64,000 bases of DNA from Tetrahymena elliotti 4EA (Eukaryota > Ciliophora > Oligohymenophorea > Hymenostomatida > Tetrahymenidae). Made by a program: the position numbers and the translations under genes. Below the pieces are notes generated by a model. That model was not told where the DNA came from. It was given only the letters and a program-made list of their open reading frames with translations, and did no database searches. Where the stretch lies: positions 499,920-563,919 of the forward strand of contig JH720299.1 of NCBI GenBank assembly GCA_000231825.2, given 5' to 3'. Position 1 is the stretch's first letter; every line of letters begins with the position of its first letter. Positions 1-64,000 of this stretch are shown here, piece after piece.

Positions 1-172
1 AAAATCAAAAATAGCTCCTCCCGCTGACCAAACCATCTCCCAATAATACACCTTAGAAGTAATTAACCCTATTTCTAAAAGTACTGATAATACCCCAACA
101 AATAATACTAATTCATCAAACTTGATTTAACTCTGCTTACTAAGTTTACTTCTACTTCTTTTCTGATAAACT
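1..172 (-). CDS. Partial exon, putative membrane protein, cut by window edge
   Basis: The first ~170 bases are less AT-rich than what follows and hold a TGA-free reading frame on the minus strand that runs off the window start. The translation has a basic stretch (KRSRSKLSKQS) followed by a hydrophobic segment (LVLFVGVLSVLLEIGLI) that could be a membrane helix. No ATG is visible, and an in-frame TGA lies just upstream near base 183, so this is most likely an internal exon whose acceptor lies near 140-175. I do not recognise the family. Support is compositional and frame-based only. Confidence 0.35.
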
Positions 173-1815
173 TTGATAATTAATCAATCAATCAAACAAA
201 CAAACAAACAAACAATAACTAACTAAATAATAAATATTTCCTTCCAATTTTAATATAAAATTATTCGTGTAATATGATTTCACCCTTACTCCTTTGTTAT
301 AATTGATTACTTAATAATTTATCTGTCAATTTAATTCATATTTACCTTATTCATTATTTTCTAATCATTTATAGCTGCAATTAATTACACATAAATCTCA
401 TCTTCATCTATTCTTATATTTCTTCATTTATTAAACTAATATTTCTTTTATCAAATTATAATATTTTACTTAGAAATATTCAGATTTTTTTACTTTGACT
501 CAAAATTTGCAAAAACTTTAAACATTTTAAAATACAAAATAAATATTTTGTTTATTAAATAGTTTATTCATAAATTTTTTATCTTCTAACTACATACATT
601 TTCATGATTATTATTTTTGAATATTTTAATATGGATTTATTTAAATTGAATTAAAAAAACTTCAAAATAAGGTATCAATATTTGATCCATATTTAATTTA
701 ATCAATTTTTTCTTTTTTAGTCATTTATTTTAATCCATTTTTCAATGTTAAAGTTGTGTCTACAGTTTTTGTATACTTAGAATAAATTAAAATATTTGAA
801 TTTATAAGTTTATGGTAGGCGATTGCCTAACATAATAGGATTCAGAATTGCATAGTTATTACTTGGATGTATTTAATTATGCCACTTTCAATATATAAAT
901 ACAAATTCTTTTAGGGTTTAAGAAGTATCCTTCTAAAACATCTAAGACAAGTATTTCTAAAATTAAAAAGACTTAGTAGTTTTAATCGCAAAAATAATTT
1001 TTAACTTGATTTTATTTATTTCATCCATTTACTTAGAATTAAATGTAATTGAATTGAGTAAAAAAAAATATTAAAGATGAGATTTGCATATCATTTAGCT
1101 TCTAGAAAAATATTTCTGAATGATTTTGTTGATTTAATTTGATTTTGATTTGTAAGTGAGATTTAGATATTAGATTTTGTTTTTTCTATATTACTTTTCT
1201 GGCAACTTTAATCAAAAACAAAATGTAAAGAAGATTTCTAGAAAGGATTATGCCTGATAAAGGCAGTAAATTGCGCAAAAAAATTGAATGAAAAAGAAAG
1301 GAGGGCAAATTGTAAAATAAAATCTTATTCTGGCATAAAAAATATTCTGTTTTTATTCTTTAAATTTGAATATGATTCTAAGAAAAATCAAAGCTATCCT
1401 CTGATTTAAAAGTAAAATAGGATAAAGAATGAATGAAAGAGTGAATGATATTTAGATTGATATAATTAGGTTTGATTGATTAATTGATTTATTATACAGT
1501 TTTTAATACCAAAAAAATTAATTTCTTAAATTAAAAGTTAACTAAGATATTTAGGTAGGCACAAATCAATAAAAAAATAGAGTTTTTAAATTTAAATACA
1601 TAAATGCAAATAGAATATCCCCTCTCTTCTTCGGTTTCTATTCCTAACTCTTTTTCTTTTGACATCGAAGTTGGTAAACATCTTTATTAACTTTATTGAT
1701 ACCCTTCATAAGTGATTAATAGTTTAGATAAAATGAAGATTTTTAGAATTTTGATAAAAGCCATATATGTATAAGTAGCATTTGATCATTAATAATAATT
1801 TTTGTTTAAATAAAA
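173..1815. other. Intergenic, AT-rich, no gene seen
   Basis: About 1.6 kb of very AT-rich DNA without a convincing reading frame on either strand. A short simple repeat of AATC/AAAC units lies at about 181-217. This stretch probably holds the cullin promoter and the flank of the minus-strand gene at the left edge. Confidence 0.6.
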
Positions 1816-4800
1816 ATGAATTAATTCCACAAACGAAACGAAGAAGAAGAAGAAGTGTTTATGTTTTTAACATTTTATTTTTTAAATTAGAAATAGAGAA
1901 ACCAAATGAAATTTTTTTTGAAAAAAACTGGCTTGAAATTGAATAGTTCTTGAAAAGCATTTATGAATCTGAAGACATTAACTGTTATTGCTTTTAGCAC
2001 TTTTATGATGTAATTCTTATTTGCAAAAATGAAACAATCTCAAGCAAAGAATTTAAATGAAAAAGCCAAAATAAATTAGGGAAATAGTATAAATGAATAA
2101 AAAATGCTTGATTGTTAATATTTGAAGAGTTAATTCTAATAAAAAATATTTAAATAAATAGATGATTTCTAGCATATGCGATAATGAATTTGATGAATTG
2201 CTTTATAAAAAACTTGAGGAATTTTACCGCCTAAAATTTTATGCTATTTTGAATGACATTGCTTAGTAATTTTTATTTTATTTAAAATATTTTCAAGATC
2301 AATTTTGCTTGAAAAGACAATTTTAGCTTGAGAAATGAATGAAGAAGATTGAACATTTTTTGTTATTAATATTGTCTAGATAGCCAGACGATTTTATAAA
2401 TAAGATAGAAAAGGAATGGATAAAGATTAATAGATGTCTAACAGTTTTGAGTGAAATATTTAAATAATTTGAAGGTTCTTATTTATACAAGACAAAGACA
2501 CCTAGCTTTGATAATTTTATACTAAAGATATTATCTGATTAGTTTAATTCAGAGTTTAACTAATTGCTTGATGCTATTATTACTTCATTGCTTGATACTT
2601 TTAGAAACATTAGAGATTAGAATCCTTATAATCATGATTAACTAAAAAATTTGATGGGAATGATCATTAAAATTGGTTCATATGAAAATTAATTTAAGTC
2701 CTCCTTCTTCGAGTAGTCAAATAAGTATTATTTAGATTTATAACAAAAGCATTCTGAAAAATTTGATTTGAGAGTTTACTTGGCTGAAATTGAGCACAGA
2801 CTTTAACAAGAAACTGGACTCATTGAAGCTTATTTGTCTAAAGCTACAGGAAAAATCCTTATTGATCTCATTTAAAAGCATATGATTGCAGAAAATTTAC
2901 AAACTATCTTCTCTCAAGGATTTGATGACCTTTTGAATTCTAGAGATTATTAAAATCTTTAAAGACTTTTCCATAACATGTGCAACATAGACAAATTAGA
3001 TTTCCTCAAGAAAAACTGGAATTAATTCATCAGAAAAAAAGGTGAAGAAATTGTCAATGAAGAAAATCAAGATGAAATCACTTAACATCTTCTTGACTTC
3101 TTCCACGATCTAGATCTTATCATATAAAAATGCTTCGAAAACTCCAATCTACTCAGATAAGCCAAAAACTATGCTCTCGAACACGTTCTCTCAATTAAAA
3201 TCAACACAATTGCTGAGCTCACTTCTAAGCACATTGACAACAAACTTAAAAAGCAAAACAAGGTAATTATTATGATTTTTTCAAAACTATCATGTAATCT
3301 ATGATCATTTATTTCTAAATTAATCCATCAAGTTCATTTCTGAATCCAACTAATTATCTAAACTGCTTCAAAATTTTTGAATTGCTTTTATTATTTGATT
3401 GATATATCCATTTTCATCAATCAACCAATCAGCAAATTAAAAATTAAAATAATCAGATATTTATTTATTTATTGCTTTTCATAAAGAAAATCTAATTATC
3501 AATCAACCAATCAGCAAATTAAAATAATCAGATATTTATTTATTTATTTATTGCTTTTCATAAATAAAATCTAATTAATTGAACAATAAATAATTTTTTG
3601 ACATTTTTAATGGAAAAAATCAATTGATTGAATTATGAATGTAAACTATAAATTTTTACTTGATTTAGATTTAAAAATTGTTTTGATTCTTTTTTATGTG
3701 TGAAAATATTAAATGAAATTTAACATTTAAATAAATAAAAATAGACTATGCAAGACCATGATTAAATAGAAAAGGATGTAGATGATGCTTTAGAGTTGTT
3801 TAGATATCTTCCTGCAAAGGATATTTTTGAGGCTTTTTACAATAAGAGACTTGCTCGTAGATTGTTGATGAACTTGGCATATTCTTATGAATTGGAAAGA
3901 AAAGTTTTAGATCGTTTAAGATCAGGTAAAGATTGATTATTTTAAATGAATTTATTGAGAGTTTATTTAATTTATTAGAATGCGGTGATTAATATACTAT
4001 GAAAGCTGACGAAATATTGAAAGATGTCAATGAATCTAAGCAATTAAATAAAGACTTTAATGATTACCTAGTTAGTAAAGGATTAGATTATAACAAAAAG
4101 AACATCTTCTCTTGTATTGTGGTTTCTTCTTCTGCTTGGCCTATGAAAAATTAACAACTCCCAAACCTATTTGAACCAGTAATAAAAATATTTATCAATA
4201 AAAATTTTAGGTTTTATCTTAACTCATTTTTTTATTAAAGTTTGATAAATTTTAAGTCGAATTCAAGTTGTTTTATGAGCTTAAACATAAGGGTGTTTGC
4301 ATTAAATGGTAACACGAAACTAGCACATGCGACATTTAAGGAAATTATAATAAAGAAAAAGTAAATTTATCGTTCAAAAATGAATGAAATAAAAATATAT
4401 TTTAATGTTTATTAATTAGTACATTTTCTAAGTTTAACTCATATAAGGATTAATTCTTCTCTGCTTCAATAAAAAGAATAAACTTTCTTACAATGAAATA
4501 CACAATCAAATTTAAATTGATGAAGAAGAATTAAAGAAGAATTTAGTTTCTCTTTATGCTATGAAAGACACATAAAAATTACTCAACAAGTCAGGAGAAG
4601 TAAATAGCAAATATTCTTTTTTTTATTCATTCATTAATTTACTGAAAAGTGTAATATTAAAAATAATTTATCCTTATTTTTGTGTGTCTTGTTATTAATT
4701 GTTAAATTTTTAATTTAAAATTAAGGCTAAAAGAGTAGACGAAGCTGATATATTTGAAGTTAACGAAGCTTATTAGAGCAAGAAAAAACTTATTAAAGTT

Positions 4801-5196
4801 AATTCCATCTTTAAAAAAGAAACTGTAATCATTCATTCATTTTTTGCTTAATTTTTTACAATTTTATAAAATATTTTTTTTTCTGAAACAGAAAGAAGAT
4901 GTTAAAGAGACAACTGACAGAGTTTTAACTGAAAGAGGTTTTGTTTTGGATGCTAGTATTGTTAAGATTCTTAAGAGTAAGAAAAATATTTATCATTAAG
5001 AGCTCATGAAGGAATTGTTCTAGGATCTTATGCTTCCAGTTAATGTAAATAAACTAGCTTATTAAACCATATTTTTATCCTTTTCAATATTTAATTAAAG
5101 GCAACTGAAGTTAAGAAAAGAATTGAAGGATTGATCGAAAGAGAATATATGAAGAGAGATCCTGAAAACCATTCTTTGTATCATTACGTTGCATGA
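1816..5196 (+). CDS. Cullin (scaffold of a cullin-RING ubiquitin ligase), 11 exons, about 721 aa
   Basis: Cullins hold the RING protein Rbx at their C-terminus and substrate adaptors at their N-terminus. Proposed exons: 1816-1854, 1899-2009, 2162-2265, 2380-3262, 3745-3925, 3979-4178, 4241-4360, 4420-4599, 4726-4824, 4892-5044, 5101-5196. Their lengths sum to 722 codons including the TGA, and every junction is phase-consistent. The N-terminal cullin repeats start near NWLEIEQFL. The cullin-homology block contains DIFEAFYNKRLARRLL, and the winged-helix/neddylation end contains ASIVKILKSKK and VKKRIEGLIEREYMKRD, finishing YHYVA. The NEDD8-acceptor lysine is expected in the IVKILK stretch. At 721 aa the length is close to that of family members. 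The subtype (CUL1, 3 or 4) cannot be assigned by eye. The first two exons are less certain than the rest, because reading around 2010-2380 requires introns that remove in-frame TGAs. Confidence 0.93.
3416..3575. repeat. Two-copy tandem duplication inside a cullin intron
   Basis: A unit of about 80 bases beginning ATCAATCAACCAATCAGC is present twice in a row within the 3263-3744 intron. Both copies carry the TTTATTTATT run and GCTTTTCATAAA, with small length differences in the ATTT run. It looks like a recent slip duplication that leaves the exons untouched. Confidence 0.8.
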
Positions 5197-6588
5197 TAAC
5201 AACATATAAAACATAAAATAAATAATCTATTATAAGATTTGTATTGGATAGATAACAAAATTCCTATCTTTTTGTAAACAAATCTTTAATTTTGAACAAA
5301 AAAATTGATTTAATTTTTCTTTTCTCAATAAATTTAATTTAAAAAGATGATTAATTGCTATTAAAAAATAATTATTTTCCAGATAAATTGATTTTTATAT
5401 TTATCTTTATGAATGGTGAATTTTAAACCTAATCATAAAGTTATTCTTTCTATTTATTGGATCTTTCTGAAAAACTTTATCAATTTAAAAAAATACTTTC
5501 CTCAAAATAATTTTGATAAGGTCATACACACAATATAGCTTAAACAAGACTTATGAATTTAAAAAAAATAACTTAAAATTAATATAGGGTAGACTAATTA
5601 AAGCAAGGTTATCAATTTTTTACACGAACCTAAATCTTTATTAAAAATCTCTTTTTAAATAATTTTAAAAATTAAATTCAATATCCAAAAACATATTTGA
5701 GTGATTTAAGTTATTTTTAAAGATATTTAATTTGAAAAAAATCTAATTGAGGGAGGAACTTAATATTAAACAAATTGATAGATATATATATCTATATAAA
5801 GAGAACGAATACTAAAGAAAAATACATACAAATAAATATAGTTTTTAGATAAACTAAAGAAATATTAATTTCATCAAATAAACAATTAAATAAAATAGAT
5901 ATGATAGATATTTTTTAATCATTAAAATTATTTCAGATTGGTTGGTGTTTGTTTATTATCTTGTTTTAATAGTTACAACCATATATTATTATTAATCATT
6001 CATTTGTTTGTTTAATCAATAGCTGAACCTATTTTAGATAGTAACTCTAATATTTAATTTTTGTAGATATGTGTTGTATTAAATATGCTTTTGAAATATT
6101 ATTTTTATTGGATTTTAAGTTCATTTTATTGGTATTAATTAAGATCATGAATATGATATTTTAAAGCTAGTTATTATTGTTGTTTGAGATTTAGTTAGTT
6201 CTGTGTTTTAATTTGAATAATTTAACTAATAGTTAAGTACTTTTAAATAAATAAATTAATAAAATAAAACTTAATTTGAAAGCAAGTTTGCTTGTGTGTG
6301 TTTTTATTTGTTTTTAGATTGAAATGATTTATTGAGAGAAACTGTTTAAATATAATTAATAGGAATCATGTTGATGTTGTTTGAAGAATATTACACGAAA
6401 ATCTAGTTAGACAGACAAGACAGACCATGTTAGGAGATTTATACTTATTTACTTACTTACTAACTTACTTACTTATTTATTTACTAATATATAAACAAAA
6501 TGCAAATTAAATAGTATGCTTGTTAGTTAGTTTATTCTCTTGCAGCTGCCAGTAAGCTAGCTAGATATTATTTTAGAGACACTCTCTC
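5197..6588. other. Intergenic between convergent cullin and Bre1 genes
   Basis: AT-rich DNA between two convergent genes, with no supported gene. It contains simple-sequence stretches, notably TTAC/TTAT tetranucleotide runs at about 6445-6486. The 3' ends and poly(A) sites of both neighbours must lie here. Confidence 0.6.
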
Positions 6589-9500
6589 TCAATGACTAAG
6601 ATATAGAGTTTTGATATCGTTTTTTCCAAAGGGTGTACGACATTTTGGACAAGTTCTTTGACGAAGACTCATTTATTTATCGATGCACTCTCTACAGAAG
6701 GGATGCATACATTTTTATAAGATTGTATCTTTGAAGTTTTATCCACAACTGCACTGGAGTAGGAGACGCATGTTTTATATTTTTTCTTTAAGTGAAGCAA
6801 CTTCTGTAGAAGTATTTTTACTTTCACTATTATCTAGGAATTCGTAGGCATTTTGTAATTTTTATTGGATTTTTTCATGATTGGCAATGAGTTCATTATA
6901 TTATTCAGTAACATCTCCAAACTTCTTTGTGAGTAGATCAAGTTTTTATTAAGTATCAAGGAGTAGCACTGTGTTTTCTTCAAGCTATGATTGGATAAGT
7001 TGCTTTTATTGGTTAACTTCTTCAATAGCATTTGATAAATTACTGTTTTAAAGAAGCAATTACTTGTTTTAATCTTCTAAATTCTCAATCAAATTTTTAG
7101 TATTATCTTTCTTTTGTTGATCAGCAACAACTAATATGGAATAGGATTGTTTTTCCTTTTAGAATTGCATTTAAATTTCAAGGTTTTTATATTCCAATCC
7201 TTGTTCTCTTTCTTGACTCAATTTAAGCTCTTGATTTACTTAATCACATCTTGCCTTCATTTAGTTAAATGATTTATCTAAATTTTCATATTCCTTCCAA
7301 ATTTCATCTTGATTTGCTTGCTGCTTTTTCTTTTCTTATTCATTTTGCTTTAATTGCTTCTGCAAATATGAAATTTTATCTTCTCTATTCTTAACATAAT
7401 CAATCAGTTCTCTGAATTTTTTAATTTAGTCTTAGTTAATTTATCCAGAGCTGCACATGTCGTTCATTATTTTTTCTAAAAATTTAATTGTGTCTTTGTG
7501 GATTGGATACTTAAATATTTTATCTTCAGCATAGCTTTCACCAGTGAATCCAATTTAGCTTTACAAATAGTTTATTTGTTGTTCTTTTTCATTCAACTTT
7601 GCTGATAAATCGCCATTAGATTTTTACAATAAAGCAATTTATTCATTCAATTACTGTTTTTTCAACTCTAATTCTTTATTATGTTCTCTTTCTATTGTCA
7701 GACATTCACTTGCCTTCTCTAATTAATCTTCTAAAGGCTAAGTGTATTTCTTATAATTAAAGTGCTATGTTAGATTCTCTCTCATGGCATCTCCTAACTA
7801 AGTCTTGTAAACTCCTTCTCTTGCTTCATGTAATTATTTCTAAAGAGTATCTTTCTCTTCCTTAAATTTAGTTAAAACTTCCTACATTTCTCTGAAGCGC
7901 TGCTTTTCAATATCACTTATTTGTTATTTAGCTTCTTTCAATTAGTTTCTCATTTAAATAGTAACCTTCAGCAATTCCTCAGTTTAAGCTGCCAATGACT
8001 AGTAAGCACCCGATCTAAAGAACTTGTCTTCCATATTCTTTAAATCAATTTCTCTTTCTCTCATATATTTTTCTAATTCAGATTTCTCTAAAACTAGTTA
8101 TTCATTACGCTTCTATAAGATTTACAATTTTTCTGCAATAGGCAATCTTAACTTACCATCGCAAAGCTCATCTTAAATAGTTGTGCTTGCCTAATTTATC
8201 AAAGAAGGTTGCATAACTAGTGATTACTATACCTATATCGACTCTTATTTTTTCAAAGAAGGCATGCTGCTTATTCCTAGACTAGCTGAACCATTTAATT
8301 CTAAGTTTTAGCTATTACTCTTATTCTCTTCAGCAGCTGTAAAAGCATTAGTATTAACAGCATCATTACCACTTGTATTCATTAATTAGCTAGATGATAC
8401 TCCATTTTAATTTACTTATTAAGATTCCTATTGAGTCAATTATAATCCTTAAGAACCTTATACTCCATTTGATGTATTAGAAACATTGCCATTTTGAGTA
8501 CTTGAAGCCAAAGATTAAGAAAATGTATTGGGAATAACAGATGAAGGTGAAGTATTAATAATTGTTTAAGTAGCAATTAATTTTTATTATGTTTCCAAAA
8601 GCTACCTTAATGTTTCTTCATACTTCTGACTAAAATACTCAGTTTAGTAACCTCCACAAATACATTCATATCCTTCTCTCTCTTCATTTTTATTCTCCTA
8701 TGAACCATTATTATTAGCATTTGCATTGTTATTCTATTGCTGATCTTCTATTTCCATTTGATTTTATTACTGCTAACCAACTTGATTGGCATTAGATTAG
8801 CTTTGATTCTCTTTGCCAGAATTATTTTAACTAGAATTCACTAAAGAGTTGGCATTGTTCTAAATTATTTTTTGAAGAATTTAATTAGGATCTTGACCTA
8901 CTTTTGCAGTGATTGAAGTGACGCAGTAATCCATTTTTTAGCGAATTCTAAGAGAAAGTCTTTCTGAAATTTCTCTCTCCTCATTGTATTTTTAAAGAAG
9001 TTCTTCATATTGTTTACTTTAATTACCAAAATAGTTCATTATGAATTCCTTTTCTGTGTCTGCCAAGGGCACAGGCTTTGAAAGAAAAGTTTCCAATTCT
9101 TTAATCTTAGTCTAGAGTTAACTATTCTCTCTGTATAGTCTACGCATAGTGTCATTTGCATCATTATTTTAGGCTAAACTCTTAACTGCATCATTCATTC
9201 TTTAACCGTATGTTGCACAATCAATGGCTACATCTGCATAGATATTTTCGAAATTCTTTAAAAAGTTCTCAACTCTTTGCTTAGTTATCTTTTGCAAATC
9301 CTACAAAGCAGCAGCATTAGTCTATGCTCTCTATTTGCTAACAGCATTAGTATTACTGGCATTCTAAGCAGGAGTACTGCTGTTATTATTATTATTAGCT
9401 AAATTATTAGGAATCTAAACTTAAGCAGCGTCTTTTGTAGTCTTTTCCATGCATTCCTTTAGTTTATTGACAATTTAAACCAACTCACCCATGCTATCGA

Positions 9501-9795
9501 ATAATTATTTGAATTTGGATGTTTACCTCTCATTGTTATCTTATTTCTTTACTAACAAATTCAGACGTTCTAACTTCCCCAGAAAATTCTTCCAACCAGC
9601 AAAGTAAGAAGCGAAAAAGAATTCATAGACTTCACAAATTGCCCTATAACTGCTCTCATTTAGTTTCAATTAAGAAATAATCCTCTTCTAATGATCTAAC
9701 CTATTTCCCAAAGCAGTATTTGCAAATTACAATATCAAAACATCATTTTTAGGATGCTTAAAATTCTCTTCATCCTTTCCCTTAACCTTCTTCAT
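6589..9795 (-). CDS. Bre1/RNF20-type RING E3 ubiquitin ligase (histone H2B), 1068 aa
   Basis: A single uninterrupted frame of 1069 codons including TGA, with no intron. Bre1 proteins monoubiquitinate histone H2B with the E2 Rad6 and act in chromatin during transcription. The N-terminus (NDVLILQFANTALGNRL) resembles the Bre1 start. The body is long, glutamine-rich and coiled-coil-like, with many heptad-type Leu/Lys/Glu stretches, and there is a low-complexity Asn/Ser linker in the first half. The last ~50 residues form the diagnostic RING: KCMHPFCRECI, then RQRTCPKCRTPFGKND, followed by a short tail ending LYLSH. The RQR-CPKC-FG-ND signature is specific for Bre1 among RINGs. One oddity is that the first metal-ligand pair reads QCSCGQ, a CxC rather than the usual CxxC. 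The start is the first ATG after AT-rich upstream DNA. Confidence 0.92.
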
Positions 9796-11670
9796 TCTAA
9801 TAATAATTCCAATTACAAATTATGTTCCTTAATCAAGCAGTTGTGTATTTTACAAATAATCGATTTATAACAGATTGAGAGATTGATAAATAAATATAGA
9901 TAGATTGTCTTCCTCCTATTTTATTTGTTTATTTGGTTTTGCACTAATAATAACTTTCTTCCTCTTAATTCTAAAGATTTGATTTGATTTGTTTATTTTC
10001 TTTTAAAATAATTAATTAATTAATTAATTAATCAATATATAAAATCTTGTCTAATTATTACTTCCTCTGATTTATTCCTTTCCCTCACTTTTTTTTTATT
10101 ATTCAAATTTAATATCCTCATTCATCTTCTCATTCATTTCTCGCCTAAAACAAAATCCTAATTCATAAATCTATTCATATTTCCATCAATCTTCATTCAT
10201 TCTTTCTTTTCCATTCTAAATGCAAGCCAAAATCTCATTAATTTTATTTAGTTATTCATCAATTAATTCTTCCCTTCATTTGCTTTAAGTGTATTAAGCC
10301 TATCACAAAACTTCCTTTTGACAACTAAATAATGGCATTCAAATGCTCTCTCTGTTTACCTTTTTCCCTTTCTTTGCAAAGTTAATTTATTTTATCCAAT
10401 TTTAGTTTTACTGAGAAAATAAGCTAAAACCTATTTTAAATTCTATTTTAGGATAATCTCCTCTTTCTGAATAATTAATTCCATTTCTGATGAAGCCAGT
10501 CTATATTTTCTTAATAAATAAATAAACAATCCTTCTTTATATTTGTTTAGAATTCTTCCAATTAACATTTAATAAAAAAAAGTTCTAGCAAATATTTAAA
10601 ATTCAACTTTCTCGAAACGCTTTAATCCTCTTTAAAACACACCCAACTATCTCATCAACATAATAATCTATTCATAAAATATACATTTCCATTCAAATTA
10701 TTTTAATATAATTCTTTATTTATATTCTTTTATCTTCATACTATTGCTTAAAAGTAATTTTGATACATAAGTAAATGTATTAATTAATATAAAATAATGT
10801 TTATTAATTTATTTAAATTCTATACTTTTATTTAATTTGCATTTTATTAACTTCAAATAAATTTTGCGCAAGTAAATGATAATAATTTGCTTTGTTTTTA
10901 AATTAAATTTCGATCCAATCTACTTTAAAATTATTAAACACACTATATAAATTTATTCGTTTATTTTCTGCTCAAGATAGATACATATTAGATTTCTTTC
11001 ACATTTTTCTTTTACCTGTGTATCTTTGATAACTAAACAGAAGCCATTAATTCCTTTATTTTCTATTTGCATCAATAAATTAAAGCTTCATTTCTTTAAT
11101 TTAAAACTTTGATAATTTTATAGAAGTTATTAATTAAATCGATTTTAAATTATTAAAATTTCATAGCTTTATTTTAAAACTGTTTTATTTTTTAAATATT
11201 TAATTAAAAAATTTTTAAAAATGTAAATAAATTAGAAAACTCATTGAAAAGTAAGTAATTTATGATTTAAATAAAATTATGTATGATTTATGTTTTTAAC
11301 ATAAACATTTTATATTATTATGCTTTTCAAAAACTTTTTTTAATATAAAGAAATATTTAACAATAAATTTATCAGTTGAAGAAGGTGCAGGGAATGGAAT
11401 GATCAAAATCAAATTTCAGCTTTTTTTTGAATGTTCAAAAGTTGATTTGGTTTAAAGATATTTGAATTATGAATCAATAAATCAGAGTTGATTTGCATTA
11501 AATTTTTTGAAAATACAAACAAAAAATATTAATTTGAATTAGTTTTCAACCAAGAGTTACTCTACCTACTAAGAATATAGGAGCCTTTAATAATAATCAA
11601 AGCTAAAAAATAAAAAATCAACAACAACACAACACAAAGCTAATTCAAATATTTTTTATTTAATTTTATC
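9796..11670. other. Intergenic between divergent genes, no gene seen
   Basis: Nearly 1.9 kb between the starts of the minus-strand Bre1 gene and the plus-strand gene at 11671, so it should hold both promoters. It is AT-rich with a TTAA/TTAATTAA microsatellite at about 10008-10032. I found no convincing coding frame, RNA gene or clear operator-like element. Confidence 0.6.
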
Positions 11671-14600
11671 ATGCTTAACATTTTCTTAGAGTTGTGGAAA
11701 GCGCAGCAGGAAAATAGGGTTATTATTCCTGAGCTTTACTTTCCTGATACATTTATTTTAGATGAAAATCATGATTTTATATGGGTCTTTCGCTCTAAAC
11801 AGGAAGGCAAAATTCTCAGAAAAAAGAAATAGAATTCTTCTGTTGAATGTATTGTCAAGAGTTTGGTTGGATAGAACTTAAATTTGTCTATTGACTATTC
11901 TTCAATTGATTCTACCTAACAAAATATTCAATCTCTTAACAATAATTATCAATCTATTTCTATTCAAGCTGAAACACCTTTTGCTACTTTCAGCAGATTG
12001 AATGATTAGGGGGAAATCGAAATTCAACATTTTAATTCTGAATAAATAAAAAAATTCTTTGGTGAAGTAGAATACTAGAATGCTCTTCCAAGAGATTCAA
12101 TATTTCTTTAGAGATATCTTAGAGTTGATTAAAATGAAATACATAACCACTTTATAAAGGTAGTTTATAATAGCAATTTTATACAAATTGAGAAGAGACG
12201 CAATTGCTTTTTTTGGTAAAATTTAACTGAAAATTCAAATAAACCAAAAGATCGTGAATACTATAATTGTCTTATTTCTTATGAAGGACCTGAATAGTTT
12301 ACAGAAGTTGAGAAAATAAATGAATACACTGCAAATCAATTGAAATACATTGTCAAACAAATTTGTATTCAACTTGAGTCGATTCACATGAAAGAAAGAG
12401 GAAAAGTTAAATAAATTTCTCTTATTTTCAAGAAAATCAATGACATCATTTATTTACTCCATTGCAATGAAATTTCTTTTGAGAGGGAGTAACACATTCC
12501 CAAGTTATGGAGAATGTCTTTTAAAAATCCATTTGTAGTTCCTCTTCATATTAGATGTGCAGCAAAACCATTATTGCCTCCTTAAAATAATTAATTAGGA
12601 AATAAATCTATGTTGCTAGCTAACAACGTAAGCAAGACTCTATCTAATTAATAAAACAACACAAAAAATGTATCATAATTAAATGGCAGTAATGATTCTA
12701 ATTTAAAGCTAAGACATATGGTGCTGAATAAGTAATAATTAGATAATTCTACTTTAGACGAGAAATATCATTCTATTGATTAAAAATATTAAATGTGTAA
12801 TTCTTGTGGACAAGGTTCATAGCAATAACTTCAAGATATAATGAAAAATAAACTATTACGAATCAGAATTAAGAGAGGAGTTAGAGAGAATTTTAATGGT
12901 TTGCGTCCTTTGTATGACAGTATGCAAAAATAAGAAAAAGCTTTATTTGATAAATACACAACAGTGAAAGTATGTTAATTGTGTTTTGAAGCATATTAAG
13001 AAATATAAAAAGAAGATGAATCATAATAATAATAAAATTTAGTTAATTAAAGTTATGGTTATTCAGTTTAAGATTAAACTAAAAAAGCTAAAAAGAGATA
13101 AATTACTATTCATAAAGCAAGATCAAAGAGTTTTAATTTGGTATCTATTGATTAAACGAATGAACACAGCACATCTTTAATAAATGGTTAATTTTTAACT
13201 CCGATCGAGAACAGTTCTTTAAAAAGAAGAAAAAGTGTTAATTAATGCGATTAATCTGATTAAGAAGAAGAATAATCTAATGATTTTTTTGATGAATCAA
13301 TGCTAAAAAATATAAATGATTAATCAATGATAAATAAAGATTAATCGTTTTCATACAGATTGAATGATAATTCATTTGATTTGAAATAATTTAATAAATC
13401 TTTTGAATAAAAAAACTCCATTCAAAATACTTTAAGAGAAAAATCAATTATGCAAAGAGCCTAGCTAGTTTAATCAAGATAAAGCGATTTAAATGAAGAG
13501 AGTGCATATAATTTTAATAGAAGGCATCATTCTTTCTCAAAAGCTTAATAAATAAATTCACAGTATTATCAATTAAATAAAAATCTTTAATACAAATTCA
13601 AAGAGCTAAGAAGTAAAAGCACTTAAAGGTCTGCTAATATATCAAATATTCTTCCATAATTTTCAGAATTATAAAATGAAGATAGCAGCATATTAAACGA
13701 TATGGATTTCATATAAAAAGCTCATAATATGAGTTCAATTACTCCAATAGCTGCTGCTGATTAGAAAACTATCATTGAAGCTTTAAATTTGCTTTAAGAA
13801 ACAAGTAATAAAAATTTAGAAACTAAAAATTTAAATAATAAAAAAATATCTAGACTATATCCTATATCTGTTGGCAGATAAAGACCTGTTATTAACCCTA
13901 ATTTAAAATCTCAATATTAAGTTATTATTTAGAATTCAAGTATCACTCCAATCAGCAATAAAAATGTAAATGATCAAAGCACAATTAGTATAGGTAATAA
14001 TAAAAATAAAATGAATAATGCAAGCTCTCGTAATGTCATCAGTGACTACTTTTAATAATTAGAAGACAGCAATTTTATGGCTAATTAAATTAATAACAAT
14101 AATAATTATGATGATGCTTTCTTGAAAAAATTCTATTAACAGTAAGCTATTGAAAAAGATAAAAGATAAAGTGAATAATTGGTTGAAATAAGCAACGTAA
14201 ATAATAGCAAGGATTATATTAGTATTAACCATATAGCTAATAATTAATGTCTAAAAAGTGAGGATATTCTTAATAAAATGAGAGATATTAATAACTCTAA
14301 GGAAATGATCTCAGATTCTCATGAAAAAATAATGTCTGATTACAATTCTATTTACAAAGATTAAAAATATCAAGTTCAACTTTTAAAGCAAAAAAGTAAT
14401 TTTGGAAAGGTGAATATGGCTTATGATAATAATGATAATAACAACGACAATGTATAATCTACAAATAATATAGTAAACAGAAGCAGAACTTCATCAACAG
14501 CATCCAAATCGACAAACAATTCTTCACTCACTCAAATCTAGCAAAGTAATATATTTTTTTTTTTTGGTGTTTAAAAAAAAAATCATTTAAAAAAACAAAA

Positions 14601-15121
14601 TAATATTTTTAATTTGATAATTAATATTTTGTTAAATAGGAAATAGCAGTGTTGATCTAGAAGGTAGATTGTTGGCTAATATTAGGTATTTAGAAAAGTA
14701 GATGCAAGATTAAGAAGTACAAAATAAAACTAGTAATAACTAATTGATTTATGATAACTAAAAAGAAAATAATTATACTGTTGCAAATTCAAACAAAAAT
14801 TTGAATAATTTAGGCAGTATTAAATAATCAGCTAATTAAAAGTTTTAATTACCACCTAAACCAGTGATTTCTCAAAAATTAATTACTAAACAGAGTAATG
14901 TGAAAATACCAAATACTTCTAATGAATTATCTGAATAGCAGTCTTAACAAATACTGAAAAGTATTTAAGATAATAAACAAATTCTTTAGAATAGAAAGAG
15001 TTCTTCTAACTAATTAGATATCTAATAATCCTCTAAATCTTTGCAAAGAAACCAAAAAAATAATCTTTAGGGATAAATAGATAAAATATAAACATCATAA
15101 AGTATCAGAAAAATCATATGA
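11671..15121 (+). CDS. Hypothetical protein, 1118 aa, possible zinc-binding CxxC pairs
   Basis: Two exons, 11671-14545 and 14640-15121, joined in phase 1. Together they give 1119 codons including TGA. The first ~300 residues look like an ordered domain (for example IPELYFPDTF, WVFRSKQEGK and VVPLHIRCAAKPLLPP). Two cysteine pairs follow, CNSCG at about residue 375 and CQLC at about residue 434, separated by a basic stretch (RIRIKRGVRENFNG). These could bind a metal together. The rest is glutamine/asparagine/serine-rich low-complexity sequence typical of ciliate proteins, with short coiled-coil-like stretches near the end. I do not recognise the family; the N-terminal domain is the part to search with. 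It runs toward the virus-like element, whose edge lies about 470 bp downstream. Confidence 0.85.
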
Positions 15122-15589
15122 AAACAACACTTTCATAATACCATCAAATTTGTTAAATAATTTTGACAAGATTCATATAATTAAATTAATTATTATTACT
15201 AGATAAACTATTATTTTCCCTTGAGTATTATTCTAAGTATTAAACCTTTTATAATTTTATATTCATATATATTGTATATATAATATTATATTATCTCCTG
15301 TTATTGCTAGCTTCTGAATATTTTTCTTTAATTTGATCATATTTGGGTAATTTTTAAAATATTTTGTTAATTAAAAAATATAAATAATTAGAGGTAAGTT
15401 TAGTTTGTATTAAATTTTATTTATTTTAGATATACTGGATTAAAAATTGCTTAAAAATTAGATTTCTTTTTCAAAAAAAAGTAAACTTTTGATTCAAATT
15501 TTTTTTTAATTTGAAATGTTTGTTTAAAAAATATTCAGATTAATTTTCTTATTATTATTTTTTAATTACCAAAAACAAAAAAAATGCAG
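15122..15589. other. Short AT-rich gap between host gene and element
   Basis: Very AT-rich 3' flank of the preceding gene. Composition changes sharply near 15590, where the virus-like block begins. I saw no terminal inverted repeat or target duplication here that I could match to the other edge near 23960. Confidence 0.5.
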
Positions 15590-15824
15590 CAACTACAATT
15601 ATGAGATAGCAGATTTATTGGATTATAGTACTAGACTTAGATAAATTATTGTTCAAGATGAAAGGTTTAAAACGAAGCAAGAGAGAGTTAAATCAAAACA
15701 GGGAGGTAGGATCAATAATACTAAGATCAATCCATATGATGATCAATTGATAGAAGAAGAAATAGAGACTGAAAGTATAGATTTAGATGATGAGGAAATA
15801 GATGTTGAGCGTTACTTCTTTTGA
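15590..15824 (+). pseudogene. Element gene 1: C-terminal fragment, acidic protein
   Basis: An open frame ending at TGA 15822-15824 encodes about 75 residues: a mixed-charge helix-like part (DERFKTKQERVKSKQGG) followed by a strongly acidic end (LIEEEIETESIDLDDEEIDVE). No ATG exists in this frame inside the element; the frame simply runs back into AT-rich flanking DNA. I therefore read it as the remaining 3' end of a gene cut at the element's left edge. The next element gene starts 37 bp downstream. Function unknown. Confidence 0.45.
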
Positions 15825-15861
15825 TAAGCTCAATCTATGAAGAGATCAACTTTGGCTAATT

Positions 15862-16443
15862 ATGCAAAATTAACATAATCTTTATAGTCCTCTAAACACA
15901 TCTTCCTCTAGATGTAGTATGAGCTGCTTTGAGATGAGATATTAGACAATATCCTTCTTCTATGAGCTTGTATTTTCTGTTACTATGATTGGTTAGTCTC
16001 AGCTATAAGAAGTTCTCATCTTGACAGATTAGTTAGAGCATTGTTCTATCTAATAGTCTGACTTTACATTTCAATCTAGTCTCTCTTATCTTTCTAATGT
16101 CTTCATGTTTAGTATTTATTATTATGGATATGGAGAAGATATTACAAGCATTGATACATACTCTTGCCCATAATCAATATTGGCAGAACAATCTATTTAA
16201 TATTCTGGAAGTTCATCAGCTGGTGTATAGAAGTTTGCATAGTATACTAACAGATACTAATAGTTATTACTACTATAGGCTTTACCAAATGATTCAATAG
16301 TATATTACAGGTTAGAGGTGTTGTAACCCACATACTTTGTTTTGACAAGTGTTCTTCTGAAGCTTAATTCGTATTCCATTTTTCTTATTTTGTTACTTTT
16401 ATAGTTCTCTTATAGTTTTATTATTCTACAATAGTCTTCATGA
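15862..16443 (+). CDS. Element gene 2: hypothetical protein, 193 aa
   Basis: An uninterrupted frame of 194 codons from ATG 15862 to TGA 16441-16443. The middle is a Ser/Gln/Tyr-rich segment (for example YYGYGEDITSIDTYSCPQS). Near the end is a strongly hydrophobic stretch (SIFLILLLLQFSYSFIIL) that could be a membrane anchor. It ends only 10 bp before the stop of the convergent minus-strand gene, a spacing that favours this frame over the two other partly open frames here. No family recognised. Moderate confidence because all three plus frames are fairly open across 15830-16300. Confidence 0.45.
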
Positions 16444-16453
16444 TTCATATCAT

Positions 16454-16804
16454 TCATTTTTTCAAACCTCTCCCTACGTCAAATAGTATTGTAATTATAA
16501 TAATATTGAAGTTATACACTCTCAATCTCTAACATAACAATTCTATAATCAAATTGTTTATCAGTTCGATATAGGTAATCATTTGAGATTATCTTTTAAA
16601 ATCTATCTCTATATAATCTCTTTTTATATTGGGATCTCCTTTTATATTATTCTTTTCAAATAGGACATAAGCTACTATAGCAACCAATGATACATCTTCT
16701 TTATAGAACCTATCACAACATCTCCTCATATCATCCAATATTCTCTTCCTCTTCTCTTTATCTAGATACTGAGTATGATCCAAGAACTCTTTGATCTTTT
16801 CCAT
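16454..16804 (-). CDS. Element gene 3: small hypothetical protein, 116 aa
   Basis: The frame from ATG 16804 to TGA at 16454 gives 117 codons. The N-terminal 70 residues are hydrophilic and helical-looking (MEKIKEFLDHTQYLDKEKRK), followed by RRCCDRFYKEDVSLVAIVAYVL. The last ~45 residues become hydrophobic. It faces the gene starting at 16820 with only 15 bp between start codons, so the two must share a very short promoter. Its 3' end is 10 bp from the end of element gene 2. No family recognised. Confidence 0.55.
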
Positions 16805-16819
16805 GATTTTTTTTGTTAC

Positions 16820-18123
16820 ATGTTTTTACTCTTATAGCTCCAATTGAATAGCACATAGAATACAGTATTGTAAGAATACTTACCAGAGCCATATATCACT
16901 CTTCGAGACTTTACTCTCATTCTGTTCGAATAAATATATGCGCATAACTATGTCTTAGGATTGACTTTATATAACAACTTAACAAGACTCATGAACAAAA
17001 TCACTCTACAAGAGTCCATATTCTATTCATATCTACAATAGATCTTAGAATCATGTCAATAGAGTATTATGCTGAGCATCTAAGAGAACTATTATTATGA
17101 AGTATACTAGAACTATCAAGGAAACAATTATCCTACCTTAGAATAATACTTATAGAATAGTCTCTTACCTCAAATTACATAGAGGAAGCTTGATGCAGGA
17201 TATTTAAGATCTCTGATGATAAGGACAATGAATCAAAGTTAATAACATAGTCTCTATATTAAAAGCAATTTGAGCAATAAATACAGTAATAGACACAACC
17301 TCTCCAGAATTTGAATTAGTATTAGAATCAGTATTAGAATCAATAATAGATGCAACGTACATAATATCAGACATAACAGCAGGTATAATAGACAATGTAG
17401 TAACATACATAATAGATACAGTAAAAGTAACCTGTATAACAATAGTATGTATAACAATAGATGCAATAGTCTGTATAATAATAATCTGTATAAAAATACG
17501 ATGAAGGATTGACACAGAGAATCAATACAGTACATAATAATGATACTCTAGACAATGATCCTTCCTATGATACTCCTCTTACCATCGATCCTCTTGACCC
17601 AAATAATAATACTTCTATTCCTAACAATGCTTCTGCTCCTATTAGTAATAGCATTGCAATACCATAATTAACTCCTGAGCAATAAGCCAGATTCCTTTAA
17701 CTGAAGAAATAAGAAGAAGAGAAACAGATATTAAAAGAACAATTCATCCCCGATGAAATGACAATAGAATACACTGATGAGAATGGTAATGTCATATAAA
17801 CTCAAGCAGCCAGTACACCATATTAGCCCAGAGCAGAGACTAGATAAACTATATAGAAAGCAGGTTAGACAGTTAATCCAGAGTTTGAAAGGTTGAAGGA
17901 GATTGCTTTGATGTAATAAGCTCAAGGAATAACATAATTTTAACGAAGAACATATGATGTATAATTATCTGGAGGCATAGATAAGAATGCTGCTATGGAT
18001 AGATAACACACTCTTCAATTATTTGGACTATAGAGTTTGGAAGAGTAAGAATAAACCGAGTTTCCTATAAGCGAATAAGAAGCAGAGGAAACAGTGAGAC
18101 TATAGAAAACTGGCAGGACTTGA
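16820..18123 (+). pseudogene. Element gene 4: glutamine-rich protein, one frameshift
   Basis: The frame from ATG 16820 is open to about 17200 (start MFLLLQLQLNSTQN; later ENYYYEVYQNYQGNN and YLRSLMIRT), then coding continues in another frame to TGA 18121-18123. The total length is 3n+2, which proves a frame change, most likely in 17195-17300. The middle (about 17280-17500) is a glutamine-rich tract in which most Gln codons are TAA/TAG. The C-terminal part is ordinary hydrophilic sequence (QLTPEQQARFLQLKKQ; LQLFGLQSLEEQEQTEFP). About 434 codons in total. The frameshift could be decay, an assembly error or programmed +1 recoding. Function unknown; a virion or DNA-associated structural role would be a guess. 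Confidence 0.55.
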
Positions 18124-18316
18124 TGTTTGTAATTAAGATAATTTACTTCTGATCCGAAGTTTTAAAACGAAATAACTCTATGGTTAACTACAATTTATAG
18201 TAAACTTTAAAGCTTGACTTTTCAGTCAAACCCTAAATTCGAACTTTTATCTTTTACTATATTTTTATTAAAATAAACACTCTTTTATTATCTTTTTATG
18301 GGATTACTCAGACTCT

Positions 18317-19421
18317 TCAGTCTAAGTATATTTTGATCATAGCAATGATTTCATCTTGGTCAAAGGTCTCAATGTCAATACCTTTGAATATAAGATTAAA
18401 CAATCTTTGCTCTTCTTTTGCATCCTTTTCCAAACCAACAACTCTTTGTCTGAGTTGCTGTCTTACTATGGATGCGCTGAAAGAAGTGAGATCAACAAGT
18501 TAGACTTTTTTGTTTTAGTCTTTGCCACCCAACATATCTTCACATGAGATAATATTTTATCTTTACTGTTACTTCTTTTATTCTAACAATTCCTTCTTGA
18601 TTGTGGATTGGGATTTGCCAGAATTGATGGTAACTTTCACTGAGTGCTGATTTTTTTATTGGACCATTTCTTTCTTTTAGTAAGAATTCTAAACCTTAGG
18701 TTTTTATTGCTTAGAGTTTTATCTCTAAGGTTTTTATTCCTTTGGTTAGATTTTTCTTACGAATGTGTTGCCTCTAGGACCCTATTGTTCCTCTCTCTTT
18801 TATTGCTTTCTTAAGAGGACGAGAGGAATACGATTAACTTTGGGCTAGCTCAAAGGCTTTTCCAAAATTTAATTGTCTCTATTTTTGTAGCTACTGGTGT
18901 GCTACTCTAACCATCTCTTGTAATTTTTTGAGATATATTCGTCTGCCTTCACGTTGTTGGCGAATATATCGTATGTGAAATCGCTAATGGTTACAGTTAA
19001 GTAACCATGTTGGTTGATCAAAGCTTTCTAGTTGTTCACATAAAGAGAGAGCTTTTTGACCAGTGACTCGTGATGTTTGCACTATAATGTTGAAGTGATC
19101 AAAGACTTAACTTAGGACCTCATAAGCCTCTTCAAATGAACAGAACTAGTTCTTTTCTAAATGCTCGCAATATTATTCTCTTGTTATTGCTAAGTCATTA
19201 TTAGAGCTTTAGAAAGCATTGCTGAGCTCTCTGGTGAAATAAAGTACATACTACTCGAAGAGGTTATAAATGTACTCAGGTCCATATACCTGCTAGACAT
19301 TCAAGTCTTCAATCAACTATTGGAAAAAGTAGTTGATGGCATAGCAGTTTGGATATGCATCGGCAATGGTAGCAAAGACTTGCTAGAAGAAATCTTCGAA
19401 ACAAATCAATAGAAAGAACAT
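18317..19421 (-). pseudogene. Element gene 5: hypothetical protein, one frameshift
   Basis: Read from ATG 19421 (MFFLLICFEDFFQQVF) the frame is natural through about 19080 (YAINYFFQQLIEDLNV; GPEYIYNLFEQYVLYFTREL). Coding then moves to a second frame (HHESLVKKLSLYVNNQKAL; YLTVTISDFTYDIFANNVK; YISKNYKRWLEQHTSS) to TGA at 18317. The span is 3n+1 nt, so one frame change is certain. The second half turns into a Lys/Gln-rich basic region before a final ordered stretch. It lies 38 bp downstream of the RING gene on the same strand and could be co-transcribed with it. No family recognised; a structural or capsid-associated protein cannot be excluded or supported by eye. Confidence 0.5.
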
Positions 19422-19459
19422 AGAGATAAAAATAGCCCTGAGTATAGATTGATGTTATC

Positions 19460-20227
19460 TCAAGAGAAGTACTATTAGTCTCTACAATAAGGACATCTAT
19501 CTACCTTTTCTATACAGCCCGGACACATGATTTAATTACAACATTCTAGTCTCACAGTTTCCAAGTCTTCAACACAACATATAAAACTTAAGTCTTCATC
19601 TTTTTGATATTCTTTGGATTAAGACAGCTTGCTCATAGTCTTATTGAGATAATTTATTAGAGTAACTAATTAATAGACTAAGTATAGAATCATAGCACTT
19701 GCAATTAATAATACATATTGTGTGATAAACTAAATGAAAGCATCTTTAACAGTTGACATTCCATTCTTGTAGCAACATATAATGAAGAATACTAATTGGA
19801 TAATGGTTTATCTAATTGCAAGTTAATCAACATCATCATAGACTTATATGTTGTACTTTATGTAGTTAAAGGGTAGTATTTTGTTATATGGTTCAAATTT
19901 GGTTTTGTTATTATAGCATCTATACAACTATCTATAGTATAAAACTATGAGATTATAGATATGTTTAAGATAGACAACATAGAAGTAACATGCTGTCACA
20001 ATACCAAATACGATCTTTACCATGATGGTTATATGTAGATGTAGCTCTATTTTGTTTAGCTGATTACTTTACTATGTGCTCTCCTAGATACTCTTCAATG
20101 TATCTTCTTCTATTTCCTCTTTATAACCTTTGAAGATTTCAGAGGTATTATATGATAGACTATTGTACTCTATCAATAGTCTTACTACGAAGCAGGTAAG
20201 TTTAACCAAAAAGTGTTTGTTTATCAT
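19460..20227 (-). CDS. Element gene 6: multi-pass membrane protein with C-terminal RING finger, 255 aa
   Basis: An intact frame of 256 codons. Hydrophobic segments lie near residues 5-21, 65-97, 132-146 and 160-183, so three or four membrane spans. The C-terminal ~40 residues form a RING-like finger: ICCVEDLETVRLECC, then MCPGCIEKVDRCPYC, giving C-C, C-C, C-x2-C and C-x2-C ligands with no histidine in the usual place. RING fingers recruit E2 enzymes, so the inferred activity is ubiquitin ligation at a membrane. Compact RING E3s are a recurrent acquisition of large DNA viruses, used there to steer host ubiquitin. The gene is divergent from the exonuclease gene with 99 bp between starts. Intactness, unlike its neighbours, is notable. 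A second in-frame ATG at 20023 would give a shorter form that keeps most spans and the RING. Confidence 0.75.
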
Positions 20228-20326
20228 TGATTATATTTCGTTTAGTTTATCTGTTTAACATCTTAGAGATCTTTATAGATTTAACTTTTCACTTTTATCT
20301 AGATCAATATAATTAAATTAGATAGT
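20228..20326. promoter_or_regulatory. Divergent promoter region of RING and exonuclease genes
   Basis: The 99 bp between the start codons of two diverging element genes must carry both promoters if either is expressed. It is pyrimidine-rich on the plus strand. I see no recognisable binding site, so this call rests on gene geometry alone. Confidence 0.35.
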
Positions 20327-21603
20327 ATGATACTTTACTATAAAAAATCAGATATAGAACAAGTAACTCAGATATTTGATCTGGTAGAGAAACTTTACTT
20401 AAAGAACATATCAAATCTCAACAAGTTACTCTTTGTAAGTGTCGACTTTGAGTTTTCAAGGTTGGATAATAGTATAGGATTAGTGTAACTCAAATTCGAT
20501 CAAATGGGTTTATATGATGATCAGTTGAAATAGTTCAATGAACTTGTACAGGATAAAGTTATTATTATAGAGTTGAGAAAAGTATCTAATTAGACTAAAG
20601 GTTAGAACTTATCACTGGAACATATGAAGTAAGTATAGATTTTATAAGAGAGGTTCTTATTCTAGTTTCTCTTTAATTGTCAAGATAATGTCTATAAGAT
20701 AGCTCAAGGGCCTTTTTCTGGTGATGTACCTAATCTGAATAAGAAATATGGTAAGTAACCTATTAGTCTAAGCGCAAGAGATTAGGATAAAGTACTATTC
20801 AATCCAGTTAGATATTTTGTGAAGAACATGATAGATATCAACTTATTCTATAATATACTATAGAAGCTCAACGGTGTAAGCATAGGTGGTGCTCTGTATG
20901 GTTTCTATTCATTCTTCAATGTTCTATCTAAAGAAAAGATCAGAGAGATAGAAACTTTGGGTTAAAGAGGTATGAATGCTAGGAGAGAATTGGGTGATAT
21001 TAGTGTTCTGTCTAATAATGACTATTTAATGTACTGTTACTATGATGTTAGGTATCTCTTCGAATGCCTTCTTCACTAGCGCAATGAATAAAAGCTCACT
21101 GGTTAAGAGTTCATGTTCTTTTGTTCCTATATCTCATTGATCTCAACCTTGAGATTATTTCCCTTGAATAGATAGTAAATTAAGATAAGACCAAAGTAGT
21201 TAAAAAGGATCCTGTTGCAAAACCCTTTAATCCCTTCAAGTATAGTTTTAAACCTTAGCTAAGAGGAGGTAAGGATATCAAGATAACTTTCGAAGAGACT
21301 ATAAGATTCTTTAATATACCTTCCAATAAAGAGACAACGAAGTTCTCTATCAAAGAGACTATAGAAAGTGGTATGTTTGATCTAGAGTAATAGAAGAAGA
21401 TGAAGGCTGGAGGCAACATGAAAAATATAATGTAAAAAAAAGAAGATAAGGGTCTGACTCTTATCATATAGCATCTATTAGAAATTAAACTATCACAGAG
21501 TCAATAGAATAAAGTCAATGAGATCATTGATAAGATGTCAACTAATAGAATACACATCATAAGAAAGTAATAATAGCTCTTGTATTCTATTATCTAACTA
21601 TGA
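20327..21603 (+). pseudogene. Element gene 7: DEDD-family 3'-5' exonuclease, one frameshift
   Basis: The first frame encodes an RNase D/DnaQ-like exonuclease domain. Exo I is SVDFEFSR (D40, E42). Exo II is likely KIAQGPFSGDVPNL (D133). Exo III is YCYYDVRYL, in which Y236 and D240 fit the DEDDy pattern Y-x3-D. The catalytic residues expected of a metal-dependent exonuclease are therefore present. Around 21110-21190 coding switches frame and continues (KDPVAKPFNPFKYSF; FEETIRFFNIPSNKETT) to TGA 21601-21603; the total span is 3n+2 nt. The shift lies after the exonuclease motifs, so a truncated protein would still hold the domain. Likely role: DNA or RNA end trimming during replication or repair of the element. 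Family comparison is by motif only. Confidence 0.7.
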
Positions 21604-21745
21604 TAGAGCATGAGGATATTGAGTAGTTAGTTATCTGTCAAATAGATTAGAGTAAGACTTTGCCTTGATAACCAAACACATACTCTACTATAATTTATTG
21701 TCTATGAAATGGTTACAAGGGCTTGTATAGATTTCTATATGAAGA

Positions 21746-23960
21746 TCATTGGTATAATAGTTAGCCCTTGAACATAGTACCTAGCTACTGGAAATGTATT
21801 TAATTAATGAACTCTTCAAAAGTGTCATTGGATAAATAGAGTTGGAGATATTATTCTGCTATATGTATCTAAATTTCAAAGTCCTAGCTTACCACATTAT
21901 AAGACTCTCTTAGTCCTAGTATACTCTATATCTCCTACATCCTATACTGTATATGACCCAATAGATCTTTTCTATTCAGAGGAAAGGGCAATAATTCATG
22001 ATTAGTAGGTACTATCAGATATAAATTATTGTCTGAATTTACTTCAAGCTCTATTAGAAATGATATGAGAACATCTTTATAATAACCTCTATGGTTCTTC
22101 TATTAGTTCTTCTATCGATATTACTATTGATATTACTATTGATACTTTATGAATACTGACAATTCTTGATCTTGAAGATACTCAATCAGACTTTTGAACA
22201 ATTCTTCAAACTCTGTTATAGAATAGCTGTTAAGATTCTTTCCATGGAAAATGGATGTTATGCTATTCTCTTCAGATAATATATTCTTCTTTCTCTTATT
22301 TTGTTTTCTCTCTTCATTCTTTATATTCTTTGTATACTTCTTTCCTATGGTCTATGTATTAGTTGTCAAGGTCTTAGATAGAGATTCTTTCTTTACCTTG
22401 GCGACTTTTCTAGCCTTCTTAGCTTTTTAACTTCCAAGCTTCTCTTTGGGTATAAGTGTTTCATCAAGATCGAATTTAATCTCAAAGGCGTTACGATCAC
22501 TAATACTCTCATAGACCTATTAATTCTGATACTTGCCTAATTGAACTATGATAGCTTAGAAGAAAGATCTTGGTTTCTGGTTTATGTACTCTTGGTTATA
22601 ATAGTATTCAAACTCTTCTGCTTCCTTCGAAGTAGATATGATAGCAGTGTTATCAAATAGAAGATTAAGATCTCTATTATTCCTCTCAAGAGTTAGTAAT
22701 TGATCTAGATTTTAGAGTTATAGCTCTTGTATGCTTTTAAATATATAGATGTTCTCTCTGTGGTCCTGTTCTCTTTTTTCTTAGTTCTAGTCTCTATCTC
22801 TATTCACTATTAGAAAGCCTAATTCACCTAGGAAATTAGTCAAGAAGTCTTTCTATGTGCTCATAGTGTTAACATCTTTAAACACAAAGGAATTGAGAGC
22901 GTAGACTATATGATGATGATTAAGATTCTACTTCTAATAGGAGTCTAACTAGTTTAATACTTCTTGGATGATCTAGCTATAGGTGTATTATTGACTCTTC
23001 TTGAATATCTTTCTTATACAGCTCTTATACTCTGTGAGTTCTGTTATCTCTTTATCCTTGAAGAATATCTATGACTCTAAATCTTTATCTTTAATCTTTT
23101 AAGAGTTATAAGACATCTTCTTGCTATTACAAAACTCTTTGTTAAGAGTAGTACTTGAGCATTTGAAATCAGTGAAATCATATTCAATGGGACATAGATT
23201 AGGATCAGAACGACTTAGATAGATCTCTTTACAGTCTTTATAGAGTTCTATTAGCTTCTTATTGATATTCAAATCATAGAAGAATGGACAATCAATAGCA
23301 TTAATCTTTAGTAGCTTGTGTACTCTGGTCATCTCTATGTACTTCTGCTCACTCTTCTTTATCATCTTTTCTTCTAATGAGAGATTATACTACTCACCCT
23401 TTTCTATAGCCTATTACCAAGTCTGTTCAGAAGCAGAGTATCTATAGAGATGCACTACTTACTCCGGTTGTTTTAATATCACTTGTTTATTCTTATGTTG
23501 ACAATATCTTATCACACGACCATTGATCTGATTAATCTTGCTCATATTGAAAGAGTTATCGAATATATGACATTGACCTACATTGCTAAAAGTTATACCT
23601 TCATTAGTTACTTTACTTCCTAATAATATCTTGATGACCTTACCATCTATATTTGGTATAGAGTTATAATGTGAGTAGATATATTACTTTACCTCCTATA
23701 ACTCCTTCTTGGCATCTTGTTGCATAGTCTTCCTATCCTATGCTGATAACTCACTATCTTAACCTTCTTCACTTCCTCTTCTCGCTTCTTATCTTTAACC
23801 TAATCATAACACCACTTATAGAAGCTTTATACTACACATTAAACTATTCTTGAATGGATCAAGATTTAGGAACTTGAATTTAAAGTACTCTTACTTGAAG
23901 TTCCTGAACTTATTTATGTACCATGAGTTATCCTTGTTGGGAATAAAAATGAAATATTAT
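21746..23960 (-). pseudogene. Element gene 8: SF2 helicase C-terminal half with long tail, in-frame TGA, N-terminus missing
   Basis: Helicase motif V (KILLGSKVTNEGITFSNVG) and motif VI (QINGRVIRYCQH, a perfect QxxGRxxR) lie in the 23510-23640 stretch. Their spacing and the HIFDNSFNMSKINQ linker resemble the D6/D11-type SF2 helicases of nucleocytoplasmic large DNA viruses (the poxvirus NPH-I/early transcription factor group). After the helicase comes a long unrecognised C-terminal region to the TGA at 21746, containing a basic stretch near 22400 (QKAKKARKVAKVKKE). Upstream, the same frame continues to about 23960 but holds one TGA at 23804-23806. From that TGA to the end the frame is uninterrupted (687 codons). 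Motifs I-III are absent, because the gene stops at the element's right edge. The likely role was unwinding or transcription for the element. Confidence 0.7.
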
Positions 23961-24227
23961 TGAAGAAGTAAGATACATATCCTAAAAGATAAAATATTTT
24001 TTAACATATTAAATTTAAGAATAAGGCTAGATTAAGAGATTTTATAATGTTTATAATGAATATTTGATATAAAAAATTAAGGAAGATACAAAGGTAGTTT
24101 TTAAAGAAATAAACATTTTAAAATAATTGAATGAATAATTACAATTTTTTGATAAATTAATTAAGATGAATAAAATTAATCAAATGACTAATTTTTAAGA
24201 GAGTAATCTATAGAATTTACTTTAAAA

Positions 24228-27200
24228 TCAGTTATTATGGCTAATATAGAATTAAGGCTAATATGAAGAATTGCTATTTCCTTTTTTATTTAACTCAACA
24301 ACTTCAAATATGTTTCTATTTTGAATGGTAATTGATTTAGATTTTGAGTTCTTCTTTTTTTTGTTTGTTATTTTAAAAGGAGAAAGGACTCCTTTAGTAA
24401 AATTATCAAAGCTTTAGTTTTGTGTTTGACTGATATCATTTTCCAAAAAATTAGACTATTTTTTATCTTTTTAAATACTAGAATGAATTTAGCTATCAGC
24501 AAGGTGTTTTGAATTTGTTGAACCAAAATTTATTTCAGGTAAAGTCGTTTTCTAAAAGAATAATTTATCAAATAGTTTACTTTTGTGTGTTTTATTTTAC
24601 TAATCTAAAATTTTGATTGGAGTATGCAAGTGTTCAGTATTTCTAACTAAATCTTGTTTTAAGCTTAGATTGAAGGGAGGTCTTTTTTCTAAAATCACTT
24701 TTTGTTTTTATGTAGACAATTGAGTACAAGAGCTTATTGATTTTTAAAGATATACAGAATTAAATTATTCTAAATTGTTTTGCGAAGAGTTTTTTTGTTG
24801 TCTCTTCATTTAAATTTTCTTTTTTCCTTCAGCTTATGTAATTTTTGAGAGCATTAAATTCTTTTTAGTTGGAAAAGTTGGCATTTCGTTGTTACTAAAT
24901 AAATTTTTATTAATTTTTTACAAGTTTTGCACTGAAGAAAATTAATTAAGTAGAATTTTATTATCATTTGAAGAAGATTTGAAAATACTATTAATTTTTT
25001 CAACATCAGATACTTATGTTGTGCATTTAGAATCTATAAAGGGTGTTGTTTGATTGGTTAAAAACCTTTAATTTTTATCCATAGAAATATCTGTAGGGAT
25101 ATCAGCAAGAGTTCTTAATTAAATGTGATTTTTTGAATTATTCAATCCATTCTTTTTTGGAATACTTTAACTGGCTGATCTTAATTAAATTAGTACGGGA
25201 TTCATGTATTTGTTACTGATTTTAGGAATAGTGCGATAATAGCTCTAAACATAAAGATTTCTTGTCATTTTTTCTTATTCTTAATTTTATGCAATTTCAC
25301 TAACATCTTCTAAAATAACCAATGTTCTTTTAGATTTAGCTCTATCACTGTCTAAATCTTGCTAATCTTTTGGGATATTACTTAGAGTTTGTCTAAGAAT
25401 GCTTTTAATTAAATAAAAAATAATGGTTTTAGATTAGTTCTATTGATCTATTTACACACTTAAGATTTAAAGTAAAAAAAAATTAATTCTTTATAATTTT
25501 AGTCTGATGAAGAAAGAAAAAATCAAGTGTAACATGATGAGATTCAGTGGTATCTAAATACTTTACCCTTAACGCATAAAAAAATAAAACTTATTTTACT
25601 AAAAAGCAACTCAAAATTGATATTTTAAAAAGGTTGTCTTTTTTTAAGCTCATCTTAAACTTCTAGCTTGAGGGAATAGCCAAAAAACATATCTCTCTTT
25701 TATCATAAAAGTAATCCAAAATTAATTAATTATAGTGTTTTTTTGATTGGAAAAGATTTCTTCTCATAGCTCAAGGAAAAAAGTGTAAGTAAATAACTTG
25801 ACTTTTGACTGAAAAATTTAATTAAATTAAAAAATTTACTTGTTTCCAACGCTTTTAACAAATTCGTTGTTAATGTTTCCAATTTTAGTTTCTTATCTCA
25901 ACTGATCTATAATATTGTCTTCTACAATGATGTTTTATGTGTTGTTTTTATTCTTAGGCTATTCTACCTTTTCGAGTAAGGTTTTCTTTTTTGCTGGATA
26001 TTAAGGAGTATTCGAACCACTGACTTAATTAGAATTATTGGATCCATTGTTATTATTGTTAATACCATTGTTTAATGCTTGCTGAGAAGTAACAGATATG
26101 CCTGATGAAGTATTTGATAGTTTAGGAGGAGCGGCTTGCTTTTCTTATTCGAGATTTTATTAAGGATTTTATGGAACTTCGTTCGTATTTAAATTAGACT
26201 ATTAATTAAACTAATCCGAGTTAGAATTTGGATGATTTTAAAATGAACTCTTTTTGAAAGGTGATGAATTGTTTTACAATAGTTTTAAAGCAAGTAATGA
26301 ATTTTATTCACCATTACTGTAAACAACAAGACTATTTCTTGCAAATATGGTAGGATGCGTCTTTTTATTTTTTTGTTCATTGGTAACACTATGGGGACTT
26401 TCATTTTAGCTGCTTGATGATTGTGAAAGGATTTATCCTCCTTCTCTATTTCTTATCATGTTAAGACTAGATAATTTTTATAGATTTTCTGTGATATCTT
26501 TTTAGGAGCTTTTTTGCTATTACAGTTTGAGTTTTTCAGTTGATTTTGGAGATATTTTAAATGTGCTTTAACGAGTGAACTTTGTTGGTGAAGCCTTCTT
26601 CTCTCCAAACAAAAAGTGGTTATTGTTATTTGTACGAATTGATAATTTAGAGCGAAAGAACTTGTTAATCTTGCTAACATTACTTATAGTCTTTTAGAAT
26701 GCTCTTCTGTACATCATTTTGATCACCTAAGTAGGCTTAAACTTAGGAATCAATTTATCTAATTTTGCTTCTTTTGAAGTCTTTGCTCCACAATTATGAC
26801 AGCAGCAGCTGTTTTTTCTAATCATTTTATGAGCAGGCATTTCATCGCCCTGCTTCGCTTTATCCAAAAATGTAACAAGATCTCTAAATTCACCTGTTTC
26901 TTCTCCATTGAAGCTCAACAAGCGACGTTTACGATTATTTGAAGGATTCGATTCCACATAATATGCTTTCTTTGTTTTAAATTAAGTAAATGGATTTGTT
27001 AAGCTCTCCTTTATCATTGAATTCTATGAATAGTTATTTGAATTTGTAGGCAACTTCTTGAAAAATAACTGCTTTATTATATTTTGATTGCCATTCTTAT
27101 TATTTTAATTAGCATTAACAGGTCTCTTTGAAGGAGATGGATCATCATCATTTTATTCTCTTAACTTATGATCTTAAGAAGCAGAAGACCCTCTTGAACT

Positions 27201-27440
27201 TTTATTAGAATCTGATCTTAAAGACACATTTTCCGAAGGACTTGAAGACGACTAAGAACCCAAAATAGACTGCGACTCTTTGGAGTTAATAATTAAATGA
27301 GAAGTAATTGGATTTATTGTACCTTGGCTCAAGCCTCCGTCACACCTAGGTGATCCCTGAGACTAATTATCTAACTACTTTTAAATGTCATCAGAAGAAA
27401 AATTGAGCTTTTCGTATCTGTTAGGAACTTCACGAATCAT
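24228..27440 (-). CDS. Hypothetical low-complexity protein, 924 aa, two exons
   Basis: Exons 27440-25840 and 25401-24228 (minus strand) join in phase 2 and give 925 codons including TGA. Most of the protein is Ser/Asn/Gln-rich and likely disordered. One compact, better-ordered stretch lies near residues 160-250: RKRRLLSFNGEETGEFRDL, then HKMIRKNSCCCHNCGAKTS, with a CCCxxC cysteine cluster and basic residues downstream (MMYRRAFQKTISNVSK). This cluster could bind a metal. No family recognised. The C-terminal exon has several Lys/Ser runs. The 3' end faces the virus-like element about 270 bp away. Confidence 0.8.
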
Positions 27441-29265
27441 CTCTTAAATGGAAGCAAAGTTAAGTAATTATATTATGTTAGAATCTATATATTTATTTAT
27501 TTGTTCGATTATTGGTTTGTTTGCTTATTTGTTTGTTTGTTTTACTATTGAATTAAATTAATTAAGATTTGTGAAAAAGTGATAATAAAAGTAAGCAATT
27601 TATGAAAAGCAAATTATTATTTTTGTTGAGCTGACTGACTTTCTTTCTTGTTCTATTTTAATAAAGAGTTAATAATATTGCATTAATTTTTAATATTATG
27701 TTCCTACCAAACGCAGCTAATTAGTATACATATTTATACTATTTTTATATCTTTTTTTGTATAGAAAGATGATAATTAATTATCTTTATCATCAGTCAAT
27801 CCTATTCATTCAGTGATATTTTTATTGAAAATCCTTTTTCATATTCTTTTATTGATTTTTATCCAATAATTTTTTGCTTTTACATCTCATCAAAAAATAA
27901 AATTTTATCAAATATCAACCCACCAAAGTTATAAATTTATAAACTGCTCTAAATTTAATTGACTATAATCTAATGTAACTCAATTGTTTTATTCATTCAT
28001 TTCTTATTTAAATTGTTTTTTATCTTGCAATTTTTTGATTTTACATCAAATAGTTCATAAACCACTCTTATTTAAATTGACTAATATCTAATTTAACTCA
28101 ATTGTTTTATTCATTAATTTATTTGTTTACTTTTTAAATTGATTTTTATCCAATAATATTTTGATTGCATCATTTTAATACAGATATAATTTTAATAGAC
28201 TAATTAATATCTATTGTAATTCAAATATTTTATTCATTAATTTATTTCATTTTTATCCAGTAAATTTTTGATTTTTCAATTCACTCAAATAAATTTTAAT
28301 GATCTTTTTTTAGAATGAATGAATTTTAAAAACAAATTTTAATAGAATATGCATTTTTATTCCTTAAAAAATTTAAATTATTTTTAATCAGTGCTTTCTT
28401 TGGGTTTTATATGAATTTAATTTTTTAAACCCTTTATTCTAAAATGAATGAATTATGTTTACAAATTTTATTAGAATAAACATTTTTAATTTATAAATTA
28501 AGAATATTAACACCTAAAAGTTACAAATTATAATAATCGATCAAATATCTAATGTAACTAAATTGTTTTCTTCACTATTTTATTTGTAATATTGCAAGAT
28601 AATTCTTTAACAAAAGATAATCAAATTGAAACAAAATATAACAATTATTTTTTTAGCAAATAATTCTTAAATAATAAAATAACAAACTAAGCAAACAATC
28701 AAACAAAATATTTGTGAATCAGAAAAAATTATTTTAAAATAAAACATGTCAAACTAACTTAAAGCTTATATTTAATTTTCTAAGTTACCATTCATTTAGA
28801 GATATAAATAAACACTTAAGAATTAATAATTATTCTAAATTTTTTCCATGAATCAATATTTTATTTTAAGATCAACTAATCTTAGCATTTTTTTTAATCT
28901 TTTTTAGAATTTTTAGAGAAAATTTCCTATCATGCTGTTAGAACTATTTTTTGTTTAAAAGGAAAATGTATTTATTGTTTATTATGTTTCAAGTAATTAG
29001 TAAATTTTAATTATTTTATAAATAATTTACTTTAAATTTATAGATAAATATTTTAGTTAAGCAAAATTCACTAGGCCCTACTATAAATTTTATAATCCTT
29101 AATTACCTAAATAGTTAGAACTTTAAAAAAATTAATATTCATAAGTACGAATAATAAAAATATTTTTTATTTTTTATTACGAAAAATTAAGATTTAATGA
29201 AGAAAGGAAAGGAATCTTTTATATATTAGATAAAAAAGGAGGGATCATTGAAGCACCAAGCTTAT
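27441..29265. other. Intergenic, AT-rich with imperfect repeats, no gene seen
   Basis: About 1.8 kb upstream of the minus-strand gene at 24228-27440 and downstream of the LRR gene at 29266. It contains imperfect tandem repeats (listed separately) and related short duplicates around 28310-28500 (two copies of AATGAATGAATT). No coding frame or RNA gene is supported. Confidence 0.6.
27950..28310. repeat. Imperfect tandem repeat, about 118-bp unit, three copies
   Basis: Units starting near 27953, 28071 and 28190 share AATTGACTATAATCTAATGT-like starts, a TTATTCATTAATTTATTT run and a TTTTTATCCAATAA-like end. Divergence between copies is considerable, so this is an old array. A related fragment occurs near 28540. 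Confidence 0.6.
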
Positions 29266-31375
29266 TCAAACTTTTATTTCACAAATTATTTTAAAAAATA
29301 AAATAAAAGAACAATAAAATTACTAAAAACCTAAGCTCAAGCATTTTAGGTTTTTAAAATTTTACAGCCCAGAACTTATGTTAATCAGACCTCCATCATT
29401 TAGACTATTTTAACTTTATAAATAAATAAAATTAAAAACTTTTATAAAATTATAAATAGAATTTACTTTAGTTCGAAGGTTAGATTCTCTAAATTTTAAA
29501 ATTTAGATAGTTCCTGGCCAAGTTCTTCAGTATCTTTTTCTTAGACATAGCAATTACTATTATTAATTAATTAAAGTTAAATTAGTAATGAATTAATTCA
29601 AAAATAATAGTTAAGTATTACTTTAAGAGAAGTTTTAAGTTTTAGATATGTTAAATTTTGCTTAAATTAGTGCATAAAATAATTGCTCCATTTGTTCCAA
29701 TTTTATTATGACTATTGTTTTAATTCAAGAAATTTAAAGTTAAAATAATTAATAAAGCAAACAATTTTTGAAAAAGAGAGTGAAAATTAATGAAAAAACA
29801 AAAATATTTTATGATTTAATTGTGTTACGAAAAATTGAGCAATATCTTTTTAAAGCTTGAATTTGTTTTAGAAAAATTGATAGCAAATTCTGATACCCCT
29901 TTTATGCTAATTAGGTTTGAGCTATTTATAAAAAGGAAAATTAATTTTTCGAGTTACTCTTTTCAAATTAACTTACTGAGCTATTAGATTTAATATCTCG
30001 AGGTATTAAAATTTACTTAAAATATCACCCAAACCAGAAATGCTTTTATTACCAATAAGAACAGAACTTTTTAAAATAATTAAATTAAATTAAATCTAAC
30101 ATCTCAATTTACAATAAAGAAAGAGTCAAAGACTTTAACATCTTGCATTTTTATAATTCTAAGCATAATTCCAAGCAACCTTGGCAACCTACAACATTTT
30201 ACCTAAAAATTATTTAAAACAAAAATACCTTCAAACCTGATTGTTAGTTGCCATATTTTTTTTGTAAATAGGCAACTAAATTTTTAAAATAAAATGATAA
30301 TGATAATGTTTAGAAAATTCAAAATATTTTTTTTAATATTTGAGGTATTAAAGTAAGTATTTAATTTATCTTATTAATTTGATACCCAAGCTAAATATTG
30401 ATTTCTTGTAAATTCTCACAGCCTCCAATTCCCAATCCAATATCTTAAGCTCCTTTTGTTGTAATTGAGTTATTTCTTTCATTTTAAATAAATTAATACA
30501 TAATACATTTTTATTGATTACAAATAATTACAGTAAACTTAAATGGAGATTTTAAAGAAAAGATGCATTTTTCATATAGAGACAAAGGTCACTTACTCCT
30601 AAGTCTCTGATTTTGTTAAAGCTTATATTTTTTATTTAGAAATTTAAATTAAAAAAGTTATCTTTTTAAAATCAATAATTATTCAATTTTTTACCTAAAA
30701 TTTATTTTTAAATTTTAAACTTTAGTCCAATTTTTAAATGTAGCACCAAAATTAGAAAGGCACTTGTCATCCAAAAAAGTTGAACTATTTTAGTATTAAT
30801 TAATCATTTTTATATTTATAAACTAATAAAATAATTTAAGGTTTACTTTATTGTCAAAGAAAAAGTTTCGAAGTCTTAACATTCCTATAAATTAGAGCTT
30901 AAATTAGATAAACCTTAAGGGCCTATTTTGCTATAACTTTTAATTAAAATATTTTTTATTTTATCTGAATATTGATTGAATTATATTAATTGAATAAATT
31001 TAACTATTTTAATTATTTTTACCTTAAATCTAAAGACAATTTTGTAAGACTTTTAAGACATGGAAAAACTATGCTCAAATCAGAGACACTTTAATCTGAT
31101 AATTAGTTTTCTCTTTTTAAAGTAATATTTTAGATACAGATTTAAAAATTTCATACCTTAAATTTAGAATCAATTCTTATAAATTTATGCTCTTTTCTAA
31201 AGAATTTTTTAATGATAAAACATCATGAGGACTTATATTACAACTACTATTAAAAATATTTAGTAAATCAGACAAACTTTTAATTTTAATCAATAATTTT
31301 GTAAAATATTTGTTACTGCAAGTTAATGTTAAGGAATCTGTGCTCATCTAATTCTGAGTTTACAAACTTTTTCAT
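29266..31375 (-). CDS. LRR protein, one repeat per exon, about 13 exons
   Basis: Start ATG 31375 (MKKFVNSELDEHRFLNINL), then a short intron and a series of small exons. Each encodes one ribonuclease-inhibitor-type leucine-rich repeat; examples are LKNSLEKSINLQELILNLR near 31200, LGIGGCENLQEINIQL near 30430, LSKFQYLEILNLI near 30000, TNLSKIQHIQNLKLLLK near 29660, LGQELSKFQNLENLTFE near 29500 and LQNFKNLKCLSLG near 29360. The frame then runs out to TGA at 29266. Introns are short and AT-rich. LRRs form a curved protein-binding surface; no catalytic or membrane part is visible. Individual exon edges were not all resolved. It is divergent from a second LRR gene starting at 31904. Confidence 0.7.
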
Positions 31376-31903
31376 AAAGAAAATTTTATTTTACAAAATT
31401 AAAAATAATTTATCAATTTACATCATCTAAAGAATAAAAATATTTCATTTTATGACTCATCATTTTTTTTGCTTTTCTCTTATAAATTGTTTATTTTCGT
31501 ATATCTTTTAACTAATAATAATTTAATCAAATTAGCCAGATATCTTATTTTTTTCACTTTTTTAATTTTATAATCAAAAACTGAAACAATAATATTAATA
31601 TTATTTTTATCTTATTCCCACCTTATAATAATTTTTTAATTAACTATAAATTAAAAATTTACAATCATTTGGATAGGAGGGGTAGTAAATTTGCGACCAA
31701 AAATAAATTATTTGAAATCATATTTAGCAATGTAAAAATTTTAATTAATGAGTTTTTATTAAATATATTAATACTGAATTTTATTAGAAATGCTAAGATT
31801 TTTCTACTTTTTTTTACATTTTTCATAAATTAATATGAAAAATTAATCAAATTATTAATTAATTAATTAATAAAATAAACTTAAAACAAAATATAAAAAA
31901 TAA
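31376..31903. promoter_or_regulatory. Divergent intergenic region of two LRR genes
   Basis: About 530 bp between start codons of two divergent LRR genes, so it should contain both promoters. A G-rich tract (GGATAGGAGGGGTAG, 31671-31685) is unusual against the AT-rich background. A TTAA microsatellite occurs at about 31855-31872. No specific factor site recognised. Confidence 0.4.
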
Positions 31904-33635
31904 ATGTCGATATTGAATGTAAACTAGCTCTCAAATCTTAGTGATGTACTTCAATTTTTTAGAAATAATACTAAATTTTAATATTAATCTATTTAAAGTT
32001 TCTTAGCTCTAATTTAACTTCGCATATAAATCTTCATGTTAACTTAAGGTATAATTATTAATTTTTAATTAAAATAACAATAATTTTAGTTTTTTCTTGT
32101 TATCACTCTTTGAATATTTATTTTTATAAATTTTAAAAGGCTAAAAAATATTGGTGAAATAGAGGCTTAAGAATTAGGAATTGGTTTAGCTCAATGTTTA
32201 AATACCTAAGCTTTGTAACTCAGCCTAGAGTATAAATAATGTTTCAATTTTAATTAAAAAATTTTTAAATGCTTTATTTTATGAGCAGTCATTCCTTTAA
32301 TATTTTCTTTTCAACTTTAATTTAAAAATTGTTTAAAAGCAGCAATTAAATTGGTGATATAGGTATACAAGGATTAGGATCTGGTTTAGCTAAATGCTCT
32401 AATCTCTAAAATTTAAGTTTAGATTTAATGTAAAAGTAGAATTTCAGTATAAATTTTGAATAAAGATTATATAATATATGTTGATTAATTTGATTTTGTT
32501 TTTTTATTACTCTGGCTGATTTAATTTTTTTTTTTCTAATTTAAAAAAATCTTTTTATCATTAGCTAGATCCTATTTAATCTATATTTATTTTTTTGAGG
32601 TAGAATAATATTAGCGAAATTGGTGCTTAACAATTGGGATTGTGCATAGCAAAATGCTCAAATATCTAAACTTTATCTCTCTATTTTTAGTAAAAATAAT
32701 CTTTCCTTATTATTAATATAATTTATGAATGAATAATTTAAATTTAAATCGAGTTAATTTACAATTTATGTTTTGATATCTCTTAATTCAATTTGTATAA
32801 TCATTTTAAAAGGGTGAATAATTTAAGTGAAAAAGGCCCCTAAGGATTAGTATCTGGTTTAGCTTAATGTTTGAATCTCTAAACTTTGACTCTCAATCTC
32901 TCGTAAATATTATATTTTAATATTAATGAAGTAATCTTATTAATTTATGAGTGACTGAGTCTACTTTATATTTTTTGGACTATTTATTTTGTATTTATCA
33001 TTTTAATATTTATTCACTATTTTATCATTTTTCGTTCATTCTTAAGTGCTTTTTTTTCATTTGCTATCTGATAATTTTTTATAAGATTAAATTAAATTTG
33101 CCAAATTGGAGCTAAAGGATTAGCATCTGGTTTAGTAAAATGCTCTAAACTCCAATCTTTGACTCTTTATCTCATGTAAAAATAATATTTTAATTTTAAT
33201 TAAGTATTATTCAATAAATAAATAATTTTTAAATATTTTCTTTGTTTACTCAATATTTATTTTTATAATTTATTAAAAGGTTGAATGATATTGGTGATAT
33301 TGGCTCATAAGAATTAGGATCTGGTTTAACTAAATGCTCTAATCTCTCAATTTTGAAACTTTTCCTCTAGTAAAATAGTGTTTCAATAAAAGTTTATTCA
33401 TTTTTGAATAACTCAAAATTTTATTTTATGATAAACTAACTACTTAATTTGGTTTACTTTAAATTTAATTAAACATTTTAATCTTTTTCTCATTTTTTTA
33501 TCATTCCTTAAATGTATCTTTATTAAATATTAATTTTTTAAAAGTTTCAATAACATTAGTTAAAGGAGGATATAAGGATTAGAATAAAGGTTAAAAAAAA
33601 CAAAAAGATTAGTGATATTCAATTTATATGTTTGA
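31904..33635 (+). CDS. LRR protein, one repeat per exon, about 8 exons
   Basis: Start ATG 31904 (MSILNVNQLSNLSD). Exon 1 is 31904-31945, exon 2 is 31999-32048, and exon 3 is 32140-32229 (90 nt), flanked by phase-2 introns. Later exons near 32345, 32605, 32815, 33085, 33285 and 33545 each encode one repeat of the form N-x-I-G-x-I-G-A-Q-x-L-G-S-G-L-A-x-C-x-N-L-Q-x-L-x-L-x-L. Examples are LGSGLAKCSNLQNLSLDL and LVSGLAQCLNLQTLTLNL. The last exon degenerates and ends at TGA 33633-33635. Because intron phases match on both sides, each exon can be duplicated or lost without breaking the frame. Function beyond protein binding is unknown. The repeat consensus matches the damaged arrays at 42.9-44.7 kb and at the window end. 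Confidence 0.8.
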
Positions 33636-34110
33636 AATAATAATTTCTTCGAAATGAAATTAAATGAATAGTTTAGATGTAATCATCCAAATAAATTTTT
33701 TTGAATTCATAAGAAGGCTAAAAACCATATAAAAATATTTTGTCTTAAAATTTAATTTCTGTTTATCCATTTTTGTTTGTTTGATATCTATTAATTTTCT
33801 ATAAATTTAATTGATTGAAATTTTACTTAAAATTCCAAATATAAAAAAAATATGTCCTCCAACCCCTCCCCCCACTCACCTCTTTAAATTCTGTATGAGT
33901 GAGAGTTTGTTGTGTTTATGCATTTTATCTACCCATCAATATATTTATTTAAGAATTTTAAGAAATAATATTTAAAAATTTGATGAAACTTTTAGTAAAA
34001 TAAAATATGTGATTTATTGTAAAATTATTTGGTTTTAGAACAGTAACTTTTGATATAAATTTTTAGTTTTTATTAAGATATAAATATGATTTTTATATAA
34101 GTTTTTTTCA
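33636..34110. other. Convergent LRR gene spacer with C-rich tract
   Basis: AT-rich spacer between the 3' ends of two convergent LRR genes. It contains a C-rich tract at 33856-33882 (CCTCCAACCCCTCCCCCC), in inverted orientation to the G-rich tract at 31671 on the other side of the LRR gene. No gene seen. Confidence 0.5.
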
Positions 34111-36201
34111 TCAATTAATCTAATTAATCTGATATTTACTTTGATAGCAGACTAATCTTTTAAGTTTTCTTTGAGGATTTATTTCTTCTAGGATCTAATT
34201 TTTGAGCCTAAAAGACAAAGAGTAAAGCTTTGAAAGATTTAAGAAATAGTCACAATACATTTTTTTTCTTCTTGATAAGTAAGAATCAGAATCTATAAAT
34301 AGATCTAAGTGCAGATGATTTAGGTTTATTTAACTGGATAAACTTTCTAAAAAAGTAATAATACCAGTTTCTTTAATTTTATTTCCTGGCTTAACTATAA
34401 CTTTAAGGTACTTTAGATTTTTTAAAGTTTAAATTGTGTTTCCTAATTCAATAATATTTGATTTTTAGATTTAATTTTGATCTCCTATAACAAATATCAG
34501 TGACTTTAATAATTTTAGCTATTTTATTGCATCAATAATATAAAAACCTCCTGATTCGTTCAACTTTGAATATGAAAAGTTTAAATTTAAAATCTCTAAA
34601 TTCATTAACTTTTTTAAAGCTTCACTTATTTCAAAAGCTCCATCTGTTCCTATGCCATTCCCAAAACCCATTTAAATAGATAGAGACACTAACTCTTACA
34701 TTTGCTATAAGCCCATTGACAAAGCTTTTGCTCCTTCTAACTTAATACCTGCATAAGGTACACTAAATGATAATTTTTAAAGACTTTATTTACTTTATTC
34801 TTTACTAAATTTAAAAAAATTAATTTTTTTAAAATGATTTAATTCAATTTGACTTGAAAATTAGATATTTTAATTTAAAATTATTTATAATAAATTCAAA
34901 CTACTAACAGAATTAATATCTAAACGTATTTCTTCTATTAATTTAAGTTCTCTTATAGCTATAGCTAATTCTTGAGTTGAAACAACATCTATTTATTCCT
35001 ATTATTTATCACTATATTCTTCTTCATTGTATTTATCATCAATAGAAATATACAAAACTTTTAGTTTATCTAAATGTTTAATTCCATTTGATAGAGCTAT
35101 AAGCCCTCCATTTCCTATAAAATTCTCACATTCAATAATAAGGTCTAATTATTCTAAATTTAAAGTCTATTTCATCCAATTTTAAATAAATTAGCATCCC
35201 TATTCACATAAAAAATTTGTTTAGCCAATATGAATTTCTAGAAATGTTATATCTTTTGTTACTGATAATGCTTAAAATAATAAAGAGATTAAATTTTTAT
35301 CTAATTAATTTTCATCTTACATAAAGAATCTAAATGCTTTTAGTAATTTCAAATTTAAAAATGAATTCTTAAATTTATTTAGAGATTCTTCTTTTATGTC
35401 TATTATTGGAATATTTAAAGATAGTGTTTGTAAATTTTCTAAATAAAATAAAGAATCGGCAAATTCAAACAAAGATGAATCTCCTAAACTTTCTGCTTAG
35501 TCAATAGTATAGCTGAACTCTTCTAAATGTGTTAGGTTTTTCAAGGCAACATGAAGAAATTCACTACCAATTCTACTTAAGTTATTTTTTACAATTTCTA
35601 ATTTCAAAGATTTTAAATTCTTAAAAATAGTAAAAGATTCTGCTAAAAATAAGCAAGCTTAATCAGATAATTTATTATTTTTTTATTATATTAAATTTAA
35701 GTGTTTCAAATTCTCAAAATATCTTAAATTTCTTGTTAAAAAGTTAAATCCTTTATTAATAACCTCAGTATTCTCTCCTATCATAAAAAAGAAATCCTCT
35801 AATTAGCTTAATTTATCAAATTCTTAACACAAATTTTTGAAGCCTTAATTTCCAACTAATGAATCAGAAAATATTGTAAAATTGATTCTCCTAACTTGAC
35901 TAAATAGTTAAAGCTAAGAGCCAATAATAAAAGTAATTTTATCACTTAAATTCTAAACTTTGATTTCTAAATTAATTTCTGTAACATTCTTCAAGTAAGT
36001 ACTTCCAAAAATCAAAATAAGATTTAAGTACTCAGTTTATTAAATTTCTTCTTCTTAATCTATATTTATACTAAGTTACTCTAGAGTATTTAATTAATCT
36101 ATAATAATATTTTCTTCACATAAAGCACCTTTACTATCATCTGAAGCCTTAATTTCATTTAAATTTAATAATACCTGCAATTATTATAATTTGCTTAGCA
36201 T
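34111..36201 (-). CDS. Intronless LRR protein, 696 aa
   Basis: One uninterrupted frame of 697 codons from ATG 36201 (MLSKLQQLQVLLNLNEIKA) to TGA at 34111. Almost the whole protein is leucine-rich repeats: NLKHLNLIQ, TLNLEQLDLIIECENFIGNG, IKHLDKLKVLYISIDD, LKKLMNLEILNLNFSYS, LKNLKYLKVIVKPGN. Repeat lengths vary more than in the two neighbouring LRR genes and the CSNLQ-type consensus is missing, so it is a different subfamily. No signal peptide or membrane span is evident. The C-terminus (YQSKYQINQIN) is hydrophilic. Convergent with the LRR gene at 31904. Likely a protein-interaction scaffold; target unknown. Confidence 0.88.
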
Positions 36202-36934
36202 TTCTTTTTTCTCTTCGATTCACTCTATTGAAAAATTTTGTTTTCAAATTTTTCCTTTAATTTTTAGTAATACCTTGATAATAAATTTTAATAAGAAATT
36301 TAGGAGTAAGAAGTAAGGAGTCTCAAATAAATCGATAATAGCGCTTAGAAAAATCTGGAGGAGAGTATGTATTTATACATGAAGATTTTGAGTAAGAAGT
36401 ATTTCATTATTAAACATTTATTTATGCAACAAATAACAATAAGCTATTTAAAATTAGAAAGATTAATGGTTGGATTATTTTTTTATCTATTGCTATTCTT
36501 TTATGTTTTTTCATTCATGTAGTATTACCAGCATTATTTAATTAGATTTAATAATTATCTATTTGATTTAGGATTTTAATTATTTTTTTGTCATTATTTG
36601 AGCTATAGAAAACTTTAAGCCCATCTTACAATTTTTAAAAAATAATATCTAGAAGATTTACTAAAAGTTTTCTTTACTATTTATAAATATGATTTGATTT
36701 TTTTTATCATCATAAGAACTTATTAATTTATGATAGAAAAGAGCATTTGGCATTAATCTAAATTTTTAGCTTGCATTTGATATTTATTAGTAAAACTTGA
36801 AATTAATTAATTTAATAATAAACAATTATCATAGTAAATAGTAAAAGTAATAACACAAATAGGAAAGTCAGCCAATTATAAAGAGAATAAAAGTTTTCTA
36901 AAATAATTTTAAAGATAGAATAGAAATAAATTAA
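36202..36934. other. Divergent intergenic region, no gene seen
   Basis: About 730 bp of AT-rich DNA between the starts of the minus-strand LRR gene and the plus-strand synthetase-like gene. It should hold both promoters. No coding frame or recognisable element. Confidence 0.55.
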
Positions 36935-39462
36935 ATGAAAGTGAATTAAGGTTAATATGATAAATCATACAATGAATCCATTTAAGATTCAACTAAATAA
37001 CAGTTTTGGTAAAAAGCAGCTGAAAATCTACATTGGTATAAAAAACCTAGCAAAATATTAGATATGAGTTAACCACCATTTTACAGATGGTATTCTGATG
37101 GTGAAACAAACATTTGTTATAATGCTATAGATAGACACTAAGCGGTTCATGGAAATAAGCCTGCTTTGATTTGGGAAAGCCCTTCTTTAAAATCTTCAGT
37201 TTAGAGTGAGACATACACTTATAAGTAACTATATGAAAATGTAGCTAAATTAGCATGGGTACTCAAGTAATTTGGAGTAAAAAAAGGAGACAGAGTTATC
37301 ATCTATTTACCAAATGTACCTGAAGCAGTTTTTTCTATGTTAGCATGTGCTAGAATTGGAGCTATTCATGTGGTGGTCTATGGAGGATATCCTGCAAAAG
37401 AGTTAGCAGGAAGAATAGTAGAATGTTAACCAAAAATGATCATTACTGCATCAGCAGGTATTGAAAGAGGAGATAAGATCATTTATTACAAAGGTAAAAT
37501 AATAAAATTGACATTTTTATGTATGTGCCTTCCCACAATTTTTAAATATTTATAAAAATGGATAAATTAATTAAAGGTTAAAGAGAAATAAATCTTAATA
37601 AATGAATAAATTTATAAATTAATAATTATTATTCAAAAATTGATATAAATTTATTATGTAAGTAATAATTGCGAAATTTAAATCTTTTCAGTTGATTTCT
37701 GAATAAGATGGTTAATTTTTAAGATTTAATTTGAAATGATTAAAATAATGAATAACAATAAAATTATTAAATTTTAATGATGAATTAAAATTAAAATTGA
37801 ATTATTTGAAAATGTAAAATAGGTATTGTAGATGCTGCACTAGAAATGAGTGGATAACACAACCTTATCAGCTTGATAGTTTAGAGAGATATCCATATGA
37901 CATCAAATTTTGTCTTAAAAAGGGATTATGATTATTATACTGCATTAAAAATAGCATAAATGGAAACAGAATGTGAACATATGAATTCCAATGATCCATT
38001 ATATCTCTTGTTTTCTTCTGGAGAAAATCACCCTAAAGGTATTGTACATGATCATGCTGGTACAGCTGTTTATTGTGATTGGCAAATGAAATACATTCTT
38101 GATATAGGATCTAATGATACTCTTTTTTCAGCAACAGATGTAGGCTGGATAGTAGGACATATTTTTATGATTTATGGAGCATTCATTAAAGGAGCTACAA
38201 CTATCCTCTATGAAGGTAGGTCTACAGGAACACCTGATAATGTTTAGTAAGATTAAAAATATTTTTTAACTTATTTTAAATAAATTAATAAATTTTAAAA
38301 AGATTTTGGAGGATCATTGATAAATATAATGTGAAGTGCTTATTTACAAATCCAACCAGTATCAGAGAAATTAGAAAAGAGGATCCAAATGGGTTAAATA
38401 CAAAGAAGTTCAAATTAACTTCCCTTTAAAGTATTCATACAACAGGAGAACATACAGATTAAGAAACCTAAGAATATCTCAAGAAGCATATCAATAAAAA
38501 TCTATTTATAAATAATATTTATATGCAGTAGGAAATAGGAGGAGCAATATCAGCAAATTATCCCTCTAATTTTTAGTCATTTTAAGATAAACCAGGAAGT
38601 GTAACTAAACCCTGTCCTAGTTTTGAAGTGCATATTTTAGACAATCAAAATAAAAAAATAGAGGAAGCTAACAAGCTTGGTAAAGTTTGTTTGAAGACAC
38701 CTCTTCCACCTCCATTTATGCTTAGTCTCTTTAATAATGATGAGATTTTCATGAAAAAATATCTTGGAGATTCTCCTGGTTACTATACAACTGGTGATGC
38801 TGGTTTCTTTGATGAAGACGGATACCTTTGGGTTGTTGGACGTATTGATGATATTATTAAAACAGGAGGCAAAAAGCTATCTATGTCTTCAGTTGAATAA
38901 GTACTACAATCTGCTCCTGAGATAGTAAATGCTGCAGTTGTATCTAAATATGATGAGACTCTTGGTGAAGTTCCTATAGCTTTTGTTGTTATTGAGAAAG
39001 GGAAATTAATAAAAAATAAATAACAATTCTTAAACTAATTAGTAGATTTAGTTGATGTAGAAATAGGTAAATAAATATAAATAATATCTTTATTATTAAT
39101 ATTGATTTTTAATTATAATATAAATAGGAAGCTATGCTAATTTTAAGCAGGCTATAATCGTGCCAAGATTACCATAAACTAGAAATGGAGAAATACTTAG
39201 AAGCTTATTGAAAAAAATAATAAATGAAGAAAGTTACAAAATACCCCCTAGTATTGAAGATGAAAGTGTAGTAGAAGAAATTATAAATGCTATTTAGGAG
39301 AATGAAAAAAAGATTTAAAAAGTAATGTCCCCAATAAATACTAAAATAAAAAACTTTTCCCAAGATATCGATTAAATAGAATCTCCATCCTACAAGAGGC
39401 GTTATAGTAAAAAAGACAGCGAAAACTCATTTAAAGGTTTAACTCTAAAATTAATGAAATGA
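36935..39462 (+). CDS. Acetyl/propionyl-CoA synthetase-like protein (ACSS family), 693 aa, altered active site
   Basis: Exons 36935-37493, 37823-38246, 38303-39066 and 39128-39462 join in phases 1, 2 and 1 and total 694 codons including TGA. The fold is clearly the AMP-forming acyl-CoA synthetase family, closest in wording to ACSS3-type: [90 protein letters not shown]. Three catalytic motifs are degraded. The ATP-binding loop reads SSGENHPKG (residues 251-259) instead of the usual TSG-S/T-TGxPKG. The WQTE-type motif reads YMQQE. The C-terminal PKTRSGK lysine, which drives adenylation, is glutamate in PQTRNGE (E604). TGD and GRxDD are kept. A ~70-residue tail follows the synthetase end. Adenylation is therefore doubtful: a pseudoenzyme or changed chemistry is inferred. 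Confidence 0.9.
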
Positions 39463-39717
39463 AAATATTTTAAAATATTTCTTTTTTGTTAAAAAATTGT
39501 TTTTATTCATTTATTTGTATTAAATTTATTTATTAAAAAACTTCATCAATCATCTGCAACCATTTTTTTGTTTAAATCAAAAGGATTTTTCTTTTTTGAT
39601 TGTTTTAACTTCTTTTCAAATAAATATTAAATTTATTTTTTGTAATTTTTGGAATAACTTATTAAATTTTCAAACTTTTATATAATAATTATTTTTCGAA
39701 TTTCTTAAAAATGCCAA

Positions 39718-39731
39718 AAGAAAAAAAAAAA
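39718..39731 (-). terminator. Pol III terminator of tRNA-Gly
   Basis: A run of A on the plus strand directly after the tRNA 3' end reads as a long T-run on the transcribed strand, the standard RNA polymerase III stop. Confidence 0.7.
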
Positions 39732-39802
39732 TGCACCGACCGGGAATCGAACCCGGGTCAAAGCGATGGCAACGCTCTATTCTACCACTAAACCATCGGT
39801 GC
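39732..39802 (-). tRNA. tRNA-Gly, anticodon GCC
   Basis: A 71-nt cloverleaf on the minus strand. The acceptor stem GCACCGA pairs with TCGGTGC, followed by discriminator A. The D-arm contains GGTTTAGTGGTAGA, the B-box is GGGTTCGATTCCC, and the anticodon stem GAGCG/CGCTT holds the loop TTGCCAT with anticodon GCC. No intron and no encoded CCA. It lies between the synthetase-like gene and the septin gene. Confidence 0.97.
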
Positions 39803-39989
39803 TTTCGGTGATGTTCTTGAATGAAATTTTGTTATTTTGTAAATGATTATCAAGTTTAAGAATGAAATTTTATGGACTAACATGAATGAATATAAATATG
39901 AGAAATAATTTTTGAAAACATTGGATATATATATAAATTAAGATTAATAAATACTAAATAAATTAATTATTTGATTTAAAAGTTTATCA

Positions 39990-41893
39990 TCATTTGCGAA
40001 AACGAGAGGCTATGAATCCGGCAGCGACTGCCAGAATACCAAATAAAACACCTTTTTCTATTTTTTCTTATTTTTCTTCTTTAATTTTTTACTTGTTATC
40101 TTTTTATTTGAAATAACTTTTTTGATAAACATCAGAGAGTCTTCTTAGAATTGTGCTAAAATAGCCTATCAAGGAAGTATAAAGAAGCATGAAATCTGAA
40201 TGCTCAGGATTTTTTATGTCACAAATTCCCCATTTGTATTCCCTATTTAAATTAGGAATTTTTATGATAATCTTTTTTATGATAAATGAATACCTTCCAT
40301 AGAATACTTGATTTTCAGATTTTTTTATTTATTTAACTGAAGAGATAATCAAAAATGGAGGAACAGAACCAAAAGGGCTTTTCTCAAATTTACTCAATTT
40401 TTCAGGTTAACCTTTAAATACCTAAATAAATTAGTTTATTAATAATAGGTCTAAAATAGTGGTTCTTAATTTATTTATACCTCTTAAGGATCTAAAAAAC
40501 ATATTTTATTTTCTTTAGCATCTTTTCTCAACTATTATTTATATTACTTTACTTCCTCTGGAGTATATGAATCACCTCTAGCTAAAATAGGAATTATAGC
40601 CATATATTCTTACAATTTCTTTAAATTTTCTAAATCTAATTTACTAATTCTTGGTCCAGTCAAAAAGTATAAACATCCATGAACCTTATTAAGTTTAATA
40701 AAATTAATTCATAATAAATAATTAATAAAATCATCAAATAATAAATAAGTTTACACTTTAGTAAAATCTTACTCATTAAATTTTGATAAATAATTTATTA
40801 AAAATGTTTGAAAATAGGTTAAAAATCTAAAATTTTACTCTTTCATCATGGATTTCTTACTATTTATTTTTTTCTTGTTCTTTATTAGCTTTTTTGTTGC
40901 TTTCAAACTTTAAATGCAAAAAGTTAAAACATTTATGTAAAAAGTAAGAAAGTTTACTTTTTATGTAATGTAATTTATTATATTTTGCTGCCAACTATTA
41001 ATATCTAAATCAGCATCATATCCTGGAGTATCAATCATATTGAGATTCAAAGTAATTCCATTTTCTTTTCTAACTGCTTTCTTCTCTATAATATCTGTTG
41101 TTGTTGGTCGTATTTCGCTGGTTAATTTCTCAAATTTCTATTTTATTATTTATGCTAACACAAATCAGATTGAAAGAAATAACTTACTTCATTCAAAAAA
41201 GCTTCTATAAATGTCGATTTACCTATGCCAGTCTTGCCAATTATAATTAGATTTAGGTTTATCTTTATAAATAAAGAAATTAGTTAGTGAATAAGAATAA
41301 CAAATCTGATATTAGTTGAAATTCGTTATTTATATAATTTATAAGCTTAACTAAACATAACTTAACTAATTTACTGTATTTTTTGTTATTTCTTTCTCTT
41401 TCATTCTTAAATGAGCTTGCCATTCAGATGAATAAATATATTTTGATGATTCAGCATTTAAATTTTTGTTAACATTCTCATTATTTTTATCTACTAAATT
41501 CATTTTTCTAATATCCCTATCATCTTTATTTGCTGCTTTTATCTTCTCCTCAATGCTTTGTTCAGATGATGATTCATCTTTAGGTGAGCTACCTACAACA
41601 TACTCTGAAATAAGAGAAGGTTCTTCTTTTCTCATCTCATATTATTGCAACATTCTATTTCTTTGTTTATCCTCGCTTTCAGGAGATTTTGTCTCCTCTA
41701 TTTCTTCTTCGTTTTCAATTTAAGCATTTATCATGTTAGTTTGTGGAATATCACTTTAAATTCTATCAATACTAGTCTTTTCTAAATTTCCATTATTATT
41801 CCAATCATAGAAACTATCATCATTCGCATTGTTATTTTCTGCTTCACTACCTTGATCTATATTTATTATATTTTAAAGTTACTTCTTTTGCAT
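39990..41893 (-). CDS. Septin with C-terminal membrane tail, 492 aa, six exons
   Basis: Septins are GTP-binding proteins that form filaments at membranes. Exons (minus): 41893-41375, 41262-41188, 41137-40958, 40907-40839, 40684-40481, 40421-39990. All joins are phase 0 and total 493 codons. Residues 1-173 are acidic and low-complexity. G1 is GKTGIGKST (182-190), G3 is DTPG (234-237) followed by the septin-like SWQQNIINYI, and the G4 position reads ARGD (316-319) instead of AKAD/NKxD. The septin unique element is recognisable as YKWGICDIKNPEHSDF (from about 412). A basic Lys/Glu coiled stretch precedes the final hydrophobic helix LFGILAVAAGFIA and a basic end SRFRK, which looks like a tail anchor. 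Tetrahymena septins are reported at mitochondria, which would fit this tail. ATG 41893 is the first in frame; an upstream coding exon is possible. Confidence 0.93.
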
Positions 41894-41895
41894 AT

Positions 41896-42114
41896 TCAAA
41901 TAAACTTTTTATAGTCATTCTGTTTAAGCTTAAAAGATTACCAAAGCTTTTTGAAATTTTTGTAGCTTGCTATTAAACATCTGATTTCTTCTTTCCTGTT
42001 AACAGAAATATATTTTATCTTAAATGACTAAAATAATAGCTTAGCTATTTTACTAAAACCTCCATAGCTATTCATATCGCTGTTGTTTTCCTAAATATTC
42101 TTATTGCCTTTCAT
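41896..42114 (-). other. 72-aa open frame just upstream of septin, possible 5' exon or uORF
   Basis: A frame from ATG 42114 (MKGNKNIQENNSDMNSYGGF) to TGA 41896-41898 ends two bases before the septin ATG, in a different frame. Codon usage looks more coding-like than the surrounding intergenic DNA. One GT/AG pair (donor after the ISISV region, acceptor ending AAAAG) would splice it in phase onto the septin, giving a longer N-terminus. I cannot decide between a spliced 5' exon, an upstream regulatory ORF and chance. Confidence 0.3.
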
Positions 42115-42899
42115 CTTTATTATTTAGTTATACTCTTTAAAAATCTGAAATTTAACTCTAAAAAAAATTCAATAGAATAATAATTAATTTTGCTGACTAT
42201 CTTTAAAAAAATTATAGAGATTTCTAATCGTATTAAAATTACAATCTATTTCTTCGTTAATAGAGCAAAAAATCGTCAGAAATCTTGAATGAACTTATAA
42301 TTACCTAGAATCAATATCAAAATTTTAAAAATTGTCAAAAAATTAAATTGCATTTTCATATTTTTAAAAATATTATTAAAAATATTTTTTTACTTTAATT
42401 TTTTTAACACCTTATTTAAAGTTGAAAAAGTAAATAAAAAGATATAATTAATTACTGTTTTTATTAAAATAAAGGAATATAAAACTAATAATTTGTGCTA
42501 ATTTTAATTCTACTATAAAATATTTCTTTTTTTAAATGATAAAAAATAAATCAAGTAAAATAATTCTAAATTTATATAGATCAATACAAATATAATAAAC
42601 AAGTTTCTAAATTAAGACATATTTTTTTCAAATATTAACTTTATAATCAATCAATTTTAAGTTCGTTTTTATTTTTCAAATAATTTTAATTAATTATCAA
42701 CTTTGATAATCAGTAAAGAGACAAAGATAATTTAACTAATCTTTTTGTTTTTATTAACTTTGATCTTATTTCTTATGCATTCATGTTCATACTATTAAAC
42801 CTTGTAAAAAATTATAACTATAGATATTTAATAAAAGAATAGCACCTATTAGTTAGTGAATAAGCTATACAAATATCAAGTAAACTAATGCAAATTCGT
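42115..42899. other. Intergenic, AT-rich, no gene seen
   Basis: Close to 800 bp of extremely AT-rich sequence between the septin 5' side and the decayed LRR array. No coding frame, RNA gene or notable repeat. Confidence 0.6.
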
Positions 42900-44720
42900 A
42901 ACTCTCAGGAATTAAAAAGTTTTCCTTTCTTTCTTTACATTTTTAATATAGAAGCACTATTTTTACCTTAGATCAAGAGTCAAAGTTTAGAGATGAGAGG
43001 ATTTTGCTAACTCATACTAATCCTTATTAGCCGATTAAACTAATGTTATTTTGCCTATTAAAAAATTATTAAAATAAAGAATGAATAAAGAAAAGAAATA
43101 TTTAAAAGAATGAGAAAAGCATAAAAATTTGAATAAAATCCATAACAGTAATAAATACTAATGAATGAGCCAAAAAAAATCAAGCAAGCCAACTCAAATT
43201 AGCCAGTCACTTAAATTCTTTATTTATTTGTCCAGAGAAATTTGTTTAATTGATAGAAAAAAATAATTTTTACCTTATAAAAAGAGTTAAAGTTTAAAAA
43301 TTAGAGTATTTGCTAACTGAGATCCTAATCTTTAAGCTCCCGTTTCACCAATACTATTGTTACTTTCGAATAATAAAAAAGCTTAAAAATTAGAATTAAA
43401 TCTTAAAATGACAAATAAAAATTAAAGAATATCAAGTAAACCAATCAAATTAGTCAGTTAGCTAATTATAAATTAAAGTATTTATTTATTAATTCAAAAA
43501 TGCAGAATTAATATTAAAACACTATTTTTACAATAGGTCAAGAGTCAGAATTTAGAGGCGAGAGCAATTTGCTAAACCAGATCCTAATTTTTAAACCTCT
43601 GATCCACCAATATTATTTTGCCTATTAAAAATTTATAAAAGTAATTAGGGAATAAATAAATGTTTAATAAAATGATTCAGAAAAAAATAAAAATTTGAAT
43701 TAAATCTGAAAACAAGAAACAACAATTAACAAACGAGTGAAATAAATTTCAAGTAAGCTAACCCAAATTATCATGCTATTCATAAAATTATAAGTCTTTA
43801 TTTATTCATTCATTAAAAATGCATAATTGGCATAGAAGCCTAGTTTTTACCTTAGCTATAGATTTAAATTTTAAAGATTAGGGCATTTTGCTAACTCAGT
43901 CCCAATACTTAGAAGCCAACTTCACCAATATTATCATAACTATTAAAAAATTAAGAAAATTAATGTGGAATCAACAAATATTTCAAAATATGAAAAATTT
44001 GAATCAAATCTGAAATCTAAAAATAAAAATTAATGTGTCAGTCAAACAAATATCAAGCAGGTCAACCAACTCAAAATACTGAGTCATCAGTGGCTCGTAA
44101 ATGAAAAAATTTAATAGACATTCAAAAATGCATTATTAATATGGAAGCATTGTTTACCAAAAGTTAAAAGTGAAAATTTAGAGATTAGAGCATTTTGCTA
44201 AGCCAGATCCTAATTCTTTTGTGCCTATTTAACCATTCTCACTCTTAGAAAATTATAAAAATAAATAAAAAATTAACATAATGTCAAAAAATTAAAATTA
44301 GATTTTGATGATAAAAAAAGTGAATAAAGGAGCCAAACAAATATCAAGCAAACTGGACAACCCAAATTAAGTCAGTCAGTCATTTACTCATAAATTAAAA
44401 TCTTTATGTTAAATTCAAAAATTCGCAAAAAATATAGTTTTACATTAGGATAAGAGTCAAATTTTAGAGATTAGAGCATTTTGCTCTACAAGATCCTACT
44501 TTTTCTGCATGTACATCACCAAAACTCTAGTAACTTTTAAAAAATAAATCCAAATAAAGAAATATTTAAAAGAATAAGAAAAATTCAATTAAATCTGAAG
44601 ACAAGAAGAGAAAAATTATTATTACCTAAGGGTCAAGAGTTAAATTTTGAGATTTGACAATTTTAAAGAAAAATTAATAATTTTACCTGAGGTCAATGAG
44701 TATATTTTTGTATTGGTTCA
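42900..44720 (-). pseudogene. Decayed LRR exon array
   Basis: At least six modules spaced about 280-310 bp apart on the minus strand have the same LRR-exon consensus as the gene at 31904-33635, each bounded by AG and GTAA sites. Exons near 44450-44540 (VGSCRAKCSNLQNLTLIL), 44155-44250 (LGSGLAKCSNLQIFTF) and 43535-43620 (LGSGLANCSRLQILTL) are still open. Those near 43855-43945, 43275-43365 and 42965-43060 have small insertions or deletions that break the frame between the LGSGLA and KCSNLQ halves. Fragments near 44625-44720 are only partial. There is no convincing start or end exon. The array is therefore a dying copy of the one-repeat-per-exon family rather than an expressed gene. Confidence 0.75.
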
Positions 44721-45572
44721 AATTAGAAGAGTGTAACTTTAAATAGTAAATAATAAAAATATTTTTCTATATCCTTAATAATTGAAGTACTTCAGAAAGA
44801 TTTGTCAAATTTTTTGTATCCTTTGTCAACATTTATTTATTATTTCCTATTTATTTGAGATAAACTATGTATTAATTTAATTAATTTGTAAATAATTAAC
44901 ATTAAAAATTAGATTGACTTATTTAAGCTAAATTTTACAAATATTAAAATAAAATTGATAATCAGATAATAATTTCTAATAAAATTTTTTTTGATTTATA
45001 AGTAAGATATGTTCAAATTCAATAAAATCTAAAATATTTAATTTTTGAATATCATTTTGATTGCAGTTTTTTCTTATTAATGAAGAAAATGTTTGTTTTA
45101 TAAACCCAAAAACCTTATCGCTTTTATAAGGGCAATTAATATTTTGATTTATTTGCTTTATTATTTTTAAATTATTAATTTTTAATAAAAAAAATAACCT
45201 GAAAAATAATGATAATATGGTAAAATATTTATTTTTATGTTTTTATAAACTAATAATGATGATATTTTAGAGTAGTGAATGATCAAATTTTTGCATCACA
45301 TATTTATTGATGCCAAAAATAAGGCAATCAATAGTAATAATAATAGTAAGATATTAAATATTAACAAATTAGAAAAGAATTTATTTATTTGTATAAGAAA
45401 ATCAATAAAGTGGAAATAAATTTTGATATTTAATAAATCATATTGAAATCAAAAAGTAAACAAAGTAAGATCTATAATAAATTTTTTTTAATAAATTGCG
45501 CATTCAAAGTAAAAGCAAATTCATTAAAAATAATTTATTCATCTAATAAGGTAGAAAAAGGTTAAACTAAAA
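44721..45572. other. Intergenic, AT-rich, no gene seen
   Basis: About 850 bp of AT-rich sequence preceding the plus-strand gene at 45573, expected to contain its promoter. No coding frame or RNA gene supported. Confidence 0.6.
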
Positions 45573-48500
45573 ATGGGAAATACACTTTGTTGTAGTGAGA
45601 GAAATGAAATTAATTAATAAAAAGAATAAAATTTTTCATTAGATGATGCTAAAAGAAGAAAGATAATTGCTGCTAATTCTCATTATAGCAACTAAAACAA
45701 CATGCAAGATGATGTAATAATTTTTGACATCTTTTAACTTTATGATTTCTATTTTTGGGCAAAGTTTTTTTATTGGCAATGAGAATAAAAAATTGATTGA
45801 CTTATTATCAAAAATTAATGAAATTATTTATGAATATTTAACAGGATGGAAGACTAAGCACATTGAACCCAACTCCTACTCTTGATAGTTTTTCTCCAAC
45901 CCCTAATAGATAAGAAAACGCCAACAGAACAAACAATCAAGAAACAACAGATCAAGGAATATCAGATTTCAAGTTAGAAAGTCTTCCAACAGAGCAAGCA
46001 GACATCCTATTAGATTGCAAGGTATAACATTTTAAGATCTTAAAGGATTTAAGATTTAATTTATCATTTGTTTTTTAAAAATTTCGGCTGATAATTAGCA
46101 AGCGTCAGAAAATAGATTAGAGATACTTCATATTGATTTGAGCAAACTAAAAAATGATGACACTCCAATTCATAAAAATCATCAACAAATAAATTAGAAT
46201 AACACTTAAGCATTAAATGTACAAAAATATAAATTATTATTTACATCTAATTTTCAATTACTTACTTGCATCTAAAGGCAATCAGTAATCTATCACAAAT
46301 TTTACTTTCAGAAATATCAATTACAAATAAATACTAAATGAAACAACAAGTGAAATTTTGTGAATGATCTTGTTTGTATGGAATTTAATTAAAGAATAAA
46401 AAACTTATCAATCAAAACTCTTAATTTGCTTGCCTATTATAGAATATCCTATTGTATCAAAAAAAACCCAATCAATTAATTAAACAAAAAAAACTAAAAA
46501 CGCCTAATCTTTTTTTGGAATTAATATCCTAAATTTTGTTTCAATTTTTTAATTTCTTTTCTTTATTTATTCTATTTGATATAAGATTCAATTAGGTACT
46601 TATATCTCATCATCACCCAAAACCAATCATTCTTCCTGAAAACCAAACAAAATTTTTTTAATTAAATAATATATTCATCATAAATAAGCAAAACAAATTT
46701 CAATATCTAAATCATCTAAAAAATATTTATCAAAAAAATTTGCTATTTTTAAGATTTGGTTTAAATAAATTTTTTTCAGATTAGGATAATGAATTAATTT
46801 TGGTATATTTTCACAAACAGCGATAATAATAAAATAATTGAATTTTTAAGATTTAATTTTTTTTTTTTTTTTCATTTTTTGAGAAAAAGCAAATTGTATT
46901 TTATTAAAAACATTTCAAATATTTAATAAGATTTTGTTGGTTTATTAATATTAATTTATTATTAAAAGAGAGCAAGTAGTAGATTAGATGACCCAAATTA
47001 TGTGGAAGGTAGTCCAAATGCTATTTTATCTTACTTTTAAGATAATAGAAGACTTTTAATTTAAAGAGATTAGGATGAATTTTAGTTTAACAACTAAGAA
47101 TATGTTTTACTAGGTTCATATAAAAGATAAAATTATGAAGTGAATTAATATTACAGTTTATAAACAAATAGTGTTATAGTATAAAAGATATTTAAGTAAA
47201 TTAATGATTTGCATAATGAAGTAGATTCAAGTAAGAGTTTTAAATGCTGCAAGAATTTAAAAGTTTTCATTTCAAATCTTTTAAGCGCGAGTGAAAAAGA
47301 TCTCACTATTTTTTATGAAATGGGTAACTTCAGATTAAAAGACTTAATTACTTAACACTTATTAACTGAAGTATAAATTTTGAAAATTACTTTGAATTTA
47401 GTTTAGTTTGTTCTTTTATCACATAGTAACTAAGTATGTTTAAGAGAAATAGAATAAGATTAAATAAGTTTATCTCTTAGCAGTAGTCAATCAGCATCTG
47501 GTGCTTACTTACATAGATATTTTGTTTAGCTTAATAATTTCATAGATCCTCAAGATAAATTCAACTTTTCTTGGTAAAAGTAAATTCAAAAAATCAGTGA
47601 CATCTTTGTCGAGTATAGCTAGAATAATAAATTTACATAATCAAACAAATTAATTTAATTCTTAAAAATGGTGAATGAGCAAACAAATATGTTAGATTTC
47701 TTGAACAATTTAAGATAGAATTATGAAGATTTAATGAGAGACACTCTAGTAGATATTTCTGAAAGCTAAATAGATACTTTAAATACTTATTATTTAACAT
47801 AATAAAATTTAGAAACAAATATATAATTCTACTTTAATCTTTTTGAAAATGGAACTACTTACTTGAACAATGAATAGCTTTCAGAAGTTGTAAACAAACT
47901 CAATAGCTATATCTATGAAAATTTATAAGATAAATCAAAATATGAATAGGTGAATCATTGTCTTTCATTGTTTGAATAGTAGTGTGAAGGTGAAAAATTG
48001 CATGAACTAGAAATCATTTATAGAATATATCATATTTGGTTATCTTTCCTTAGCTAGAACAGCAAATAATCTTTAAAATAACTCTATAAAGCTTTGAAAG
48101 TTAGTAAAAATTCAGATGTTATCTTGCTTTATTAATCTCTTATTTATGCTTTCTTAAGTCTTTCATACATCCAAGAAAAGGATTTAAATTAAGCTAGAAC
48201 TCTTTTTATTAACTCAAATAGAATTTATCAAGCTTATCATAAAAATACTTTCCATTTCCCTAGAAACAACTATTATTAAATCCTTATCTTTGCTTAAAGT
48301 CTAATCTTATATAAGCTAGGTTATTTCGAAACAAGCATTAAAAGGTACATTCATTTTTCTCTTTTTAGCTTTTATTAATTAATTTAATAAAAAAATTAGG
48401 TTGGAATACTTAGAAAAATATGAAAAAAAAGGAAAGCTCTTGATTGATTTAAAGTACATATGGTTTGTTAAAGGATTAAATAAAATGGAATTAGATTCAT

Positions 48501-48784
48501 ATCAAGAAGCAGAAGAGTACTTTGAAAAAACTCTCAGCAGAGTTACTAACGAAGAAACACGTATTGCAAACTCATCAGATTTTAGATCAGCTGATAGTGA
48601 TTAAGCCTTAGACAAAAATATTTTTGATATCTTGATAATGAACATTTTAGCCAACTCATTTAATAAGAGCAGTGAAAAGTTAGAATAAAATATTGACACA
48701 TACTAAAACTATAATAGTGATTATGCAAACAATAACAAAGAAGTATTTTAAACCTTAAATAAAATCTTAACTGTTATCTTGTGA
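45573..48784 (+). CDS. Hypothetical protein with N-myristoylation-type start and TPR-like end, 732 aa
   Basis: Exons 45573-45713, 45845-46021, 46099-46218, 46969-48344 and 48400-48784 join in phases 0, 0, 0 and 2 and total 733 codons including TGA. The start MGNTLCCSERNE has glycine at position 2 and paired cysteines, a typical dual myristoylation/palmitoylation site, so membrane attachment is inferred. The middle is helical and hydrophilic, with conserved-looking segments such as SASGAYLHRYFVQLNNFIDP. The C-terminal part has helix pairs resembling TPRs, for example GLNKMELDSYQEAEEYFEKT. I do not recognise the family. The third intron (46219-46968, 750 nt) is unusually long for this window and holds no gene. 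Confidence 0.82.
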
Positions 48785-49953
48785 AGCCACTGATTAGCTA
48801 AAAATAAAATTTAAAATATATAAATAAGTAAATAAATCTATCCTTTCTCATGTGATATCTTTCTATTAATAGAACTAACAACATAGATCTTTTCAACTAA
48901 ATAACCAAAAATAGTAAATATAAAATCTAAACAAATAGAGTGAATTTAATAAAATAATTTAAGATATATTTATCTCTAAAAATATAATTCTATTATCAAA
49001 CTTTATAATTAGATTTTGAAATATTTAAATCTATATGTCTGTAAAGTGTTCTAAACAATAATACTTTATTTTTAAATCTTATCTAATACTAAGCATTCCT
49101 TTTACAAATTTAAAATTCTTTTTATCATCTTAGGATATTTTTATATTGATTTATTTACAAAATTATTCATTTCTTCATAAATTAACTGCTAAATTTAAGC
49201 AAAGATTAATTTTTGAAAACCCTTGTTTTCTTATTAAAATAATAACTAAAATTAAAATAGTAAATTTTTTATTTTAAAAATTGTATTAAAATTAAAATAT
49301 TTTAAATTTGTTTGTTTTTTTATTATTTAAATCAATAAAGTTCAATAAAAATTGTAATTTTTAAAGAGTGTTGAATTAATATTCAATATTAAAATTTTTA
49401 ATTCTCAATACAAAACACAACAATGACTTAAAAAGAATTATAGGAATTGTTTGAAGTGTCAATTACCTGAAATAAATAAAATTAAACAGTGGTTTATAGT
49501 GAATTTAATTGAAAAAGCTTTAGAAATGCAATGAAATTAGTCATTTTTTTCTTTAAAAAAGAGAAGGAACTTATTTTTTTGAAAAATAATCTTGAACAAT
49601 TTTGGATTTTTAGTTCTACAAATAAATGAATAAGAAGAGGTAAAGTTTTTTCTCTGTATTTTTTAATAATAAAAGTCATCCTTTGTTTTTGTGAGTTTTA
49701 TAAAAGTTATTTCATTTTTAGAATAAAATATATTTTTTTCAGTAAATAATATTTTGATTTATGAATGAGTAAGTAGATTAAAGGCAAAAATTATAATGCC
49801 TTCCTTACATACTTTGATTTAATCTATTGTAATCTTGATAAAACTAGGATATTAAATTTGGAATTTAATTAAAAATTCGTTGAAATTAGAAAAGAAAATT
49901 AAATAATTTGTTGCATATAATTATATTGAGAGATAGATAAATAATTTATTGCT
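48785..49953. other. Intergenic, AT-rich, no gene seen
   Basis: About 1.2 kb between two plus-strand genes. Short TGA-free stretches exist (for example minus strand 49494-49679) but have lysine/phenylalanine-rich AT-driven composition and no homology cue, so none is called. Confidence 0.6.
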
Positions 49954-52898
49954 ATGGCAGAAAATATTCTACCTAATTAATCAACAACAAGCTTGATTGT
50001 TAATTCAAGGCTTATTCATAGACCACCTTAAAGTATTCCAAAATTTTTAGAGAATTTTGAGGAAATACCTTTAAAGGAAAAGAGAGATGACTTGAATTAG
50101 AATTTTCAAATTAGCTACACTAGATCATAGGATCAAAATAATAAAATTAAAGACATTAATCTTACTAATTTGTAAGTCAATTAATCTCTTGACGGTAACA
50201 GAAATGCCACGTATTTACGCTCTTCATTACAAAAGAAGAAGATATTTGAAGAAAGTTATTTAAACAGTTCAAAATAAAACCTTTAGGCAACTGTATCTGC
50301 CTAAAATTACAAAAGATAAAGGACATTTAGCACCTAAATTTATGATTTTGCCAAAACTGAGAATAGCTTTAATTAGGTCAATCAAAGCTTAAATGTCTAA
50401 AGCTTTAACTAAAATAGAATTCATTTATTATCTTTCTAAGATGAGGAAACTATTCCTTAGGTGAATGTTTAGTAAGAAAAAGAAAATAGTTAAATTAAGA
50501 TGATATAAGACATACTTGTTAATTTCAAGTAGGAAATTATGAAAGAATAATCTAACGCTCTTGATCACTTGAGATATTTTGTGAATTCTAACGAATAGTA
50601 AATCAAAATTTTTTTAAAAATTTGATTTTGTTTGATTATTATTGACAAACCCAATATTCTTTAAAAAATTAATATTTAATAAATATTCTATTAGAAAAAT
50701 AACTCAGCTCACAGATTAACACTAAAAAATATAAAATATCAATATGCCATAAGTGACACTTTCTAAATTGAATCAACTCTCATAAATAAAGACTGATATG
50801 ACATAAAAAATTTAATAATAAATATCTTCATAATTAGGAGACAGACTATTGAAGATAGAAGAAAATTAAAGCACTCTTTATGAATATACTAAAAAAATTA
50901 AATCAGATCTTGTTACATATTTTAATGAATCATTAAATAATATTTTTGAGAACACCATCAAAGTTTAAATTGATTCCAAAATTGATTCATTTTCTAATTA
51001 AATGTAAGAAAAAATACTCTCCTTTGAATCTCAGTAAAGCACCATAATCAGTCGTAATTCATTCAATTTTTTCTCTTTATCTATTATCAAAAATTTATTT
51101 TCATTAAAAATAAAAAAATTTTGTATTAAATTTTTAAAAAAATCAACAGAATAAAGCTAAGAATCAGGGTATGGAAGTATAGACGCAGAAAAAAAGTAAA
51201 AAGAATATAAAGATTTGGAGAATAAATGTGATAGTATCAAAGAATAAATGGATTCTATTTTAAATAAATTAGATTAAAAAGCAGATATTACAAGTCTTTA
51301 AGAGTAATTTAATGGTGTTTTTGGTGAAAAGGTAGATTAAATTAATGAAGATATTAAGTAAATAAATAATTTAAAGGAATAATAAAAATAAATCTAGCAA
51401 AATTTGATTTAAATGCAGCAAGAAAATTTAGAAAAGATTGAAAATATTAAGACCAACTTTAAATAGCAAGAGTAAGTTTAAGAGGATACAATTATAAATT
51501 AGTAATAAACAAATAATAATTAATTTATGATGAACTTAGACAATCTTTTGGAGAAAGTAAAATACCTAAATTAATTACACTTTCAGTTAATGGAATCCAA
51601 GAAATTGTATGATGAAAAATAATAATACAGATAAGATAGTTTAAGCTAAAATGAAGAAAATTTGATTGAAAACGAACAATTTTAAGATACAAGTCAGGAA
51701 TAAGAGCAAATTCATGAATTGATTGTTAGTTAGAATGATTTAGATAATTTTATTACAATGACTATTGATGATGAAAAGAGATATTAAACTAGAGAACCTA
51801 ATCCATACAGAAAATCAAGTAAGATGTAAGATAGTTAATTAATTTAGAAAGAAATATAGGAAGAAAGCAATTTATTTAGATATTCAACAATTCATCAAAA
51901 TGAGAATTCAAATTAGCTTTAAGAGATTCATAATATTTTATCTAAAAATCAAAACATTATTAGCAAGCCACCTAAATAATAACCTAAAATTGTTTTTAAA
52001 AGAAAAAAACTTAGTGAATCTAAAGTTGAATCATATTAAAATGCAACTAATTATAATAGCTAAGTAGCAGATTAGCATAATGAATTTCCAAATTAAGAGA
52101 TGCTGACTTTTAAAAACATAATTCCATGTAAAATAGTAAATTCTCTAATGTCTTCACCTTCTGGCCCAAATAAAGAAAGTTTATTTAACTCTTAGCAAAA
52201 AGTTTATTTAAATTAAACAAATTAACTTAGCAACACAAAAAGTAGTTTTAGGTAGTCTTTAGATAATTTCAATTATTCATCATCAAGAAAGGTATAAACA
52301 CAGGAAAATTAATCTCCAATGAAAGAAGAATAAACATAGCCAATATCTTTAAGTTAATATTACAAACTATAGATTAATAGGAGATCATGTGATTTTTCAG
52401 CTTATTCTAAAAGTTTCTCACTCTCTTAGGAAAAGAATATCTTTAATATAAATTAAGTAGATAAATTCCTAAATGAAGATCATTAATATAAACCTAGTTA
52501 AAGAGTTAATACAGTTCCTAGCCAACCTGAATCTAATTCTATGATAGATGACTTTGAATCAAGAAGCAATTCTAAAAATTATGATAAAAATTCTATAATT
52601 ACTGAACTTAAATAGTCTTATTTAGAAACAAAAATAAAAAATATTCATTCAGACATCACTAAATTACCAATCAAATTTCCAAAATAAAATTCTAAATCTC
52701 CTACTTTAGTAGGAGTTGATACTCCCTAAGAAGCAAAGAGTGATTTGAAGAAACGAATTATTGAGCAAAAACATAAGAAAGAAGGCAATAAATATTTAAT
52801 ACCTTCTATTAATCTAAATAATTTATAAATTTAAATTTTAGGTAAATTTCTTTTAGATTTTTTAATTGATTTCTCCTCATTATTTTTAAAAAGAATGA
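49954..52898 (+). CDS. Hypothetical coiled-coil, Gln/Asn-rich protein, 849 aa
   Basis: Exons 49954-50597, 50845-51053, 51150-52841 and a tiny last exon 52894-52898 join in phases 2, 1 and 1 and total 850 codons including TGA. The N-terminal 200 residues are Ser/Asn-rich with short basic patches. Residues about 215-480 are a long coiled coil (DSKIDSFSNQMQEKILSFE; FNGVFGEKVDQINEDIKQI; MQQENLEKIENIKTNFKQ). The rest is low-complexity with many Ser and Gln. The final splice is inferred: without it the frame runs on into an AT-rich hydrophobic extension to a TGA near 53141. No domain recognised; a structural, cytoskeleton-associated role is only a guess. Confidence 0.78.
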
Positions 52899-53536
52899 AT
52901 AAAAAGCAAACAAAGATTACAAAAACCTGCCTTGTTGTTTAAGAGAACTGCATTCAAAATAAAAATGGAATAATAATTTTAATTTTAATATTTTAACTCA
53001 TATTTATTATCAAAAATATATTAATTAATACTGTTATCATGATATTTATCATTTAATTCATATTATAAAAAATCAAATCATTCTTCAAAATAAATGAAAA
53101 AGTATATTCTCAATTTAAGGGGAGGAGGGGATGCAAAAGTTGAATATAGGGAAAGTATAATTTTTTACTTCTAGATTTCCTTGGAAGAGATTGTAGATTT
53201 AAAAAAAGTTTCATAACCACCACCCCCTCTCCCCCCTTAAGCAACAATTTTTACTATAAACTTTATTAACTAATCATAAATTTGGTTTGGGTGGGTTCTA
53301 CTAATTGCTTTACTGATACCTTAAATTTTTTTAATTATGAAAGAAATTAGAAATCAAACTCACAGATTAAATTAAATTGTAAAAATAAAATAATTTTTCA
53401 TTTTTTTAAAATTCAATTAGACTTTAGTAAAACATTCCAATGATAAATTTTAAAAATTATAAAAAAATTTAATAGATCTTATTATCTCACACAAATAAAT
53501 ACTTCTTTTAATAAAAATTAATACATAAAAATACAT
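52899..53536. other. Intergenic with G-rich/C-rich inverted repeat
   Basis: Spacer between two convergent genes. It is AT-rich except for the inverted G/C tracts listed separately. No gene seen. Confidence 0.5.
53115..53240. repeat. Inverted repeat of G-rich and C-rich tracts
   Basis: TTAAGGGGAGGAGGGG at 53115-53130 is mirrored by ACCCCCTCTCCCCCCTTAA at about 53222-53240, with ~90 bases between. The arms pair imperfectly over about 16 bp. Such G/C density is exceptional here. It could fold as a cruciform or G-quadruplex. It superficially recalls the polypurine tracts (A5G5) that flank some Tetrahymena internal eliminated sequences, but the spacing is far too short for a typical one. Confidence 0.6.
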
Positions 53537-55087
53537 TCATGAATAATTTTAATATAAATCATATAATATGTATGAAGGATTGATAGGTAGAAATTATTTA
53601 AGACTTTTATCAAATGCCAAAATTTGTAAATTTAAATGAATCAATTTCCAAAGTTACATACTTAGAATAGGGTTAAAGACACCATTAATTAAAAATTTAT
53701 TTTCAAAATAAGGCTAAGTGCTTATCAATAAATTCTAAACTTCCTTCAGATTTGACAAAGGACATTTAATGTTGATCTCAAAAAATGTATCTTAAATGAG
53801 TAAATACCTCAAATATCCAAAGAAAATATGGTTTTCTTCGTTTCTTAAAAATGTATTTGTTAAATTAATAATAAAATTTTTAATTTAATATAAATCTATT
53901 ATGAATTCTTAATGAAATAATATTTAATAAGATTTTTCTTTATCAAAAATTAAAATCTTGAAATTATTTTTTGACCTTTCTTATGCAATATTCATGAGTT
54001 TTTTAAGATCTTTTATTTACTAAGAATTAAATCTTTCTATTTAGTTTGTCTTAATCTCTACACCTAGTATAAATTCTTAAGTAAATCTATCTTCTAATGC
54101 TTAAAATAGTGAGTCATTAATTGGTTGTCTATCTGAATTTAAAAAGCACATGACTTTTTCTTGTTTAACTACTTTATAATAGGCATTTATCCCAAGTAAA
54201 TATAATTATGGTAAGCTTAATACAAAAATTAAATAAAAGATCATGTCAAATGTAGTTAGTAAAGGGAAAAAGCATAGTTTAGCAGCAAATAAAATAAAGA
54301 TATTAAATTACTAAGTGCTTAATTTCATAATTGACATCAAACTAGCTAATTAGAATTTCTTACAGTTTTCAGGATATGTTTAAAAGTTATAGATATTAAC
54401 TTAGAAAATATAAGAAAAGATATTTTTCTCAATATCTAACCACCATTCATCTTCCTTTCTTTAACTTTTAAATAAATAAAAATCTAAAGCAGCTATTAAA
54501 CTGTTAATTATCATAAGACTAAAACATACATATTATTGATATAAGAGAGCCTAAGAGAACATATACCAAAAACTAATATTTGATAGCATTGAGAAAATCC
54601 TAGTATAAGTTTATTTGGGTACTATTTCTTATTCATTCATGATTAGAAAGATAATAAAGTACCAAAAACATCCAAAGTTTATTGCAATCATAATAATGTA
54701 GTAAATATGATAAGTATCTCTATTTAAATCAGAAATTATTTAAATATTAACTACTGAAATAGGTATTGTTAGGAACAAAAGCTATTTTATTACTTTATTA
54801 ATATCGGTTTTAAAGCATGAATAACTATCATAATACCATTCGCATTATAAAATTAATAAAAAAACCAAGTCTAATAACCTATAACAAATAAATTTGCATT
54901 CATCATGATTGAATCTTATTTTATGAAAGCTTAGTATCTTAGATATTAACCAAGTATATAAAATTAATTTTAATGATTAAGTCTAACCATCATTAGCCAG
55001 TAATATATATTCATAAATACTAAAAATTGAAATTAATATACTAGCTAATGAACCTTAAAATATTATGTAGCCAAATGTATTTCCCAT
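53537..55087 (-). CDS. Multi-pass membrane protein, 516 aa, paralog A
   Basis: An uninterrupted frame of 517 codons from ATG 55087 (MGNTFGYIIFQGSLASILIS) to TGA at 53537. The first ~330 residues contain about six hydrophobic spans, for example LASILISIFSIYEYILL, LLDLVFLLIL, YIIMIAINFGCFWYFIIFLI and LIFVLSLPQLYLLGI. Conserved loop motifs such as NIYNFQTYPENC and RIFSMLSN separate them. The C-terminal ~190 residues are soluble-looking and hydrophilic. A full-length relative of exactly the same length lies at 61439-62989. No family recognised; the layout (membrane part plus cytosolic tail) does not decide between channel, transporter or receptor. Confidence 0.87.
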
Positions 55088-57097
55088 AAATAATTTTGAT
55101 TAATAATAAAAAGAATAAAGTTATTGCCTCTTAATTTATCAAATAATAAATTTTCAATATTTTTTCTGGTTATTACTTAAAAAATAAATCAATGCTTTAA
55201 AAATAGTAACAAATAGTGTTGTGCAACAAATATTAGATAAATATTCAAATCGAGTAATAATAAAAAAACTATTCGAATGTTATTTCAAAAATTTTCTTAA
55301 TATTCAAATTATTCATTTATCTTACACTTTTCATAGCCATTTTATTTAGCAAATCAATAGATGAGCCAAAAAAAAACAACAACTATTTCCTTAATATACC
55401 ATTATTTAAAATCAGGGCTTGAGATTGGACTTTAAAAATTTTCTGCTCGGCGCCTATTAGTTGTTGAAAAATAGAATATCTAACAAAAAATGCAATATTA
55501 GTAAAATTGAAGAAATATGTTAAATGAATAAATTATTTATATTGAAATACATACATTAAATAAATAATTCTCTTAATAATCAATAATTAATGATATTTAC
55601 TTTATTTCTAGTTGAAAATAATATTTATTATTGATATATTTTATTTAAAATTATTATTACATATTTTTTATTAAACATAATGTGTTTGCTATATGAAAAA
55701 TGCTTTCAAATTAGCAAGAAGTTTACTTTCTATTTTTGCTAAGCTTTGATTTACATTTTCTAAAATTTTAAACAAAAAATCTATTTTAATAATGAAGAAA
55801 TTCTAAAAAATTTATCTATTTTAGTATAATAGAAAAGTTAAAAAACAAATTAAAAAACTGCATAATCCTAAAACTAAATTATAATTTTATAATTATTATT
55901 TAAAAATAAAATATTTAAAGTACCAAGAAAAATTCAATTAATTTAAACAAATTCTTTAAAATATTTTTATAACAAAGAAAATTTATTATTTTAGATAGAA
56001 TAAATGTGGAATTATTTTATTTACTTAGTAATTTTTTAACTGAAATTTTTGGATTTTTTACATCTTTTTGCATGAATCGATGTACTGGATATCTGAATGA
56101 AAGATATTCTTGGTATTTTTTAAAAATAAATTATAAAATTCATACGAACAAAATGATTAATGAAATAGATTTTACATCAAAAATTTCAAAGCCAATCAAT
56201 AATAATATTTTCCTAAAATTAAATCTATTAAATATTTTGTAAATTGTAATAAAATCATCTACTTTCTTTTTATATTGTAAGAAACTCTAAAACGATTATC
56301 TATTTTAATTTGATAAAAAAATATTAATAAATAAGAAAACATAATAATAATCTTAAAACGAAATAATAAATTAACAAATTTTTCATTCAATAAAACATTT
56401 AAAATACAAAGAATACTTCAATTATTTTAAAGAAATTATGTAAAATATTTTTCAAAATAGAAAAAAAATTATATTTGAGATAGAATTAGTAAATTATTTT
56501 ATTATTTGTTCAGTAATTGTTCGTGTAAATTTTTGAAACTGTTTACATTTTTTCAAATGAACTGATGTACTGGGAATAGAAATTAAAGGGTATTATATAA
56601 CTAAATTTATAAAATCCTTACTTAATTCTAAATTAATTAAGTATTAAAAAAAACTAAAAAAATTCTATTCTCTTCATATCATTCTTTTTTTCAACTATTT
56701 ACTATTATTAATCATATGTCAACTAAATTTACCTTCTTTTTTTGGTTTTATTTATATTTAGTAATTAAGCTAAATATGGAGTTTTATTAAATATATATGA
56801 GATGTCACTGAAAAAAAAATAGTTATAGTATGAACTTTTTACAAAGAAATAGAAATATTGCTATTAATAGCTATTTCAAAAGTTAACTTTCATTAATTTA
56901 ATATCTGAGGAGATTTTTGTAAATTACTCATTTTAATATGTTGATGTGATCATGAATTTGATTGTTAAGATAATACAACATTTTATCTATTTTATTTTAC
57001 ATTATTTAAAATAAGCAATTTATGATAATTGAAATTAACTCAAAATATTAATTTAAAAGAAAATTACTAATAAAAGATAAAATCTCAATTAAAAAAA
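55088..57097. other. Intergenic, AT-rich, with a duplicated block, no gene supported
   Basis: About 2 kb separating divergent genes. The only long ATG frame (plus strand 56006-56242) lies inside a duplicated non-coding-looking block and is not conserved in the second copy, so it is not called. Confidence 0.55.
55800..56600. repeat. Two-copy imperfect direct repeat, about 480-bp period
   Basis: Copy 1 (about 55800-56110) and copy 2 (about 56280-56600) share in order AACTAAATTATAATTTTAT-like, AAATATTTAAAGTACCAAG-like, a TTCAATTA...AAATTCTTTAAAATAT block, AGATAGAATAAATGTGGAAT-like, and GATGTACTGG. Divergence is substantial. The repeated block has no conserved reading frame. Confidence 0.6.
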
Positions 57098-58396
57098 ATG
57101 AACAAATATCTTACCATCTTGCTGATTATGGTAGCTATCGCTTCTGTTAAAAGTGATTCAAAAATCAAAGATTTAGTGTAATGCTTTAGTAATGTCAAGG
57201 ATACTGTCTTTGACTTAAAAAATATCATCTCTGATCTCTAAAAACTAGACTTTTAGGTTGCTTTCTAATAATTGGGAGATTTATTGAAAGTTGTTGACTA
57301 GTCTATAGGATAGTGTGTTGATGCTACTTGCTGGATGAGTGGTGAATAAAGATGCTAAGCTGATAACTCAAACGGTTGTGAGGAATCTGGTCTTATCTGG
57401 TATCCTAAATGCAAATAAGGTTATCATCCTTTTGGTTGCTGTGGTAAAATAATATTTATACAATTATATCTTCCTTTTTTTCATAAATATTATCATACAT
57501 CATTTTATTTTAAGCTACCTTTTTTATCATAATTATAAACATTATTAATCTTTTTATTTATAATAATAAAGTATGTGTGTAAGATTGCCCTTCTGGCTTT
57601 AGAGATGATGGCTTATTCTGTGCTAAGCCTGAGTCATATGGTAGAGGAGCTGGTTACCCTTGGAAATTTGGAGATGGATTTAATCTTAATGGCGTAATTA
57701 TTTCTCTTAGATTTATTGATTTATTTATTTCAACTATTTCTTAAATTATAGGCTTATTCTAGATGCAAAAGTGAAAATCCATAGGGATGCGAAAAAGTAA
57801 ACTTTCACAAGTTTGTTTAGATTAATAATTTATTTAAAACTTAAATCCTAAATTAAAAAATAAGTTCTGATCAGTTCAATTTATGATCAAAAAAATTGAT
57901 CAAGTATTGAAATATTAATTTAGTAATTAAATTATTTGATAATAATAGTGGGGTGAAATCATTTATCCAAAATGTGCTCAGAACTTCCATAATGTTGGAT
58001 GCTGTAAATTTTAATTAAATGTTAATTTTAATCAAACAGATAATGATATAATATAAATAAATAGGTGTTTGCTCTCCTAATTGCCCTTCTGAAATGACTG
58101 ATATTGGAGTTTCTTGTTAAAAGCTTTCTTATGGAAGAGGATTAGGTTATGTGAGTGGAAAATGCATTCAAGAAAACTGGAATATTTACACTCCAATTTC
58201 TTAATTTGGAAAATGCAAGGATTAAGCTTAGCAAATTGAAAAGGATATCCTTGATTTACAATCTTCTTTTGATGCTTAAAATGATGACCATAGATGGAGT
58301 ACTTTGAAAATTGCTTATCATCTTTTGTAACACCTGAACCCTTTCTTATCTCATTGCGCTGATCATTTAGTCAATGGTCTTGAAGAAAAGGATTGA
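57098..58396 (+). CDS. Secreted cysteine-rich protein, 299 aa, two copies of a C-x(n)-YGRG module
   Basis: Exons 57098-57443, 57572-57693, 57752-57796, 57949-58003 and 58065-58396 join in phases 1, 0, 0 and 1 and total 300 codons including TGA. The start MNKYLTILLIMVAIASVKS is a clear signal peptide. The mature protein begins with a helical region, then two matching modules. Module 1 is PKCKQGYHPFGCC, then CVQDCPSGFRDDGLFCAKP, then YGRGAGY. Module 2 is PKCAQNFHNVGCC, then CSPNCPSEMTDIGVSCQKL, then YGRGLGY. A C-terminal helical region with a few cysteines closes the protein. The splice sites sit at equivalent places after GCC in both modules, supporting internal duplication. Likely secreted or stored in a secretory granule and disulfide-bonded. 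Exact function unknown. Confidence 0.87.
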
Positions 58397-59739
58397 AATA
58401 TAAAAATTAAATATTTCATTATATTAAGAATTATTCTATAACAGTGTATAATTATATATAAATATAAATGGATGATTTTATTGACATTTAATTTTTTAAT
58501 ATTTTTATTTAAATATTATATTTATGATGATTAATTATTTTTAGTTATTATTTAATTCTTAAATATTATTGATGTTTTTAATATTCTTTTTGTATTTTTA
58601 ATTATCTTGTATTATTAAATTACTTTATTCAGTTTCATCAATCTTTTAGGAATCTCTTAATCATTATTTTTATGAGCTTTTAATTGGGTTGAAAACTTAT
58701 CTCACGATTAATGATTTGTATTCTTTAGCTTTTTAGCTCCTGATATTTAGTAAATATCAATCTATTTAAAATATTAATAAAATACAATTTAATACAAATG
58801 TAAATTAATTAAAATTTAGAATAAAGATTGATTTCATAATATTCACCCCAAACCTGAATAATTATTTTAATTTAATCTGATAGATAAAAATGAGAGCTTT
58901 TAGAATCTATAAAAATTTTTAATTTTTGACTAGGTTATCAAAGAGAAAATACCCTTTCAAAATGTTGGCATTGGATTAAATTATTTTTTTAATTAAAAAA
59001 AGTTTTGAAAAACAATTTTAGTTTAAAAAATTGGGTCAATCTGCACTTTATCTATGCTAATCACCTAATGAATTTTATTTACGCTATCCTCTAATAAATT
59101 TTATTTACATCCCCATCTTAAAAAAAATGAATTCAATAAAATTATTTCTTCTTTGCTCTAATTACATTATTTCTAAATTTATTACTAAAATTTTAAGTAA
59201 TAATTTTAATTAACTTGATAAAATTTTAGATTCTCTGCAATTTAAAGCAAGGATTCATTTATTATAATTAATAAATTTTTAAAAACATTATTTAAAATTT
59301 ATAACTTTAAATTGCAACAATATTTTAAAAAAGCATGAATAAAGAGATAATTTAAAGATTATATTTGTATCTTTTAACAAACTGATATCAATATAAAAAG
59401 ATATCTAATGTTCTCAATAATTAAATATTTTTTGTGTGGTATTTAATTTAATATACTTCTAATTTTTTATTGTGTTTGTTTATTTATTTTGAAATTCTAT
59501 GATATATTTGCCGATTAAGATTAGAAAACCCTAAGTTTATAATTTAAATATTTGACTCTCTTCCTGATTAAATTTGATTATGGATTATTTTAAAAACATA
59601 ATCATAATACGTAGATGTTTATCTTTTGTATCCAATAATTAAATCTTGTTTTTCAGTTGTATAAATAATTTTAAATAAAAACAACTCTTTTTACATTAAC
59701 ACTTCAAAAATTTTTTATTTTTTAGTTTAAAAAATATTG
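58397..59739. other. Intergenic, AT-rich, no gene seen
   Basis: About 1.3 kb between the 3' ends of convergently oriented features. Extremely AT-rich, with no supported gene, RNA or notable repeat. Confidence 0.6.
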
Positions 59740-60840
59740 CTTTGAAGTTTATTGCTGCTCATACCATCAAAAATATTTTGACTCCAATCTCTTTCAACAA
59801 TTTCAATACCTGGTATATCAGTTTCATAAATTTCTTTCCTTAAATACTCTTGGTAATCATATTTCTTTATTTCTCTTAGTATTACTTATAGTTAAGCTTC
59901 ATAAATCTGATTCTACTCTTCAAAATATCTTTATTTTTCTATTTTTTACTAACTAAGTTATTAAGTATGAATACCTTAATTTGATAGATAAGATATTTTA
60001 TTTTCACTTATAGTTGCCTATTATCTTAAAATTTCTTCTTAACATTTCTAGACTTAATTTTATTAGCAATTGCTAATATCTGTTAATCAATTTTTTATTA
60101 ATCTAAATCAATTTTAGCATCAAAATTTATCTTTTAATCAATTTATTATTCTCTTCCTACAATTCTTGTTTTTTTAAATCTTTCTACGAGCCTTTAATCT
60201 CTTTCTATATGGCTTCTTTGTATTAATTTTAGTTAAAAGCTTGCAGATAGCTTATTTAGATGACCTATTTTAGTCTAACCTGAAAATCTAGTTTAAATTT
60301 TTTTTCTTCAGAGTTAAGTCAGAATTAATTAAAATGTTATTTTTTTTGTGATCAAAAATTTTCTTTTCTTAGTCTTAAAGATATTATTCTTGTTTTTTTG
60401 ATTAATTAAGGATATTACTTGATTGAGGAAAATACTAAGCTTAAGAAGTATTATCTGGATCATTTAATTCTTTTAATCTTTACTTCTAATTTAATTAAAA
60501 GCTATGGTACAAATATTATTATTTTTTTAATCAGATTGATAAGATATAAATGCATGCTAATTATCCTTTTAGTTAACAAATTAGCATATACCTAATTCAA
60601 ATGACCTATTTTAACCTAATCTTCTGAAAATCTAGCTTCAATTTTTTTTCTTGATTTTTAAGTCTGAATTAATTTAATTCCTATTTTCAAAAAAAATTCA
60701 TTTTTATAGCTTGGAGATATTTCTTAATTTTTAATATTTTTTAGACTAGTTTCATATTAGCTGAGTTAGTTTTGATTCTATAAATATTTAATTAACCCTC
60801 CTATATTTTAAGCTTGTGATAAAATAATTTATGAATCCAT
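59740..60840 (-). pseudogene. Probable dead coiled-coil gene with internal duplication
   Basis: Coding-like Lys/Glu/Gln/Leu-rich stretches on the minus strand (RLKELNDPDNTSQAQY; KDLKKQELQEENNKLIKR; CQEEILRQQATISENKISY; YDYQEYLRKEIYETDIPG; ERDWSQNIFDGMSSN) lie in at least three different frames, with TGAs between them. A possible start is ATG 60840. Two segments about 335 bp apart (around 60240-60340 and 60570-60680) share ATGACCTATTTTA and GAAAATCTAG on the plus strand, so part of the gene was duplicated. Introns could explain one or two frame changes but not all, so decay is more likely. The family looks like a generic coiled coil. Confidence 0.5.
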
Positions 60841-61438
60841 CATTTCATTTGTTCAAACATTGCCATTTTCTTTTTTTTTACTTTTAAAAATAGCTTCTTC
60901 AATTTTATTAATTTGTTTGATTAATAAATACTTTAATCAAATTAATAAAACCAAACAACAATAAATTAGAAGCATCCAAATTATTTAATTAAATACAATA
61001 AAAATGAAATTTTTTTTTTTATTTTTTTTAAATTTTGGATGGGTGGCTAAAGAAAAAATCAATAATTAAAAAAGACCAAAAATTATAAGAAGAATAAATA
61101 TCTAAAAACTTTCAAATTTTAATAAAAGAATTCCCATTTAACCCTTCCTTATTTCTTTTGAAAAACATCCATTAATTTAAAAATATTTTCATTTATTTTT
61201 ATATTTAATTTACTAAATTAAATTTTTTTCAATGGTCTACACATAAAAAATTAAATCTATTTTTAGTCATAAATTCTTAGTAACCTTTAACTTAAATTTT
61301 AAATTAAAAAATTAATTTATTATTTAGCTTCTATATTCTTTTTAAATAATAACAATAATAACAACTAGAAAAAAATTTAATTCTTTTAGAATTATTTTGA
61401 AATTATAAAATAAAATTAATAAATGACACAAAAAATTC
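60841..61438. other. Intergenic, AT-rich, no gene seen
   Basis: About 600 bp of AT-rich DNA including a long T-run near 61008-61030. No gene supported. Confidence 0.55.
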
Positions 61439-62989
61439 TCAATATTCATATAAATCAAACAACAAAAGAGCAGGATTATTTAGTGCAAACTATTGAATAT
61501 GTTTGTAAAAGGCCAATATTTAGTAATTAAGACTCGAGATTTTAAAAAATTGAACATTTATTTCTGGCTATTGGTTTCCATTTACTCTGAATTCATTTAT
61601 ACTAAATAACTAAGTTTTTAACAATAAATTCTTCAAATCTTCAAAAAAATATAAAGGGCAAATTAATCCAGTAAAGATAGATTTTTCTTAAATCAGGATT
61701 AATCTAAAGCAGTTTAATAAATCAATATTAAATTTATTTTAGAAAAATTAGTCAGACATCAAAATAAGTTATTATTATGTTTAAGATAATTATTTATTAA
61801 ATTCAATTTCTATTTTAAAAGACTAATCAGGATTATAGACTTTTATAAAAATTTTGTTTTTTTATTTTTGATATGCAAAAAGCATAAATTGATTAAGAAT
61901 ATTCAAATTTTATCCAACTTATTATGAATTAAATTCAGCAGGTTCTTCTAAATTAATAATTATATCTAATTCAAATTATAAAATAAATCTTTCTTTAATT
62001 ATTTAGTATAACTTATCTTCAATAATAAATTTGTCACAATCAAAATATAATTTAGAAGAAAATGTTTAGTTTTTAATTTTGAGTTTCTAATACAAATTCA
62101 CTCCTAGTAGATAAAACTATGGGATGTTTAATACGAAAAAAGCATAAAAAGCCTTATCCATTTCAATTATTAAAGGGAATAAAATAAGCTTAGTAATGAA
62201 TAAAACAGCTATATTAACAAGTTAAATGCTTAATCTCAAAATAGTCATCCAGCTGTGCAATTAAAGATTTCTACAATTTTTAGGATATGTTTAAAAGTTA
62301 TAAATATTTATCTAAAATATATAAGAAATTATGCTTATTTATATATCTTACTACCATTCTGCTTAGTTTTTTTATTCCTTAAATACCCAAAAATCTAAAA
62401 CTCCTATTAATGTGCTAAATATCAAGAGACTAATACATATAAATTTTTCATATAAAACTGTTTAAACAAACAAATACCAAAAGCAAAAGTTAGAAAGCAT
62501 TGAGAAAACTCTAGTAATATCTTATTCAGGTATTATTTTCTGTTGATCCATAACTAAATAAATGATAAAAGACCAAAATATCACAAAGTTAATAAAAATC
62601 ATCACTATGTAATAGCTATGAGTAATATTTCTATTTATATCTGAGAGGAGATATATGTTTACAGCTGAGGTTGGAAGTGTAATGAATAAAAGCTATTTAA
62701 TTAATTTATTACATGTATTTTTCACTGATTAGTAGTTGAAATACCATTCACATTGAAAAATAAATCCAAAAAAGCAAAGCAATTTATCCTTAAAGTATTA
62801 ACGCTTTAATGATGATAAAGATAATATTTTAGATAATATCCAAGTGTAGATAATAAATTATAATGCTTTAGTTTCTCCATCAAAACTTAACTATATAAAT
62901 TGATAAATACTCAAAAATGTTATTAATGTACTTGCGATGATACCTAAAAACATTATTAATTATTGTGTAGTTATTTTGATTAAACCCAT
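61439..62989 (-). CDS. Multi-pass membrane protein, 516 aa, paralog B
   Basis: An uninterrupted frame of 517 codons from ATG 62989 (MGLIKITTQQLIMFLGIIAS) to TGA at 61439. It matches paralog A throughout in order and spacing: early CEWY, RVFSMLSNF against RIFSMLSNI, the NIYNFQTYP motif with lysine in place of the following Glu, IPQFYLLGVN against LPQLYLLGI, and an LYEY-type last segment against LYQNYS. About six hydrophobic spans precede a hydrophilic C-terminal third. Same strand, same length and no intron in either gene suggest duplication of the unit, with the Cys-rich gene and the dead coiled-coil gene now between the copies. The divergence seen by eye is large, so the duplication is not recent. 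Function unknown. Confidence 0.87.
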
Positions 62990-63285
62990 TTTATTGGAAT
63001 TATTCTACTTAATAAATAAATTTATTATTCGTTTCTTTTTTTTAATTATTACATCAAACACTTTGGTTTGATGATGATTTTTAATAATCTAAAATTTCTT
63101 GTCAATAAAAAAATTCATAGTTTAAATACCAATATTAGGTATAAAAAAATAAATACCATTCATTCATAAATATATTTAAAATTTTGTAGTCTAAAACAAA
63201 TTGCAAACAAAAGATAATGGTAAAATCAGAGATTTAATTTGTGGTTATTTTGAAGTTTACATTTAAATTAGTTGAAACTGAAGGA

Positions 63286-63720
63286 CAAGGTAACTTCTAA
63301 TTTTAGACCAATTCATAAATAAGAAGGAAGATTACAATCAAGACTCTCACTCATGCAGCTCCATATTATAATCGGAGTAGAAGAATATTGAAATCAGAAA
63401 CAATACTCTCACAAATAAATAACACCATAAATAGATTAAAAATAAAATCATAGTGCCCTAAAAAAAACTAGAACATCACAAAGCACTACACGAAAGATCA
63501 ACAAGAAGGCTATACTTCATAAACTTGAAAAGAAAGAGCTTTAGCATGAATAAAATCTGCAAATCATGTAACTAGCAATTTATGAGCTTCTTTTAACATT
63601 TTTGAACAAATTCAATAACAAATTTTCCAACTCTTGAACCTATTTACATTCCAGCTCTTAGAGTAAGTCACAGAACTCTGTAAGAAAGAACAATAAATGA
63701 TCTTCTCCTAAACAAAACAA
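63286..63720 (+). pseudogene. Coding-like relic, basic and coiled-coil segment
   Basis: This stretch is less AT-rich than its surroundings and all three plus frames have TGA-free pieces. One frame gives DQFINKKEDYNQDSHSCSS; another gives TRTSQSTTRKINKKAILHKL followed by EKKELQHEQNLQIMQL, basic then heptad-like. No single frame spans the region and there is no clear start, so it looks like a decayed gene or an exon of a gene I cannot assemble. A bZIP reading is not supported because the N-x7-R basic-region pattern is missing. Confidence 0.3.
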
Positions 63721-63835
63721 ATATTAAACCTATTGTTATATTGTTTGGCAATTATTATATAATAATCAAACTTTTATTTTCAGTACAAGTCAAAAGGTAA
63801 GATTCTGACCACCCTCTTTAATTTTTGAATAACAC

Positions 63836-63882
63836 TCAGTTTTAAAATATACCAAAACTGAGTTATTTGGGGGGAGGGGGGG
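63836..63882. repeat. Small perfect hairpin followed by G-tract
   Basis: CTCAGTTTT (63836-63844) and AAAACTGAG (63854-63862) form a 9-bp perfect inverted repeat. It is followed at once by a G-rich tract (GGGGGGAGGGGGGG, 63869-63882) just upstream of an LRR exon. G-runs this long are rare in the window. Confidence 0.55.
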
Positions 63883-63913
63883 TTATGGTATTTATATTTA
63901 TAATATTTTTTAG

Positions 63914-64000
63914 TAACAATAATATTGGTAAAATGGGTGCATCAACATTATAAAGATTATGATCTTGTTTAGCATAGTGCTTTAATCTCTAAACTTTGAC
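63914..64000 (+). pseudogene. LRR exon with in-frame TGA, cut by window end
   Basis: After a TTTTTTAG acceptor the sequence follows the one-repeat-per-exon LRR consensus (NNIGKMGA, then the LACxNLQTL-like end), aligned base for base with exons at 32-33 kb. The codon that is GGA (Gly) in most copies is TGA here, in frame, which would stop translation. It is probably the edge of another damaged LRR locus continuing beyond the window. Confidence 0.6.

What the first reader, a model, noticed from the sequence alone, without database searches (positions are those of the whole stretch)
15590..23960. Compact virus-like element unlike the surrounding genome
Seen: eight genes in 8.4 kb with 10-195 bp gaps in convergent and divergent pairs, a sharp drop in AT content, host-type TAA/TAG glutamine codons, and an exonuclease, an SF2 helicase half and a membrane RING protein. 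Known: Tetrahymena has germline-limited Tlr elements related to Maverick/Polintons. Inference: a truncated relative of these or an integrated large-DNA-virus fragment; the gene set seen lacks the polymerase, integrase, ATPase and capsid that would settle it. Several of its proteins are unrecognised and could be a new lineage.
Basis: partly seen in the sequence, partly recalled or inferred. Interest (0 to 1): 0.85.

Follow-up and report, generated by a model that had tools for sequence, protein, structure and literature searches.

The report
Decayed ciliate-code virus fragment
A broken piece of what is probably a large DNA virus that read the ciliate's own altered genetic code is lodged in this ciliate's chromosome, with two further copies elsewhere in the genome, pointing to an undescribed lineage of ciliate viruses.

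Summary
Window 15599-23960 is an island of GC 0.309; 119 same-length host windows reach at most 0.259. It carries eight gene remnants in ciliate code. It is not intact: both edges cut genes, and indels break several.

Two more loci exist: C88:123.7-135.4k (83-92% DNA identity, different flanks) and an older one at C70:386.1-391.8k. C7/C88 dN/dS is 0.07-0.18 in 7 of 8 segments (the eighth was misaligned). C70/C88 synonymous sites are near or at saturation while proteins stay 48-72% identical. TAA/TAG codons stay glutamine between copies. So the copies diverged as functional, ciliate-code genomes before decaying.

The helicase is the C-terminal half of a ~1100-aa D6/D11-like SF2 helicase. Relatives lie on contigs up to 720 kb; a relative's best named structural-library match is Hyperionvirus, its PDB matches poxvirus VETFS and NPH-I. 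Tlr/Polinton membership is not supported: Tlr has an SF1 helicase (PMC4028283), and no integrase, polymerase, ATPase or capsid family was found in the ORFs scanned.

Best reading: an endogenised fragment of an undescribed giant-virus-related lineage of ciliates. Genome size is open; a shared 70-bp edge sequence leaves a compact element possible.

The parts
15599..15824 (+). p205 remnant: C-terminal ~75 aa of a 205-aa frame; N-terminus cut by the left edge of the element
   Evidence: 96% aa identity over 75 aa to C88:131771-132388; junction alignment
15830..16457 (-). p230 remnant, broken by indels
   Evidence: 87-93% aa identity to C88:131073-131765 in two frames; gaps 7, 67, 17, 8; C88 form has a weak match to phrog_12603 of unknown function, E 9e-4
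16454..16945 (-). p190: open 163-aa frame, unknown family, matched at all three loci
   Evidence: C88 and C70 matches; Pfam matches below cut-off only
16991..18123 (+). p483 remnant with a 246-bp deletion near 17095; Q-rich middle; unknown, candidate virion protein (guess)
   Evidence: matches C88:129158-130609 (483 aa) and C70 in pieces
18317..19396 (-). p569 remnant, N-terminal ~197 aa lost, frameshifted
   Evidence: matches residues 198-569 of C88:127244-128953 in two pieces
19397..19398 (.). deletion point: about 1.7 kb present in C88 (p569 N-terminus, p185 membrane protein) is missing here
   Evidence: blastn blocks of window against C88
19460..20227 (-). RING-finger membrane protein, 255-aa open frame, C-terminal C3HC4 RING and two TM-like segments
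   Evidence: Pfam zf-C3HC4_3 E 6e-4, below cut-off; PDB XIAP RING E 0.003; hydropathy; C88 frame is shifted
20327..21742 (+). exonuclease-like protein (526-aa ORF in C88); frame lost after 21163; DEDDy-like motifs D-x-E, GD, Y-x3-D read by eye
   Evidence: 78% identity over the alignment with C88; frame change; no exonuclease family match
21746..23725 (-). C-terminal half of a ~1100-aa SF2 D6/D11-like helicase; N-terminal half not found in the genome
   Evidence: Helicase_C 27.8 bits; E 2e-34 to a 1139-aa protein; NPH-I E 0.0085; P0003 search of the genome finds only residues 548-922
23726..23960 (-). last element sequence before the right edge (GC step); no clear coding match

Best explanation
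This is a decayed endogenous fragment of a large DNA virus related to Nucleocytoviricota by its helicase, from a lineage without close relatives in the collections searched. The virus infected ciliates and used TAA/TAG as glutamine. Relatives integrated separately at three or more chromosomal sites, probably as pieces of a linear genome joined into host breaks (inferred). After integration the copies lost function by small frameshifting indels, larger deletions and edge truncation. Shown: three loci, different flanks, selection on most divergence between copies, ciliate code kept under selection, NCLDV-type helicase. Inferred: independent integration rather than duplication, end-joining, infection as the route, macronuclear retention, and that the source genome was large.
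For: Helicase half: 7 protein relatives at E<=1e-3, best 2e-34, 6 of 7 about 1100 aa. A profile search gives 1340 relatives at E<=1e-10 among 7990 scored candidates (best 120 listed), on contigs up to 719,641 bases, one named 'viral metagenome'. Relative P0003 matches poxvirus VETFS (8e-13) and NPH-I (5e-8) in PDB; BFVD ranks a Hyperionvirus SNF2-like helicase first (39% and 56% identity in two pieces), then Mimiviridae ChoanoV1, with AaV, Pithovirus and ASFV D1133L lower in the list (the model is poor, pLDDT 49, so I rely on identity rather than fold).
Three loci.
Purifying selection between copies: w 0.07-0.18 in 7 of 8 segments, dS 0.12-0.77; C70/C88 pS 0.65-0.91 with pN 0.18-0.34 in 4 of 4 segments.
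Code: of 155 C7/C88 codon pairs with TAR on at least one side, 137 are Q on both (105 TAR/TAR, 32 TAR/CAR).
Flanking genes at C88 and C70 match cellular families: cNMP-binding, TSO1-like CXC.
Against: No D5 or A32 gene was found in the genome although control genomes rang; capsid and VLTF3 gave none either, but those searches rang in no control, so they say little. All three loci cover the same stretch, which random pieces of a large genome would not favour, though I found the loci by homology to that stretch. The helicase's place in a tree is unresolved, on a very long branch, so it could be a captured gene. Ten of twelve gene families have no convincing family match.
Confidence: 0.55

Rival explanations
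1. The source is a compact virus-like mobile element of about 15-17 kb with terminal inverted repeats, carrying a helicase captured from a giant virus; the loci overlap because the whole element is small. It might depend on a helper virus as transpovirons and virophages do.
For: All three loci fall in one ~14-kb gene order. A 70-bp sequence (55/70 identical; best match elsewhere in the held stretches 39/70) lies at the right edge of C88 and, inverted and reading inward, at the left edge of C70. No D5 or A32 gene in the genome although controls rang.
Against: The edge sequence is seen at 2 of 6 edges only. No capsid, ATPase, polymerase, integrase or protease family passed in the ORFs scanned, which compact viruses of this size normally carry (recalled). 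Overlap of loci is partly ascertainment.
Confidence: 0.3
2. One integration, then segmental duplication inside the host genome, with later independent decay.
For: Same gene order at the loci.
Against: Flanks do not match beyond AT-rich noise of about 57-69% identity. Divergence between copies is strongly synonymous (w about 0.13), and its level differs by gene (dS 0.12-0.77), unlike neutral decay of duplicates.
Confidence: 0.07
3. A truncated Tlr, Maverick/Polinton or polinton-like virus.
For: Compact genes, host code, ciliate host group in which Tlr elements are known; candidate terminal repeat.
Against: Helicase is SF2 and not SF1 as in Tlr (PMC4028283 section 6). No integrase, pPolB, ATPase or capsid match. 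On a contig with a telomere at one end.
Confidence: 0.04
4. Ordinary or domesticated host genes.
For: Low dN/dS between copies; two window frames (RING, p190) are open.
Against: Truncated at both edges, frameshifted in both C7 and C88 copies, no relative of the exonuclease-like protein among 7567 candidates of a 5.8-billion-protein database, foreign composition.
Confidence: 0.03

Closest known systems
D6/D11-like SF2 helicase of giant viruses (Hyperionvirus SNF2-like helicase in BFVD; poxvirus VETFS and NPH-I in PDB)
   Same: Helicase_C core and the C-terminal region that follows it align over ~300-400 aa at 29-35% identity to the large family
   Different: N-terminal half missing; ciliate code; best-scoring relative only 35% identical over 307 aa; tree place unresolved
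Tlr elements of Tetrahymena thermophila
   Same: Virus-like multi-gene element in a ciliate genome
   Different: Tlr: SF1 helicase, RVE integrase, FtsK-like ATPase, jelly-roll capsid proteins, germline (PMC4028283, section 6 and passages). None seen in the ORFs scanned; probably macronuclear here
Polinton-like viruses endogenised in Streblomastix strix
   Same: Viral genes that use TAA/TAG as glutamine like their host (PMC10120064, passages)
   Different: Those were found by their capsid protein; here no capsid gene is found and the helicase is of NCLDV type
Transpovirons
   Same: Small linear elements with a helicase, a possible model if the element is compact
   Different: They encode the Tlr1-like SF1 helicase (PMC11071308, passages); here SF2

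Membership tests
Nucleocytoviricota (endogenous fragment) | D6/D11-like SF2 helicase | tested here: met
Nucleocytoviricota (endogenous fragment) | Double jelly-roll major capsid protein | tested here: inconclusive
   no PF04451 match in the genome, but no control genome rang either; none in the ORFs scanned
Nucleocytoviricota (endogenous fragment) | D5 primase-helicase and A32 packaging ATPase | tested here: inconclusive
   0 matches in the genome while 3 and 2 of 14 controls rang; a fragment need not hold them
Nucleocytoviricota (endogenous fragment) | VLTF3 transcription factor | tested here: inconclusive
   0 matches, no control rang
Nucleocytoviricota (endogenous fragment) | Nested in the phylum in a helicase tree | tested here: inconclusive
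   long branch, unresolved; named NCLDV sequences were not at hand
Tlr element | SF1 (Tlr1-like) helicase | tested here: not met
   the only helicase found is SF2
Tlr element | RVE integrase, FtsK-like ATPase, jelly-roll capsid proteins | tested here: not met
   no such Pfam match in the window and C88 ORFs scanned; a lost part cannot be excluded
Tlr element | Limited to the germline genome | tested here: inconclusive
   one end of the contig is TTGGGG repeat; the other end of C7 and both ends of C88 show no telomere; assembly 90 Mb; suggests macronuclear, no paired germline assembly
Polinton / polinton-like virus / virophage | pPolB or other replicase, integrase, ATPase, DJR capsid, protease | tested here: not met
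   a lost part cannot be excluded
Transpoviron | SF1 Tlr1-like helicase; small size (about 7 kb, recalled) | tested here: not met
   SF2 helicase; recovered gene order is about 14 kb

The most novel reading that the evidence does not exclude
A whole unrecognised lineage of DNA viruses, neither Tlr/Polinton nor any sequenced giant-virus group, has long replicated in ciliates with the reassigned code (synonymous sites near or at saturation between its endogenous copies). It may have a compact genome bounded by terminal inverted repeats and an unknown capsid set, and it leaves fragments in macronuclear chromosomes.
Probability: 0.35. Interest if true: 0.82.

Novelty: new variant of a known kind. 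Interest (0 to 1): 0.66.

Why it matters
Native DNA viruses of Tetrahymena-like ciliates are, to my knowledge (recalled), hardly known beyond Tlr. Here three fossil loci carry genes kept for a long time under selection in the ciliate code, so such viruses exist or existed and can be looked for with code-6 translation, which standard gene calling would miss. It also raises why programmed DNA elimination did not remove them from the probable macronuclear genome. In six paper searches (listings with titles and starts of abstracts, capped at 20) I saw no report of giant-virus-like insertions in ciliate genomes; the library is partial.

Tried and rejected
Relatives in viral contigs: six scans (window helicase, P0001, two helicase alignments, p185 and p483 alignments) and one scan of genome contigs with p185 gave 0 confirmed relatives. 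Even the helicase family, which has over 1000 relatives in the protein database, gave none in viral contigs, so these scans are weak evidence of absence. Exonuclease-like protein: 0 relatives among 7567 candidates (that database is of predicted proteins, and standard-code calling would break ciliate-code relatives), 0 in PDB, and its single-sequence model is useless (pLDDT 34). PHROGs and NCBIfam: nothing convincing; the best is p230 to phrog_12603 of unknown function, E 9e-4. Below-cut-off Pfam matches such as hAT-like RNase-H for p190 and AbiGi for the exonuclease-like protein are not used. The GIY-YIG reading of C88:132635-133252 is by eye only; Pfam gave no such match. GG dipeptides are enriched in 11 element proteins (10 seen, 3.8 expected, 18 of 5000 shuffles reach it), about half of them as [ML]xGG, resembling adenain-type processing sites (recalled); post hoc, a lead only. 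Tandem repeats: 6 short arrays. Tree placement of the helicase: unresolved. The dN/dS row p190a was misaligned (DNA identity 0.46, w 0.46, 5 TGA) and is left out of the 7 of 8. Q-codon figures used one out-of-frame slice and are replaced. Two checks were made while proofing: Pfam on two p536 pieces and one edge frame (nothing above cut-off), and recounts.
Full report
What is there. The window is bases 499920-563919 of a 1.96-Mb contig (C7) of an 89.95-Mb, 134-contig genome. The far end of C7 is TTGGGG telomere repeat; its other end and both ends of C88 show none. With the assembly size and the code-6 frames this points to a Tetrahymena-like macronuclear assembly (inference). Between convergent AT-rich open frames at 11671-15121 (+) and 24228-27731 (-), which have no significant Pfam match (three of them scanned), lies an island of GC 0.309, against at most 0.259 in 119 host windows of the same length. 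It holds remnants of eight genes in the order p205(+), p230(-), p190(-), p483(+), p569(-), RING(-), exonuclease-like(+), helicase(-). Its 'genes' are mostly remnants: both edges cut a gene, about 1.7 kb is missing at 19397, 246 bp near 17095, and the exonuclease-like frame parts from that of C88 after 21163.

Other copies. A second copy lies on C88 from about 123.7k to 135.4k at 83-92% DNA identity. It breaks off inside the helicase but adds p185 (a membrane protein), the p569 N-terminus, and three more genes beyond p205: a 205-aa GIY-YIG-like protein (by eye), p292 and p536 with three TM-like segments. A third, more diverged copy (GC 0.250) lies on C70 at 386.1-391.8k. It matches p185, p483, p190, p205 and the GIY-YIG-like gene in the same order; p569 has only a frame in the expected place without a significant match, and p230 was not seen. 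p292 is found at C88 only. The exonuclease-like protein and the helicase match at C7 and C88 only, and the helicase N-terminal half was found nowhere in the genome. Flanks differ between the loci apart from AT-rich noise at about 57-69% identity; C88 and C70 flanks carry genes of cellular families (cNMP-binding, TSO1-like CXC).

How the copies diverged. Between C7 and C88, seven of eight compared segments give dN/dS 0.07-0.18 with dS 0.12-0.77, and no aligned window codon in them is a TGA stop. The eighth segment (p190a) was misaligned and is not used. Of 25 gaps in the seven segments, leaving out the one at the left edge, 13 are not multiples of three. So nearly all substitutions arose under purifying selection, and frame-breaking indels and deletions came on top, most simply after integration. 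dS varies several-fold by gene, which fits mosaic viral strains better than one duplication. Between C70 and C88 the synonymous differences are 0.65-0.91 per site while 48-72% of residues are identical, in 4 of 4 segments.

Genetic code. TAA/TAG supply 65% of Q codons in the window element, 75% in C88 and 71% in flanking frames. Of 155 C7/C88 codon pairs with TAR on at least one side, 137 are Q on both sides, and between C70 and C88 24 of 76 codon pairs that involve a Q codon are TAR on both sides. The code was therefore in use while the proteins were under selection, so the source replicated in a host with this code. The same has been reported for polinton-like viruses of Streblomastix (PMC10120064, passages read).

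What the helicase says. The 659-aa frame has a Helicase_C domain and seven relatives at E<=1e-3, six of them about 1100 aa long. A profile of these finds 1340 proteins at E<=1e-10 among 7990 scored candidates, of which 120 were listed, on contigs up to 719,641 bases; one is named 'viral metagenome', most have no name. P0003 of this family matches poxvirus VETFS and NPH-I in PDB, and in the viral structure library its best match is a Hyperionvirus SNF2-like helicase at 39% and 56% identity in two pieces, with Mimiviridae, AaV, Pithovirus and ASFV proteins further down. The model behind that search is poor (pLDDT 49), so I rely on identity and names and not on the fold. The window helicase is 35% identical over 307 aa to its best-scoring relative and sits on a very long, unresolved branch.

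What it is not. Tlr elements encode an SF1 helicase, RVE integrase, FtsK-like ATPase and jelly-roll capsid proteins (PMC4028283, section 6; PMC11071308 passages). Here the helicase is SF2 and none of the others was found by Pfam in the ORFs scanned. Genome-wide, D5 and A32 gave no match while control genomes did; capsid and VLTF3 gave none, but neither did controls.

Large or compact source. For a large virus: the helicase kin, and no hallmark gene in about 14 kb of distinct gene order. For a compact element: all loci cover the same genes (partly because they were found by those genes), and a 70-bp sequence, 55/70 identical where the best match elsewhere in the held stretches is 39/70, sits at the right edge of C88 and inverted at the left edge of C70, reading inward in both. 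That could be a terminal inverted repeat of either kind of genome; it is seen at 2 of 6 edges. I put 0.55 on a fragment of a large virus and 0.30 on a compact element.

Most likely course (inferred). A ciliate virus with linear DNA infected the cell; genome pieces, perhaps terminal ones, were joined into chromosome breaks; the pieces were then neutral and decayed by small indels and deletions. Nothing here shows that any present copy is expressed or active.

Noticed in passing
window 6589-10137 (-): Host 1182-aa coiled-coil protein with a C-terminal C3HC4 RING finger (Pfam 23 bits, cut-off 21; BRE1-like by eye); its 1-kb windows also reach GC 0.30, so GC alone does not mark viral DNA here.
   Followed up: partly
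C88:135332-135401 (-) and C70:386128-386197 (+): A 70-bp sequence 79% identical at one edge of each of two copies, inverted relative to gene order: candidate terminal inverted repeat.
   Followed up: partly
C88 element proteins (p569, p483, p205, p292, p536, exonuclease-like): GG dipeptides occur 10 times against 3.8 expected, about half as [ML]xGG, like sites of adenain-type viral proteases (recalled consensus).
   Followed up: partly
C70:392876-396145 (-): Host gene with two TSO1-like CXC domains next to the oldest copy.
   Followed up: no
C88:129158-130609 (-): p483 carries a short tandem repeat (PRTQQM/PLTQQM) in its Q-rich middle that differs between copies.
   Followed up: no
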